From NCBI GenBank assembly GCA_026416455.1, contig JAOAFE010000004.1, positions 1 through 64,000 of the forward strand: 64,000 bases of DNA, in the 5' to 3' direction. Each line of letters opens with the position of its first letter. The stretch's first letter is position 1. The notes beneath the pieces are model-generated. The model was not told the DNA's origin and ran no database searches. It saw nothing but the letters and a program-made list of their open reading frames with translations. A program made the position numbers and the translations under genes. The stretch comes from Syntrophales bacterium. Lineage in GTDB: Bacteria > Desulfobacterota > Syntrophia > Syntrophales > UBA8958. This document shows positions 1-64,000 of this stretch, in pieces.

Positions 1-129
1 ACTCTACTCGTAAGCACAGAGAGGCAGTTGGCAGCGGCGGAATTCGCCGAGCGGGCTGCCTACATCAGGTTGAAGAAAGCGACCGGGGTGCTTATTTCTG
101 AAATACTCGAAGGAACACATAAATCTTAG
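1..129 (+). CDS. C-terminal end of a TolC-like outer membrane efflux protein (partial, truncated by window edge)
   Basis: Frame 1 reads TLLVSTERQLAAAEFAERAAYIRLKKATGVLISEILEGTHKS* and ends 12 bp before an RND adaptor gene; typical TolC C-terminal helix and gene order. Confidence 0.55.
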   Translation, partial: TLLVSTERQLAAAEFAERAAYIRLKKATGVLISEILEGTHKS

Positions 130-141
130 GAGGGATCAGGT

Positions 142-1221
142 TTGAAAAAAAGCAAAATAGGAATAACGCTCCTCTTTTGTTTGCTGGTTCTCTTTATAAT
201 TGCCGGTTGCGCAAAGAAAGAGGAAAAAAAGAAGGTCGAGAGGGTAATCAACGTTCAGGTGGCGACCGTCAACACCAAGACCTTACGTCCCTATGTTGAA
301 ACCGTGGGCACACTTAAGCCTTTCGAGGAGGTAATGGTCAGTGCGGAAGTTGAGGGAATAGTGGAGAGGATAGATGTCATTGAGGGAAGCAAGGTTAAAA
401 AAGGGGAGCTTTTGGTCAAGATAAAAGATACAGATTATCGTTTGAACTTACGTCAGACGGAGGCCGTTTTAAAGCAAGCAGAGGCTAATTTAACCAATAT
501 TACACAAGAATTCAGGCGAAAAGAGGCTCTCTTTAAAGAAGAGTTGGTGACGAAGCAGCAGTTCGATGACGTTTCGGCCCGTCTCGAAGTGGCGAGAAGT
601 GAGGTAGAAAGGGCCCGCTCAGCCCACGATTTGGCGAAAGAGAGGTTGCAAAAGACGAACATCTCAGCCCCCTTGTCGGGAGCCGTGAAAGAAAAAAAGG
701 TCAATGCCGGGGACTACGTCCGCAGTGGATCCCCCCTCGTGAGAATAATTTCGACCCATCCCCTTCTGCTGAATTTCTCGGTCGTAGAAAAGGACTGGAA
801 GCAGTTGAAGATTGGTCAAGAAGTGAGTTTTAGGGTGGACAGCGCTCCCGGCCGTCTATTTTCCGGAAGAATCCGTAACTTATATGCCGATCTCGATGAG
901 AGAACGAGAACTCTTCAGGCAGAGGCACTGGTGCCCAACCCCAAAGAAGAACTGAAACCCGGTCTCTTTGCCCGGGTGACCGTGTTTATAGGTGCACCGG
1001 AAGAGAAGATCGTGGTTCCGATCAATGCGCTGCTCTATGAAGGTACCCAGGTTCGGGTATTCACGGTAGAAGAGGGGAGGGCTAAAGAAAGAGTCATCAA
1101 AACTGGCCAAAAATATGGAGATATGATGGAAATAGTTGATGGACTGAAGACGGGAGAAACCCTCGTCGTTGTCGGACAGAATAATTTAGCGCCAGGGGCA
1201 AAGGTGCATGTGGCTCGCTAG
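142..1221 (+). CDS. RND efflux periplasmic adaptor (HlyD/MFP family), lipoprotein
   Basis: Lipobox IIAGC; biotinyl-lipoyl-like hairpin and beta-barrel adaptor sequence; followed by an RND permease. Confidence 0.9.
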   Translation: MKKSKIGITLLFCLLVLFIIAGCAKKEEKKKVERVINVQVATVNTKTLRPYVETVGTLKPFEEVMVSAEVEGIVERIDVIEGSKVKKGELLVKIKDTDYRLNLRQTEAVLKQAEANLTNITQEFRRKEALFKEELVTKQQFDDVSARLEVARSEVERARSAHDLAKERLQKTNISAPLSGAVKEKKVNAGDYVRSGSPLVRIISTHPLLLNFSVVEKDWKQLKIGQEVSFRVDSAPGRLFSGRIRNLYADLDERTRTLQAEALVPNPKEELKPGLFARVTVFIGAPEEKIVVPINALLYEGTQVRVFTVEEGRAKERVIKTGQKYGDMMEIVDGLKTGETLVVVGQNNLAPGAKVHVAR

Positions 1222-4200
1222 GACGTCCATCAAGCGTCCCGTTTTTGCCACGATGATCATCATGGCCCTGGTGGTCTTAGGCGTCGTGAGCTATCCGGAG
1301 ATCGGTGTTGATCTCTTTCCCCGTGTCGAATTCCCTATTGTAAACATCATTACGACTTTAAAAGGCGCCAGTCCCGAAATCATGGATATCGATGTGACAG
1401 ACCGCATAGAAGAAGCCGTAAACACCATCAACGGGGTTAAATCTATAACTTCTACCAGTTCCGAAGGGGTCTCGTCGATTACAGTTGAGTTTGTTTTGGA
1501 GCGGGATATCGATCTTGCCGTGCAGGACGTGAGAGAAAAGATCTCTCTCGTTCGCAACAAACTTCCTACCGACATTGCCGAGCCCATTATTCAGAAGGTG
1601 GATACGGATGCGACGCCGGTTATGTATTTGAGCCTTTCGGGTCAGAGGTCGGTAAGAGAGCTATCTACCTATGCGGATGAAGTATTGAAGGAACAACTCC
1701 AGCGCATCAATGGGGTAGGTGCCTTGCGCCTTTTCGGACTTCGGCTCAGGCAGGTGAGAATCTGGCTCGATGCCGATCGGATGAGGGCATACAATATTTC
1801 CGCTACCGATGTCGCTCAGGTCCTAGCTCGTGAAAATATTGAACTGCCTGGCGGTCGCATAGAAGAGGCGGTTAAAGAGTACGGGGTAAAGGTGAAGGGA
1901 GAAATACCCTCGGCCCAGGCGTTCAACGAGTTAATAGTCGGCTGGTATCGGGGAGCACCGGTGCGGATAAAGGACATTGGCCGCGCTGAAGACGGAATGG
2001 ATGAGAAAAGGACTATTTCCCGTTTTAACGGTGTACCTTCCGTCAATATTGCCATTCAGAAACAGTCGGGTACGAATACGGTCGAGGTCATCGACCGGGT
2101 AAAAGAAGAGTTAAAGAGGATTCGTCGCCAACTTCCCCCCGGCATGCAACTCAACATCGCCTTCGACCAGTCTATTTTCATCAAGCGCTCTATCCGCGAA
2201 GTCCAGTATCATCTTATTTTAGGGGGGATCTTAGCCGTTTTGGCTATTTTGCTCTTTTTGAAAAATATGCGGGTGACGCTGATCAGTGCCGTGGCGCTCC
2301 CCGTTTCCGTTATCTCGACTTTTACCATCATGCGGGCCTTCGGTTTCACCTTCAACAACATGACAATGTTGGGGCTTACATTATCGGTCGGCATTCTCAT
2401 CGATGATGCTATTATCGTGATAGAAAACATCTATCGCCATATCGAAAAGGGTATGGAGCCGCGTGAGGCCGCTAATTTTGCCACTTCTGAAATTGGCCTC
2501 GCCGTTATGGCGACGACCTTGGCTATCGTCGTCATCTTTTTGCCCGTCGCTTTTATGAAAGGCATTATCGGACGTTTTTTCATGTCCTTTGCGTTAACCG
2601 TTGTCTTTGCCGTTCTCGTGTCCCTGCTCGTTTCTTTTACCCTAACTCCCATGCTTGCCTCCATCTATCTCCGGGCACGACACGGGCAGGAAAAGAGAAT
2701 CCCCATCTTCAGTAACTTGGGAGACATGTTCGAAAGGGGATATTACCGCTTGGAGAGGTTTTATCGACGACTGCTCGATTTCACCCTTGAACATAGAGGT
2801 AAGATTTTGATCTCCGCCCTCGTCGTGTTTATTTTCAGTCTGTTCATGACGCGTTTTATGGGGAAAGAGTTTGTGCCGCCGGAAGATCAGGGACGGTTTC
2901 TCGTCAGATTAGAGGCCCCTATTGATTACTCCGTCGAAAAGGTCAATGAGCTCTTTTCCAAAGCCGAGGCCATTGTACGTTCCCTGCCAGAAGTGGAATC
3001 GGTGAATTATCTCCAGGGGTTGGGTCCCGGTGGGTCAGGGCAGGTCAACCGCGGTGTGATTATGGTCAATCTGATCGAGAAAAAAAAGCGAAAGAGGAGC
3101 CAAGAAGAAATCAAGGCCGATCTAAGAAGGAAGATGAGAGAAATCCCGGGTCTTAAGGGTATGGCCGAGGATGTGGCCTTCATCTCCGGATTGGGACGCA
3201 ACGTACCGATTCAGTTTACCCTTCGGGGAGGTGACATCAACCTTTTGACCTCTTATACCAAGCAATTTGTGTCGGAACTTTCACATATACCGGGTATCGT
3301 GGATATTGATACTTCTCTAGAAGCGGGGAAGCCAGAGTTAAAGGTTTTCATTGACCGGGAAAAGGCAGCGGCCCTCGGTGTGAGCGTTGCTTCCATTACT
3401 GAAGCCATAAATCTGCTCGTAAGCGGTGAGGTGGATATCACCAAATTCAAAGACGAGGGGCGGGGCCGTAGATACGATTTGCGAATAAGATTATTTCCCG
3501 ACGATCGCCGTGATTTTTCGGATCTGGGCAAGATTTGTGTACGGGCGAAAGATGGAACGTTGGTTGAACTGGCCAACCTTATAACACTTCAAGAAGGGGG
3601 GGCGCCCAGTACCATCTGGCGTGTGGACCGACAGAGGGCACAGATCGTATACGCCAACTTGGAAAACAAGCCTTTAGGACAGGCTAAGGAAGAAATTGAT
3701 GCCCTTGCGGCTCGAATTTTACCACCTGATATCTCCACTCTGTATAAGGGACACGCCGATACGATGCAAGAATCGTTTTACTACCTTATCTTTGCCCTTA
3801 TTTTGGGGATAGTACTTGCGTACATGGTGCTCGCGGCACAATTTGAAAGTTTTATTCATCCCTTTACCATTCTCCTCTCCATGCCCCTTTCGCTCATTGG
3901 GGCTTTTGGGGCTTTAATGCTGACGGGAAAGACGATTAATATCTTCAGTATGATCGGTCTCATTCTCCTTATGGGCTTGGTCAAGAAAAATGCCATTCTT
4001 CTCGTGGATTACACCAATACCCTGCGCGGGCGGGGTCTTCCGCGAAGAGAGGCCATTAAGGAGGCGGGACCGGTGAGATTGCGACCCATTCTAATGACGA
4101 CCTTTGCCATGGTTTTCGGTATGGTGCCCGTAGCCTTTGGCGTGGGAGAAGGGGCAGAAACCCGTTCCCCGATGGGAGTGGCCGTCATCGGCGGCCTTTT

Positions 4201-4297
4201 GACATCTCTTTTCCTTACCTTACTGGTCGTACCAGCGGCTTATGACCTGTTCGACGAGTGGATAGGAAAGCTGAGAGGGAGAAATAATGGTCGGTGA
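1208..4297 (+). CDS. RND multidrug efflux permease (AcrB/MdtB family)
   Basis: 1029 aa; starts SIKRPVFATMIIMALVVLGVVSYPEIGVDLFPRVEFPIV; motifs DDAIIVIENIYRHIE and GLVKKNAILLVDYTN. Confidence 0.95.
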   Translation: MWLARTSIKRPVFATMIIMALVVLGVVSYPEIGVDLFPRVEFPIVNIITTLKGASPEIMDIDVTDRIEEAVNTINGVKSITSTSSEGVSSITVEFVLERDIDLAVQDVREKISLVRNKLPTDIAEPIIQKVDTDATPVMYLSLSGQRSVRELSTYADEVLKEQLQRINGVGALRLFGLRLRQVRIWLDADRMRAYNISATDVAQVLARENIELPGGRIEEAVKEYGVKVKGEIPSAQAFNELIVGWYRGAPVRIKDIGRAEDGMDEKRTISRFNGVPSVNIAIQKQSGTNTVEVIDRVKEELKRIRRQLPPGMQLNIAFDQSIFIKRSIREVQYHLILGGILAVLAILLFLKNMRVTLISAVALPVSVISTFTIMRAFGFTFNNMTMLGLTLSVGILIDDAIIVIENIYRHIEKGMEPREAANFATSEIGLAVMATTLAIVVIFLPVAFMKGIIGRFFMSFALTVVFAVLVSLLVSFTLTPMLASIYLRARHGQEKRIPIFSNLGDMFERGYYRLERFYRRLLDFTLEHRGKILISALVVFIFSLFMTRFMGKEFVPPEDQGRFLVRLEAPIDYSVEKVNELFSKAEAIVRSLPEVESVNYLQGLGPGGSGQVNRGVIMVNLIEKKKRKRSQEEIKADLRRKMREIPGLKGMAEDVAFISGLGRNVPIQFTLRGGDINLLTSYTKQFVSELSHIPGIVDIDTSLEAGKPELKVFIDREKAAALGVSVASITEAINLLVSGEVDITKFKDEGRGRRYDLRIRLFPDDRRDFSDLGKICVRAKDGTLVELANLITLQEGGAPSTIWRVDRQRAQIVYANLENKPLGQAKEEIDALAARILPPDISTLYKGHADTMQESFYYLIFALILGIVLAYMVLAAQFESFIHPFTILLSMPLSLIGAFGALMLTGKTINIFSMIGLILLMGLVKKNAILLVDYTNTLRGRGLPRREAIKEAGPVRLRPILMTTFAMVFGMVPVAFGVGEGAETRSPMGVAVIGGLLTSLFLTLLVVPAAYDLFDEWIGKLRGRNNGR

Positions 4298-5924
4298 AAG
4301 GCAAACGCGCAGACAGAAAGATATAGGTCGCCTTAAAAGGGAAAGGATGGAGCGGATCCAGCCAGCACGGGGGAGATTAATAAAACAGGATACGGTTGTT
4401 CAGAAGGCAAAGGGGGTTTTTAACCGCCGAGAAATCAAGGAGCTTAAATTACACGGCCTGAACAAAGAAGAGGCCTTTAGACAATACGCTTTACTCCAAG
4501 CGGGTACCTCTTTTGTCAAGCTTCATCGCCCAGCCCGCTTGGGTGATGGCATCCTTGTCATAGAAGAGAAAGATTATGCGCGCCTTGTCTCGTTGCATGA
4601 AGAGGCCATGGCTTGTGGGAGAATGCTCAAGTTCGTTCCGGCCTCGGGGGCGGCGACAAGAATGTTTCAGGATTGGTACGATTTACTGGGGAAAAGCAGA
4701 CAAGGTCTCATAACCCCCTCGGTGCTCGACCATCTTGAACGTTATCCCTTCTATCCTGAAATTAGAGAGGCTTCGCTACGACGGGGCATTAATCTAGACG
4801 ACCGAGAGGTGAGAGTAAAAAGGCTGACGGAGATATTGGAGACAATTTTGGGTCCGGGTGGTCTCAATTACGGGGATATGCCCAAAGCCCTCATTCCTTT
4901 CCATCGTTATTCAACGGGCGTCCGTACGGCTTTAGAGGAACATCTATTAGAAGCGGCGCATTACGTATGCGATAGTAATCATGTCGCTCGCCTGCATTTT
5001 ACCGTTCAGGCGGATCACGAAGGGCGGTTTAGAGAATTCCTTTCCTCGGTGATTACCAATTATGAAAAGACCTGCGGGGTAACTTTTGAAATTACCATTT
5101 CAAGCCAAAGTTCCGATACAGATGCGATTGCCCTAAACGAGCGGGGTGAGGTGCTAAAAGACGAAAACGGTAGAATAGTTTTCCGTCCGGGGGGGCACGG
5201 TGCCTTGCTTAAGAATCTGCAGGCTCTGGGCGGGGATATAGTTTTTGTAAAGAACATTGACAACGTGGTGCGAGAAGAGCATCTCTCCCCCGTGGTCTTC
5301 TGGCATAAGCTCATGGGTGGTTTTCTCCTGGAAACGGAAAAGAAAGTACACCACCTTTTAAAGGAGGTAAAGGAAGGGAGATTGGATGAAGCCCACGCCT
5401 TTGTAGAAGAGGTGTTAGACCTGAAAATATCGGAAAAAATAGCGCCTGTAAGTAGTGAGGAAAAAAAGGAAATCCTGTACGATCTGTTGCACCGCCCGAT
5501 CAGGGTTGCCGGTATGGTGAAAAACGAGGGCGAACCGGGCGGAGGACCATTTTGGGTAGAGATGCCGGAAGGTGACATAGCGCTCCAAATTGTCGAAGAG
5601 GTTCAGGTCAATACCCGTTCGGCGGAGCAGCAGAAAAAATGGCAAGAAGCCACCCATTTCAACCCCGTCGATATGGTCTTAAGCTTACGGGATGAGGAGG
5701 GAAAGAATTACGATTTATCGTACTTTGCCGATCCGCGGATGGCGATAGTGACGCGCAAAACGTTTCGGGGAAAACCCATCCGGGTCCTTGAACATCCAGG
5801 CCTGTGGAATGGGGGTATGGCCAGATGGCTCACCTTTTTCGTCGAGATCCCTTCCTTCACCTTCAATCCGGTAAAGACTTGTGCCGACCTTCTTCGGCCC
5901 GCCCATCAGCCTTCCGAAAAATAG
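4287..5924 (+). CDS. DUF4301 family protein
   Basis: 545 aa; FVPASGAATRMFQDWYDLL near the N-terminus and overall layout recalled for DUF4301. Confidence 0.7.
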   Translation: MVGERQTRRQKDIGRLKRERMERIQPARGRLIKQDTVVQKAKGVFNRREIKELKLHGLNKEEAFRQYALLQAGTSFVKLHRPARLGDGILVIEEKDYARLVSLHEEAMACGRMLKFVPASGAATRMFQDWYDLLGKSRQGLITPSVLDHLERYPFYPEIREASLRRGINLDDREVRVKRLTEILETILGPGGLNYGDMPKALIPFHRYSTGVRTALEEHLLEAAHYVCDSNHVARLHFTVQADHEGRFREFLSSVITNYEKTCGVTFEITISSQSSDTDAIALNERGEVLKDENGRIVFRPGGHGALLKNLQALGGDIVFVKNIDNVVREEHLSPVVFWHKLMGGFLLETEKKVHHLLKEVKEGRLDEAHAFVEEVLDLKISEKIAPVSSEEKKEILYDLLHRPIRVAGMVKNEGEPGGGPFWVEMPEGDIALQIVEEVQVNTRSAEQQKKWQEATHFNPVDMVLSLRDEEGKNYDLSYFADPRMAIVTRKTFRGKPIRVLEHPGLWNGGMARWLTFFVEIPSFTFNPVKTCADLLRPAHQPSEK

Positions 5925-7074
5925 CGATCATCAACTTTGTTACGAGTCGGCTTATTTCCATGATGCGTGATAGGTAGATTTTCCAACGGGGAAGTGAGGC
6001 TTTTCTCATCCTCTGCTGCCCAATTTTTAGGGGAGGAAAAATCGTACGGAAAACGAAGTGGAACTTTCCTTTCATGCCCGGTACCAATGATAAGTAAAGG
6101 GGATAACTTAAGCCTCTCATCCTGATGCCCCTCTTGATTAACTTGAGGTACAAATACTGCAAATGGTGCAGAGGGATGGGTTTAAACTGTTCTTGAATGG
6201 ACAAGGGTACGACCGCTGGGTCCCAGTAACTTAGGTGCACCAATCCGAAATAGACGAAGGGGAAGAGACCAGATAACAAGGCCATTTTTCTTACATAGCT
6301 CCAATCGATTGTCCCCTTCTTTAAGACGAGGGAAAGGTCGTAAAGGAGGATGAGGCGATCGAAGGCATGATTCACCCTCAAGCCATGTTCCGTTAAGTGC
6401 AAAATCATGTGCTCCCCAGAAGGTATGCGGCTTTCAACCCCTTCAATGAGGACGATTTCCGACTGTTGCCAGAGGTCGGCTACAGGGTACTGGATGGACG
6501 GGGGAAAGGGAACGGATGTATTGATCGGATACCAGTGGAGATGAATGATGGGACGCTCATCCGGTGTATGGTATTCCAAGCTCGAGAGATAGCCAGGAGG
6601 ATTGGTCAGGGCTTTTTTTAAGGTGGTATCGACGGGCGAATAGTGTATCGATGATAGATAGTCATGGGCGGCATCGACATCCTCTCTCTTGACGAGAACA
6701 TCCACATCCGTCAGGCGGCGTGTAGCCGGGTGCGGGTAATAGAAGAGAGATAAAGCCAGGCCTTTTAAGATTACGTGTTCGATTCCTCGGTCATTAAAGC
6801 CTTGCAGGACCGACGCTGTATCGAGAGTGAGTCGAAAATTCCTTCCCAGATTGAGAAGAAAAAAATCTTCCAATGTGCCTAAGGTTTGGGTAGAAAATTT
6901 CGCCGCATAACCTTTTTTCTTTAAAAGGTAGTAGGCAAGGGGCGCAAGATCCTCGGCCAATATACGTTCGACGAGATAGGTTTCCGGCACCGGGAGGTCA
7001 TTCCACTTGTCCCACTCCTCAGAGAAGAGAAACCATTGAAGCCAGTGATCTAGAGCCGGGAGATTTTTTTTCAT
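5863..7074 (-). CDS. Nucleotidyltransferase family protein (PF14907-like)
   Basis: ILKGLALSLFYYPHPATRRLTDVDVLVKREDVDAA motif; likely ATG at 7074 overlaps the upstream radical SAM stop (ATGA overlap). Confidence 0.75.
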   Translation of the reverse strand: MKKNLPALDHWLQWFLFSEEWDKWNDLPVPETYLVERILAEDLAPLAYYLLKKKGYAAKFSTQTLGTLEDFFLLNLGRNFRLTLDTASVLQGFNDRGIEHVILKGLALSLFYYPHPATRRLTDVDVLVKREDVDAAHDYLSSIHYSPVDTTLKKALTNPPGYLSSLEYHTPDERPIIHLHWYPINTSVPFPPSIQYPVADLWQQSEIVLIEGVESRIPSGEHMILHLTEHGLRVNHAFDRLILLYDLSLVLKKGTIDWSYVRKMALLSGLFPFVYFGLVHLSYWDPAVVPLSIQEQFKPIPLHHLQYLYLKLIKRGIRMRGLSYPLYLSLVPGMKGKFHFVFRTIFPPLKIGQQRMRKASLPRWKIYLSRIMEISRLVTKLMIAIFRKADGRAEEGRHKSLPD

Positions 7075-8168
7075 TTCCCGCCAGAGAGGGACGTCAATCG
7101 AGAAGTTGGAAAGAGGCCTTGAGCCTCTGCCTCTTCGCAGAACCAGAAGGGGGACCACACATCGCGTCTTCGATAGAAATTCTGTGCGAGACAACTACCA
7201 AGACAGATGCCTTTTAAAATACAGCGACGGCAAGTTCCCTTGAGCCGGCCAGGTAAACCTCTCCTGATCTCTTTTAGGATTTTGCTTTCCGACCATATTT
7301 CTTTCACGGAATGGTCTTGGGCCCGGCCGAAGACCATCTCTTTTACAATTTCCCCTATGCCACATAGAGCGTAAGAGCCATCGGCGAGGAGTCCCAAGAT
7401 GCCCAAGATGCCACAGGTCGCACAGGCGTCACCTTTTTGGCTGAAAATTTGGCTCAAGGGACGAAAAGCAAGTGGTAGATGAACCGAGACGGGGAGGGCG
7501 GGGGAGGTAAGCTCTTCATCGACCATACGACTTATGGTGAGAATTTCCTCTACCGGGACAGCGCCACCGCGGGAAAAAATTTTTTTCCCCCTTGCGACCG
7601 GTTGCAAACAGTTGATTTTAACGGAGCAGGCCCCTACCTCCTGTGCCAGCTTCACTATTGCTGTCACTTCTTCTTTGTTCGACTCCATCAGGGTAAAGAT
7701 AATCTGCGGTCGAAGATTCGAGCTCACTAACCTCTCGATACCACTGATCGTGTGTTTAAAAGCACCTTTCACGTTTCTTATGTGGTCATTGGTTTCCGGT
7801 GTGGCGCCGTCCAGACTTACGGAAACATGCAGAACTGAATGCTCGCAAAGAGCGGCGACCACGTTTTCGCCGATCAGGGTGCCGTTTGTTTCCAAAGTCA
7901 GCTCGAGATTTAGTCTCCTTATCGTTGACAGTATTTTTATTAGCTCCGGGTGTAAAAGGGGCTCACCACCTGTCAATTTAACTCCCTTGAGCCCCAGTGG
8001 GAGTGCCTCCTCAAGAATGTGCGAAAACAGCTCCGCATTCAAATAATTAACGCCTTTCTCCTGAGCAATATAATGCGGCTTAATCCAACAGTGACGGCAC
8101 CGTAAATTGCATCCATCGGTGATGTAGCTGTAGAGATAATGAAGGGGGGGTATTTCTTTCTCATCCAT
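7071..8168 (-). CDS. Radical SAM/SPASM protein (ScmF-like)
   Basis: CNLRCRHC radical SAM motif, KLTGGEPLLHP, C-terminal SPASM cysteines CRRCILKGICLGSC; EIPPLHYLYSYITDGCNL N-terminus recalled for ScmF. Confidence 0.85.
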   Translation of the reverse strand: MDEKEIPPLHYLYSYITDGCNLRCRHCWIKPHYIAQEKGVNYLNAELFSHILEEALPLGLKGVKLTGGEPLLHPELIKILSTIRRLNLELTLETNGTLIGENVVAALCEHSVLHVSVSLDGATPETNDHIRNVKGAFKHTISGIERLVSSNLRPQIIFTLMESNKEEVTAIVKLAQEVGACSVKINCLQPVARGKKIFSRGGAVPVEEILTISRMVDEELTSPALPVSVHLPLAFRPLSQIFSQKGDACATCGILGILGLLADGSYALCGIGEIVKEMVFGRAQDHSVKEIWSESKILKEIRRGLPGRLKGTCRRCILKGICLGSCLAQNFYRRRDVWSPFWFCEEAEAQGLFPTSRLTSLSGGK

Positions 8169-9282
8169 GTAACCGATTCCACCTTTCGGGAAGATGCCCC
8201 CCTTTTTTTAAAAAGAGGAAGAGGCAGCCTTCGGGACTGGGATGGTTAATCTCTCCAAAGTGGGTATAGGCCGTGGCTGGGCAATTTCCCGTACAGGAGG
8301 AAAGATAGGGGCAGTCCCGGCAAAAGGAAAAGGTGGCGAGGGGTATGTGCTGGCGGTTTCGCAGGAGAGAAAGGGTGGGGTGGTTCCGCCAAATCGTAAG
8401 GAGAGGATCTCGATTGATGCGACCGAGAGGCAGATGGCTTAACTGTTGACAGGGGATGAGCATTCCGTCGGCACGCACGGCCAGTGTTTCAAATGGGCCA
8501 CGGCAGCCGCTTAAATATCCACCTCCGGCCGGGGGCGTAATCCGACCCCATCGGGCCTCTTCCATCGCACGCCAGGTATAACCATCGGCGAGAGGTCCTG
8601 CCGTCGCATTAACCTGTCCTGGAAAAAGATCTGAGATTTCAAGCATGATCTCCATCGCCGCCGCATACTCAGGTGGGGTAAGCTGCGTAATGGAGGCGTG
8701 GCGCCGGCATAAGCCCATATGGGAGGCCGAGTTGGTAGAGAAGGATGGGAGCCTCAATTCTTCCAGGATAAAGCGGGCGATGGATTTTAATTGGAGATAG
8801 TTTTTTCGATGAATTGTCACCCGAACGACGGGTGTTAATCCAACCTCCTGTAAGGCCTGAATTCCTTTCACGGCTTTATCAAAACTGCCCTTGCCTCGGA
8901 AGGAGTCGTGAGTTTCTGCGTCCGCCCCATCGAGGGAAATTTGAATGTAATCCAATCTACCGCTTTTCTGGAGGAACTGGGCTATTTTGTTGTCAATGAG
9001 GGTGCCGTTCGACAGGATGGCAAATCGGATGGGATGGCGTTTTAGATCGATGAGGAGATCGAGAAAATCGTGCCGTGCGAAGGGCTCTCCTCCCGAGAAA
9101 ACGACCCGCATTATACCCGCCCGGCCCAGCTCTTCAAAGAATTGCCGCCACTCGAAAAAAGGTATATCTTCTTCCACATCAGCGGCCGAGGTAAAGTGAC
9201 TACAGTAGGTACACCTTAAATTACACCGACTGGTGATTTCGATATCTATATAGCGTGGAGACCGCATGACAGCGGCCGTCAT
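8161..9282 (-). CDS. Radical SAM/SPASM protein (ScmE-like)
   Basis: RSPRYIDIEITSRCNLRCTYC, FSGGEPF, SPASM cysteines CRDCPYLSSCTGNC. Confidence 0.85.
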   Translation of the reverse strand: MTAAVMRSPRYIDIEITSRCNLRCTYCSHFTSAADVEEDIPFFEWRQFFEELGRAGIMRVVFSGGEPFARHDFLDLLIDLKRHPIRFAILSNGTLIDNKIAQFLQKSGRLDYIQISLDGADAETHDSFRGKGSFDKAVKGIQALQEVGLTPVVRVTIHRKNYLQLKSIARFILEELRLPSFSTNSASHMGLCRRHASITQLTPPEYAAAMEIMLEISDLFPGQVNATAGPLADGYTWRAMEEARWGRITPPAGGGYLSGCRGPFETLAVRADGMLIPCQQLSHLPLGRINRDPLLTIWRNHPTLSLLRNRQHIPLATFSFCRDCPYLSSCTGNCPATAYTHFGEINHPSPEGCLFLFLKKGGHLPERWNRLHG

Positions 9283-9560
9283 GGCTTTTCTCTTTCTACG
9301 TTTTCTACCAAGTTAAGAGTTTGAAGGGCCGTGAGAAAAGAACTTATCTGTTCCTTCGCTTCGGGCGGCAAGGACTCAACTTCTTTTGCTACAATACGAA
9401 TGATATCCTCTTCACTGTTAGTCCCGGTTAAGTGTTTCCACACGATCACGGCTACCGGATTCAAGGCGTAGGTGTGCCCCGTATCGGGATCGAAAAGGAC
9501 TGCCCAATCGTCGAATTCTTCCCGCAGGACTAAGTTGGCGTTCGCCTTTAAATATATCAA
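9279..9560 (-). CDS. PqqD family protein (ScmD-like; RiPP recognition element fold)
   Basis: 93 aa; LVLREEFDDWAVLFDPDTGHTYALNPVAVIVWKHLTG pattern of PqqD-like proteins; 4-nt overlap with radical SAM gene. Confidence 0.8.
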   Translation of the reverse strand: MIYLKANANLVLREEFDDWAVLFDPDTGHTYALNPVAVIVWKHLTGTNSEEDIIRIVAKEVESLPPEAKEQISSFLTALQTLNLVENVEREKP

Positions 9561-9592
9561 CTAATCACTCCCTTTTCCTCAAATTGGCCAAT

Positions 9593-9994
9593 CTATGGTT
9601 TACTTCCCACAACTTCTACGTAAACGCGCCTCGTGCGGGGGCCATCGAACTCGCAGAAGAAAATAGATTGCCATTGACCTAGCATAAGTTCACCACCAGA
9701 GACAATGACCAACTCCGATGAGCCGACCAGGGAAGCCTTAACATGGGCATCGGAATTACCTTCACAATGAAGGAAAGGGGCATTTTTCGGGATGAGACGG
9801 TTTAGCTGGTTCAATATATCTCTCGGCACGTCTGGGTCGGCATTTTCGTTGATCGTGACGGCGGCGGTCGTATGGGGAACGAAGATACAAACTAATCCGG
9901 TGGAGATCTTCTGCTTTGAAACTATATCTCTCACCTTTTTGGTTATGTCTATCATTTCGCATCTTTCGCGTGTGGTTACCGTAAAACTATCCAT
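9593..9994 (-). CDS. YjbQ/UPF0047 family protein (secondary thiamine-phosphate synthase-like)
   Basis: FVPHTTAAVTINENADPDVPRDI, HCEGNSDAHVKASLVGSSE, GQWQSIFFCEFDGPRTRRV; start could also be 10018. Confidence 0.9.
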   Translation of the reverse strand: MDSFTVTTRERCEMIDITKKVRDIVSKQKISTGLVCIFVPHTTAAVTINENADPDVPRDILNQLNRLIPKNAPFLHCEGNSDAHVKASLVGSSELVIVSGGELMLGQWQSIFFCEFDGPRTRRVYVEVVGSKP

Positions 9995-9995
9995 C

Positions 9996-10655
9996 TTACT
10001 TATCTCCTTTTCCCGCATATGACGGCGTTAACTTTTTCAATACGCCGAGGGTTTTTGTCATGGGCTCAACCAAAAATTCTCCCGTTGCCGCCGCCCTTTT
10101 ATACACCTCATAAGGGGCTTGTCCCCCTTGAGACGGATCGAGAAAGATATCGTGAAAAAGAAGATAACCTCCTTGCACGATATGGGGACTCCAGAGACGA
10201 TAATCCTGCCAGGCCGATTCGAAGGTGTGGCTGCCATCGATAAAGACAAGGCTTAAGGGTGTATGCCAGAGACGTGCCACCGTGGCGGAAGATGACACGA
10301 TGGGTACGACGGTATCGAGGAGATCGAACATCTCCAAAGTATGCCGGAAGTGAGGAAAAGTATCTATTTTTCCCGTTTTGTCGTCCAGCAGCTCTGGATC
10401 GAAGTACGCCTCCCCCGGTTGCTGCTCTTCCGATCCGCGATGATGGTCGATAGAAAAAAGGATGCCTTTGTTTTTACGACAGCCGAATCCCAGGTATAGG
10501 GCCGATTTCCCGCAATAGCTTCCTATTTCTAAACACGGCCCCAGACGACTGGCCGCCTGCGCCAGGCGGTACAAACATTTACCTTCTTCGGGATCAAGAA
10601 ACCCTTTGACGGGTGCCTTCTGGATTTGACTGAATAAATCTTCTTCTCCTCTCAT
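9996..10655 (-). CDS. Class I SAM-dependent methyltransferase-like protein
   Basis: CLEIGSYCGKSALYLG and LVFIDGSHTFESAWQDYRLW motifs; start chosen as MRGEEDLF just after upstream stop (ORF can extend to 10700). Confidence 0.7.
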   Translation of the reverse strand: MRGEEDLFSQIQKAPVKGFLDPEEGKCLYRLAQAASRLGPCLEIGSYCGKSALYLGFGCRKNKGILFSIDHHRGSEEQQPGEAYFDPELLDDKTGKIDTFPHFRHTLEMFDLLDTVVPIVSSSATVARLWHTPLSLVFIDGSHTFESAWQDYRLWSPHIVQGGYLLFHDIFLDPSQGGQAPYEVYKRAAATGEFLVEPMTKTLGVLKKLTPSYAGKGDK

Positions 10656-10659
10656 GGCC

Positions 10660-11634
10660 TTAGATTTTAGCCTCTTTTTTAAATAAGGAAAAGAGGTCAT
10701 CCAACAGCATGAGTAGCCTCTCCATCAAAGAAACACGATCCAAAAGGGAAGCGTAATTTGCCTCTTTTTCCTCCTCGTCGTCTTTCATATTCGATAGTCG
10801 TAAACCCTGGAGTACGAAATCATCCGCCTTCAAAGTAAATTCCCATTCATCTCGGTCTTCCTGAAGGTTCAATCGTGCCTCTTTGATTTTTTTTCCCTGA
10901 CGCAGGGCCTCTTCAACCTCGTAGAAGCCGGCATGGTGGCCCTGACAGACAACCGATTCAACATATTCTCCCTCTCCCGATTCCAGCATGACTCGTTTAA
11001 GAAACTCGAGCCGTACTTCTCTTCCCCGAGAGACGGCAATAGTACCCTCTCTTTCCTTTGCCTTAGCCCAAAGCCAGGTAAGGAACTGGCGATTTTCGAT
11101 TGGATCTTGAGCAGGGCAAAAGGGGTTAAGAGGCATTTCGAACGTATCTTCGAAGTACGAAACGAAGTCGTCTCTCACCTTTGGGCTGGTTCCGGAAAAG
11201 TAAACGGTCCCCGTCTGCCAAGACCAGCAGACCTCATAAAAAGAGGGAACGGGTGGAATTTTCAGGGCGAGTTCTCTCTTTGCCCCCTCTCGGATAGATT
11301 GTTTTTGTTCTCGGCTTATTTTTTTTAACCCCTGCTCCGAGAGAAATTTTTTTTCCTCCTCGAGGCAGCGGAGATTGAGTAAGGACGAGGGAATACGCCG
11401 TTCATCAACCCGAAGGGTAAAGATTAAGTAAGACCCGAACTTGTATTGAGGCAGCGTAAAATTGCTACTTAACGGATCGTCGATCAGTGTCCAACCCCAT
11501 CTTTCTTTGGCTTCTAAGGGAAAAAAGTCACTAAATGCACGGGATTTTAATTTTTCCCCTACAGAGTCTAAGTCTAACTGTTCTTGGGGCGTACGAAAAC
11601 GCGCTAGGGATACCAATCCTTTTTTGAAACCCAT
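10660..11634 (-). CDS. Putative RdgC-like (recombination-associated) protein
   Basis: N-terminal WGWTLIDD and central AKRELALKIPPVPSFYEVCWSWQTGTVYFSGTSPKVRDDFVSYFEDTF resemble RdgC family architecture. Confidence 0.5.
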   Translation of the reverse strand: MGFKKGLVSLARFRTPQEQLDLDSVGEKLKSRAFSDFFPLEAKERWGWTLIDDPLSSNFTLPQYKFGSYLIFTLRVDERRIPSSLLNLRCLEEEKKFLSEQGLKKISREQKQSIREGAKRELALKIPPVPSFYEVCWSWQTGTVYFSGTSPKVRDDFVSYFEDTFEMPLNPFCPAQDPIENRQFLTWLWAKAKEREGTIAVSRGREVRLEFLKRVMLESGEGEYVESVVCQGHHAGFYEVEEALRQGKKIKEARLNLQEDRDEWEFTLKADDFVLQGLRLSNMKDDEEEKEANYASLLDRVSLMERLLMLLDDLFSLFKKEAKI

Positions 11635-11750
11635 GTCAGTTTTCTCCTTCCAAAGTGCAAAGGAGCGTATACGAAAGAGGTCAGCGTGTCAATCTTGAGG
11701 AAAAATAGACAGAGATGAACAATTATGTTATCTGAATCGACGAGGTAAAA

Positions 11751-12620
11751 ATGGAGATTAATCGAATAGGTATAATCGCCAATGTGGCGAAAGAAAACGC
11801 CTTACCCCAGGTGGCGAGGTTGAAGAGCTGGCTTCGAGAGAAGGGGGTCCAAGTATTCCTCCATCGGGAGCTGGCGGCGCTTCACGGTGAAGATGGAGGG
11901 TACGAGATTGAGAATCTGGCACGCATGTGTGACCTTTTGGCCGTCATGGGGGGGGATGGTACGATCTTGCGCGCCGCTCGCAAAACTAAGGAAGTACCCA
12001 TCCCGATCCTCGGTATTAATTTAGGACAGTTCGGTTATCTAGCCGAGGTGAACTTAGACGAAATGTACGACACCTTTAGCGCCATTCTCGATGGTCGCTT
12101 TCAGACCGAAGAAAGAATGATGCTCGACGTGGTCGACAAATCTGAACAAAAATGGACTATCCTCAACGATGCCGTCATAAATCGTGGAAATCTGTCGCGC
12201 ATAGTCGAGATCGAAACCTTTGTCGACGATGCCTACCTGACAACCTATAAAGCTGATGGCCTCATTATTTCCACACCTACCGGATCTACGGCTTATTCAC
12301 TTTCGGCGGGGGGGCCGATCGTGCTACCCCGCCATGAGTCAATCATTATAAATCCCATCTGTCCTCATACCTTAACCAATCGCCCCGTGATTTTACCCGG
12401 ATCGGCCCGGGTGTCTATAGTCTTGCGTTCTAAAGAAGAAGGCGCAACACTCACCTTAGATGGTCAAGTCATGGTACATCTCAAATCGGGAGACAGGATC
12501 GAAGTTACCCGTTCACCATTTGTAACGATTCTCGTAGTTTCCCCTCATCGCAACTATTTCGAAATTCTCCGAAGCAAGTTAGGGTGGGGGGGGATGCCGG
12601 CGTCTCTCACGGGGAGGTGA
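11751..12620 (+). CDS. nadK: NAD kinase
   Basis: VMGGDGTILRAAR, GINLGQFGYLAEV, STPTGSTAYSLSAGGPIV. Confidence 0.95.
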   Translation: MEINRIGIIANVAKENALPQVARLKSWLREKGVQVFLHRELAALHGEDGGYEIENLARMCDLLAVMGGDGTILRAARKTKEVPIPILGINLGQFGYLAEVNLDEMYDTFSAILDGRFQTEERMMLDVVDKSEQKWTILNDAVINRGNLSRIVEIETFVDDAYLTTYKADGLIISTPTGSTAYSLSAGGPIVLPRHESIIINPICPHTLTNRPVILPGSARVSIVLRSKEEGATLTLDGQVMVHLKSGDRIEVTRSPFVTILVVSPHRNYFEILRSKLGWGGMPASLTGR

Positions 12621-12632
12621 TACGGAAAAAGG

Positions 12633-14327
12633 ATGTTGACGGAGCTCACCATCAGGAATTTTGCCATCATCGACGAGTTGAAGGTTCATTTTTCGGAAGG
12701 ACTCAACATCATAACGGGAGAAACGGGGGCGGGGAAATCCATCATTATTAATGCCCTCGCGCTCATTATGGGAGATCGGGCATCTGCCGATTTGATCCGC
12801 ACCGGAGAAGATGCGGCACAGGTGGAGGCCGTATTCGATTTACATAAGAAACAAAAGACCCAAGAGATACTTGCCCGCTGGGGGATAAAGGAAAAGGAAG
12901 AAATCGTCGTCAAACGTATCATATCCCGCTCAGGCAAGAGTCGGGCTTATATCAACGGCGAGGCAGTTACTGCCTCCCAGCTCTCCCTTTTAGGGGAGGA
13001 ACTCCTCAATATTTGCGGACAGCATGAACATCAACTCCTGTTAAATGAACAAAATCACATCACTATCCTCGATGCCTATGCCAATTTGGGGGACTTAATC
13101 GGCGACTATGGGCAGCTCTTCCATCGGGTCAATGAACTGGAGGATGAGATAAGGTCTCAGGAAGAGATCAGGAAAAGAAGGGCGGAGATGAGAGAGCTGC
13201 TCGATTTTCAGTATCGAGAGATAGAAGAAGTAGCCCCCCAATTAGGGGAGGATGAAAGATTATTAGAGGAAAGAAGGGTTCTGACCAACGCGCAGAGGTT
13301 GAAAGAGCTCGCTTTCGATCTTTATGAAGAACTTTACGGTGGAGACGGAAGTATTTTGGAGAAGCTCGGCCGTCTTCGCCGCGCCGTCGAGGAAATAAAG
13401 AAAATAGACGGTCACTTTCAAAAGAAGCCCGATGAAGTGGAGAGCGTCTATTATCAGCTTGAGGAAATTGCCCATTACGCCCGCAGTTATGGGCAGAGTT
13501 TGGACATTAATACCCATCGTCTTTCGGAGGTAGAGGAAAGACTGGAGAAGTTGAATCGACTGAAGAAAAAGTATGGGGGGTCGATAGAGGCAGTCCTGGC
13601 CCGTAAAGATGAGATTGCCAGGGAACTGGCGGATAATGCAAACCTAGAGGAAGAATTGGAGAAAAAGAGGAAAGAATGGGAGGATAAGTATCGCGAGCTC
13701 GAGCTACTGTCACGTCAAATATCGGATCGCCGTCAGGAAGCGGCCCGGCATCTGGAAGAAGAACTGGCAGGAGAGTTGTGTTCCCTGATGATGGAAAAGG
13801 CGCAATTTAAGGTTGATCTCAGGGAGACGGCACTTAATAGATTAGGACGAGATAACGTGTCTTTTTTATTTACGGCCAACCCGGGAGAAGAATTGAAACC
13901 GTTACATAAAGTGGCATCGGGAGGGGAATTATCCCGATTGATGTTGGCGTTGAAGAAGGTACTGGCCGACCGAGGGTTTGCCGGCACGATTATATTCGAT
14001 GAAGTCGATAGTGGAATTGGGGGTGCCACGGCCGAGGTGGTGGGTGAGAAGATAGAGGAGGTGGCTTATTACAATCAAGTTATCTGTATTACCCACCTAC
14101 CCCAAATTGCCCGCTTCGCCCATCGCCACTTACGAGTTGAAAAGAAAGTGTCGGACGGTAAAACGGTTACCTCTATTAGTGATTTGGACGAGGTGGAAAG
14201 AAGGGAAGAACTGGCCCGCATGCTTGGAGGCAGAGAGATATCCACCATAACTTTAGAGCATGCCACAGAATTACTTGCCACCAAGGCCAGGAAAGGGGGA
14301 TCCTATGCTGAGGAAGGCCAAGGTTAG
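12633..14327 (+). CDS. recN: DNA repair protein RecN
   Basis: MLTELTIRNFAIIDEL, GETGAGKSIIINAL, CGQHEHQLLL, ASGGELSRLMLALK, FDEVDSGIGG. Confidence 0.95.
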   Translation: MLTELTIRNFAIIDELKVHFSEGLNIITGETGAGKSIIINALALIMGDRASADLIRTGEDAAQVEAVFDLHKKQKTQEILARWGIKEKEEIVVKRIISRSGKSRAYINGEAVTASQLSLLGEELLNICGQHEHQLLLNEQNHITILDAYANLGDLIGDYGQLFHRVNELEDEIRSQEEIRKRRAEMRELLDFQYREIEEVAPQLGEDERLLEERRVLTNAQRLKELAFDLYEELYGGDGSILEKLGRLRRAVEEIKKIDGHFQKKPDEVESVYYQLEEIAHYARSYGQSLDINTHRLSEVEERLEKLNRLKKKYGGSIEAVLARKDEIARELADNANLEEELEKKRKEWEDKYRELELLSRQISDRRQEAARHLEEELAGELCSLMMEKAQFKVDLRETALNRLGRDNVSFLFTANPGEELKPLHKVASGGELSRLMLALKKVLADRGFAGTIIFDEVDSGIGGATAEVVGEKIEEVAYYNQVICITHLPQIARFAHRHLRVEKKVSDGKTVTSISDLDEVERREELARMLGGREISTITLEHATELLATKARKGGSYAEEGQG

Positions 14328-14760
14328 TGATGTGCGGACAATTCACAAAATGATCAACAATGCCGCCTCTCAAGGAGACGTCTTACCCCGCTCCCTTATG
14401 GACATTTACGGCAGCCTACGGGATTTTTTTGTTTACCTGGACCGGGACGATAATATCATCGGCATCTGTGCCATGACTATCATTTGGGAGAATTTGGCGG
14501 AGATTAGGTCTCTGGTCGTGTTGGAAGAACACCGAAAAAAGGGAATCGGTCGTATACTAGTAGAGGCTTGCATCTCCGAAGCCATCACCCTGGACCTTTT
14601 TCGCATTTTTACCCTCACGAATAAGAAAGAATTTTTCGAGCGCCTCGGTTTTCATGAGGTTGAACGTACCTCTTTATCGGAGAAGATATGGTCCGACTGC
14701 TTCCGGTGTCCCAAGTATCCCGATTTCTGCGATGAAGTTGCCATGATTATCGAGCTGTAG
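14305..14760 (+). CDS. N-acetyltransferase (GNAT; ArgA-like N-acetylglutamate synthase type)
   Basis: MLRKAKVSDVRTIHKMIN, LEEHRKKGIGRILVEACI, C-terminal CFRCPKYPDFCDEVAMI. Confidence 0.75.
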   Translation: MLRKAKVSDVRTIHKMINNAASQGDVLPRSLMDIYGSLRDFFVYLDRDDNIIGICAMTIIWENLAEIRSLVVLEEHRKKGIGRILVEACISEAITLDLFRIFTLTNKKEFFERLGFHEVERTSLSEKIWSDCFRCPKYPDFCDEVAMIIEL

Positions 14761-14763
14761 GTC

Positions 14764-15927
14764 ATGAGAAGAATCTTCTGCCTCCTCTTCTTTTTCCTCA
14801 TTTGGTCGGTGTTTGGGTGTGCTCCTCGAATGGCTTATCTCCCTCACCCGTCGGGAGAAGAAGAGAAAGCCGTGATGGTGGACGATATGGATCTCCGTTC
14901 CCTCGAGGAGGCGATAGAGCGGAGCCTTAGATTTTTCCAAACCAGAGGGGAACAGAGGGAATATTGCTTTCGAGATCGGTGTCATCGAGGCCGGGAGTTT
15001 ATAGTTGCCCTGGGGAACATGAAAGGTATCTTGGCTAAAGCGGGAGAACCGTGGTCGGAGAAGGAAAAGGCGATCACCGAGATTTTCGATTTCATTCCCG
15101 TAAGTGATAACTTAATTGTAACTGGTTATTTTGAGCCTATCTTGGAGGGTTCGCTGACAAAAGATGAGCGATTCCGCTATCCCATATATCGTCCCCCTGA
15201 GGATATAGTTATTGTCAGATTGGGCAAATTCAACCGCAAGTATGGGAATGATGTGCTGGTTGGCAGGCTCGCAAAGAATGAGGTGGTGCCTTTTTTTAGC
15301 CGCAAGGAAATTGACGTCGACAAAGTTCTAGCCCGTCGCGGGCTGGAAATTGCTTGGGTAGATGAACCGGTTGAACTCTTTTTTCTCCACCTCCAGGGCT
15401 CGGGCAAAATCAGATTAAGAGACGGATCATTTATCAATGTAAGTTATGCCCAGCGAAACGGTAGGCCCTATCGGAGCATCGCCACCTACATGGTGGAGAA
15501 AGGTTACGTCAAATCAACGGAGACTTCTCATCGCCATATCAAGGCCTTTCTTAAGGCCAACCCTCATTTGCGGGATGAAATACTCTCGTACAATGAGAGT
15601 TATATTTTCTTTCGGGAGGTGGAAGAGGGACCCGTTGGGGCCTTGGGTGTAACTCTCGTAAGTGGAAGATCTGTTGCCTTAGATGGAGATGTGTATCCTC
15701 CCGGTGCGCCTCTTATTTTGAAATCACGACGTCCCGTCAGGTTTGAAGAGGACCGACCCACGATGTGGGAGAGTTTTACCCGCCTCGTTTTTCATCATGA
15801 CGGAGGGACGGCTATTAAAGGCCCCCATCGTTTAGACCTCTTCTGCGGTACCGGTCCACAAAAGGAATTGGAGGCCGGCAGTCTAAAAGAGCCGGGTAAA
15901 TTGATTCTTCTCCTTCCTAAAAAATAG
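14764..15927 (+). CDS. mltA: Murein transglycosylase A (MltA), lipoprotein
   Basis: VFGCAP lipobox; VTGYFEPILEGS, LHLQGSGKIRL, TAIKGPHRLDLFCGTGPQ (MltA/3D domain). Confidence 0.9.
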   Translation: MRRIFCLLFFFLIWSVFGCAPRMAYLPHPSGEEEKAVMVDDMDLRSLEEAIERSLRFFQTRGEQREYCFRDRCHRGREFIVALGNMKGILAKAGEPWSEKEKAITEIFDFIPVSDNLIVTGYFEPILEGSLTKDERFRYPIYRPPEDIVIVRLGKFNRKYGNDVLVGRLAKNEVVPFFSRKEIDVDKVLARRGLEIAWVDEPVELFFLHLQGSGKIRLRDGSFINVSYAQRNGRPYRSIATYMVEKGYVKSTETSHRHIKAFLKANPHLRDEILSYNESYIFFREVEEGPVGALGVTLVSGRSVALDGDVYPPGAPLILKSRRPVRFEEDRPTMWESFTRLVFHHDGGTAIKGPHRLDLFCGTGPQKELEAGSLKEPGKLILLLPKK

Positions 15928-15936
15928 CCATCCGGT

Positions 15937-15965
15937 TTGACAAGGCACCTGGCATTTGCTATACG
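15937..15965 (+). promoter_or_regulatory. Sigma70-type promoter upstream of trpS
   Basis: TTGACA (15937-15942) - 17 nt - TATACG (15960-15965), about 30 nt before GTG start. Confidence 0.65.
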
Positions 15966-15994
15966 TCGCCCACTAATTTATTGGCAGGTGGCGG

Positions 15995-16990
15995 GTGAAA
16001 AGAATCTTAAGCGGCATGAGACCGACGGGTTATTTACATTTGGGGAACTTGCACGGCGCTTTAAAAAATTGGATTACCTTGCAAAATCAGGGTGAGTTCG
16101 AGTGTTTTTACTTTGTCGCCGATTGGCATGCTTTGACCAGTGACTTTGCCGATCCTTCAATGATCGGTACATATACGGAGGCTATCTTCATCGATTGGTT
16201 AAGTGCTGGTTTGGATCCGGAGAAAAGTACCCTCTTTGTGCAATCGGCCGTAAAAGAGCATGCCGAACTGTTCGTACTCTTTTCGATGATCACCCCCGTA
16301 GCGTGGTTGGAACGAAACCCCACCTATAAAGAGATGAAAGAGGAAATCTCGAACCGGGATTTGTCCAACTTGGGTTTTCTTGCGTACCCCGTATTACAAG
16401 CGGCGGATATACTTATGTATAAGGCATACGGCGTTCCCGTCGGTATAGACCAGCTACCCCATGTGGAATTGACGAGGGAAATAGCCCGTCGTTTTAATTA
16501 TCTATATGGGGAGGTTTTCCCTGAACCTCAGAGTCTTTTGGCGGATACGCCAAAGTTGCTCGGCATAGATGGCCGCAAAATGAGTAAATCTTACGAAAAC
16601 GCTATCTATTTGAGTGATGAGGGGGTCGAGCTCCATCGTAAGGTAATGTCTATGTTTACGGATCCTCAGAGGAAGAGACGTACAGACCCTGGCCGTCCGG
16701 AAATCTGTAACGTTTTTTCCTTTCATAATATCTATACCGAGAAACAAAAAGTGGAAGAGTTAGAGATAGATTGTCGAAATGCCCACATCGGGTGTACAGA
16801 CTGTAAAGAGCTTCTTTCGAAAAACATCGCAGCGGGGCTGGAAGATTTCCATGCCAAGAGGCGGTACTATTTGCAACACATCGACGAAGTTAGGGATATA
16901 ATCAAGGAGGGTAACAGAAGGGCTCGCTTCGTGGCCGAAAAAACGATGGCCGAAGTGCGGGAAGTCATGATGGGGAAATCCATCTACTAA
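15995..16990 (+). CDS. trpS: Tryptophanyl-tRNA synthetase
   Basis: [17 protein letters not shown] (HIGH-type), KMSKS motif [20 protein letters not shown] before GTG. Confidence 0.95.
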
Positions 16991-17016
16991 TTGCGCGTAA
17001 TGGAAAGATAGACGAC

Positions 17017-18183
17017 ATGAGAAAGGGTTACTATGGGAAATTTGGGGGCGTCTTTGTCCCCGAAACACTCATGCCCTCCATTTATGAATTGGAAGAGGCC
17101 TTCTTTCGATGGTGGAGAAGTAGAGACTTCAGAAAGGAATTCGAAGGATATTTAAAAGATTACGTCGGGCGCCCCACTCCTCTCTACCATGCCTCCAATC
17201 TCTCTGTGCGCTGCGGGCTCACACTTTATCTGAAACGCGAGGATCTTTGCCATACGGGGGCACACAAGATCATAAACGCCTTGGGTCAAGCCCTGTTGGC
17301 AAAAAAAATGGGAAAAAGGAGGGTCATTGCCGAAACTGGGGCGGGTCAACACGGGGTCGCCGTAGCCACCGCCGCGGCCCTATTGGGACTGGAATGTTGT
17401 ATTTACATGGGAGCGGACGATGTGGAGCGACAGAAAATGAACGTAATCCGTATGGATATGTTAGGGGCGGAAGTTCGGGGTGTGGAAACAGGTACGAGAA
17501 CATTAAAAGATGCGATTAACGAAGCTTTAAGAGATTGGGTGACAAACGTAAGAACGACCCATTACATTTTGGGTACCGTTTTTGGACCTTATCCCTACCC
17601 GCAAATGGTGAAGGAATTTGTTTCTGTCATCGGACGAGAGGCGGCAAGACAAATCTGGAAAAAGGAAAAGAGGCTACCCGATGTGGTTGTCGCATGCGTA
17701 GGGGGCGGGAGTAACGCGATGGGTATTTTTTACCCTTTTCTTAAGCGGAAGGAAGTAACGCTCGTTGGCGTGGAGGCAGGAGGCAAAGGTATCTCAACGG
17801 GACATCATGCCGCTCGCTTTCAAGGAGGCAAGGTAGGTATCTTTCAGGGGACAAAAAGTTATGTCCTCCAAGACTCGAATGGGCAGATATTAGATACCTA
17901 CTCTATTGCCCCCGGACTCGATTACGCCAGTGTGGGACCGGAACATAGTTTTCTTATGGAATCCCAACGAGTAACATACACATCTGCCACCGATGAAGAA
18001 ACTTTAGAGGCCTTTTTTCTTACCTCCCGGGAAGAAGGCATCATTCCCGCCCTCGAGAGCAGTCATGCCCTGGCATATGTCATAAAAAACTGCACCAGGT
18101 GGAAAGACAAACTTGTCCTGGTTAACCTTTCGGGGCGCGGGGATAAGGATGTCGAAACCGTATCGAGGACGATATCTCCATGA
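17017..18183 (+). CDS. trpB: Tryptophan synthase beta subunit
   Basis: [52 protein letters not shown]. Confidence 0.97.
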
Positions 18184-18974
18184 ACGAAATCACGAACGTG
18201 TTTCGTCGGCTGAACAGGGAGGGGAAAAAAGCTCTTATCCCCTATGTGACCGGTGGGGATCCGTCGATAGAAAAAACATACGAATTCATGGAATTTCTGG
18301 CGAGAAATGGAGCGGATATCATTGAGGTGGGCATCCCTTTCTCCGATCCCATGGCCGACGGGCCGGTGATCCAAAGGGCAAGTGAAAGGGCCCTCAAAGC
18401 GGGAACGGCTGTAAAAGATATTTTCGCCCTCGTTCGCCGGTTCAATAAGGCGTTCACCATTCCGGTCGTTCTTATGGGTTATTTAAATCCCATTTACGCC
18501 TATGGGGTAGAAAGATTCGTGTCCGAAGCAGCTGACAATGGTGTGAAAGGACTCATCATTGTAGATATGCCGCCGGAAGAGGCGGGAGAAATCTGCCCAT
18601 TACTCAGGAAGTATGGAATCGCAAGCATATTTCTCGCCACGCCCGTAACAAATCGAGATCGTATACTCAAAATAAAAAAGATAGCCCGGGGATTTCTTTA
18701 TTTTGTCTCCGTCACGGGGGTAACGGGGGAGCGAGATGAAATTCCCACCGATATATTGGAAAAGATTAAGGAGATCAAAGGGCTGATATCTTTGCCCGTT
18801 ACTTTAGGATTTGGCATCTCCCATCCCCGAATCGTAGAAGAATTTTTCCCCTATCTGGACGGCTTTGTAGTGGGTAGCGCCCTCGTAAGACGTTGGGAGC
18901 ACTCTTTTAGCGTTGATGATCCGGAATTAAAAAACTTTTTCCAAGAGATGGTTATTGCCTGTCATGGTTCATGA
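18180..18974 (+). CDS. trpA: Tryptophan synthase alpha subunit
   Basis: [41 protein letters not shown]; 4-nt overlap with trpB. Confidence 0.96.
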
Positions 18975-19711
18975 CGATGCAATACGAAGTTAAGCTGCCC
19001 GTCTTTGAAGGCCCCCTCGACCTTCTCCTTTACCTCATCAAAAAAAACGAGCTGGACATCTATCATATACCTATTGCGGAGATCACGGATCAGTATTTGA
19101 GGTATGTGGAATTCATGAGAACGTTAAACCTGGATTTAGCTGGTGAATATCTTGTTTTGGCGGCTACGTTATTACATATAAAATCTCGTCTCCTTCTGCC
19201 TCGATCGGAAGACGAAGAAGATGATACGGAAGACCCGCGCGCCGAGTTAGTTGAACAGCTCGTTACTTATCAAGCCTTCCGCGAGGCAGCCAAGGCGTTA
19301 GACCGTCGGCCTCAACTGGAAAGGGAAGTTTTTACCCGTGGTTCCGGAGATGTTAGGGTAGATGAGGGGCAAAAAAGCGTAGGTGAATGGGAAGAAATAG
19401 GATTGTTCGAATTGATAGATGCCTTCCAACGCGTCCTCAAGCGTATGAAACCGCAGCAAATTCTTGAAATTGAGGGAGAACAACTGTCCTTAGTACAGAT
19501 CATCTCAGAGCTGAAAGAAAAGATCCAGCGCGCGGGCCGGCTCATGTTCCAAGAACTTTTTGAGGATCAGAAATCAAGGAAAAGAATCATCTATACCTTC
19601 CTTGCCGTTTTAGAAATGGTCAGAAGAAAAATGATCTCCATCTATCAGCTATCCCCCCTATCTTCTATCTACCTCTTTTATGAAGGCGATGGCATAGATG
19701 TTAACGAATAA
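18971..19711 (+). CDS. scpA: Segregation and condensation protein A
   Basis: YEVKLPVFEGPLDLLLYLIKKNELDIYHIPIAEITDQYL. Confidence 0.95.
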   Translation: MTMQYEVKLPVFEGPLDLLLYLIKKNELDIYHIPIAEITDQYLRYVEFMRTLNLDLAGEYLVLAATLLHIKSRLLLPRSEDEEDDTEDPRAELVEQLVTYQAFREAAKALDRRPQLEREVFTRGSGDVRVDEGQKSVGEWEEIGLFELIDAFQRVLKRMKPQQILEIEGEQLSLVQIISELKEKIQRAGRLMFQELFEDQKSRKRIIYTFLAVLEMVRRKMISIYQLSPLSSIYLFYEGDGIDVNE

Positions 19712-20249
19712 CTTGAAGAACATCATAGAAGCAATTATTTTTACTAGCGATAGTCCGATAAGCGTTGATAAAATCCATTCTATTTTGTCCGCCGAAGGAT
19801 TCGAAAAAAGGGAAATCGTTCAAATCCTAAAGGAGTTGAAAGAGGAATATTTCTTACGCCAGGGTGGATTTACGTTGGAGGAGGTGGCGGGGGGATACCA
19901 ATTTCGTACCCGTCCCGAATACGCCGGGTGGATCAGGAAGTTGAAATCTTCTCGCGTAAATCCTCTTAGCCCTGCGGCCTTAGAGACTCTTGCCATTGTA
20001 GCCTATCAACAGCCAATCACCAAGATGGAGATCGATCGCTTTAGAGGTGTCGACAGTGGTGGTGTCATTAGAGGCTTGATGGAGAGGCGATTGGTTAAAA
20101 TCGTGGGACGGAAGGAGATACCGGGTCGTCCCATACTTTACGGCACGACAAAGCGTTTTTTAGAGATGTTCAATTTGAAAGACCTCTCTGAGTTGCCCAC
20201 CGTTAAGGAGCTCCAGGATCTGGAAGGTTATGAAGGAAAAAGAAAATGA
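19698..20249 (+). CDS. scpB: Segregation and condensation protein B
   Basis: NNLKNIIEAIIFTSDSPIS, ALETLAIVAYQQPITKMEIDRFRGVDSGGVIRGLMERRLV. Confidence 0.95.
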   Translation: MLTNNLKNIIEAIIFTSDSPISVDKIHSILSAEGFEKREIVQILKELKEEYFLRQGGFTLEEVAGGYQFRTRPEYAGWIRKLKSSRVNPLSPAALETLAIVAYQQPITKMEIDRFRGVDSGGVIRGLMERRLVKIVGRKEIPGRPILYGTTKRFLEMFNLKDLSELPTVKELQDLEGYEGKRK

Positions 20250-20951
20250 AGTACGGTTGCAAAAGATCCTTTCTCGGGCGGGGATAGCCTCTCGTCGAAA
20301 GGCCGAGGAGTTGATAAGAGAAGGCAGGGTGACGGTCAACGGAAGAATCGTCCGTGAATTGGGATCGAAGGTTAAAGAGGATGATTTGGTAAAGGTAGAC
20401 GGGATTGCCGTCTCCATTCCAAAGAGATATCGGTATTTTATGGTCTATAAACCTCGCGGTTTTGTAACGACCATGAAGGACCCGCAGGGCGTCCCACGGT
20501 GGCAGAATTGCTTCCGGAGGTATCGGAGCGCTTATTCCCGGTCGGACGTTTGGATTTCGATTCCGAAGGTCTGCTTTTTATGACCAATGATGGTGATTTC
20601 GCTTTTCGCATCCAACATCCCCGTTTCCAGATTTCTAAAGTGTATCGGGTAAAGGTAAAAGGGCATTTTACCCCTGAGCATGCCGAGCTCTTCTCTGGCG
20701 GTCTGGCATTGGAAGACGGCCTTTTGCGGCCGGATGAAGTAAAGATCGAAAAGGTATTGAGTCACCATACGTGGCTTACCGTATCGATTCGAGAAGGAAG
20801 AAAAAGGGTGATCAGAAGGGCGATGAAAAAGCTTGGTTTCCAAGTGATAAGACTTGTGAGAATTAAAATCGGAAAGATTGAACTGGGTAATCTCAAACCC
20901 GGCCGCTATCGGGAGCTAGGGGCAGAGGAAATTAGTGAATTATTATCTTGA
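20230..20951 (+). pseudogene. rluB: Pseudouridine synthase RsuA/RluB family, split by an apparent single-base frameshift near 20490
   Basis: ORF 20230..20583 supplies the S4 domain through MVYKPRGFVTTMKDPQG; ORF 20499..20951 in another frame supplies AELLPEVSERLFPVGRLDFDSEGLL. Inserting one C after 20490 restores QGRPTVAELLPEV. Confidence 0.85.
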
Positions 20952-21025
20952 CATTCAACGGAAAAAGTAATAGTTCCGCCGTCAGATTCATATTGGTAGA
21001 CCACATGGCATATCAAGGAGGTATC

Positions 21026-21307
21026 ATGAATAAGTCTGGACTTATAGAGGAATTGAGTCGGAAAGAAAATTTGACCGAAAAGAAGGCCGCGGAGGTGATA
21101 AACCTTATCTTTAAAGGTTTTTCCGACGAATTGAAGAATGGTGGCCGCATCGAGATTCGAGGTTTTGGAAGCTTCGTCGTTCGCGAGTACAAGGGTTACA
21201 CGGGGCGGAATCCTAAGACGGGGAAAAATATAGAAGTCCCCCCTAAGAGATTGCCCTTCTTTAAAGTCGGCAAGGAATTGAAGGAAAGAGTAGATAAGGG
21301 CAAATAA
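21026..21307 (+). CDS. HU/IHF family DNA-binding protein
   Basis: MNKSGLIEELSRKENLTEKKAAEVINLIF...GRIEIRGFGSFVVREYKGYTGRNPKTGKNIEVPPKRLPFFKVGKELKE; SD AAGGAG upstream. Confidence 0.95.
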   Translation: MNKSGLIEELSRKENLTEKKAAEVINLIFKGFSDELKNGGRIEIRGFGSFVVREYKGYTGRNPKTGKNIEVPPKRLPFFKVGKELKERVDKGK

Positions 21308-21330
21308 AGTTTTTGAGCAAAAAAACATGG

Positions 21331-21364
21331 TAGGGGGTACTTTTAAGTACCCCCTATTTTTTTA
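21331..21364 (+). terminator. Rho-independent terminator after HU gene
   Basis: TAGGGGGTACTT-TT-AAGTACCCCCTA perfect inverted repeat followed by a T run. Confidence 0.9.
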
Positions 21365-21378
21365 GGGCGGGTGGATCC

Positions 21379-22812
21379 GTGAAAAAATACCGAGGTCTTT
21401 TAGTCGCTTTACTCTTCTTCTGTCTGTTGCTTTTAAAATTGGACATTCAACTGCGACTCGAGCCCGGCAGTTGGCGGGAAGGGAAAATGAGCCGTCTTCC
21501 TCCGACGGAATATTGGATGGCGATTTCTCAAGGAAATAAAACAATAGGCTTGGTTCATCGCCTTTTTAGTCAGACGGATGAGGGGTACCGGGTCAAGGAA
21601 GAGATGTTTTTGCGCATAAAGACAATGGGCATTCCTCAAGATATAAAATTATACTTTCATGGAACAGCGGATGCATCACTTAAATTGAAGAAATTTGAGG
21701 CCCAGCTATTTTCTTCCCTTTATCAGACGAAGATAGTGGGAGAGGTGAAAAATAAGCATTTATTGGTAAACATTGGGGGTAAGGACGCGATCCTACCGGT
21801 GAAAGATTCACCCGTTATGGTCAGTGGCCTCTGTCTTGGATCGAAGCAGGGGCGGGTGCCTCTGTTTGATGCCCTGACCGGTACGGTAGAGGAGGCCGAG
21901 GTCGCCTATCTGGGTGAAGAGGTGAGAGAGGTGGCATCAAGGCAGGGAAAGCTTACGCGGATGAGACTTAAATACAGTGGCATAGAAGAAATTCTCTGGT
22001 GTAACGAGAACGGGGAAGTGGTAAGGGAAGAGGGTCCCCTTGGATTCGTCGTCGAAAGGATATCGAAGGATAAAGCCGAAAAGATGCAAAAGGAAATGAA
22101 AGGAGAGGTGGACGTCACGCAGCTTGCCGCCATTCCTTCTAACGTAACGATCCGGGACCCTTCGAAACTGAAAAAATTGACATGTCGCCTAGAGGGGGTT
22201 GAGGGGGAAAATCTGTTTCTCCCAGGGGATAGGCAGAAATTGCAGGGACATTTACTCGTCATCGAAAGGGAAAATCTCTCAGCCCGTCGAGGACAGATTA
22301 AAACGGATGTATTCCCCAATTGGGCCCTCAACTCCACACCTTTTATCCCAGTAGGCCATCCGGAATTGAAGATGGTGGTAGAGAAAACGATATCCCCAAG
22401 CGATATCCCAGTAGAAAAGGCGCGCCGTATAGTGCAATGGGTGTATAGGACATTGGAAAAATGGCCGGTCGCTTCTTTAGCTGATGGGGTATCCATTTTG
22501 AAGCGCCGTCGAGGAGACTGCACAGAGCACGCGATTCTAGTTGCCGCTTTAGGGAGGACAGCCGGCCTCCCCACCGCCGTAGAGACGGGGCTCGTTTATC
22601 GAGAAGGAAAATTTTTCTATCATGCCTGGAATGCATTTTATTTTGACGATCACGGTTGGGTCACGGCCGATGCCGTTTTCAACCAGTTTCCTGCCGATTG
22701 TACTCACATCCGCTTTTCCCGGGGAGATTTCGGAAAGGAGATATCTCCCCTAGCTAATATCATCGGAAAATTAAAAATAACCATCGTCGGGATAGAATAT
22801 GATCGTTCTTGA
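21379..22812 (+). CDS. Transglutaminase-like domain protein
   Basis: RRGDCTEHAILVAALGRTAGLPTAVETGLVY (Cys) with YHAWNAFYFDDHGWVTADAVF (His/Asp). Confidence 0.85.
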   Translation: MKKYRGLLVALLFFCLLLLKLDIQLRLEPGSWREGKMSRLPPTEYWMAISQGNKTIGLVHRLFSQTDEGYRVKEEMFLRIKTMGIPQDIKLYFHGTADASLKLKKFEAQLFSSLYQTKIVGEVKNKHLLVNIGGKDAILPVKDSPVMVSGLCLGSKQGRVPLFDALTGTVEEAEVAYLGEEVREVASRQGKLTRMRLKYSGIEEILWCNENGEVVREEGPLGFVVERISKDKAEKMQKEMKGEVDVTQLAAIPSNVTIRDPSKLKKLTCRLEGVEGENLFLPGDRQKLQGHLLVIERENLSARRGQIKTDVFPNWALNSTPFIPVGHPELKMVVEKTISPSDIPVEKARRIVQWVYRTLEKWPVASLADGVSILKRRRGDCTEHAILVAALGRTAGLPTAVETGLVYREGKFFYHAWNAFYFDDHGWVTADAVFNQFPADCTHIRFSRGDFGKEISPLANIIGKLKITIVGIEYDRS

Positions 22813-23530
22813 AGAAGTTACCAAGAATTACGGTGCCCTGAGGGCGGTTGACGGCATTTCCTTAAGGGTCGAAGCTGGCGAAATCTTCGGTCTCCTGGGT
22901 CCTAACGGGGCGGGTAAAACAACCACCTTACGCCTTATGGGAGGTATTATTTTGCCGGATAGTGGAAGAATTACGATCGGAGGTATTTCACTTTTACAAG
23001 ACCCGGTTGCAGCTAAAAAAATAATCGGTTTTATACCTGACCGACCTTACGTTTACGAAAAACTAACGGGACGAGAGTTTCTTCAATTCATAGCCGACGT
23101 TTATCGGTTGGAGAGATCACGGGCGATGAAAAGGGCCGATAGTTTACTGGAAATGTTCGGTTTGGACGGTCGGCAAAACGATCTGGTGGAATCTTATTCT
23201 CACGGAATGAAACAGCGTCTTGTGATCATCTCGGCCCTGCTACATGATCCACAGGTTATCATCGTTGACGAACCTATGGTCGGTTTGGATCCCGCCGGGG
23301 TGAAACTCGTGCGCGAGACCTTGCAGGAACAGGCCAAGCGGGGGAGCACCGTTTTTCTCTCCACTCATACTCTCTCACTGGCAGAGGAGATTTGTGATCG
23401 AATCGGTATCATCCACCGAGGGCGACTTTTGGCGACGGGCACGATGGAAGAACTTAGACACTTAGTTCAAACAGGGGTTCAGGACTTGGAATCGATCTTC
23501 CTCAAAATCACGATGGAGGATATAAATTGA
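22799..23530 (+). CDS. ABC transporter ATP-binding protein
   Basis: LLGPNGAGKTTTLR, YSHGMKQRLVIISALLHDPQVIIVDEPMVGLDP. Confidence 0.93.
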   Translation: MIVLEEVTKNYGALRAVDGISLRVEAGEIFGLLGPNGAGKTTTLRLMGGIILPDSGRITIGGISLLQDPVAAKKIIGFIPDRPYVYEKLTGREFLQFIADVYRLERSRAMKRADSLLEMFGLDGRQNDLVESYSHGMKQRLVIISALLHDPQVIIVDEPMVGLDPAGVKLVRETLQEQAKRGSTVFLSTHTLSLAEEICDRIGIIHRGRLLATGTMEELRHLVQTGVQDLESIFLKITMEDIN

Positions 23531-25218
23531 ATTCGTCACTTCCTTTTTGGCGCGTTCGTTTTCTTACGATAAGAAATCAACTTTTTTCACAGGAAAGAAG
23601 ACATCAGGGAGTGAAAATCGCGTGTGGTGGAAGCCTTGGGGTTATTTTCTGGCTCGTTATTTTTTTCGTGTTCTATCGGGTGTTGACTTACTTTCAACGA
23701 GTCGATGTGTTAGGCGATATGCTGGCCATGAAACTCCTGCATATGATCATTGTGACCAGTTTTTTTGTCTTGGTTTTGAGCCACCTCATCGTCGGACTCT
23801 CCAAACTGTATCTCGCTCGTGATCTGAATCTGGTCTATGTGTTACCTCTCCCCGCTAGGGAGGTTTTCCGTACCCGTATCTGGGAGGTAGCTTTCGATGC
23901 CTCCTGGATGGTGCTGTTGTTCGGATTTCCCGTGTTTCTGTCTTATGGCCTCGTTTATAAGGCTAATCTGCTTTTCTACTTTCTATCCCTCTGTGCAATG
24001 ATTGCTTTGTGTCTTGTCGCCTCGGGTTTGAGTGCAGTCCTTATTCTTTTGGCCGGGGCCTTTATTCCCGCGGGGAGATTAAAAGTAGGGCTTTCCCTTA
24101 TTACCGTACTCGTCGTGGTTTTTGTTGTAGTGGCAGTTAGATTGCTGCGTCCGGAGCAATTGGTAAATCCGGAGCAGTTCTCTCAGGTAGCGCATTATCT
24201 TTCTTCCCTAAAGGTCTCCTCTTCTCCTATCTTGCCTACAACTTGGGTATATGATGCCGTGCGTCTCGCCTTGGGTAAGGCAGGCTTTTTCTCTGCTCTG
24301 CACAATCTCGCCCTTGCCTTTACCGGCGCCGGCACGCTTTATTACTTGGGTAGCTATTTGGCGGAAAAATATCTAACCCGGGGTTTCACGTTGGCCGAGA
24401 CCGTGCATACAAGGGCCTTAGGTGGAAAAAGGGCTTATTGGAGACGAAGATGGCCGATTATTTCCGGTGATATAGAAGCCTTTGTTACAAAAGAATGGAA
24501 AACTTTTTTTCGCGATCCATCACAATGGCCGCAACTTTTTCTCATCATCGTGCTCATTGGTATTTATCTGTACAATTTTTCCGTCCTTCCTTTAGATAAA
24601 AGCCCCATTCAAACGGTTTATCTTCAAAATGTCTTTTCCTTCCTCAACGTTGGCCTTACGGCGTTTGTTTTGACGGCTATTGCTGCTAGGTTCGTCTATC
24701 CAGCCGTGAGTTTGGAAGGGAAGGCTTTTTGGATCGTCCTTTCGGCCCCCACACGTGTGGGCAGATTCTTGATGATAAAATTTTTCTTCTATTTAATTCC
24801 CTTGCTTTTCCTTTCCGAAGGGCTCATCATCAGCACGAACCTGCTTCTGGGAGTCGAACCCCTCATGATGGTCATTTCCGCTGGGACGATGTTGTTGATC
24901 GTACCGATGGTCACCGCTTTGGCATTGGCATTTGGGATCGCATTTCCATTCTTCCACAATGAAAACCCTATGGAGGTTGTAACTAGTTTTGGCGGTATCC
25001 TGTATATGATTGTGAGTACCCTTTTGGTAGTGATCGTCATTCTTTTGGAGGCCGGTCCGGTGTACCATCTATTCATGGCGCAAATGAGAGGAGAAAGTAT
25101 GTCGGTACTTCAAATTCTATGGTCGTGTACTTCCCTGATAATTATCGTTTTTCTTTCCATCTCTACCGTTGTCATCTCTATGAGGGAAGGAAAGAGGCGA
25201 ATCACTTCGATGAATTGA
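23527..25218 (+). CDS. ABC exporter permease (multi-spanning)
   Basis: 563 aa, many hydrophobic segments, 4-nt overlap with ATPase gene. Confidence 0.75.
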   Translation: MNSSLPFWRVRFLTIRNQLFSQERRHQGVKIACGGSLGVIFWLVIFFVFYRVLTYFQRVDVLGDMLAMKLLHMIIVTSFFVLVLSHLIVGLSKLYLARDLNLVYVLPLPAREVFRTRIWEVAFDASWMVLLFGFPVFLSYGLVYKANLLFYFLSLCAMIALCLVASGLSAVLILLAGAFIPAGRLKVGLSLITVLVVVFVVVAVRLLRPEQLVNPEQFSQVAHYLSSLKVSSSPILPTTWVYDAVRLALGKAGFFSALHNLALAFTGAGTLYYLGSYLAEKYLTRGFTLAETVHTRALGGKRAYWRRRWPIISGDIEAFVTKEWKTFFRDPSQWPQLFLIIVLIGIYLYNFSVLPLDKSPIQTVYLQNVFSFLNVGLTAFVLTAIAARFVYPAVSLEGKAFWIVLSAPTRVGRFLMIKFFFYLIPLLFLSEGLIISTNLLLGVEPLMMVISAGTMLLIVPMVTALALAFGIAFPFFHNENPMEVVTSFGGILYMIVSTLLVVIVILLEAGPVYHLFMAQMRGESMSVLQILWSCTSLIIIVFLSISTVVISMREGKRRITSMN

Positions 25219-25227
25219 CGAGGAAAA

Positions 25228-26004
25228 ATGAAGGCCATCTTCGTGTCAGATGTTCATCTAAGAAGGAGAGACGAAAACAACTATAGATTTTTTATGGATT
25301 TCCTATCTTACCTCGAGATGGGGTCGGTCCCGGGCCATTCGGGGGACCAGGTTAACCATCTCTATCTGCTCGGTGATATTTTCGATTTTTGGTTTGCCCG
25401 GAAAGAGGTCATCTACCCTGAATATCAACCCGTCTTAGAAAAACTAAAAGAGCTTAAAAGAAGGGGGGTACAAATTTTTTATTTCGAGGGGAACCACGAT
25501 TTTTTCCTTAGAGAATACTTTTCCCACTCGATAGAAGCGATTGTGTATGAAGACTGGGGAGATATTACAATCGACGGGCATCGCTTTCTTCTCGCCCACG
25601 GGGATTTGATCGATCGCCAGAACCGCTCCTACTTGATGTTAAGAAGCCTCCTCCGAAGCCGGGCGTTTTATCTCTTTCAGAGAATCCTTCCTCTTAAATT
25701 CGTATGGCGGATTGCCGGCTTCAGTTCTGATTTAGGAAAAGAAAAGAGGCAATCGGGAGAAGAGAACTTGTTGAATATTATGCATAGTTATGCCCTTAAG
25801 TGTTTTGCCCAGGGTTACGATGCGGCCATTTTTGGCCACTGTCACTTACCGCGCCTCTACAGTTATCATAGAGAAGAGAAAAATAAGGTATTTGCCGTGC
25901 TAGGTGATTGGTTGAAGTACTTTACCTTCGTTTATTATCGGGATGGACGCATAGATCTCAAGCATATGACGGGGCGAAATATTGGTTCTGGACTTTTGGG
26001 GTAG
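25228..26004 (+). CDS. UDP-2,3-diacylglucosamine diphosphatase-like metallophosphoesterase (LpxH-like)
   Basis: FVSDVHL, LLGDIFDFWF, FEGNHDFFL, LAHGDLIDRQNRSYLMLRSLLRSR, FGHCHLPR. Confidence 0.8.
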   Translation: MKAIFVSDVHLRRRDENNYRFFMDFLSYLEMGSVPGHSGDQVNHLYLLGDIFDFWFARKEVIYPEYQPVLEKLKELKRRGVQIFYFEGNHDFFLREYFSHSIEAIVYEDWGDITIDGHRFLLAHGDLIDRQNRSYLMLRSLLRSRAFYLFQRILPLKFVWRIAGFSSDLGKEKRQSGEENLLNIMHSYALKCFAQGYDAAIFGHCHLPRLYSYHREEKNKVFAVLGDWLKYFTFVYYRDGRIDLKHMTGRNIGSGLLG

Positions 26005-26051
26005 AGCGTGCTAATGCGCACTCAATTTATTTTTATGGGAGAAAATTATCT

Positions 26052-26909
26052 ATGAATTTCTGTGGGTTACATGGTCCACAGTCTGAATATGGGTACTCGC
26101 GTTTTGTCGTTCTACCCGTTCCATACGATGCGACAACTTCCTATCAGGGGGGTACGCGTTGGGGGCCGCAGGCGATTATCACCGCCTCTCAATATTTGGA
26201 GTGGTACGATGAAGAGCTTGAAATAGAGCCGTGTGATAAGGGTATTCATACAGCATCTTACGTAGAATGCGATGCCCGTGGTCCGGAGCACATGGTATCG
26301 TTGATGGAAGAGAGGGTCAGGGACGTTTTGAAGGATAAAAAAATTCCCGTTCTCCTTGGTGGAGAGCATACCATAACTGTAGGAGCTGTTCGCGCCCTAA
26401 AAGAGTACTACCCCGATATTTCGGTTCTTCACCTCGATGCACATGCTGATTTGCGGGATATGTATCAAAAGAGTCGTTACAGTCATGCATGTGTGGCCCG
26501 CAGAATTTTCGAAATATGTCCTATCGTCCAGGTGGGAATTCGGAGCCTAAGTCGGGAAGAGGCGGTTTTTATCAAGGAAAAAAAAGTGTCTTCCCTTTCT
26601 GCGCAATTTGTGATGGAAAATGACGATTGGATAGAAAAAGTATTGGGGTGTTTAAAAAACGACGTCTATATAACGATTGACGTAGATTGTTTAGATCCGT
26701 CGGTCATGCCGGCGACGGGGACCCCCGAGCCGGGGGGACTAACTTATCGGGATGTAGTAAGATTGCTCAAGGCGGTGACACAAAATTTTCAAGTGCGAGG
26801 TTTTGATCTCGTTGAATTGGCGCCCATACCGGGGATGGTAGCACCAGATTTTCTTTGTGCCCGTCTTGTCTATCGATTGATAGGTTATATAGAAAATAAT
26901 AAAGAGTGA
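26052..26909 (+). CDS. speB: Agmatinase (arginase/ureohydrolase family)
   Basis: [60 protein letters not shown]. Confidence 0.9.
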
Positions 26910-26926
26910 GGAGGGAGAATGGAGAA

Positions 26927-27475
26927 ATGGACACCTTTGTCCCGCGAAAAGTGTTTTTTACGAAAGGGGTAGGCACCCATAAAGAGGAACTGCATTCTTT
27001 TGAGCTGGCACTACGAGATGCCGGCATCGAAAAATTCAATCTCGTGCAGGTTTCCAGCATTCTACCACCGGGATGTAAGGTGATATCCAAGAGTAAAGGT
27101 TTAAAAGAGTTAAAACCAGGCGCCATGACCTTTTGTGTCATGAGTAGATGCTGTACCAATGAGCCGCGGAGACTTTTGGTGGCTTCAATTGGATGTGCCA
27201 TTCCAGCCGACAAGCGGGCCTACGGTTACATAAGCGAACATCACGCCTTCGGGCAGACAGAAAAACAGGCGGGCGAATATGCTGAAGATCTAGCCGCCGC
27301 CATGCTAGCCTCCACTTTGGGCATTGATTTCAACATAGAAGAAAGCTGGGACGAAAAGAAAGAAATCTTCAAAATAAGTGGTAAAATAGTTAAAACAAGA
27401 AATATAACCCAATCGAGTGTGACCAAGGGGAATGGTTATACGACGGTAATTGCAGCGGCAGTTTTTGTTTTCTAA
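26927..27475 (+). CDS. pdaD: Pyruvoyl-dependent arginine decarboxylase
   Basis: [33 protein letters not shown] (pyruvoyl-forming Ser region), adjacent to agmatinase. Confidence 0.9.
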
Positions 27476-27497
27476 ATAAAATGGAGTAAAGTGGGCC

Positions 27498-29681
27498 GTG
27501 CAATCCTTCCCTCCCGAAGAGGCGTGGCTGGCCATTGTTCCCTCTTTAATGGGAACTTTTGTTTGCCTCGGGTTGGTCATAGCGTCTTTTTTCTGGGGTC
27601 GACGAAGGAGCGTCGATTACCTGTTTGCCGCCATCTGCTTCATGGGGGCGCTCATCAATGCCGACCTATCTCTCATCAATATTATAGAAGATGAAAGCAC
27701 AGCCCTGATTATTGATCGGTTAACTTACTATATATTCGTTTTCGGCCCCGCCGTTTATATCCATTTTATTCACGTGTGGCTAAAAATAGAACGGAGACGA
27801 TGGGTCGTTTTCGGAGCTTACGTTTTTGGTGTAGCCTTTAGCTTTTCTATCTTTTCCGATCAATTTATTGCCGGTTTTCATTATTACACCTTTGGGCGCA
27901 TAGCGAAGGGTGGAATCCTGTATCAATTATTTACCTTGTATTGTGCAATTACGGTCATATACATTCTCTTTCAGCTTTATATCTCCATGGAACAAAAAAA
28001 CAACGAGGAAAGAAACCGAATCAAGTACATTCTGTCCGGATTGGGTTTGGCTTCCCTATTATTGGCATTAAACATAATTCCTACCTATGGTTATGATGTT
28101 TACCCCTTAGGTAGTTTAAGCTTCATACCGGCCATTATCCTTGCCATCGGTGTGCTGAAATACGATCTGCTCGATATGGGCACCGTCTTGAGAAAAAGTA
28201 TAACCTATACCATACTTACCGTTGCCCTGGCTTTCGTTTATATCACCATCGCTACCATCGTAAATGCAAGTATGGCGACCATTTCTCCTCTGAAGGAGTC
28301 TCTCCTTCCTCCCCTTCTCAGTGCCTTGATAATGGTTGCCGTTTTCAATCCTACCAAAAACTTTGTTCAAAAAACGATCGCGCACGTGTTTTTCCGCCGT
28401 CAGGTTGATTATGAAGTCGTATTAGAGGAAGTGAGCGCCAAACTGGCCTCTCTGGTCAATTTGGAGGAACTTTGTCGTTTCATTACATCATGGTTGATGG
28501 AAACCCTAAATGTATCACAGGCGATATTATTCCTAAGGCAGGAAGAATGCTTCGAACCGATGGGCGCGCAGGCAGGCATGGTTAGGGTCAACCTTTCCCA
28601 TCCATTGTTTTCCACTGCCCTCGTAAAAGGACAGCCTTTGCATGCATATCGAGTGGAAAGGCTTCCGGTGTCCGAAATCGAGAAAAAGGCATTAAGGGAT
28701 TTTTTTACGCCCCTGTCCGTTTCTTTAGTCGTGCCCGTTATCCACCACGCACATCTAACCGCCTTTTTTGTCCTCGGTGAAAAAAGATCGGGAGAGGTAT
28801 TCCTGCGGGAAGAAGTAAGATTGCTTATGACTCTAGCCCATCAAATGGGCATTGCTATAGAAAACGCCAAGGCTTTCGCGGAAATAAAGGCTTGGAGTGA
28901 AACTTTAGAGAAAAAGGTCGAGGAAAGGACAAGAGAATTGGCGCAGGCTCTTAAAGAAAAGGAACTTGCGCAAAAACAAATGATTCGCTCCGAGGCCTTA
29001 GCAGCTATTGGGGAACTGGTAGCCGGGACGGCTCACGAATTGAACAATCCCCTCTCTTCCGCCATGAGCCTCCTCCAGAGTTCGGTAGAAGAAATAAGGG
29101 AAAAGGGCCCCGATGTCGGTATAAGGGAAATGGTAGACGATCTGGAATTTGCCCGGAAAGAATTGAAGCGGGCAGCCGATATCGTAAAGAGTTTGCTTGA
29201 TGTGTCACGCCAAACCCACCATTATTTGGAAGACGTAGATTTGAATCACGTCATCGCAGATGCCCTACGAGTGCTTCACAACATGATCAAAAAAATGGAC
29301 GTGCAAATAAATACCGATCTCGCCCCCGATTTACCAAGATTTAAAGGCAACTTTGCTCAGCTCGGACAGGTGTTTATCAACATAATAAAAAATGCCATTC
29401 AAGCGTTACCTGACGGAAAAGGTGAGATTTTTCTCTCGACCTACCGGGAGGGGAATTGTATAATAGCCACCTGCGCTGATACGGGATGTGGTATTCCTGA
29501 TGAATTGAAAGAGCAGGTTTTCAAACCCTTCTTCACTACCAAGACAGTGGGTGAAGGGACGGGTTTAGGTTTATACATCTGCCATGAATTGGTCAGGCGA
29601 CATAATGGCAGCATTACCATCAAGGATCGTCCAGGAGGGGGAACAATTGTTCGACTGGAATTTCCGTTAGGGAGGGAATGA
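27498..29681 (+). CDS. Histidine kinase with N-terminal multi-TM sensor region and GAF-like domain
   Basis: 7TM-like N-terminus, GELVAGTAHELNNPLSSAMSLLQ (H box), NIIKNAIQALPDG, DTGCGIPDELKEQVFKPFFTTK, GTGLGLYI. Confidence 0.9.
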   Translation: MQSFPPEEAWLAIVPSLMGTFVCLGLVIASFFWGRRRSVDYLFAAICFMGALINADLSLINIIEDESTALIIDRLTYYIFVFGPAVYIHFIHVWLKIERRRWVVFGAYVFGVAFSFSIFSDQFIAGFHYYTFGRIAKGGILYQLFTLYCAITVIYILFQLYISMEQKNNEERNRIKYILSGLGLASLLLALNIIPTYGYDVYPLGSLSFIPAIILAIGVLKYDLLDMGTVLRKSITYTILTVALAFVYITIATIVNASMATISPLKESLLPPLLSALIMVAVFNPTKNFVQKTIAHVFFRRQVDYEVVLEEVSAKLASLVNLEELCRFITSWLMETLNVSQAILFLRQEECFEPMGAQAGMVRVNLSHPLFSTALVKGQPLHAYRVERLPVSEIEKKALRDFFTPLSVSLVVPVIHHAHLTAFFVLGEKRSGEVFLREEVRLLMTLAHQMGIAIENAKAFAEIKAWSETLEKKVEERTRELAQALKEKELAQKQMIRSEALAAIGELVAGTAHELNNPLSSAMSLLQSSVEEIREKGPDVGIREMVDDLEFARKELKRAADIVKSLLDVSRQTHHYLEDVDLNHVIADALRVLHNMIKKMDVQINTDLAPDLPRFKGNFAQLGQVFINIIKNAIQALPDGKGEIFLSTYREGNCIIATCADTGCGIPDELKEQVFKPFFTTKTVGEGTGLGLYICHELVRRHNGSITIKDRPGGGTIVRLEFPLGRE

Positions 29682-29684
29682 GGT

Positions 29685-30671
29685 ATGCAAATTATGGTCG
29701 TCGATGATGAAGAAGGCGTGCGCCGATCTATCAAAAAGGTTTTGCAGAAGGACGGATATGAGGTGATATTAGCAGAAAGGGGAGAGGAGGCAATTCAAAT
29801 CGTGGCAGATAACGGCCATGAATTGGAAACCGTCATCTCCGATTATAAGATGCCCGGCATGAACGGTCTCGAAACCTTGTATAAAATAGGTCGAATCAAT
29901 CCTCAGATCACAAGAATTATTCTGACTGGTTACGCGACTTTGGAAAATGCCATCGAGGCGGTGAATAAGGGAATTGATGGCTTCTTAACCAAACCATTTG
30001 ACAACGAAGAACTCAGATTGAAGGTGAAAGAATGTAATCTTAGGAAGAGATTGAGTCAATTTGTGTCCGAACCCATTCTTCAAATCCTTCTAGGTGAAGG
30101 TGTAACGATCAGAGCCAATGTGAGGACCGTGACGGTTATGTTTGTGGACATTAGAAATTTTTCCCTAATGACGGAAGCCATTAAAGCCGAAGAGCTCCCT
30201 TACTTTTTAGATCGCTACTATTTCACACCTCTCGATGAGATCGTTCATCGTTACAATGGGACGCTCGACAAACATATCGGAGATGGCATCATGGCAGTGT
30301 TTGGTGCCCCCATGTCGACCGAGGAAGATGCTTTAAATGCCGTGCGTTGTGCTTTGTCTATGCAGAAAGAAATATCCGAAATCAATTCGTTATTGATGAA
30401 TACAGCAAAAAGAATCGGAATTGGAATTGGTATCGCTACAGGTGCAGTCACAGCTGGCATCTTCGGTTCTCGGAAGAAAAAAGAATACACGGTCTTCGGC
30501 CCACCAGTTAATCTAGCTTCTCATCTACAGGAGGCCGCGGGAGAGGGTGAGATATTTGTGTGTAAAGAAACTTATCAATCCATAAAAGATTATCTGACAG
30601 CGGAAAAAGTGAATCTGCCGTTGACGAAAAAGCGTATGAGAGAGGTAGAAGCGTATCGAATCCTGGGCTAG
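29685..30671 (+). CDS. Response regulator with class III nucleotide cyclase-like output domain
   Basis: REC domain (VVDDEEGVRRS, ISDYKMPGMNG, LTKPF) then VMFVDIRNFS, KHIGDGIMAVFGAP, EYTVFGPPVNLASHLQ. Confidence 0.88.
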   Translation: MQIMVVDDEEGVRRSIKKVLQKDGYEVILAERGEEAIQIVADNGHELETVISDYKMPGMNGLETLYKIGRINPQITRIILTGYATLENAIEAVNKGIDGFLTKPFDNEELRLKVKECNLRKRLSQFVSEPILQILLGEGVTIRANVRTVTVMFVDIRNFSLMTEAIKAEELPYFLDRYYFTPLDEIVHRYNGTLDKHIGDGIMAVFGAPMSTEEDALNAVRCALSMQKEISEINSLLMNTAKRIGIGIGIATGAVTAGIFGSRKKKEYTVFGPPVNLASHLQEAAGEGEIFVCKETYQSIKDYLTAEKVNLPLTKKRMREVEAYRILG

Positions 30672-30696
30672 AAAGAAGGATAAAAAGGACGTCAAA

Positions 30697-31089
30697 TTGA
30701 CAAAGTCGCCAAACGTGGAGAGGAAAAAATCGCCCGTTGTCGGTTTTACCCTTTTAGAAGTAATGGTAGCCATATCTATACTGGCGATTGTTTTGGTGGC
30801 CGTCTTTCAGTCTCAGAGTTACAGTATCTCTCTTTCCAACCAGAATAAATTTCTCATCACTTCTTCTTATCTTGCCCATGTGTGCATTTCTGAGATAGAG
30901 ACGAAGGGATATTCAAGTAGTGGCACGACAAAAGGGATTTTTGGAGACGATTTCCCAGGCTATCGTTGGCAGGTGGAGGTACTTTCTTCACCGATTCCAA
31001 AGACAAAAAAGATTAAAGTCACCATTTCGCACGCTGAATTCTCGCCGGAGAGAGAATTCATCACCTATTATTATGCCTTGGAAAGTTAG
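30697..31089 (+). CDS. gspI: Type II secretion minor pseudopilin GspI-like
   Basis: GFTLLEVMVAISILAIVLVAVFQSQ prepilin motif; locus context. Confidence 0.8.
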   Translation: MTKSPNVERKKSPVVGFTLLEVMVAISILAIVLVAVFQSQSYSISLSNQNKFLITSSYLAHVCISEIETKGYSSSGTTKGIFGDDFPGYRWQVEVLSSPIPKTKKIKVTISHAEFSPEREFITYYYALES

Positions 31090-31726
31090 AAAAATAGAAG
31101 GTGGTTTTACCCTGGTCGAGATTCTCATTGCCGTTTTGATATTAGGCGTTGCGCTTTCAACCGTTTATCTTTCTTACACCGGTATTTTCCGCATGACCCG
31201 GGAGGTGAGTACGGAAAACGAACAACTGTCAACTGCTCACATTTTCTTTACCCGTCTTGAAAGTGATCTGGGTAGGTTGGTGCCCTACAATGGAAATTAC
31301 GAATTCTTCTGCCGAATGAAAGAAATAGAGGAGAAAAAATTCCCCGTTCTTTTTTTCCGTTCCTCCGCTTTCCTACAACTTATGGAAAAAGAACAAAGGG
31401 GAGGCATAGCTGGCATCGTTTATGAGGTGGCAAAGGATAATGAAGGAGTCTTATGTCTGTGGAGAAAGGAGATGCCGGTATCCAGATCGCTAACCCTTCT
31501 CAAGAAAATTGTAGGTGGCTTCCGGGTCTGTGAAGAGGTGAAAAGTATTTCATATATATTTTACGATGCGTCGGGCAAGGCTTACGAAGAGTGGGATACG
31601 AGTTCGGGGCCGGTCTCGCAGAAGGGCAAGCTACCAGCTGCGGTCTATATAAAATTGGAGGTCGCGGACAAATCTTTTGGGAAAAAGATATTTTTGACCC
31701 CGTCAAAAATCGCTCAGGGCTTATGA
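31073..31726 (+). CDS. gspJ: Type II secretion minor pseudopilin GspJ-like
   Basis: GGFTLVEILIAVLILGVALSTVYLSYTG prepilin motif; ATG 31073 overlaps gspI end. Confidence 0.8.
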   Translation: MPWKVRKIEGGFTLVEILIAVLILGVALSTVYLSYTGIFRMTREVSTENEQLSTAHIFFTRLESDLGRLVPYNGNYEFFCRMKEIEEKKFPVLFFRSSAFLQLMEKEQRGGIAGIVYEVAKDNEGVLCLWRKEMPVSRSLTLLKKIVGGFRVCEEVKSISYIFYDASGKAYEEWDTSSGPVSQKGKLPAAVYIKLEVADKSFGKKIFLTPSKIAQGL

Positions 31727-32688
31727 AGAAAAAAGATGGAGTAGCACTCATTGTCGTCCTGTTGGCTATCTGTGCCGTTATTCCTGTTGTACTGGAGCTG
31801 CAGAGAACGGTTAGACAAACGACGTCCGCGGCTTTGAACGAAAGGGACAGAGAGATCTTGTATCAAATGGCTAATTCGGGATTTAACATTGGTCAGGCAG
31901 TGCTCATGAATCGAGAAGAAAAACCTTATGTTAGTTTAACACAAAAGTGGGCCCAACTTGCTGAACCTAGTGGATGGGCGGACAAGCTCTTTCCGGACGG
32001 GAATTTGAAGATAAAGATTGAAGATGAATTGGGCAAGATACCTTTAAACATGCTTATTTCGGGGAATAAAATTAATGGCGAAATTAAAAACATGATCATT
32101 CGTCTTCTCTGCTTACCCGAGTTTGCAATGTCACAGGAGCAGGCAGAGGGAATAGTGGCTGCTATTATCGATTGGATTGATGCCGATGAAGAAATCACTC
32201 CCGGCGGGGCAGAATCCGTCTATTACCGAAGTCGCGCCTTTCCTTACGACGCGAAAGGGGCGCCCCTCGATGATATTTATGAATTACTCATGATAAAAGG
32301 CATAACCAAAGATATGTTCTATGGAAAGGCAAACCGACCGGGATTGAAAGATTTGTTGAGTCTTCATGGAACGGGAAGAATTAACATCAACACTGCGCCT
32401 CTCATGGTACTTCGCAGTCTAACACCGGAAATCACCTACGATTTGGCGAAAGAAATGGATGTTTACCGCCGGAACGAATATAATGACTTGTCGGATGTTA
32501 TGTGGTATAAAAAAGTAAAAGGGATGGCAGACATCACCATTAATCGAGACGTGATTACCGTCAAAAGCGAGATTTTTCGCATTCATTCTCAGGCATTATT
32601 AGAACGGATGCAGCGAAATGTCACGGGAATCGTAGAATTGCAGGGACAAAAAAAGCCTAAAATTCTTTCCTTTCGATGGGATGAATGA
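31723..32688 (+). CDS. gspK: Type II secretion minor pseudopilin GspK
   Basis: KKDGVALIVVLLAICAVIP N-terminus; IIDWIDADEEITPGGAESVYYRS and GRININTAPLMVLRSL typical of GspK. Confidence 0.88.
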   Translation: MKKKDGVALIVVLLAICAVIPVVLELQRTVRQTTSAALNERDREILYQMANSGFNIGQAVLMNREEKPYVSLTQKWAQLAEPSGWADKLFPDGNLKIKIEDELGKIPLNMLISGNKINGEIKNMIIRLLCLPEFAMSQEQAEGIVAAIIDWIDADEEITPGGAESVYYRSRAFPYDAKGAPLDDIYELLMIKGITKDMFYGKANRPGLKDLLSLHGTGRININTAPLMVLRSLTPEITYDLAKEMDVYRRNEYNDLSDVMWYKKVKGMADITINRDVITVKSEIFRIHSQALLERMQRNVTGIVELQGQKKPKILSFRWDE

Positions 32689-34115
32689 AAGAATACAGTA
32701 TCGGAATTGATATCGGAGAACGGAGTATTAAGGCGGTAAAGATTCAGCGTTCTCGCCTGTCAGGTAGAGTGGAAATTCTGGCCTTAGAGGAATTATCCTA
32801 TGAAAAAAAGACGGAATTGCGGCTAGTTTTAGAGTACATTTTAAAAAAAGAGCCCTTTGTATCCGGTAAAGTCAATCTGAACCTCCCCATGCATGAGTGT
32901 TACTTTGTTAGCATACCCATGCCCTTTTCCTCCCGGAAAAAGGTTGAGCAAACTATACATTACGAAATAGAATCCCGTGTTCCCTTTTCTCTTCGTGATT
33001 TTAAGGTTGATTATCAAATTTTTCCCACCGCCGATGGCACGAGTGAAGTGTTGGTAGCGATGATACCGTCATCTAGAGCGGAGTTTTACGGGGAGTTGCT
33101 CAATTTTCCCCACCGCATGATGAGATACCTGGACATCTCCGGCCTTTCCTCTTTCGGATTGATCGCCGAGAGTCTTAATAATAAGACATCGTTTGTTTAT
33201 GTTCATCAAGAGGCATCCTCTGTTCATTTGCTGTTTTGTAATCAAGAACGCCTAGCGGATATTCGTTCCCTCGCTGTAAACGGGGAGACAGAAAATGCCA
33301 AGGCTCAAATAAAGGCGGCAATAAACCTGTTTAAGATAAGGTCGCTCCCTAAAAGTGAATTGGCGATCTATGTAAGCGGTAATGGATCGACGGAGAATGA
33401 GACGTTTGAAAAAGTGCAAACGGAGATCAAAGAACATTTTAACGTCGTAGACCTGCGGACACTCCTTCGGGTCGAAATGGACGAAAGACTAGCTTCCAGA
33501 TGGCACCCGCAAAAATTTAATGAAGCTTTGGCTTTAGCCTATAGAGGCATCGTGCGCCCCAAAGAGGGTTTCCATCTTGTTAGTCCTCATCGGGGCCTCA
33601 AAGATCTGTTGGGTTCTATGGCGGACAAAAAATGGTTCGCCGTGGCAGCCGGTATCGTTTTATTTCTCTTCATTCTGGAAGGATTACTTGAATATGTAAT
33701 CATCCAAACCAAAATTAAAGGCTTGGAAAATGAGATGAGAAGAGCTTACCAGGCCCTTATCCCCGATTCAGGCGCGGTTAAAGACCCCCTAAGAAGGCTA
33801 ACGGCTTTAGTTGAACAAGAAAGAAAAAAGGGTTCTAGTTTTCACTTATTATCGTTCCCGTCCTTTGTACATGTAATGGGAGAAATTTCTCGGCTGATTC
33901 CACCTGACTATAAAATTTTGATCGATAAGATGGATTATCGCCCTCCAAGTGTTACCATGAAAGGTGTGGTGAAAGACCCTTCTTCGGCAGAAAAAATCAA
34001 ACAGCGGCTGGAGCAGTCCTCTTTAATTGAGAAAGCCGATTTGGAGTTACCCGTGGGAGCCGGAAAGGAAGAAAGAATTTACGTTACATATTCGTTGAAA
34101 TTAAAGCAGAAATGA
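32685..34115 (+). CDS. gspL: GspL/PilM-like type II secretion protein
   Basis: SIGIDIGERSIKAVKIQ (actin-like/PilM N-term), single TM near residue 320, periplasmic ferredoxin-like tail; locus context. Confidence 0.75.
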   Translation: MKEYSIGIDIGERSIKAVKIQRSRLSGRVEILALEELSYEKKTELRLVLEYILKKEPFVSGKVNLNLPMHECYFVSIPMPFSSRKKVEQTIHYEIESRVPFSLRDFKVDYQIFPTADGTSEVLVAMIPSSRAEFYGELLNFPHRMMRYLDISGLSSFGLIAESLNNKTSFVYVHQEASSVHLLFCNQERLADIRSLAVNGETENAKAQIKAAINLFKIRSLPKSELAIYVSGNGSTENETFEKVQTEIKEHFNVVDLRTLLRVEMDERLASRWHPQKFNEALALAYRGIVRPKEGFHLVSPHRGLKDLLGSMADKKWFAVAAGIVLFLFILEGLLEYVIIQTKIKGLENEMRRAYQALIPDSGAVKDPLRRLTALVEQERKKGSSFHLLSFPSFVHVMGEISRLIPPDYKILIDKMDYRPPSVTMKGVVKDPSSAEKIKQRLEQSSLIEKADLELPVGAGKEERIYVTYSLKLKQK

Positions 34116-34138
34116 GATCTCTCAACTGAGGTCGAGTC

Positions 34139-34645
34139 ATGGGCAGATTGACGGTAAAATGGATGGCTCTTGCTGTAATAATAGCCATCTTTTCTTTATT
34201 GGCTTGGTCCTGGGCGAAAGAAGAGATAAGAAAGAATAAAGATCTCCTCACTTCCAAAGAGAAGGCTTACTCTGAATTCAATCAGTTATACCGAGAATAC
34301 CGTCAGACGAAAGACCTCGAAATTAAGGTTAAGCAATTGATTGCCCAAAGGCCCAGAGATTTTAATTTAAATGCCTGGGTGGAGAGGAAACTAGCTCATT
34401 TAGGAATCAAAGGAAACGTAAAATCCATTCCTCCAGACAAACTATCATCTTATGGCGGGCTGCATGGGGTGGGCGTGGTGGTAGAGTTGGAGGGGGTAAC
34501 ATTGAAACAGCTCATCGAGATCCTAAACCAAATCGATCAGCCCGGTGAAATGGTGTACGTAACGAGCGTTTCCGTAGGGGCCAATCGAGATAGAGCCGGG
34601 TACCTCAATGTGGGAATGGATCTTTTTACTTGGGTAGAAAAATGA
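34139..34645 (+). CDS. gspM: GspM-like type II secretion protein
   Basis: Single N-terminal TM plus coiled-coil and small domain; position between gspL and gspC. Confidence 0.6.
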   Translation: MGRLTVKWMALAVIIAIFSLLAWSWAKEEIRKNKDLLTSKEKAYSEFNQLYREYRQTKDLEIKVKQLIAQRPRDFNLNAWVERKLAHLGIKGNVKSIPPDKLSSYGGLHGVGVVVELEGVTLKQLIEILNQIDQPGEMVYVTSVSVGANRDRAGYLNVGMDLFTWVEK

Positions 34646-35499
34646 GGAAATTCGATCTCGGCATACTGGGGAAAGAGAAAATAGAATCGTATTTCCGTCG
34701 TGGAGGGAGATATATATTATGGTTTGTTTTTTTATGCATCATTGCATACCAGTTAGCAGGCATCGTCTACCGGGTTATAATCCTCAACCTTAGCCTCCCA
34801 GCATACCAACAGCGGTTTTCAACCCCAAGTATGACCAACTCTGGAGAGAAGACAAATTGGGCCGAATTACATAATCTTATCGTCGAAAGAAACCTCTTTG
34901 GGTCCTCGAAGGAACCCCTCGCGCAAAAGATAAAGGCCACCGGTCAAGAAGACACCTCCAGTCGATGGGAATTGAAAGGCACAGTTGTTTTTAATTCTCA
35001 TATCGGTTATGCAATTCTCTTTGAAAAGTCAAAAGGCATTCAACGGCTGTTAACTACGGGGCAGAAAGTGGAGAATACTACTCTCCTTCGGGTGGGACGT
35101 GATTACTGCGTTCTTGAGGAAGGGGGGAAGCAATATTTCTTGCGCAGTTCAGGGGCTAAATTATCACCCCTCATGCCGCAAGAGGGGATTACCATACCGC
35201 GGAAGGATATAATGGCCCATATCTCTAATCTAGGTCAGATGTTTAATGAAGCAAGAATAGTACCTTACATGGTGGACGGAAACGCGGCTGGATTTCAGTT
35301 ATTGCAGGTCATGCCGGGTAGTTTGTTCCAACGGATGGGTTTGATGGTCGGAGACGTGGTTCAGGAGGTAAACGACAAAAAGATTACAGGGGCCGAGGAT
35401 GTGTCACAATTGATCCAAGCCCTTCAAACTTCCTCGTCTTTGAGCATAACGATTCTTCGAGGAGGAAAAACGGAACGACTTAGCTATCAATTTATTTAA
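34642..35499 (+). CDS. gspC: GspC-like type II secretion protein with C-terminal PDZ domain
   Basis: N-terminal TM, HR-like WELKGTVVFNSHIGYAILF, PDZ GSLFQRMGLMVGDVVQEVNDKKI. Confidence 0.8.
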   Translation: MRKFDLGILGKEKIESYFRRGGRYILWFVFLCIIAYQLAGIVYRVIILNLSLPAYQQRFSTPSMTNSGEKTNWAELHNLIVERNLFGSSKEPLAQKIKATGQEDTSSRWELKGTVVFNSHIGYAILFEKSKGIQRLLTTGQKVENTTLLRVGRDYCVLEEGGKQYFLRSSGAKLSPLMPQEGITIPRKDIMAHISNLGQMFNEARIVPYMVDGNAAGFQLLQVMPGSLFQRMGLMVGDVVQEVNDKKITGAEDVSQLIQALQTSSSLSITILRGGKTERLSYQFI

Positions 35500-35509
35500 G
35501 AGGTTGGGT

Positions 35510-36385
35510 ATGTACGAAGCCTTTTTCGGGCTAAATGAAAATCCTTTTAACATAACACCGGACCCAAGATATCTCTACCTCAGTATCCAACATCGGGAAG
35601 CCTTAGACCATATTCTCTATGGGATAACTCAGAGAAAAGGGTTTGTGATGGTGACAGGTGGAGTAGGAACGGGGAAAACAACTCTGAGCCGCGCCTTGCT
35701 CCATAGTCTCGATGAATCGGTAGATTCGGCCCTGATTTTCAACCCTTCTGTCTCGGAGATAGAGCTTTTGCAAACTATACTTAAGGAATTCCGTGTCGAC
35801 TTTGAATCGACTGGTGTGTCGAAACGGGACTATATCGAGGCCTTAAATAATTTCCTTTTGAAAAACTTCGCTTCCGGTAGAAACGCTGTGTTAATAATAG
35901 ACGAAGCGCAAAACCTTTCCTATCGAGTTTTGGAAGAGTTGAGACTGCTCTCCAATTTAGAAACGGATCGGGAGAAGCTACTGCAAATTGTCCTTTTAGG
36001 ACAGATTGAATTGGCTGAGATGATTTCCCTCTATTCCCTCCGACAACTAAACCAGCGCATTGCCGTGCGCTATCACTTGGGTTTTCTAAATCTAGAGGAA
36101 ACGGTGGCCTATATAAACCATCGCCTAATGGTGGCGGGTAGAGTTTCGAATCAACTATTTACCGATAGTGCCTGTAAGCTGATCTATAAATATTCGGAAG
36201 GATGTCCCCGCATGATTAATATTATCTGCGATCGGGCCATTTTGGTTGCGTACGCTTGCAATCAAAGCGTCATAAATCGATGGACCGTCGCAGAGGCTCT
36301 TCGAGATTTGGGAAAGAAACGAAAATGGAGTCCCATTAAATGGATAGGTATACGTAAAAAAACGGAAGGTGTAACAAGGCTGTGA
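35510..36385 (+). CDS. ExeA/GspA-like AAA ATPase
   Basis: MYEAFFGLNENPFNITPDPRYLY, GGVGTGKTTLSRALL, VLIIDEAQNLS; no C-terminal peptidoglycan-binding domain seen. Confidence 0.85.
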   Translation: MYEAFFGLNENPFNITPDPRYLYLSIQHREALDHILYGITQRKGFVMVTGGVGTGKTTLSRALLHSLDESVDSALIFNPSVSEIELLQTILKEFRVDFESTGVSKRDYIEALNNFLLKNFASGRNAVLIIDEAQNLSYRVLEELRLLSNLETDREKLLQIVLLGQIELAEMISLYSLRQLNQRIAVRYHLGFLNLEETVAYINHRLMVAGRVSNQLFTDSACKLIYKYSEGCPRMINIICDRAILVAYACNQSVINRWTVAEALRDLGKKRKWSPIKWIGIRKKTEGVTRL

Positions 36386-37002
36386 GCTATATAAGTGAGG
36401 CCCTAAAAAAAGCAGAAAGAGAGAGATTGGGGAAAAAAGACGAGTTCTTTGACGGTCGGTTGGGAACGAAAAAAGAAAGCGCCAAAAGGGTAGGGAGTAA
36501 AAAAGCCATCGTTTCTTTAATAGCTTTTGTTTTTTTGGTTTTATTCACCTTTTTGGGGTACCGCGTGCTGTCTCGGCCGGAAAAAATATCCCACTCAACA
36601 GCGGTGGTGGAGATAGGTAATATGTTTACCGAGGCGAGGATAGCCCAGAAATCGGGTGATCTAATTCGGGCCGAGGTCATTTATCGAAAGATTGTCTCGG
36701 TGGATCCGGACCATATCGATTCATTGAACAATCTAGGGATAATTTGCATGACCAAGGGAGAGAATAAAGAGGCTGAGTCCCTGTTTCGGCGAGTTATTTC
36801 CCTAAATTCGAGACATGTCTATGGACATTACAATCTTGCCTGCCTCTATGCCAAGGAAGGAAAATCCTCCGAGGCCTTGACTCAATTGAAGCACGCCGCT
36901 GACATAGACACCCAGGTTAAGGCCTGGGCCATGAAAGATATGGATTTCTTATCTCTCCGTAATAAAAAAGAATTCCAGCAATTGGTGGGGATAGAAAAAT
37001 AA
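36382..37002 (+). CDS. GspB-like N-terminus fused to TPR repeats
   Basis: MSYISEALKKAERER N-term (GspB-like), one TM, then IDSLNNLGIICMTKGENKEAESLFRRVISLNSRHVYGHYNLACLYAKEGK TPRs. Confidence 0.7.
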   Translation: MSYISEALKKAERERLGKKDEFFDGRLGTKKESAKRVGSKKAIVSLIAFVFLVLFTFLGYRVLSRPEKISHSTAVVEIGNMFTEARIAQKSGDLIRAEVIYRKIVSVDPDHIDSLNNLGIICMTKGENKEAESLFRRVISLNSRHVYGHYNLACLYAKEGKSSEALTQLKHAADIDTQVKAWAMKDMDFLSLRNKKEFQQLVGIEK

Positions 37003-37014
37003 AGAGGGGGAAAG

Positions 37015-39177
37015 ATGAAGAAAACGTTTTTTGCTCTTTTGGGTTTTGCATTAGCTTTTATCCTCCTCGGAGGGCTGCCGCTTTTGGGCGCCGTCTTGAG
37101 CGGCGAAGGGGAACCGCTTCAAGTACAGAGGGCGGAAAAAAAAGAGGCAACCAGTAAACCGCCCAACAAAAAAGTCTCCTCTAGGCCCAAAGAGGTAAAA
37201 TCCGGAGAGAAAAGAGTCGAAGCGGTAGAGGTGGCAAAAACGGGAGAAGAGAAAAAACCGCCAGAAGCCATCGGCTCTACCTCACCCAAAGTGACATCCA
37301 CCAGCGCAAAGAGGTACATAACCATCGACTTTGACAATGTTGACCTGCCGGTTTTCGCCCGTTTTATAAGCGAAATGACGGGTAAAAATATCATTTACGA
37401 CGAAAAATTCCGCGGTAAGGCTACTATCATCTCGCCCCGTAAAGTAACGGTAGATGAAGCGTTTAAGATTTTTGAATCCGTACTTGATGTGAATGGCTAT
37501 ACGGCTGTTCCGGCAGGAGAAATGATAAAGATTGTACCCGTACAGCAAGCGAAGGAGAAATTCATCGAAACGAGGGTTGGATTAAAGAAGGATGGGGTAG
37601 AGGATCGGATGGCCACTCAAATAATTCCCCTTAATTATGCCAATCCCGAAGAGGTAAGAAAGGTGCTGGAGCCTCTCGTACCCAAAACAAGTGTTCTCGT
37701 TTCATACCCTCCCACCGGCATGCTCATCGTGACTGACCTAATTTCTAATATAAGAAAAATTTTGGAAATTGTGGAAGCCATTGACCAGAAGGGTTTGGGA
37801 GCACAGATTACCTATCTGCCTCTCAAACATGCCGTCGCATCTGATCTGGTCACCATCCTGACCAATATCTTCCAACATCAAAAGGGCTTTGAGTTGTTAA
37901 AGTTCGTTGCCGATAGCAGAAACAATGCCTTGGTTGTTGTCGGTACAGAGACTCAGGCCGAAAGGGTGAAGAACCTCATCTCCCTCATGGATAAGGACAC
38001 GCGGGAGCAGGCGGTAAATGTGCATGTATACCGACTACAGAATGCATGGGCGGAAGATTTAGCCAAGGTGCTCATGAATCTGCCCAAGACCGGCACTCCA
38101 CAGCAGGCAGGCGCCGGACCAGCGGCAACCCCACTTTTTTCAAAAAACGTCCAGATTGTAGCCGATAAGGCCACCAATACTCTGGTTATTACCGCCGATC
38201 GAGCCGATTACGCTATTCTGGAGAAGGTGATAAAACAACTCGACACTAGCCGCCCCATGGTCTATTTGGAGACCCTCATCATGGAAGTCTCAGTGGAAAA
38301 GAACTTGCGCTTGGGGGTAGAGTGGGCAGGAGTGCAGAGTTTTTCCTATGCGACGGATCAAAAAAGTGTCTCCCGAACGGGAGGCATCATTGGTGGAATG
38401 AGTGGCGAAGGTTATACTAATATTATGGGTTTAATGCCTTCGACGACCAAGACCATTCCCACCCTGCCATCAGGTTTATCCTTAGGCATTATCGGTCAAG
38501 GTATCTCTGTTGCGATGGGGAGTACTACTCTCACTTTTCCTAATTTCGCCGCTTTACTGCAGTTTTTTCAAAGTGACAGTGATATCTCCGTCTTGGCCAC
38601 CCCACAACTGTTGACGATGGAAAACGAAGAGGCGGAAATAAATATCAGTAAGAACATACCTTACATAACCAGGTTGGATCAAACTAATGTCGGTGTCACC
38701 GGTACTAATTTCAGCAATTATGAATACAAGGACGTCGGCATCATCATTAAACTGACTCCCCATATTAACGAAGACGGATATATACGAGTAAAAATTGACA
38801 TGAATGTATCTTCCGTGGATACCTCGGCCGATCCGTTCCGACCCACAACAAGAAAACGCTCGGTCAAAACGACGGTGATGTTAAAAGACGGAAATACTCT
38901 AGTTATTGGAGGTCTCATTCAGGATAACTCCGAATCGGGGGTATCAAAGGCTCCGTTTCTCGGGGACATACCCATCTTAGGATGGCTTTTCAAGTATAAG
39001 AGAAAGACGATGGATAAAACAAATCTCTTTTTCTTCATTTCCCCGCGGGTCATAAGAACGGTGGCAGAAGCACAGGCCTTGACGGAAAGGAAAAATACCG
39101 AGGCGGTTATACCAGAGGGTAAAGATATAAAAATGTTTGAGCCGTTGAAAGCCCCCAAGAAGGAGAAGGAAAAGTGA
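37015..39177 (+). CDS. gspD: Type II secretion secretin GspD
   Basis: N0/N1 repeats, LETLIMEVSVEKNLRLGVEW, ISVLATPQLLTMENEEAEI, LVIGGLIQDNSESGVSKAPFLGDIPILGWLFKYK. Confidence 0.95.
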   Translation: MKKTFFALLGFALAFILLGGLPLLGAVLSGEGEPLQVQRAEKKEATSKPPNKKVSSRPKEVKSGEKRVEAVEVAKTGEEKKPPEAIGSTSPKVTSTSAKRYITIDFDNVDLPVFARFISEMTGKNIIYDEKFRGKATIISPRKVTVDEAFKIFESVLDVNGYTAVPAGEMIKIVPVQQAKEKFIETRVGLKKDGVEDRMATQIIPLNYANPEEVRKVLEPLVPKTSVLVSYPPTGMLIVTDLISNIRKILEIVEAIDQKGLGAQITYLPLKHAVASDLVTILTNIFQHQKGFELLKFVADSRNNALVVVGTETQAERVKNLISLMDKDTREQAVNVHVYRLQNAWAEDLAKVLMNLPKTGTPQQAGAGPAATPLFSKNVQIVADKATNTLVITADRADYAILEKVIKQLDTSRPMVYLETLIMEVSVEKNLRLGVEWAGVQSFSYATDQKSVSRTGGIIGGMSGEGYTNIMGLMPSTTKTIPTLPSGLSLGIIGQGISVAMGSTTLTFPNFAALLQFFQSDSDISVLATPQLLTMENEEAEINISKNIPYITRLDQTNVGVTGTNFSNYEYKDVGIIIKLTPHINEDGYIRVKIDMNVSSVDTSADPFRPTTRKRSVKTTVMLKDGNTLVIGGLIQDNSESGVSKAPFLGDIPILGWLFKYKRKTMDKTNLFFFISPRVIRTVAEAQALTERKNTEAVIPEGKDIKMFEPLKAPKKEKEK

Positions 39178-40895
39178 GCCTCCATGAAAGGCTTATATCC
39201 GCCGGGGTTGCACCGGAGGATCTGGCAGAATTTGGGAAAAGAGGAAACGGCACCGGTCTGGTGGATTTCCTGGTGCATAGGAAATTAATTGACGAAGAAG
39301 AACTGTTAAATATCCTTTCCCAAGACCTGGGCCTGCCTTTAATGCAAGAACTTCCCATCGAAGGTATAGACACAGATTTTGTAGAGGTCGTGCCGATACA
39401 ATATCTAAGGCAGTATAAAATGGTACCCCTTCCCTGGAGGGAGAAGAAGATAATAGTGGTAAACGATCCCTCTTTGTCCTTCCCGCTCGACAATCTAATA
39501 AGATTACTCAACTGGGACGATTACGTTTTAGCCCTTTCCTCTCAGGCGAATATTAATTCGACCATCAATCTTATTTACGATAGAACACGTCAATCGGCGG
39601 TAGAGTTTTTCCAAGAGATCAGTGAGGAGTCGCCGGAAAAGATTATCTCGGAAATAGAAGAAACGGGAGACCTTTTAGATGACGCAAGTGAGGCGCCGAT
39701 TATAAAACTCGTTAACTTGCTTCTCACAGGTGCCGTACGTGATCGGGCGAGTGATATTCATGTCGAGCCTTACCAATCGCAGGTAAAAATCCGTTACCGC
39801 ATAGATGGGATTCTCTATGACGTCCTCTCCTTACCACGGCGTATTCATTCACCCTTGACCTCACGTATCAAAATTATGGCCAAGCTAAATATTGCGGAAA
39901 AAAGGCTACCCCAGGACGGACGGATCGACATCCGCATCGGCGATAAGACGATTGACATTAGAGTGTCCGTTCTCCCTACTGCTTTCGGCGAAAGGGTAGT
40001 CTTGAGACTATTGGACAAGACGGCCGATCTTTTGCAACTTTCCGATTTGGGCATGACGGAACGAGATGTTAAATTGTTTAAAGAATTGATCAAATCTCCT
40101 TATGGCATTATTCTGGTCACCGGACCGACGGGGAGTGGAAAATCCACGACCCTTTATGCGGCGATTTCCACTATCAACAGCCCTGAAATTAACATTATAA
40201 CCATCGAAGACCCAATAGAATATCAGATCGAAGGGGTAGGGCAAATCCAGGTCAACCCAAAGATTGATCTCACTTTTGCTAACGGTCTGCGCTCCATCGT
40301 TCGGCAAGACCCGGATGTCATTCTGGTGGGAGAAATTAGAGACCGGGAGACAGCTGAAATTGCCATTCAATCTTCCCTTACGGGACATCTAGTCTTTTCC
40401 ACCCTCCATACAAACGACGCGGCAAGTGCCATTACAAGGCTAATCGACATGGGAATTGAACCGTTTCTTGTAACTTCCTCTGTCATTGCCATCGTGGCCC
40501 AAAGGTTGGTGCGGGTGCTGTGTACAAAGTGTAAGGAACCATACATACCCGATGAAGAAACGTTGAAGAAAATAGGCTTAGAAAAGGAGCAAGCAAGAGA
40601 ACGGGTCTTCTTCCGGCGGAAGGGATGTCTACATTGTATGCACACGGGCTACCGCGGCCGGACGGGAATTTTTGAAATTCTGACGATGGATGAGGCGATT
40701 AAAAAATTAGTTCTCACGACCTCTGACGCGAACCAAATAAACGAACTCGCTTCAAAAAGGGGCATGGTAAGTTTAATGCACGATGGTATTGTCAAGGTCT
40801 TAAATGGAATAACAACGATAGAAGAGGTCTTACGGGTCACACGCGTATCACAAAAAGACTTTAACGTTAGAACCGAGTGGGGAGATGGGCTTTAA
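39174..40895 (+). CDS. gspE: Type II secretion ATPase GspE
   Basis: GPTGSGKSTTLYAAI, ASDIHVEPY, tetracysteine CTKCKEPY...CLHCMHTGYRGRTGIFEIL. Confidence 0.95.
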   Translation: MSLHERLISAGVAPEDLAEFGKRGNGTGLVDFLVHRKLIDEEELLNILSQDLGLPLMQELPIEGIDTDFVEVVPIQYLRQYKMVPLPWREKKIIVVNDPSLSFPLDNLIRLLNWDDYVLALSSQANINSTINLIYDRTRQSAVEFFQEISEESPEKIISEIEETGDLLDDASEAPIIKLVNLLLTGAVRDRASDIHVEPYQSQVKIRYRIDGILYDVLSLPRRIHSPLTSRIKIMAKLNIAEKRLPQDGRIDIRIGDKTIDIRVSVLPTAFGERVVLRLLDKTADLLQLSDLGMTERDVKLFKELIKSPYGIILVTGPTGSGKSTTLYAAISTINSPEINIITIEDPIEYQIEGVGQIQVNPKIDLTFANGLRSIVRQDPDVILVGEIRDRETAEIAIQSSLTGHLVFSTLHTNDAASAITRLIDMGIEPFLVTSSVIAIVAQRLVRVLCTKCKEPYIPDEETLKKIGLEKEQARERVFFRRKGCLHCMHTGYRGRTGIFEILTMDEAIKKLVLTTSDANQINELASKRGMVSLMHDGIVKVLNGITTIEEVLRVTRVSQKDFNVRTEWGDGL

Positions 40896-40902
40896 GATTG
40901 TT

Positions 40903-40930
40903 GGGGGATGCTTTTCGCTAAACATCCCCC
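40903..40930. terminator. Candidate terminator hairpin between convergent gspE and carboxylesterase genes
   Basis: GGGGGATG-cttttcgctaaa-CATCCCCC in the convergent gap; T tract weak. Confidence 0.5.
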
Positions 40931-40943
40931 TTCTCAGGTCTCG

Positions 40944-42911
40944 TCATTTAAGGGTAGATAAACCAGTTTTTACCGAAAGTGTCTTTCCCAGCTCGGCATA
41001 GGAGTCGTTGGAGCTGGTGTAAGCCGGCCAAGTAAAGGTGCTCGTACTCGGATTTCCGGTACGGGCGAAATTAGTCCAAATAGTCATCATCGTTTCGGCC
41101 ATCGCGTCATCGGATACCCCCCAGCCAGCGGAAGCGAAAATGTCGGCTGTATCGCCCTGGGAGCCCGTCTTTCCATCGCCGTTGAGATCTCCTATAGCGA
41201 GAGGTTGACCGGTTGCTGGATCCGTTACAAGATTGAATAAATAGTGAACGATCAAGCTACGTGGATAGTTAAAAACGTAGAGAAGTTCGCAGCCGTGATA
41301 GGCCCCTATTTTGCTCGCCCAACCTTCTGGCACTTTAGTAAATACGTATGGGTAGGAAGGAGTGGTTTTTCTCGCCGCTATCCAGGGGAAATAGGTTCGA
41401 AGTGCCGTCTGCCAACCGGTCAAGTCCTGATTGTTGTAGCCTCCCATCAAGGGGACGTCGTTATGCTGATTGTTGTCGTAAATGTATCTCATTGTGTTAG
41501 GCATGTAGTAGTTGTCTACGTTAGGCTGCCAGGAGAGGTTTCTGGCCGCCTGTTCTATTTCTTGCCAAGTTTTACTCCGCAGTTGTGTTAAATCGGTCAC
41601 GCCAAGCGCATTAGTTAACTGGACACCGATGTTTTCTGCTGTAGACAAGGTTCGGGAGTCGGGGGACCCGATACCTCCGCTTTGGGCTATAGCCTTGTGA
41701 AAAAGTCCCTTAGCCAGGGGAGAACACGTCAGAGAAATTACTTTGCCGCCCCCTCCCGATTCGCCAAAGATGGTGACGTTGTTCGGGTCTCCTCCGAAAT
41801 TAGCGATATTGTTTTTTATCCATTGTAAGGCCTTGACCAAATCCATCTGTCCGTAATTACCGGAACCCTTATAGCTCGCTTCCTGGGTCAGCCATGGGTG
41901 CGCAAGGTACCCAAACGCACCGAGACGATGGTTAACGGTGACGAGAACGACATTTTTTTTCGGTAACGAATTAGGATTATTAAAAGCAACTGTATTTCCC
42001 GTGAGAATATAAAATCCACCCCCATGGAACCAGACCATGACGGGTAAATTCTTCGCGTTTTTAGGCGCTGTTATATTCAGATAAAGACAATCCTCACTCA
42101 TTCCTCCTTCGCCAAAGGCCTTGTAGTAAGGGTTTTGAGCTGCCTGATCTCCCCAGTTTGTGGCTTCTCTTACCCCGGTCCAGGGAGCCGGATCTTCAGG
42201 CGGTTTCCATCTTAATGATCCAATGGGAGGCTTCGCATAAGGAATGCCTAGCCATTGCCACGTAGTTTCGTTTACCGCAAAGCCACTCACTTTTCCAAAC
42301 TGCGTATCTACCACAATCCTTTCCGCTGTACTGTTGTTAAAGTGAGCAACAGCCGCGCTCGCACTGCGCAACGTTCTGTCCCCCTTCACCGAGCGATCCG
42401 TAAATGCCCCGGACGTTGAGTTTAAGGCGGTAAGGAGTGCTGTAATATTTGTATCTGCTGCAAAGGCAGATGTAGCCTGATCGAAATTAATCTTAGAAGC
42501 GTTGGACGAAATGACCGCTGCTGCTGCAGTACTTATCTTAATGCCGTTATTCAAATCTCCATCTTCATCCAGCGTCTGCAACAGCACCATCATGTTTTGA
42601 ACTCGCCTATCGTTAATAGTACCTCCCGCAACTATATCGACAGGTGTCAGACGTGAGGACCCACGGGCGGTACCGAGATTCAGATTGCCAATTTTAAAAG
42701 TTACCATGTCACCGGGATCGTAATAGAACATACCGTTGGCATCTGTTTTCCCAGATATTCCAGAACTAGTTACATAATCCAAACCGGCGACCGGGGCATC
42801 AACAAACACCCCACGTAACGGACCGGTACCGGATGTGCCCCCACCACAGCTCCAGATGAAAAACAAAAGGACTACAATAAAAAATAACCTTCGTCTCTTC
42901 ACTTCCTTCAT
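40944..42911 (-). CDS. Type B carboxylesterase, predicted lipoprotein with extra N-terminal domain
   Basis: Signal MKEVKRRRLFFIVVLLFFIWSC, FGESGGGGKVISL nucleophile elbow, LGIPYAKPPIGSLRWKPP; SD ggagga upstream of ATG 42911. Confidence 0.88.
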   Translation of the reverse strand: MKEVKRRRLFFIVVLLFFIWSCGGGTSGTGPLRGVFVDAPVAGLDYVTSSGISGKTDANGMFYYDPGDMVTFKIGNLNLGTARGSSRLTPVDIVAGGTINDRRVQNMMVLLQTLDEDGDLNNGIKISTAAAAVISSNASKINFDQATSAFAADTNITALLTALNSTSGAFTDRSVKGDRTLRSASAAVAHFNNSTAERIVVDTQFGKVSGFAVNETTWQWLGIPYAKPPIGSLRWKPPEDPAPWTGVREATNWGDQAAQNPYYKAFGEGGMSEDCLYLNITAPKNAKNLPVMVWFHGGGFYILTGNTVAFNNPNSLPKKNVVLVTVNHRLGAFGYLAHPWLTQEASYKGSGNYGQMDLVKALQWIKNNIANFGGDPNNVTIFGESGGGGKVISLTCSPLAKGLFHKAIAQSGGIGSPDSRTLSTAENIGVQLTNALGVTDLTQLRSKTWQEIEQAARNLSWQPNVDNYYMPNTMRYIYDNNQHNDVPLMGGYNNQDLTGWQTALRTYFPWIAARKTTPSYPYVFTKVPEGWASKIGAYHGCELLYVFNYPRSLIVHYLFNLVTDPATGQPLAIGDLNGDGKTGSQGDTADIFASAGWGVSDDAMAETMMTIWTNFARTGNPSTSTFTWPAYTSSNDSYAELGKTLSVKTGLSTLK

Positions 42912-42973
42912 TTGGACTCCTCCTTTTTTTATTCTTCCCCCCCTTATTTTACTCACCCCCTTTCTTCTATGGA

Positions 42974-43029
42974 GCCCGCCATTCTTTCCCCTCGGTTTTC
43001 ATTCCGGTATAGGGATGTGAACGGCGGGC
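42974..43029. other. Long imperfect hairpin in divergent intergenic region / 5' UTR of esterase
   Basis: GCCCGCC...GGCGGGC closing stem extended by TTC/GAA, inner CCCT/AGGG and CGG/CCG pairs. Confidence 0.55.
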
Positions 43030-43135
43030 CAGGGGGGTAACGATTTTTATAATTTTATCGCAAGGCCCATACCAAGTGGTTGACAAAAAAATGCAATCAT
43101 TTCAGTTTATTAAAAAAGTGAGGAAGATTAATAAT

Positions 43136-43172
43136 GTTCCATTAGTTCCATTTATGTTTCAGATATGTTTCA
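43136..43172. repeat. Four iterated GTTYCA hexamers (operator-like)
   Basis: GTTCCA at 43136 and 43145, GTTTCA at 43156 and 43167; spacing 9, 11, 11 bp. Confidence 0.5.
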
Positions 43173-43263
43173 CAAACTGCATATGGAGAGTAGGCTTCCC
43201 GCTTGACAGGAAGGATAGGTAAAGGCATAGGTAAAACGCAAGTTCAATCGAGTTGGAGGATAT

Positions 43264-44811
43264 ATGTCAAACATTCTCAGTCGTGACACAATAGGAGATA
43301 TGGCAAGAAGAGCGGCTACAAAGTATGGGAATAAAACAGCCGTTATCTTTCGGGATGAAGTTTTAACCTACTACGATCTCGAGCGTCAGGCCCGCCGTTT
43401 TGCCCATTTGATGTTAAGTTGGGGGGTAAAGAAGGGTGATTGCGTTGCCATCTACGCCTACAATTCACATTATTACCCTTTAAGTTTGCTTGGATTGACA
43501 AAGGTGGGTGCCGTTCAGGTTCCCATCAATTTTATGTTGAATGTGGACGAAATAGCGTACATCGTAAATCATTCGGAAGCGCAGGTTATGATCGTAGAGG
43601 ATTCCCTTTATCCCATCTTAGAAGGCCATTTGCATAAATTCCCGCGCATAAGAATTTGGGGTTTTTTACCTCTCGCCGGAAAAGAGGCACCTCAGGGTTT
43701 TGAGGATGTCTCCGTTCTCATGGGAAACATGCCCGCAACCGAAGTAATGGTAGAAATTGATGCCGAAGATATTGCCCAAATTCCCTATACCAGTGGCACG
43801 GAGTCCAAGCCTAAAGGAGCTATGCTTTCACATCGGGCACTGATGTCTCAATATTTCAGTTGCATTCATGGTGGGCAGTACGAAGAAGAAGACATAAGTC
43901 TTCATGCTTTACCACTTTTCCACTGCGCACAACTACACTGTTTTCTTATGCCTTTTCTCTATGTAGGAGCGAAAAACGTAATCTTACACCGGGCCGATCC
44001 ACGGGAGATGATGATAGCGATAGAAATGTATAAAATCACCCACATGTTTGCTCCCCCTACCGTTTGGATCGCCATTTTGAATCACCCGGATTTTTCCAAA
44101 TATGATCTCTCCAGCTTGAAGAAAGCTGCTTACGGCGCTTCCATCATGCCCGTAGAAATCATAAAGAGATTAACCGAAGCCTTTCCGGGTATACGACTGT
44201 GGAATTATTATGGTCAGACGGAAATGTCCCCGGTGGCCACAATTCTTAAGCCTGAAGATCAACTAAAAAAACCTGGCTCCGCTGGCAAACCCGTTCTCAA
44301 TGTAGAGACGAGAATTATGGGAGACGATGGAAAGTTTGTGCCCGTCGGGGAGGTGGGTGAGATCGTCCATCGTTCTGGGCATGTCATGACGGGGTATCTA
44401 AAAGATCCTGAAAAAACGGAAGAGGCCTTTGCTTTCGGTTGGTTCCATAGTGGAGACCTGGGTCGATTTGACGAAGACGGTTATCTTTATGTGGTGGACA
44501 GAAAAAAAGATATGATCAAGACGGGTGGAGAGAATGTCGCTTCCAGAGAGGTGGAAGAAGTAATTTATCAACATCCTGCCGTAGCCGAGGTAGCAGTTAT
44601 CGGTCTTCCTGACCCGAAATGGATAGAAATGGTGACGGCCGTGGTTGTCTTAAAAACAGGCATGAACATAATGGAGAAGGAATTGATCGAGTTTTGCCGG
44701 GAGCGCTTAGCGGGATTTAAGTGTCCAAAAAAGATTATATTTCTTGATCAACTACCCAAAAATCCTTCGGGGAAAATCTTAAAACGTGAGCTCAAAGAAA
44801 CCTTACGCTGA
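43264..44811 (+). CDS. AMP-binding acyl-CoA ligase/synthetase
   Basis: IPYTSGTESKPKGAMLSHRAL, NYYGQTEMSPV, GWFHSGDLGRFDEDGYLYVVDRKKDMIKTGGENV, PKNPSGKILKREL. Confidence 0.93.
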   Translation: MSNILSRDTIGDMARRAATKYGNKTAVIFRDEVLTYYDLERQARRFAHLMLSWGVKKGDCVAIYAYNSHYYPLSLLGLTKVGAVQVPINFMLNVDEIAYIVNHSEAQVMIVEDSLYPILEGHLHKFPRIRIWGFLPLAGKEAPQGFEDVSVLMGNMPATEVMVEIDAEDIAQIPYTSGTESKPKGAMLSHRALMSQYFSCIHGGQYEEEDISLHALPLFHCAQLHCFLMPFLYVGAKNVILHRADPREMMIAIEMYKITHMFAPPTVWIAILNHPDFSKYDLSSLKKAAYGASIMPVEIIKRLTEAFPGIRLWNYYGQTEMSPVATILKPEDQLKKPGSAGKPVLNVETRIMGDDGKFVPVGEVGEIVHRSGHVMTGYLKDPEKTEEAFAFGWFHSGDLGRFDEDGYLYVVDRKKDMIKTGGENVASREVEEVIYQHPAVAEVAVIGLPDPKWIEMVTAVVVLKTGMNIMEKELIEFCRERLAGFKCPKKIIFLDQLPKNPSGKILKRELKETLR

Positions 44812-45988
44812 CCGTCCAAGTCAGGTAGAAAAAGGGATGTTAAAGTTTATAGTCCTTCTGGGCGTGGTTAGCCTTTTGGCCGACATTACTTATGAGGGTG
44901 CTCGGTCAATAATCGGTCCCTATCTAGGACTGCTGGGTGCTTCCGCCTTCTGGATCGGTTTTGTCTCTGGAGCCGGCGAATTGATCGGTTACGGTCTTAG
45001 ACTTTTTTTCGGCTATATCAGCGATCGGACGAAGAGTTATTGGACCATTACCATCGTGGGATACGCCGTAAATCTTTTGGCCGTTCCCGCTCTGGCTCTG
45101 GCAGGCAGATGGGAAATCGCGGCCGGTCTCGTGATTTTGGAGAGATTGGGCAAGGCGATTCGGACACCGGCTAGGGATGTACTACTCTCTCGGGCGGCAA
45201 AACAGATAGGAAGCGGTCGGGGATTCGGTATCCATGAAGCTCTTGACCAGATAGGCGCGGTCATGGGTCCCCTGATAATCGGCGCCGTCCTTTTCTTCAA
45301 GGGAGATTACCGATTGGGATTATCCGTGCTCATCGTGCCTGCCTTGGCTGCTTTGGGTGTCTTGATCTTGGCGAGGTATCTCGCTTCGATTCCTTTGGAC
45401 AAAGAGAAAATTGTCGTCACTAATTCCTCAACCGAAAAGCTCAAAGCTCCATATTGGATTTATTTAGTTGCCGTAGGATTCATGGCCGCTGGCTATGTCG
45501 ATTACCCTCTTATTGCCTATCATCTGGAAAGAAATTCCCTTTTTTCTAAGGAGATGATCCCCTTCACCTATGCGGTAGCGATGGCAGTGGATGCCGTTTC
45601 GGCGCTTCTTTTTGGTTATCTCTACGATCGATCGGGGTTTCGAATCGTTCCCTTTTCGGTACTGTTGGCCAGTCTCTTTTCTCCCCTGATCTTTCTGGGG
45701 GCGAGCTCGCTACCATGGTTGGGCATAATCTGTTGGGGCATAGGGTTGGGAGCCCAAGAATCGATTATGAGAGCTGCGGTAGCAGATTTGGTGCCCGAAA
45801 GCAAACGGGGAACAGGCTACGGTATGTTTCAGACAGGATACGGTTTGTGTTGGTTCGCCGGCAGCGCGCTTATGGCATACCTGTATCAGATAGCAATCAT
45901 CTGGTTGGTCCTTTTTTCTTGGGTTGCGTTGCTCTCTTCCTTTTTACTTTTAATTTACGTAAACTCGATTTTGAAGCAGAAAAATTAA
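44786..45988 (+). CDS. MFS transporter
   Basis: About 12 hydrophobic segments, GYISDRTKSYWTITIVGY, PARDVLLSRAAK; start may be 44837 rather than 44786. Confidence 0.8.
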   Translation: MSSKKPYADRPSQVEKGMLKFIVLLGVVSLLADITYEGARSIIGPYLGLLGASAFWIGFVSGAGELIGYGLRLFFGYISDRTKSYWTITIVGYAVNLLAVPALALAGRWEIAAGLVILERLGKAIRTPARDVLLSRAAKQIGSGRGFGIHEALDQIGAVMGPLIIGAVLFFKGDYRLGLSVLIVPALAALGVLILARYLASIPLDKEKIVVTNSSTEKLKAPYWIYLVAVGFMAAGYVDYPLIAYHLERNSLFSKEMIPFTYAVAMAVDAVSALLFGYLYDRSGFRIVPFSVLLASLFSPLIFLGASSLPWLGIICWGIGLGAQESIMRAAVADLVPESKRGTGYGMFQTGYGLCWFAGSALMAYLYQIAIIWLVLFSWVALLSSFLLLIYVNSILKQKN

Positions 45989-46030
45989 ATCTGTCGAAGA
46001 CTTGAAAATTAAAAAAAGGAGGAAGTGGTT

Positions 46031-46306
46031 ATGTACGATGTCAAGTGTACCGTCAAATCAGTCGCTGGTTTCTGCTCCGCCGGTTATAAACCGGGGGACT
46101 TTTTTATCCTTCGGGACGGGCTTATGGTGGAAGGGGGAAACCCCAAAGGCATATGCCTTTATGCGTTGGCGGCCTTCCTTCCCTATTTATCCGCCTACAG
46201 TCGGAAAACGGATCCTCAGGATTGGATTAACATGAAAAAGGAGCTTCAGTGTCCCGACAATGACAATGCCGTTATTTTTCGTCTGGAAAGGATAGAAAAG
46301 ATCTAG
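46031..46306 (+). CDS. TIGR04076 family protein
   Basis: MYDVKCTVKSVAGFCSAGYKPGDFFIL...GICLYALAAFLPYL...PDNDNAVIFRLER pattern; SD AAGGAGG upstream. Confidence 0.75.
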   Translation: MYDVKCTVKSVAGFCSAGYKPGDFFILRDGLMVEGGNPKGICLYALAAFLPYLSAYSRKTDPQDWINMKKELQCPDNDNAVIFRLERIEKI

Positions 46307-46311
46307 CGAGA

Positions 46312-48618
46312 TTATGATACGGTAGAAGAGATACAGACTTTGAGTACCTGATCCAGGTCTGTTTCTCCCTGCAGGACTTTTGCGATTCCGTCTTGGAGAA
46401 GGGTACGCATGCCCTCCTCCAAGGCGAGATCTTTTATGACATCCCCGGACGTTCTCTCTTTTATGGCTTGCTTTATTTTTTTTGTTCCCACCAGCAGCTC
46501 GTGTACCGCCAATCTTCCTCGGTATCCCGTTCCATCGCAAAAACTACACCCCACTCTTCGGTAGAGGGGCAATTCCGGCCGATAAGAGGGCATTTCATGA
46601 CGCTCCCACCAATATGCACCGTAATAGTTCATGAGATGTTCATATTCATCACGGGACGGGTGATAGGGTTCCTTGCATTTATCACACAGGCGTCTGGCCA
46701 GGCGCTGAGCGAGGACGCCGAGCAGGGCATCGGCAAAATTTACGGGATCGATCCCCATTTCGATGAGACGTTGGATCGTCTCTACGGCGCTATTTGTGTG
46801 AAGGGTACTCAGGACGAGGTGTCCCGTAAGTGATGCCTCTACGGCGGTTTTGGCCGTTTCAAAATCTCTCATCTCCCCGATCATGATGACATCCGGATCG
46901 GCCCGCAAAAAAGACCTGAGTACTTCGGCAAAGGTAAGACCAATTTTGGGCATAACCTGAACCTGTCTGAGGCCCGGCTGGACAATCTCCACCGGATCTT
47001 CGGCCGTCCAGATCTTTCTCTCTTCCGTATTTATCTGTCCTAAAGCAGAATGCAAGGTAGTGGTTTTACCCGATCCGGTGGGGCCCACACAGAGAATGAT
47101 ACCGTAAGGGTATTGGAGGAGGCTCTTGAATCTCTCTAAATTTCTAGGAGAAAATCCCATCTGCTCTAAGGGTAGGGGCTTGGCGGAAGAAAGGAGACGC
47201 AAGACGGCATCCTCATTGCCTCCCACCGTTGGGGTAATCTCCAGGCGATATTCTATTTTCCGATTCTGATATTTGATGAGGATCTTTCCGCTCTGGGGTT
47301 TTCGTCGCTCGGCTATGTCGAGATTGGCCATGATTTTCAGGCGCGATATTATGGCCTTTCTATAGTGATTGGGTATTTGATGGGCAATTTTACAGAGTCC
47401 GTCTATTCTATACCGAATGGTCAATGGGTGCTCACCGACACCCGGTTCGAGGTGAATATCCGAAGCCTCTTTATTGTAAGCATCGATTAAAATCTTGTTT
47501 ACGATGTTAACGATCTGGGAATCCGATTCACTAAGCGAGAGGGCGTCATCTCCCTCCTCCAGCTCCTCTTTTTCTTCGAGAACGGCCAAGTCTTCTATGA
47601 CATAATCTATCAGGGAACTAGCTTTGGCATAATGTCGTGAGATGGCATCTTCTATCTGTTTCCTCGTCGTAGCCACGAGTTCTATCCTTCGTCCCGTGTA
47701 GAAACGCAGATAATCGTAAATGGAATAATTAGTCGGTTCCCAAGTGGCCACGACCAGTTTCGTCCCGTCATCCAATAGGGGGAACACCTTTAGACGCTGG
47801 GCAATTTCGAAGGGAACTGTCTCCAACGCGTGAGGGTTAGGAATTTCCCGCTCAAGATCTACGATGGGCATACGAAATTTCTGGGCCAAAACTCGCACTA
47901 ACTGTTCTTCCGTAATCAGCCCTTTTTCGATCAATAACTCTCCCAGTTTTTTCCTCCTGCCCTTTTCTTGTTCCGCTAAGGCATGCTCCAGCTGTTCTTT
48001 AGTTATCAAACCTTCTTCGATTAAGAGATCTCCTACCCTGATGCGAGGATGACGGCCTTCCGTCTTTGCCTTTTCAATTTTCTCTTCGATTACCTGGTGG
48101 GAAATGGAGGTCTGACTCGAGATAATTTCTCCGATTTTTCTTTCCCTTAACTTTTTCTGCTCTGCCAAAGTCGCCTCGAGATCCTCGCTTTCGATTACCC
48201 CTTGGCTACGTAGAATTTGACCGACTTCCCTTACTTCACAGCGCGATTTAATGCCTACCACGGTAAAGAAAATTAAAGAGTAGGGGGTGTTTTCGTCTAC
48301 CGGAAGCCCAAAGAAACCGTTTCCAACCAATGCTTCATCGCTGACTTTAACTCTATAAGTGTTACCTGTCACGGTATTGATTTCGATGGCTACGAGGTCT
48401 TCTGGCAAATTTAATTCCACTTTATCAAGAAGGCGAATAGTGCAAATATCGTCTAAGGCGTATCTTTGAAGGGAGTGGACGGGTTCCACTAATATTGTGC
48501 AAGTGCTTATGTGGGGATTTAAATCTTCCGTAAGGAAGGCCCTTAAAATGTGACCATCAACGAATTCGACTTCCGCTTTACTATTCTTAGTTTTTGTCGC
48601 AATTATTTCCGTATTCAC
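46312..48618 (-). CDS. GspE/PulE/PilB-family ATPase with N-terminal MshEN-like repeats
   Basis: GPTGSGKTTTLHSAL, ASDIHLEPG, CDKCKEPY...CSFCDGTGYRGRLAVHELL; N-terminal RVGDLLIEEGLITKEQLEHALAEQ repeats. Confidence 0.92.
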   Translation of the reverse strand: MNTEIIATKTKNSKAEVEFVDGHILRAFLTEDLNPHISTCTILVEPVHSLQRYALDDICTIRLLDKVELNLPEDLVAIEINTVTGNTYRVKVSDEALVGNGFFGLPVDENTPYSLIFFTVVGIKSRCEVREVGQILRSQGVIESEDLEATLAEQKKLRERKIGEIISSQTSISHQVIEEKIEKAKTEGRHPRIRVGDLLIEEGLITKEQLEHALAEQEKGRRKKLGELLIEKGLITEEQLVRVLAQKFRMPIVDLEREIPNPHALETVPFEIAQRLKVFPLLDDGTKLVVATWEPTNYSIYDYLRFYTGRRIELVATTRKQIEDAISRHYAKASSLIDYVIEDLAVLEEKEELEEGDDALSLSESDSQIVNIVNKILIDAYNKEASDIHLEPGVGEHPLTIRYRIDGLCKIAHQIPNHYRKAIISRLKIMANLDIAERRKPQSGKILIKYQNRKIEYRLEITPTVGGNEDAVLRLLSSAKPLPLEQMGFSPRNLERFKSLLQYPYGIILCVGPTGSGKTTTLHSALGQINTEERKIWTAEDPVEIVQPGLRQVQVMPKIGLTFAEVLRSFLRADPDVIMIGEMRDFETAKTAVEASLTGHLVLSTLHTNSAVETIQRLIEMGIDPVNFADALLGVLAQRLARRLCDKCKEPYHPSRDEYEHLMNYYGAYWWERHEMPSYRPELPLYRRVGCSFCDGTGYRGRLAVHELLVGTKKIKQAIKERTSGDVIKDLALEEGMRTLLQDGIAKVLQGETDLDQVLKVCISSTVS

Positions 48619-49445
48619 TTTACGTAATCGGGTAGTTCCCTTTCCTCCTTTCCCCTAAAGCTACAAACGATGGGACAATCACGGCAAGGGCTCTTAATAG
48701 CCGGAAGGGGTGGCTCTCCTTTAATCTGTTCGGCAATGAAATCAAGGCAGGAGGTAATATTTTCTGCCTCTCCAATCAGGGAAAAAGTTACCGATCCTTC
48801 GGCTCCTCCCCATCCACCGGCAGCAACGGGGAGCGCTTCCACCTCGAATAGGTCGGCGAAAGCATCGATTTCCGTATAAACATCCGCATCGGGAACACAT
48901 ACCATACCTGCGAAGGCGCCAATCCCTTTTAAGGTCTGAATTCCACCCAGGGATGATGAAGCGATGGGAACGGAAAATACGGTTTTTTCCAGGCCCACAG
49001 GGTATATGATTTTAAGCCCCCTTGCTTTCATGGCCAAATAGAACTGCCCCATCGTGCCACCGGTAGGGCCGGCCATTAAGACACCGACATTACCCTCTGC
49101 ATCGATGGCATTAGCTCCTTTTAAGAGCAGGTCTCCCGGGCCCAGTTTGTCTATCACCTCTGCGGGTTCTACATGGAGCACCTCTCCCCGATGAAAGATA
49201 AAAGGTTTTATGCGTTCTTTTGCTCCTAAGACGCAGAGGAAGCCTTTGATCGTTTGTCCGGCACAATACCTCGCCTTTTCTATTTTACCTCCTAAGAGCT
49301 CTTCTAAAATATAGGCATTAGTCGATCCCCGACCAATGAGCAAATAACCTTTTTGGCGGGCTTTCTCCACCTCGGGTCTTTTTACAATACCTTTGGCTAT
49401 TAATCTTTTTGCTTCCGCCGGTGTTAATGTAACGATGGCCTGCAT
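48615..49445 (-). CDS. Conserved hypothetical protein with C-terminal Cys motif
   Basis: MQAIVTLTPAEAKRLIAKGI start with SD aggaggtgac; C-terminal CRDCPIVC; long open frame overlapping next gene by 4 nt. Confidence 0.6.
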   Translation of the reverse strand: MQAIVTLTPAEAKRLIAKGIVKRPEVEKARQKGYLLIGRGSTNAYILEELLGGKIEKARYCAGQTIKGFLCVLGAKERIKPFIFHRGEVLHVEPAEVIDKLGPGDLLLKGANAIDAEGNVGVLMAGPTGGTMGQFYLAMKARGLKIIYPVGLEKTVFSVPIASSSLGGIQTLKGIGAFAGMVCVPDADVYTEIDAFADLFEVEALPVAAGGWGGAEGSVTFSLIGEAENITSCLDFIAEQIKGEPPLPAIKSPCRDCPIVCSFRGKEERELPDYVK

Positions 49446-49545
49446 AGTCACCTCCTTTAATTCTAGTTGCACTTTCAGAAGCACAGTTATACATAATTAC
49501 CATATAAACACCATCTCTCGGAAAACATTCCGATCAGGGGCCAAT

Positions 49546-50319
49546 ATGTACACCATGGGAATCGACGTAGGATCCATTACCACAAAAGCGGCTTTGATTA
49601 AAGATGAAACTGTGCTGGGAACAAAGGTTGTTTTTACTGGATATAAAGTAGAGTCTGCCGTCCAACGGGTAATGAACGAATTACTTGGGTCTTTGGACGT
49701 TAAACTTCAAGACGTTCAAGCTATATGGGCGACGGGTTATGGGAGAAAGTCCGTCTCCATAGCCGAAAAAACTATAACAGAAATAATGGGACATGCGGCA
49801 GGTGCCTACTTTTTCGATCCCACCGTGAGAACCGTCATCGACATAGGGGGACAGGACAGTAAGGGTATATCAGTGGATGAGAAGGGAAGGGTCGTGAATT
49901 TTATCATGAACGACAAATGTGCCGCCGGTACAGGGAGATTCTTGGAAGTTATGGCCCGGGCTTTGGAGGTAGATCTTGAACAATTTGAAGAAATGTCTTT
50001 CCAATCAAATCGGCCGGCAAAGATAAGTAGTCTTTGTACGGTTTTTGCGGAGTCAGAAATTATCAGTCTCATCACAACAGGGGAAAAAAGGGAAAACATA
50101 ATCGCCGGTCTTCATCAGTCCATTGCCTTAAGGGTAGCGTCGATGCTTAGCCGCCTGGAGATAAAAGAAAAAGTCTTAATGTCTGGAGGGGTGGCCAAGA
50201 ATAGGGGCGTGGTAAAGGCACTGGAGCAAGTGCTGGGAGTTCCCATTATCACTTCTGAGTACGCACAGGAGTTGGGGGCAATCGGCGCCGCTATTCTGGC
50301 AGCCAGAGGAAGTTCATGA
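49546..50319 (+). CDS. BcrAD/BadFG-type 2-hydroxyacyl-CoA dehydratase activase (ASKHA ATPase)
   Basis: MGIDVGSITTKAALI, DIGGQDSKGI, NDKCAAGTGRFLE, SGGVAKNRGVVKALE. Confidence 0.9.
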   Translation: MYTMGIDVGSITTKAALIKDETVLGTKVVFTGYKVESAVQRVMNELLGSLDVKLQDVQAIWATGYGRKSVSIAEKTITEIMGHAAGAYFFDPTVRTVIDIGGQDSKGISVDEKGRVVNFIMNDKCAAGTGRFLEVMARALEVDLEQFEEMSFQSNRPAKISSLCTVFAESEIISLITTGEKRENIIAGLHQSIALRVASMLSRLEIKEKVLMSGGVAKNRGVVKALEQVLGVPIITSEYAQELGAIGAAILAARGSS

Positions 50320-51956
50320 ACAGAGGATTGACAGATTCGGATGAGTTAGCAAGGCGCGGGATAAACTATCTCATCTTTTTTAGATTTCTCGTTCTTGCTT
50401 TTCTACTAGGTGTCGTTGTTATCTTGGTGCGACAGATTGAGGGAGGGTTAGCAGAAGTATACCCTTTCTATTATTATCTTGTCATCACCCTATCCCTCCT
50501 TTTGAATTTTATCGCTTGGCTAATAAATAAGGGGAAAATATCTCCTTTCATTCACCTTTATCTTCATATCTCCTTCGACCTCATCGCCATAACATTTATG
50601 GTTTATCTGACCGGCGGCATCAATAGTATCTATCCTGTCCTTTATCAGCTTGTGATCATCTATGCGGTGTTCTTCCTCGGAAAGATCGGAGGCCTATACA
50701 GTGCCTCCGGAGCCAGCATTTTGTATGGAGTTTTAATAGATGCCGAATATCTACAAATTATACCCTCTTTCACTAGTCAGGCGACAGAGGGAAGCGTTAC
50801 GGCAGGATTCGTCCTCTTTCGTCTCTGCCTATACATCCTTTCCTATTACATTACGGCCGCCTTGGCTATATTCGTTGTCGAAAGGGAGCGAAGAACGGCC
50901 AGGCTCTTGAAAGAAAGCGAGAGGGCCTTCAGTGATTTATCTCGCCTCTATCAAAGCATCATCGAATCCGTAAGCACGGGAATTATCACCGTTGACAAGC
51001 GAGGGTTAATAAAAACCTTTAACCGTGCAGCCGGCCTTATTACAGGCTTAAAGCGGGAAGAGGTAATAAACAGACCGATTAACGAGATATTAAAAGATCT
51101 GCCCAATACCAATGCAGGTGAGGGAAGGGGGGAGATTCATCATTTAACACGAAATGGCAAACATTTAATTCTGGGCTATTCCTGCTCCCCCTTAAAGAAC
51201 GAGAGAGATGAAGAGATAGGAGAAATCATTCTGCTTCGGGATTTGACGGATATCAGATTGATGCAGGAAGAGGCAAAGAAAAATGAGAGACTTGCTTTCA
51301 TTGGACAGATGGCAGCCAACCTGGCCCATGAATTTCGTAATCCCCTTATGTCGATGAGCGGGTCAATCCAAATGCTCAAACGTACGCTTCCCTTGGGAGA
51401 AGAGGAAAGACGGTTGATGGACATCATCGCAAGAGCGCGCGATAGGCTGGAGGCTGTAATCGGCGACTTTCTTCTTCTGTCTCGACAAAAGCGAAGGGAA
51501 GTAGAGGAGTTAAGTCTCTCGCCATTATTAGAAGAATTAATCGATCGGGTGAGAAAAGAAGGTGACGGTGCGAAAGAAATTGACTTCAATATAGAAGCCG
51601 ATCAGAATATTACCTTTAAAGGTAATCGAGACGAGCTGAGACATCTCGTCTATAATCTTCTCCTCAATGCGGTGCAGGCCGTGGGGGAAAAAGGCAAGAT
51701 TAAAGTGTCGGCTAAATACGTTAGTAAAAACAGTCAAAATGCGGTTGAGATAGCAGTGGAAGACAACGGTATGGGCATTCCAAGAGAAGAAATAAATCAC
51801 ATTTTCGAACCTTTCTATACCACTAAAGATAAGGGCACAGGACTTGGATTAAGTATTGTCAGCACCATCGTTCAGACGTACGGTGGAACGATAGAGGTGG
51901 ATAGCAACCCCGGTATAAGTACCAAATTCACGGTTACTCTACCTTATCAACAGTGA
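50316..51956 (+). CDS. PilS-like sensor histidine kinase (6TM, PAS, HisKA, HATPase)
   Basis: TM N-terminus, PAS, FIGQMAANLAHEFRNPLMSMSGSIQML, NLLLNAVQAVGEKG, GTGLGLSIV. Confidence 0.88.
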   Translation: MNRGLTDSDELARRGINYLIFFRFLVLAFLLGVVVILVRQIEGGLAEVYPFYYYLVITLSLLLNFIAWLINKGKISPFIHLYLHISFDLIAITFMVYLTGGINSIYPVLYQLVIIYAVFFLGKIGGLYSASGASILYGVLIDAEYLQIIPSFTSQATEGSVTAGFVLFRLCLYILSYYITAALAIFVVERERRTARLLKESERAFSDLSRLYQSIIESVSTGIITVDKRGLIKTFNRAAGLITGLKREEVINRPINEILKDLPNTNAGEGRGEIHHLTRNGKHLILGYSCSPLKNERDEEIGEIILLRDLTDIRLMQEEAKKNERLAFIGQMAANLAHEFRNPLMSMSGSIQMLKRTLPLGEEERRLMDIIARARDRLEAVIGDFLLLSRQKRREVEELSLSPLLEELIDRVRKEGDGAKEIDFNIEADQNITFKGNRDELRHLVYNLLLNAVQAVGEKGKIKVSAKYVSKNSQNAVEIAVEDNGMGIPREEINHIFEPFYTTKDKGTGLGLSIVSTIVQTYGGTIEVDSNPGISTKFTVTLPYQQ

Positions 51957-51965
51957 GGGAAGACC

Positions 51966-53330
51966 ATGAGGGGGCATATTCTAATCGTTGATGATGATCG
52001 TGAAATGAGGGATTTCCTCGAAATCCTCCTTGAAAAGGAAGGGTACAAAGTAAAAACGGCAGAAAGGGCGGATAAGGCTCTTCGCTATTTATCTCAAGAC
52101 GAGTTCGATCTTATTATCACCGACCTCAAAATGCCGAAAATAGACGGTTTAGATTTTCTGAGACGGGTGAGAGAAATAAACGAAAAGGTGAGAGTCATTC
52201 TCGTTACCGCCTTTGCTTCGGCTGAAACGGCCTACGAGGCCATGAAAGAAGGGGCGTTCGATTATGTAGAGAAACATTTCGAAGTTGATAGCTTTCTGGA
52301 CATCGTTGAGCGCGCCCTGAAACAGAAGAAAGAGAAAAAGGAAGGTGACGGCGCCTTCACCCCGGGACAGGTCGTTAAATTTGGCCAGATGCTGACGAGG
52401 AATAAGGAAATGATACGCATTTTCAACATGATAAAGAAAATAGCCGACACAACGGCGAATGTCCTTATCCTCGGTGAGAGCGGTACGGGTAAGGAATTGG
52501 TGGCTCGAGCTATTCATGAACACAGTAGCAGGAAAAGCCGGCCTTTTGTTGCCATAAACTGCGGAGGGATACCGGAAAATCTTCTCGAATCCGAATTGTT
52601 CGGACATGTGAAAGGCTCTTTTACGGGTGCTTACACCGATAAAATAGGGCTCATGGAATTGGCTTCGGGGGGTACCGTGTTCCTCGACGAAATATCCGAG
52701 CTTACTCCGGCGCTACAGGTTAAACTGTTGAGAGTAGTAGAAGAAAAAAGTTTTCGTCGTGTCGGTGGCGGGGAAAACATTCACGTGAATATCAGAATAA
52801 TTTCGGCCACGAATCGCAATTTACAAGAGAGGGTAAAAGCAGGTAAATTTCGGGAAGATTTGTACTATCGTTTGAATGTTATCCCCATTGAATTACCCCC
52901 GTTAAGGCATAGAAAGGAAGACATACCCATTTTGGTTGAGCATTTCATTGAGAAGTATGCCCGTGCTTTTTCTAAAGAGATCCGAAATATTTCTTCTTAT
53001 GCTTTAGAGCTCTTATCCCAATACTCATTTCCCGGCAATATTCGTGAATTGGAGCATATAATAGAGCGTTCCGTGGCTTTGGAAACATCTAATATTATTT
53101 TACCCGACAATTTAATCTTTGATTTAACAAAGTCCGAGGATGCTCTTTCTAAACTGGATGAAATAGGGGATGAAGGGATCAATTTAAACGAGGTTCTCAC
53201 CAAAATAGAAAAAAGCTTAATTGAGAAAGCCTTAAAAAAGGTAAACGGATCTCGAACGAAAGCAGCAGAGCTGTTACACATCACTGTGGATTCCTTAAAA
53301 TACCGCATGGAAAAACTAAATATCACATAA
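51966..53330 (+). CDS. Sigma54-dependent NtrC/PilR-family response regulator
   Basis: [40 protein letters not shown] (GAFTGA-like), C-terminal [30 protein letters not shown]. Confidence 0.95.
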
Positions 53331-53387
53331 ATCAAAATTATCTTGACAGGAAAAAGGCTCTATAATATTGACGGCACAGAGGTAAAC

Positions 53388-53468
53388 ATGGGCGATAAGT
53401 TATTTATCCACAATTCATTCTTTAGCTTTTACGGTTTTTTCCGTTTGGTCTGCTGGCGGCAGCCGTAA
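53388..53468 (+). CDS. Phe-rich leader peptide (26 aa) of a putative attenuator
   Basis: ATG GGC GAT AAG TTA TTT ATC CAC AAT TCA TTC TTT AGC TTT TAC GGT TTT TTC CGT TTG GTC TGC TGG CGG CAG CCG TAA = MGDKLFIHNSFFSFYGFFRLVCWRQP*; SD AGAGG 5 nt upstream; not in supplied ORF track. Confidence 0.75.
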   Translation: MGDKLFIHNSFFSFYGFFRLVCWRQP

Positions 53469-53487
53469 CTTAAAAAGTGAGGATAGG

Positions 53488-53524
53488 CCGCGGGCAGACC
53501 GAAAGATCGCCCGCGGTTTTTTTT
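53488..53524 (+). terminator. Intrinsic terminator T1 of attenuator
   Basis: CCGCGGGC...GCCCGCGG all-GC 8 bp stem followed by TTTTTTTT. Confidence 0.9.
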
Positions 53525-53526
53525 AG

Positions 53527-53554
53527 ACCGTGGGTATATCCACGGTTTTTTTTT
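53527..53554 (+). terminator. Intrinsic terminator T2 of attenuator
   Basis: ACCGTGG-GTATAT-CCACGGT followed by T run of 9. Confidence 0.88.
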
Positions 53555-53579
53555 AAACTTTTACAGGAGGTATAGGGAG

Positions 53580-54782
53580 ATGACAGAGATGAGAACCAAG
53601 GGTTGGTGGCTTTTGATGGTGGCCATGTTATGTCTGACCTACACCTGGGCAGAAGCCAAGACCATCAAAGTCGGAGCGGCTATCAACATGACAGGACCGG
53701 CTTCTACGTGGGGTCAATATCATGCCAAAGGGATGGGGGACTACTTTAGGTACGTCAATGAAGTGAAGGGAGGAGTAGGGGGAAACAAGATCGAACTGAT
53801 TTTGGTCGATACACAGTATAAGGTACCAGAAGCCCAGGCGGCGGTTAAGAGATTTGCCGTACAAGACCAGGTAGACATGATAGCTACCTGGAGCACAGGA
53901 GAGGGACTGGCGGCCAAGCCAATGGTGCAACAGTACAAAATACCTACCATCAACTTTTCTACGGGATGGGAAATTCTAACGCCACCGGTAGATTATATGT
54001 ACCTTCCCTTTGGAAGCTACCGAATGGATTGCTATGCGATTTTAGCCTATATCAAGACCATCCATCGAACTAAAGACAAGCCCAAAGTAGGACTTTTAAC
54101 TTACAATAATGCCTACGGACGTTCGATTCATCAACCCAGTAAGGAGTATGCAGAAAAGGTTGGGATTGACATTGTAGCCATAGAGGAATTTCCACCTAAA
54201 ACGGTAGACCTGACGACAGAACTTCTGAGACTACAGAAAAGCGGGGCAAGTTACATATTCCTGCAGATGCTTCCTGCTGCCATAATTACTACTTTGAAGA
54301 GTGCAGACCGGATAAACTATCAGCCTATGTTTCTGGGTACCTGGACGTCGACAGATCCCGATTTCTTTAAACAAGGCCAAGGCTTAATTAAGGACCGGTT
54401 AATTATCCAATTTCCCGGTTGTGTGCCGGGAGATAAGACACCGGGCATAAAGCTCGTTCAGACCCTGATGGAAAAATATAAGACCGTAAGCACTTTTGAT
54501 GCCGCCTACTGGGAAGGAATTGTTGTTGCTTCTATTATGGAAAGGGCTTTCCAGAGGGCGTACGAACGGAAAAAAGAAATCAATCGCGAAACCATCACCG
54601 AGGCGTTGGAAACATTCCACAATGAAGATTTTGGCGGTCTGGTTCCCCCGGTTACTTACACGAAAACCAATCACGAAGCATCTTTTATGGCGCGTATCGT
54701 AAGGGTAAAAGAGGATGGGTCTTTCATTCCGCTGACACAATTTTTCGACCCCTCTAAGGAAAAAATAAAATTGATTAAGTAA
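53580..54782 (+). CDS. Liv-type ABC transporter substrate-binding protein (Peripla_BP_6)
   Basis: Signal peptide, KTIKVGAAINMTGPASTWGQYHAKGMGDYFRYVNEVKGGVGGNKIELILVDTQY; SD GGAGG. Confidence 0.92.
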   Translation: MTEMRTKGWWLLMVAMLCLTYTWAEAKTIKVGAAINMTGPASTWGQYHAKGMGDYFRYVNEVKGGVGGNKIELILVDTQYKVPEAQAAVKRFAVQDQVDMIATWSTGEGLAAKPMVQQYKIPTINFSTGWEILTPPVDYMYLPFGSYRMDCYAILAYIKTIHRTKDKPKVGLLTYNNAYGRSIHQPSKEYAEKVGIDIVAIEEFPPKTVDLTTELLRLQKSGASYIFLQMLPAAIITTLKSADRINYQPMFLGTWTSTDPDFFKQGQGLIKDRLIIQFPGCVPGDKTPGIKLVQTLMEKYKTVSTFDAAYWEGIVVASIMERAFQRAYERKKEINRETITEALETFHNEDFGGLVPPVTYTKTNHEASFMARIVRVKEDGSFIPLTQFFDPSKEKIKLIK

Positions 54783-54786
54783 ACGG

Positions 54787-55599
54787 ATGAAATCAAGGCG
54801 CGGCGAGCCAAAAGTTTTTACATCACGGGCCCTCGAGGAGAGGAGGGCGGAACTACAAGTAGAGGACATACACCTTCATTTTGGGGGCGTAAAAGCCCTA
54901 AATGGAGTAAGTCTGAAAGTAAAAACAGGGGAAATTTTAGCCGTAATAGGGCCCAACGGCGCCGGCAAGACAAGCCTGATGAATTGTATTACCGGCTTTT
55001 ATCGTCCCGACCGTGGAAAAATTATTTTTAACGGTCGGGACATCACAAGACTTAAGCCCCACCATTTAGTTCCTCTCGGTATCGGTCGTACCTTTCAAAA
55101 TATCGAATTGTTTCCAGGTATGACCGTCCTCGCCAATCTTATGCTGGCTCGCCATATACACACTCGATACAGTTTTGGCCGGGCTCTTTTCTTTTCTCCG
55201 ACTGTAAAAAAAGAAGAAATCACCCATCGGGAAATAATTGAGGATATCATCGACTTTTTAGAACTTCAGCCTATTAGAAAAAAACCGGTAGGCTCTCTCC
55301 CTTATGGCCTTATGAAGAGAGTGGAGCTAGGTCGCGCCCTCGCCCTAGAGCCGAAATTACTCGTTTTAGACGAGCCGTTTGCGGGCATGACTTTCGAAGA
55401 AAAAGAAGACATGGTTCGGTTTATTCGGGAAATGAACGAGGGATGGGGGCAAACCATGATCCTGGTGGAGCACGATATGGCCGTGGTCATGAGCCTATCG
55501 CACCGCATCGTCGTTCTTAATTTCGGAGAAAAACTGGCTGAAGGTGTACCGGAGGAGATAAAAAATAACGAAGAGGTTATCCATGCCTACCTCGGCTGA
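54787..55599 (+). CDS. Liv-type ABC transporter ATP-binding protein (LivG-like)
   Basis: GPNGAGKTSLMNCITGFYRPDRG, IGRTFQNIELFPGMTVLANL, LLVLDEPFAGM, VEHDMAVVM. Confidence 0.93.
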   Translation: MKSRRGEPKVFTSRALEERRAELQVEDIHLHFGGVKALNGVSLKVKTGEILAVIGPNGAGKTSLMNCITGFYRPDRGKIIFNGRDITRLKPHHLVPLGIGRTFQNIELFPGMTVLANLMLARHIHTRYSFGRALFFSPTVKKEEITHREIIEDIIDFLELQPIRKKPVGSLPYGLMKRVELGRALALEPKLLVLDEPFAGMTFEEKEDMVRFIREMNEGWGQTMILVEHDMAVVMSLSHRIVVLNFGEKLAEGVPEEIKNNEEVIHAYLG

Positions 55600-57505
55600 T
55601 CGCGTTCAGACGATACCTCAAATGTTGAAAATCCAGGCCGAAGAATTAGGCAATAGTTATGTCGCAATCCGCGAAAAAGCCTTCGGTCGATGGGAAACCT
55701 ACACGTGGAAAGAGTATTTCCAACATGTAAAGGAGATCGCCCTTGGGCTTTGTACCCTAGGAGTAAAAAGACAAGAGCCCATCGTTATTATTATGGACAA
55801 CCACGCCGAATGGCTGTTCGCCGAAATGGCGACGATGGTATTGGGTGGGGGCAGTTTAAATTTATTTACTACCTCTATTCCCGATGAACTGGCTTTCGCT
55901 ATCAATCGGATCAATCCACCCGTCATCTTTGCCCAAGACCAGGAACAGGTGGATAAATTATTGGAAATTAAAAATAAAATCCCGGGAGTGAAAAGAATCG
56001 TCTACATAGATCCGACGGGCATGAGATCTTATCGAAATGATTCGTGGTTAATTAGCTTTAACGAGTTAAAAGAAAGAGGGAAAGATTTAGAAAGGGCAGA
56101 GCCGGATCGATTTTCTAACGAGCTGGCCCGAGGAAGAGGCACTGATATTGCGGTCTATATACAGACCTCGGGAACAACGGGTATCTCGAAGCTCGCCATG
56201 TTGACTCATCGAGGACTCTTAGAGATGGGCCGGATCTGGACGAATTACCTTCACATAAAGCCTGGAGAGAACTGGTTTTCCATGTCTCCCCCCGCCTGGA
56301 TTGTAGATCAAATGTGGGGTTTTGGGGTCGCACCCACTTCGGGTATGACGATGAACTTTCCCGAAATGCCCTCAACCGTAATGGAAGACTTCCGTGAAAT
56401 CGGCCCCAATATAATAATTACTTCCTCTCGTTTTTGGGAAGATATGGCTTCACGGATCAGGGTCAAAATAGCCGATTCCGCCTGGATTAACAGAAAGGTT
56501 TTTCACTGGGCGGAACAGGTAGGACGCACATATGTGGATTATAAATTTAGAAGATCACAACCTCCGGGTCAGCTTAAATTATTGTATCAATTAGCAAAAA
56601 TCATCGTTTACCAACCCTTGCTCGATCGTATTGGCTGTCTTCATATGCGCTGCGCTTTGACGGGGGGGCATCCCATCAGTCCGGACGTAATAAAGTTCTT
56701 TCAGGCCGTTGGGCTGAATCTAAAGCAATGCTACGGTTTGACGGAGGCCGGTGGCATTTTCCAAGTCCAACCGGACGATGAGGTTAAGGTCGAAACTGTA
56801 GGCAAGACCCTGCCGGGCTTCGAGATTAAATTATCCGAGGAACAGGAAGTTTTGGTTAAAAGTAACACGTTGATTGCAGGTTATTTCAACGATTTTCGGG
56901 CTACTGCTGCCGCCTTTCAGGATGGATGGCTAAAAACGGGTGATGCTGGTTACATTGACGACGACGGACATCTGATTATCATTGGGCGGAAAGAGGATAT
57001 TATCCGAGATAAAATGGGCCACGCCTTTTCCCCTGACTTTGTCGAAACACGTCTTAAATTCAGCCCCTACATCAAAGAGGCGGTGGTTTTCGGCGAGGGC
57101 AGACCTTACATAACCGCCCTGATCAACATTGATATGGAAAACGTCGGAAGTTGGGCAGAAGAACGGCTCATACCTTACACGACTTACCTGGACCTGTCTC
57201 AGCAACCGGCGGTGGCCAAACTCATTAAAGAAGAGGTACGGCAGGTTAACACTCAAATACCGGACATCATGAAGATTAGAAAATTCATCCTCCTTTACAA
57301 GCTATTGGACGCCGACGATGAAGAGCTGACCAGAACGGGGAAGGTAAGGAGACGATTTGTTTACGGTGTATATTTAGACATGATAGAGGCCATGTATCAG
57401 GGGAAAGAAGATATCGAGGTCACGGGGAAAATAAGATATCGGGATGGACGGGTTGGAGAAATTACGACCCGGGTGCGTATCATAGATGTTTATGGGGAGG
57501 AATAG
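55583..57505 (+). CDS. AMP-binding acyl-CoA synthetase (long-chain acyl-CoA synthetase-like)
   Basis: IQTSGTTGISKLAMLTHRGL, QCYGLTEAGGIFQ, GWLKTGDAGYIDDDGHLIIIGRKEDII; embedded in Liv operon. Confidence 0.92.
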   Translation: MPTSADRVQTIPQMLKIQAEELGNSYVAIREKAFGRWETYTWKEYFQHVKEIALGLCTLGVKRQEPIVIIMDNHAEWLFAEMATMVLGGGSLNLFTTSIPDELAFAINRINPPVIFAQDQEQVDKLLEIKNKIPGVKRIVYIDPTGMRSYRNDSWLISFNELKERGKDLERAEPDRFSNELARGRGTDIAVYIQTSGTTGISKLAMLTHRGLLEMGRIWTNYLHIKPGENWFSMSPPAWIVDQMWGFGVAPTSGMTMNFPEMPSTVMEDFREIGPNIIITSSRFWEDMASRIRVKIADSAWINRKVFHWAEQVGRTYVDYKFRRSQPPGQLKLLYQLAKIIVYQPLLDRIGCLHMRCALTGGHPISPDVIKFFQAVGLNLKQCYGLTEAGGIFQVQPDDEVKVETVGKTLPGFEIKLSEEQEVLVKSNTLIAGYFNDFRATAAAFQDGWLKTGDAGYIDDDGHLIIIGRKEDIIRDKMGHAFSPDFVETRLKFSPYIKEAVVFGEGRPYITALINIDMENVGSWAEERLIPYTTYLDLSQQPAVAKLIKEEVRQVNTQIPDIMKIRKFILLYKLLDADDEELTRTGKVRRRFVYGVYLDMIEAMYQGKEDIEVTGKIRYRDGRVGEITTRVRIIDVYGEE

Positions 57506-58384
57506 ATGGAATTTTTTTGGCAGCTGATGATCAACGGCCTAAGCTTAGGCTTTCTCTACGGAATTTCTGCCATGGGATTTGTTATGATCTATAAATCTTC
57601 TAGTGTTTTGAACTTTGCCCACGGGGAGCTATTGGCCCTGGGGGCCTATATCTTTCTTGCCTTTATGATGTGGTTCAAGATACCCGCCATCCCCGCTTTC
57701 ATTATTACCCTGGTCTTATGCTTCGCCTTTGGTTTTCTCGTAGAGAGGGTATTCCTCCGCCCTTTAATAGGCGAGCCTCTGATCTTCGTTATCATGCTTA
57801 CAGTTGGCTTAGCTTCCATGATGAAAGGAGCTATTCTTCTGCTCTGGGGAGGGAACCTCTATACTTATCCGGAATTCATTCCGCAAACATTAACTTTAAG
57901 CCTGGGAGGGGTAAATATTCAACCCGTTTATAACGTGTCTTTCATGCTGGGTGTTGTGTTCTTGCTCATCTTTGGATTCTTTTTCAAATACACATCCCAA
58001 GGGATTTTCATGCGTTCTGTGGCGGATAACCAGCGGGCGGCCCTTTCTTTGGGGGTCAACGTAAGGAGAATCTTTGCCCTTTCCTGGGCGATTGCAGCCC
58101 TTGTGGCCGGTATGAGCGGGATTGTTCTAGGCGTCATCAACGGAATTAATGTGCATGAGTTGAGTGCCATTGGTCTTAAGGTATTTCCTGTCGTTATACT
58201 CGGGGGACTAGACAGTATTGCTGGGGCCATAGTCGGTGGTGTGATCATCGGTGTTCTCGAGTCATTCACTGGCGGCTACCTCACTCCCTCATTGAGGGAT
58301 GTGGTTCCCTATATAATCCTGGTCGGCATTTTAATGGTAAAACCCTATGGATTATTCGGGCAGGTGGAGATAGAAAGGGTATAA
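57506..58384 (+). CDS. Liv-type ABC transporter permease (LivH-like)
   Basis: LMINGLSLGFLYGISAMGFVMIYKSSSVLNFAHGELLALGAY; VVILGGLDSIAGAIVGGVIIGV. Confidence 0.93.
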   Translation: MEFFWQLMINGLSLGFLYGISAMGFVMIYKSSSVLNFAHGELLALGAYIFLAFMMWFKIPAIPAFIITLVLCFAFGFLVERVFLRPLIGEPLIFVIMLTVGLASMMKGAILLLWGGNLYTYPEFIPQTLTLSLGGVNIQPVYNVSFMLGVVFLLIFGFFFKYTSQGIFMRSVADNQRAALSLGVNVRRIFALSWAIAALVAGMSGIVLGVINGINVHELSAIGLKVFPVVILGGLDSIAGAIVGGVIIGVLESFTGGYLTPSLRDVVPYIILVGILMVKPYGLFGQVEIERV

Positions 58385-58386
58385 AG

Positions 58387-59457
58387 ATGAGGGCACTCAA
58401 ATTTCGACGCTGTGGGAACTTTCATGAATCCTACCGGGAAGAGTTAAATGTTTTTGAAACCGACTTTGGCCGTTTCTGGGTCGTGATCGGATTTTTTTTC
58501 GTGTTTCTTATTCTACCATTCGTTGCCACACCGTATGTGCTTTATTTAGTAACCAATATTGCTATTTACGCTATTGCGGTCATTGGACTTAATATTCTCA
58601 CCGGATACACGGGTCAGATTTCTCTAGGTCACGGGGCTTTCTTCGGCGTAGGGGCCTATGCCGCAGCCATCATGGCAACCCGTTTTCATATGCCTTTCTT
58701 ACTTTCCGTATTTGCGGGCGGGCTTATAACGGCTACCGTCGGGCTCGTCTTTGGTCTTCCGTCTAGCCGGCTCAAGGGGCTTTATCTGGCCATCGCTACT
58801 CTGGCTGGCCAGTTCATCATCGAATATGTCCTAATCCATTGGGAAGAAGTAACGATGGGGACGATGGGAATTAACCTACCACGCCCCACCATTTTTGGCG
58901 TTGATGTGGGCGGGGACGTTAAATTCTATTTTATTGCCTTTATATTCCTATTTTTCTTTCTCTGGATGGCCGTCAACCTGATGAGAACCAGGTATGGGAG
59001 GGCTTTTATTGCAATTAGAGATAACGATCGTGCGGCGGAAGGAATGGGCATTCCTATTTTCCCATATAAATTGTTGTCCTTTGCGGTTAGTTCTTTTTAT
59101 GCCGGGGTGGCGGGTGCTCTCTGGGCGTTCTTCACCATGACCATAACAACCGAGCCCTTTAATCTTGGTTTATCCGTGGAATTCATAGCCATGGTTATCA
59201 TAGGTGGTATGGGGAATATGTCGGGTGCCATCTTCGGCACCGTCTTCATTTCTCTTTTGAATGAAGGCTTACGATTGATGGCCGATATTCTTATAAACGC
59301 GAGGATTTTTGATCAGGCGGCCCTTACCATGGCCCCGTTGAAGGAATTTGCTTTTGGCCTCGCCATTGTCTTGTTTATATTAATTGAGCCACGAGGTCTG
59401 GCGGAGGTATGGAGAATAGTGAGGTCTAACTTCCGGCTCTGGCCTTTTTCCTATTGA
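58387..59457 (+). CDS. Liv-type ABC transporter permease (LivM-like)
   Basis: GLNILTGYTGQISLGHGAFFGVGAY; AIRDNDRAAEGMGI; IIGGMGNMSGAIFGTVF. Confidence 0.93.
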   Translation: MRALKFRRCGNFHESYREELNVFETDFGRFWVVIGFFFVFLILPFVATPYVLYLVTNIAIYAIAVIGLNILTGYTGQISLGHGAFFGVGAYAAAIMATRFHMPFLLSVFAGGLITATVGLVFGLPSSRLKGLYLAIATLAGQFIIEYVLIHWEEVTMGTMGINLPRPTIFGVDVGGDVKFYFIAFIFLFFFLWMAVNLMRTRYGRAFIAIRDNDRAAEGMGIPIFPYKLLSFAVSSFYAGVAGALWAFFTMTITTEPFNLGLSVEFIAMVIIGGMGNMSGAIFGTVFISLLNEGLRLMADILINARIFDQAALTMAPLKEFAFGLAIVLFILIEPRGLAEVWRIVRSNFRLWPFSY

Positions 59458-59473
59458 GGAGGATAAGTCTTTC

Positions 59474-60265
59474 ATGCTTTTGCTCATCAATAACATATCC
59501 GTCGTCTACTCCGATGTTATTCAAGTCCTGAAAGGGGTCTCCCTATCCATCGAGGAGCATAACATTGTGTCTCTTTTAGGCAGTAACGGGGCCGGAAAAA
59601 CGACAACCCTTAAGGCAGTCTCAGGCCTTCTGAAACCGGAGAATGGGAAGGTAACAGATGGAGAAATTATATTTCAGGGCGAAAAAATCCATAATAAAGC
59701 TCCAGAAGAAATTACTCGATTAGGCATCATCCAGGTTCTCGAAGGAAGACAACCCTTTAAGTATCTAACGGTAGAAGAAAATTTACGCGTCGGCACCGCG
59801 ACGAGACCAGGTCAGTCGTTTAAAGATGACTTGGAGCTCGTTTATCACTATTTTCCCGCTTTAAAGACGCGAAGAAAAATGAAAGCAGGATACTGTAGTG
59901 GCGGAGAGTTGCAGATGCTGGTCATCGGACGGGCCTTAATGGCTCATCCCAAACTTCTCCTCTTGGATGAACCGTCTCTGGGACTCGCCCCCCTAGTCGT
60001 AAGAGAGATCTTTCAAATCATCAAGCGCATCAATGAAGAACAAAAGACGACTATAATCCTGGTTGAGCAAAACGCCAATATGGCACTCCAGATCGCCCAT
60101 TATGGATACGTAATGGAAAATGGACGCATCGTAATGGAGGGTAGGGCTAATGAGCTGAGAGAAAATCCCGATATAAAAGAATTCTACCTAGGCCTTGCCC
60201 CTGATGGCGAGGGACATTCGTATACAGATGTCAAGGCGTACCGACGCCGAAAGAGATGGCTGTAG
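59474..60265 (+). CDS. Liv-type ABC transporter ATP-binding protein (LivF-like)
   Basis: LGSNGAGKTTTLKAVSGLL, CSGGELQMLVIGRALMAHPKLLLLDEPSLGLAPLVV. Confidence 0.93.
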   Translation: MLLLINNISVVYSDVIQVLKGVSLSIEEHNIVSLLGSNGAGKTTTLKAVSGLLKPENGKVTDGEIIFQGEKIHNKAPEEITRLGIIQVLEGRQPFKYLTVEENLRVGTATRPGQSFKDDLELVYHYFPALKTRRKMKAGYCSGGELQMLVIGRALMAHPKLLLLDEPSLGLAPLVVREIFQIIKRINEEQKTTIILVEQNANMALQIAHYGYVMENGRIVMEGRANELRENPDIKEFYLGLAPDGEGHSYTDVKAYRRRKRWL

Positions 60266-60271
60266 TGACAC

Positions 60272-62101
60272 TTAAACGTCCGTGAGGGACAGATCTCTTA
60301 ACATAAGTTGCACTTCAGAAAAACCATTCCACTCATTGAGTTGAGGAGTAAAAGCAATATCAGAACACCCTTCGCTAACTAGGGAATACAGTTCGCCTTG
60401 GTTGAACCAGATGGAGTTACATACTGTGCTATCGTCTTTTATCTTCAAGCGAAGATGATTGCCGCCCACTACGTTTATGTCCATAATACTCACGCCGTGA
60501 GCACATAGGATCGGTTCTGGGTTTCCCTGTCCGAAAGGCGCCAGAAGCTTGACTTGCTCTATAAAATCCCACGTAAGTTCGCTTAACCGACAGGAGGCAT
60601 CGATATACGTCTGGGGCCCCGATAGAGTATCACCCATGTTCTCCTCTATCACTTCTTCTAATAGACGTGAAAAAGCTTCCAAATTTTCTTCTCGAATAGA
60701 TATTCCCGCAGCGTACTGATGTCCCCCGAAAGTGATCAGTAAAGGGGAACAACGCTTGAGTCCCTCATATAAATTAAAATCAGCAACGCTCCGACCGGAG
60801 CCTTTACCGATGCCATCCCGCAAGCTGATGAGGATAGCGGGACGACCAAATTTATCGACCAATCGCGAGGCAACTATCCCGATAATACCAGGATGCCAGT
60901 GGGGAGACGCCAAAACAAGGCTTTTTTTCCGATGAAAGTCCCTCATGCGACTAACTTCTACGAAAATTTCTTCTAGTATCTCTCTTTCCATAGTCTGACG
61001 CTGGCGATTGTATATCTCAAGCTTTCGGGCCAGCTCTAAGGCCAGGGAGTAATCTTCTGCCAGCAACAACTCCACGGCATCACGAGCCGAACCTACACGA
61101 CCGGCGGCATTAATTCGTGGGATGAGTCCAAACGAAGCCCGATTCGCATCTATCACTTGATTATCTAAACCCGAAATCTCTTTTAAGGCCTTAATTCCTA
61201 CCCGACGTCCCTCCGTTAAGAGATTCAATCCAATTTTGACTATGATACGATTCTCATCCGTGAGTGGGCAGATATCACCGATGGTGCCCAGAGCCACTAA
61301 ATCCAAATATTCTTTTAGATTAGGGTACCGTCCATGGGACCAAAACCCCGACGATCTTAATTTCCCTCTCAAGGCGATGAGAAAATTAAAGGCAATACCG
61401 ACGGCGGCTAGATTTTTGAACGGAAAACGGCAAGAGAATTGTTTAGGGTTGATTACAGCAATCGCGGGAGGAAGATGAGGGGGTACTTCGTGATGATCTA
61501 GGACGATAACGTCCAGGCCTAATGTACGGGCATAAGAAATGGCTTCTAAATCTGAAATACCGCAATCTACCGTTATAACCAGACTACCTCCCTCCGAGTG
61601 GAAACGCTCGAGAACGCTCTTATTTAGTCCATACCCTTCATCGATGCGATCGGGTATATAATACTCTACATGCGTTCCCAAATCTCGAAGGAATTTATAA
61701 AGAACCGCCACGCCCGTAATACCATCCGCATCATAATCTCCGTAGATTAGTATTTTTTCTTTATTGTAGACAGCGCGGATAACCCTTTCTGTTCCGCCTT
61801 TCATGCCCTCCATCGAAAGGGGTGAATGCAAATCATATAGGGAGGGATTTAAAAATTTTCGTGCTTGTTCCAGCTCCACAATGCCGCGACGAGCCAAAAT
61901 GGATGATAGTACCGGGTGCAACTTTAATTCGTTTTTCAGAACTTCTTCCCAATCCGGCTTCTCGTCCCTAAATTTCCAGATGGTAAGGGGTAAGGATAAG
62001 GGTTTTGTCACGGCATATACGATCCCCAACCGAAGGGTTTCTTTTTTTTCTTCGATGTGGGTATAATAAAGGCATGATGAAGTCAAGATTAAAACTGCCA
62101 C
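60272..62101 (-). CDS. recJ: Single-stranded-DNA-specific exonuclease RecJ (true start probably inside ORF)
   Basis: ILIYGDYDADGITGVAVLYKFL, VIVLDHHEVPP (DHH), INAAGRVGSARDAVELLL. Confidence 0.93.
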   Translation of the reverse strand: MAVLILTSSCLYYTHIEEKKETLRLGIVYAVTKPLSLPLTIWKFRDEKPDWEEVLKNELKLHPVLSSILARRGIVELEQARKFLNPSLYDLHSPLSMEGMKGGTERVIRAVYNKEKILIYGDYDADGITGVAVLYKFLRDLGTHVEYYIPDRIDEGYGLNKSVLERFHSEGGSLVITVDCGISDLEAISYARTLGLDVIVLDHHEVPPHLPPAIAVINPKQFSCRFPFKNLAAVGIAFNFLIALRGKLRSSGFWSHGRYPNLKEYLDLVALGTIGDICPLTDENRIIVKIGLNLLTEGRRVGIKALKEISGLDNQVIDANRASFGLIPRINAAGRVGSARDAVELLLAEDYSLALELARKLEIYNRQRQTMEREILEEIFVEVSRMRDFHRKKSLVLASPHWHPGIIGIVASRLVDKFGRPAILISLRDGIGKGSGRSVADFNLYEGLKRCSPLLITFGGHQYAAGISIREENLEAFSRLLEEVIEENMGDTLSGPQTYIDASCRLSELTWDFIEQVKLLAPFGQGNPEPILCAHGVSIMDINVVGGNHLRLKIKDDSTVCNSIWFNQGELYSLVSEGCSDIAFTPQLNEWNGFSEVQLMLRDLSLTDV

Positions 62102-62295
62102 GTAGGATGATGGCCTATTTTCAATTAATCTTGGAAAGCTATGAAGGCATCTTTGCCGTCACTACGGAAGATGCCGACGCAGGGATTATGATCGTTACCG
62201 TGCCTCCCGGGCTGTGCGAAGACGGGGACACTATTTTACGGGAATTGAGAAAAGAAATTCCTTACGAAGACGTGTCTTTAAACGTTGAAAGGTGA
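62074..62295 (+). CDS. DUF4911-like small protein
   Basis: MMKSRLKLPRRMMAYFQLILESYEGIFAVTTEDADAGIMIVTVPPGLCEDGDTILREL. Confidence 0.6.
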   Translation: MMKSRLKLPRRMMAYFQLILESYEGIFAVTTEDADAGIMIVTVPPGLCEDGDTILRELRKEIPYEDVSLNVER

Positions 62296-62301
62296 TGTAT
62301 C

Positions 62302-63099
62302 ATGCTGATGCTTACTCACTCCTGGCTTTTGGCCCATTATTTGGGAAGGGAAAGGTATAACCGAGAATTCCAAGATCTTTACGTGTACAACATCTGTCCT
62401 GATTTTTTGCCTGCCAGCTCCGACTTTAATTCTCGGATGACACACGGCGTATCCAGATTTCGCTCTATACCGAAAGAATTCAATGCGACCCATTTTATCG
62501 TCTTCCATTTAATGGTGGACGACATATCACACTACGGGCTTATCAAACCCCTGCCGGACGAAGACTTTAATCCCGATGCCAGGGGTTATTCCTATCTAAA
62601 AGGCACTCCTCTGCGAGAGCCTCTTATGGAATTCTACCGTATGTATGGAAATCCCATAGATCTGGCTACGGCGTCATATCAATCTCACATGATTATTGAG
62701 ATGACATTTGATCTTGCCCTTTACTGGGGAAATCAGGAGGAGAGTCATTATCTACTTAACCATATGTGTGAGGCCTTTCGGTGTGTTTCGCAAGAAAGAA
62801 GTGAAGGCTTTGCCCGAACCGTTGGGTGGTTTTATGATGTAAACCCGCGCTCCGTATTGGATGCCCTTGATCGTTGCAATCATTTCTACGATCAGGGTAA
62901 TATGGTGAAATTTATGTCCCTCGAGGGGCGTGTTAATACCTTTTTGCGCAAATTTGCGCCCGTTATGAATTCATCCGTCCCGCGCAAAAAATTGGCTTCC
63001 ATCATGGAGGAGGGTATAACTCTCGTTCGGAATTTTACAGAATTCCTTTCCCCCACCCTCAGAGCGATACAAAGTGCCGGATTTTCACCCTTCGATTGA
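62302..63099 (+). CDS. Conserved hypothetical protein (possible metal-dependent hydrolase-like)
   Basis: 265 aa uninterrupted ORF with HSWLLAHYLG and HFIVFHLMVDDISHYG; no confident family. Confidence 0.55.
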   Translation: MLMLTHSWLLAHYLGRERYNREFQDLYVYNICPDFLPASSDFNSRMTHGVSRFRSIPKEFNATHFIVFHLMVDDISHYGLIKPLPDEDFNPDARGYSYLKGTPLREPLMEFYRMYGNPIDLATASYQSHMIIEMTFDLALYWGNQEESHYLLNHMCEAFRCVSQERSEGFARTVGWFYDVNPRSVLDALDRCNHFYDQGNMVKFMSLEGRVNTFLRKFAPVMNSSVPRKKLASIMEEGITLVRNFTEFLSPTLRAIQSAGFSPFD

Positions 63100-63102
63100 C
63101 GG

Positions 63103-63303
63103 TTACTTCACGGCTTTTTTGACCGCACCCGACCGGAGACAGCGGGTACAGATTTTTACTCTCTTCGTGGCGCCGGAAAACTCATCGACGCATCTGATCT
63201 TATGGAGATTGGGATACCAAACCCTCTTTGTTTTATTATTGGCATGGCTTACGTTGTGGCCTATGGTCGGTTTCTTCCCGCAGATTTCACATGTTCTAGC
63301 CAT
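63103..63303 (-). CDS. rpmB: 50S ribosomal protein L28
   Basis: [37 protein letters not shown]...[19 protein letters not shown] gaggaggt upstream. Confidence 0.96.
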
Positions 63304-63355
63304 ACGTTACCTCCTCGGCGATTCAGAAATGGAGCTTTGCCCTCTACAATATTTT

Positions 63356-64000
63356 CTAGATATTTTCAATGTCTTTTTTCGCCAAAGACTTGATTCGACG
63401 AAAGACATCTTCGGCCTTTTCTAAAGAACTCCAACCGGGAAGAAGGGAATTGTTATGAAACAGGGGTTCCTCAGACAAAGGAAAACGGGAAGTTTTTAAA
63501 GCCTCCGACCAGAATAGGGTCCCTGGGATGGGGGAATACTCGGCCAAAATTGGTCTGACTCCCAATTTTTTTACATATTGAAGAGAAGATAATACTTCTT
63601 CCGGCGCCTGATTGGGCACCCCACATAAAATATAAACCCCGATTTCTCTTCCCTCATAGCCCGCCTCTTTCAGATAAGAAACAGCGGCTTCGAACTCTTC
63701 TTTGAACACTTTACCACCCCACGTGCGTTGTTTCACTTCATCCTCCGTCTCCAATCCCAGCCGCAGCGTCATAACACCCGCTTGGCGCATCAGAAGGGCC
63801 GTTTGGCTGTTGATTGCTCTTACATGTAAGCCGTTAGGAAAATGAAGGTTGATATGTAGCTCACGCTTAATTATCTCTCGGAAAAAGGGAACCGCGAAAC
63901 TATCGGCCTCCAAAAGAAAAGCATCATCGTAAAAAGAAAAATTCCTTAGATTAAGATTTTCAACCCACCACTCGATTTCATCTATTACGAGGTCCGGATT
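63356..64000 (-). CDS. Radical SAM protein, partial (B12-binding radical SAM type)
   Basis: Frame continues upstream of the listed Met to window edge: PDLVIDEIEWWVENLNLRNFSFYDDAFLLEADSF...; INLHFPNGLHVRAI, RLGLETEDE. Confidence 0.75.
   Translation of the reverse strand, partial: NPDLVIDEIEWWVENLNLRNFSFYDDAFLLEADSFAVPFFREIIKRELHINLHFPNGLHVRAINSQTALLMRQAGVMTLRLGLETEDEVKQRTWGGKVFKEEFEAAVSYLKEAGYEGREIGVYILCGVPNQAPEEVLSSLQYVKKLGVRPILAEYSPIPGTLFWSEALKTSRFPLSEEPLFHNNSLLPGWSSLEKAEDVFRRIKSLAKKDIENI

Follow-up and report, generated by a model that had tools for sequence, protein, structure and literature searches.

The four-gene cassette

The window, the whole stretch of 64,000 nucleotides that we analysed (C39:1-64000), belongs to a draft genome of 2.1 Mb that is an estimated 95.8% complete. 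It carries four open genes on the minus strand, scmD, scmE, scmF and a nucleotidyltransferase gene, which overlap successively by 4, 8 and 4 nt. The first, scmD (9279..9560), encodes a PqqD-like RiPP recognition element (RRE) of 93 aa and begins with TTG, with AGGGAG upstream. It is followed by scmE (8161..9282; 373 aa) and scmF (7071..8168; 365 aa), both encoding radical SAM/SPASM proteins, and by the gene for an NTP_transf_5 protein (5863..7074; 403 aa). The start of this last gene is the ATG of its ATGA overlap with scmF (7074), not the TTG of the longest open reading frame (7194). The gap between yjbQ and scmD (9561..9592, minus strand) spans 32 nt, too short for a precursor gene. The first-pass annotation had described a PqqD-like protein, two SPASM radical SAM proteins and a nucleotidyltransferase, encoded with overlaps of 4-8 nt and preceded by a 32-nt gap; the reading frames, overlaps, gap and domain matches verify this description throughout.

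At its far end, the nucleotidyltransferase gene overlaps tail-to-tail, by 62 nt (5863-5924), with a DUF4301 gene on the plus strand (4287-5924). Upstream of scmD, on the same strand (9593-11634), lie overlapping reading frames for YjbQ-family, Methyltransf_24 and RdgC-like proteins. An empty-site comparison was informative in part: the genomes G311 and G396 retain DUF4301 and the efflux genes with no cassette adjoining them, but the yjbQ side is not kept. A signal-peptidase-like gene and an ABC transporter, typical of ScmC-type loci, are absent locally at the window cassette.

The search with family models that the earlier assignment to a SynChlorMet (Scm) cassette called for upholds it in the two radical SAM proteins. 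With 486 bits for ScmE (TIGR04250) and 454 bits for ScmF (TIGR04251), both lie above the NCBIfam cut-off of 400, and on these sequence grounds the two are members of their families. ScmD, at 89.8 bits against TIGR04248, falls just under the cut-off of 100, although this is its best NCBIfam family all the same; it matches PF05402 (PqqD) with 50.1 bits (cut-off 23.4), and its residues 10-88 match TbiB1, a lasso RRE of known structure (5v1u; E 0.0018, phmmer). PDB matches of ScmD to the designed 'Cake' and 'Scone' proteins were set aside as short repeat matches (residues 18-50). Both ScmE and ScmF combine Radical_SAM and SPASM domains, with CxxxCxxC at 20/24/27 in each and SPASM cysteines at 260, 278, 321, 324, 330, 334 and 353 in ScmE and at 249-344 in ScmF; in an 18-sequence alignment, the CxxxCxxC and SPASM cysteines of ScmE are invariant. 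The remaining full-length SPASM-type proteins found in the genome look like enzymes of the haem pathway, and a shorter match like a tungsten-cofactor maturase, which leaves ScmE and ScmF as the most promising enzymes for the precursor ScmA.

The nucleotidyltransferase matches PF14907 (NTP_transf_5) with 120 bits. Its metal site reads DVD, with D123 and D125 invariant, and its AlphaFold model (pLDDT 87) matches the nucleotidyltransferase folds of MenT1, ANT(2'')-Ia and FKRP. This protein is likely to be a tailoring enzyme.

A precursor encoded on another contig

In genome mining, precursors are usually sought beside the maturases. When a ScmA profile built without the candidate described below was run against every open reading frame of at least 20 aa in the window, there were no matches, in agreement with the first-pass annotation, which had seen no precursor nearby; on the strength of the same search, we reject a precursor concealed within the cassette genes or overlapping with them. 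NCBIfam models the ScmA precursor as TIGR04252, with a cut-off of 35 bits, and the only match to this model in the genome, below the cut-off at 12.5 bits, drew attention to a gene on another contig (C7:27644-27982; 112 aa) that is provided with a ribosome-binding site. The held-out profile assigns this protein 93.4 bits (E 4e-26), and it can be aligned with 13 precursors of relatives. A whole-genome search, used for copy number only, found scmA in a single copy; its E-value of 1.5e-32 for C7 ScmA is inflated because the query had included that protein.

By the RiPP criterion of an encoded precursor with leader and core, C7 ScmA is such a precursor: its leader, YEPPRIIDL, fits the YxxPx[LI] motif, and the whole runs from MDTGEKKKITYEPPRIIDLVTGTAYAQ through a short spacer to a core of seven C-x-x-G repeats at a spacing of 10-11 residues. 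The earlier suggestion that the substrate might be encoded elsewhere is thereby substantiated, the sole copy lying on C7, whereas the accompanying suggestion that it might not be a classical RiPP precursor is not supported, the peptide being a leader-plus-core one of the type modelled as ScmA. Even if C7 and C39 abut, the distance between scmA and the cassette is at least about 15 kb. On C7, 17 nt separate scmA from an acyl-CoA synthetase-type gene (L130:9644-10677) that precedes it on the same strand, so that the two may be co-transcribed.

The third site and the relatives of the system

A third contig, C44, encodes an HprK-like kinase together with a second PqqD protein (PqqD2), in an exosortase-associated locus where their neighbours are an HD protein, an EpsI-like protein, an XrtA-associated ATPase and PpsR. 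The kinase is far from named models in sequence, and its predicted structure matches PEPCK/HprK folds. ScmC itself (TIGR04249, cut-off 125 bits) has no match anywhere in the genome, and the model does detect true ScmC elsewhere (175 bits). TIGR04247, which had been guessed to be an Scm model, proved irrelevant, being the copper-related NosD family. PqqD2 (L172:10398-10769, contig C44) and its aligned relatives begin with a twin-arginine-like hydrophobic segment (SRRSLL...), for which the TAT_signal model gives 20.5 bits in PqqD2, below its cut-off of 22.7. An RRE domain that is exported or membrane-anchored would be unusual.

For comparison, we collected ScmE from 22 places in a same-phylum sample and from 79 loci in a scan of about 85,000 genomes. 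At most of the gathered loci, a small peptide with a YxxPx[LI] leader and a core of C-x-x-G repeats is found near ScmE. Such a ScmA-like peptide lies within 6 kb of ScmE in 39 of 45 distinct well-flanked loci; the lack of a local precursor is therefore unusual for the Scm system rather than its rule, and the window and the sister genome G157 both belong to the remaining six. Homologues of ScmE also occur in archaea (Methanofollis, Methanotrichaceae) and in Bacillota (L085, L092, L089).

The presence of ScmA follows that of ScmE across genomes. Among 60 relatives, ScmA occurs in 15 of 17 that have ScmE and in 4 of 43 that do not (Fisher p 8e-9, a value that ignores shared ancestry); in the phylum sample, the respective fractions are 10/21 and 6/374 (Fisher p 1e-10, again ignoring shared ancestry). 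Three of the six seemingly ScmA-only genomes of the phylum sample have ScmE-like, ScmF, HprK and nucleotidyltransferase genes beside ScmA, the ScmE-like proteins having just missed the E-value cut.

This association bears on the possibility that the cassette serves some other, unrecognised substrate, from a small-molecule pathway or a different peptide, with the C7 ScmA an unused relic. The position of scmA in trans, directly behind an acyl-CoA synthetase-type gene and not behind an Scm gene, could be read that way, as could a long ScmE branch (see below), but scmA is intact, single-copy and equipped with a ribosome-binding site, and it tracks ScmE across genomes. Moreover, an intact ScmA is retained by G157, in trans and next to PqqD2 and the nucleotidyltransferase, and searches of G206 for ScmE, ScmA, PqqD2 and a true kinase match found all of them absent, so that these parts are missing together. 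We consider an unused relic very unlikely.

The relatives also show how the parts belong together. Those of the exosortase-linked type likewise have genes for an HprK-like kinase and an HD-domain protein, as well as for a second PqqD protein whose start is twin-arginine-like. In G311 all parts form one cluster, and the HD protein, EpsI-like protein, XrtA-associated ATPase and PpsR lie within or flank a single intact cluster in both G311 and L050. G157 is split as well and otherwise arranged, with scmD-scmE-scmF on one contig (C55), PqqD2, ScmA and the nucleotidyltransferase on another (C34) and the kinase on a third (C57). The most probable history is the break-up of a single ancestral cluster.

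Given that the assembly is a 44-contig draft, the split might in principle be an artefact of metagenome binning, with C7 or C44 derived from another organism. Against this, the estimated contamination is 0.42%, each contig supplies exactly the complementary parts that are missing, and tetranucleotide correlations among C39, C7 and C44 reach r 0.93-0.96, compared with 0.36, 0.72, 0.60 and 0.85 between C39:1-20k and stretches of G157, G206, G311 and G396, respectively. A binning artefact is accordingly the most improbable of the explanations weighed here.

In the ScmE tree, the window sequence groups with that of G157 (SH-aLRT 86) within a clade of 17 rows (SH-aLRT 97) that consists mostly of HprK-linked loci. 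Its end branch is long (0.89 against a median of 0.2), which suggests fast evolution or relaxed selection after dispersal; given this length, the specificity may have drifted. Taken together with the sub-cut-off ScmD and the scattering of the parts over three contigs, the branch could indicate a system in decay, in which selection was relaxed after dispersal and the product is no longer made. Decay of this kind appears unlikely, however, for a system in which every reading frame is open and the translational overlaps are preserved, the catalytic cysteines, the Walker A motif and the DxD site are intact, and the cysteine repeats of the precursor keep their regular spacing of 10-11 residues.

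We conclude that, with high probability, the genes of an Scm-type RiPP-like system are distributed over three sites in this genome and the window cassette forms its enzyme block. Its substrate would be encoded in trans by scmA on C7, as homology, single-copy status and co-occurrence indicate.

A proposed pathway and its place among known systems

Under the model that we propose, ScmD would bind the ScmA leader at its YEPPRI part and present the core to ScmE and ScmF. By SAM radical chemistry, these two would cross-link the cysteine of each repeat, most likely through a thioether to a residue within that same C-x-x-G-S-x-A repeat. Ser/Thr residues of the repeats would be phosphorylated by the HprK-like kinase, and the nucleotidyltransferase would attach a nucleotidyl or glycosyl group to the phosphate, as happens in the lasso peptides paeninodin and pseudomycoidin; the product would then be exported. 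For the Scm system, we infer all of these steps, leader binding, radical cross-linking, phosphorylation and nucleotidyl or glycosyl transfer, from precedents elsewhere. In lasso systems and others, motifs of the YxxP type serve as recognition sites for PqqD-like RREs (PMC12710340; PMC10368454). Lasso peptides also offer a case in which Ser is phosphorylated by a homologue of HPr kinase and the phosphate then receives a hexose from a nucleotidyltransferase (PMC8498205).

The closest named system is the SynChlorMet cassette (NCBIfam TIGR04248-TIGR04252), with which the genome shares the order ScmD-ScmE-ScmF, radical SAM proteins above both cut-offs and a ScmA-like Cys-repeat precursor. In contrast to SynChlorMet, ScmA here is on another contig and under the model cut-off, and a different kinase of the HprK fold, likewise in trans, stands in for the canonical ScmC. 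Because ScmD and ScmA score below their cut-offs, ScmC is lacking and the genes are not locally linked, we do not file the locus as a canonical SynChlorMet cassette. The exosortase-linked Scm loci of related genomes of the Syntrophales type (G311, L050, L053) comprise the same set of ScmD, ScmE, ScmF, PqqD2, ScmA, HprK-like kinase, HD protein, nucleotidyltransferase, XrtA-associated ATPase and PpsR, in one cluster there and spread over C39, C7 and C44 here. We class the system described here as a variant of the Scm RiPP-like system that is dispersed and exosortase-linked.

Lasso peptides that come with a kinase and a nucleotidyltransferase (paeninodin, pseudomycoidin and the Bradymonas bsf cluster) have in common with this system a PqqD-type RRE, a YxxPx[LI] leader, an HPr-kinase homologue and a nucleotidyltransferase. 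Radical SAM enzymes, however, take the place of the B2 leader protease and the C macrolactam synthetase, neither of which is found among the four cassette proteins, and the Cys-repeat core of ScmA implies that the product is not a lasso peptide. With sactipeptides and ranthipeptides, the system shares SPASM radical SAM maturases and Cys-rich cores; it differs in having two maturases for an array of C-x-x-G repeats spaced by 10-11 residues, and a thioether is suggested here by the Cys repeats and SPASM maturases only.

More speculatively, and with considerable doubt, the Scm product of this clade could be a cross-linked, phospho-decorated repeat peptide that serves an exosortase/exopolysaccharide surface system instead of acting as a secreted antibiotic; a PqqD domain, either exported by the Tat route or anchored in the membrane, would handle the modified peptide outside the cytosol.

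Searches of a literature library for SynChlorMet and for the TIGR accessions turned up no publication about an Scm protein, and the chemistry of the system appears to be unstudied. A maturase cassette that seemed to lack a substrate has a clear, single-copy one at a distant site, and comparison with relatives allows the split to be reconstructed. The Scm system, which is widespread in bacteria and archaea, is now linked to HprK-type kinases, nucleotidyltransferases and exosortase-associated loci, and ScmD, ScmE and ScmF together with the C7 ScmA represent a testable pair of enzymes and substrate for it.
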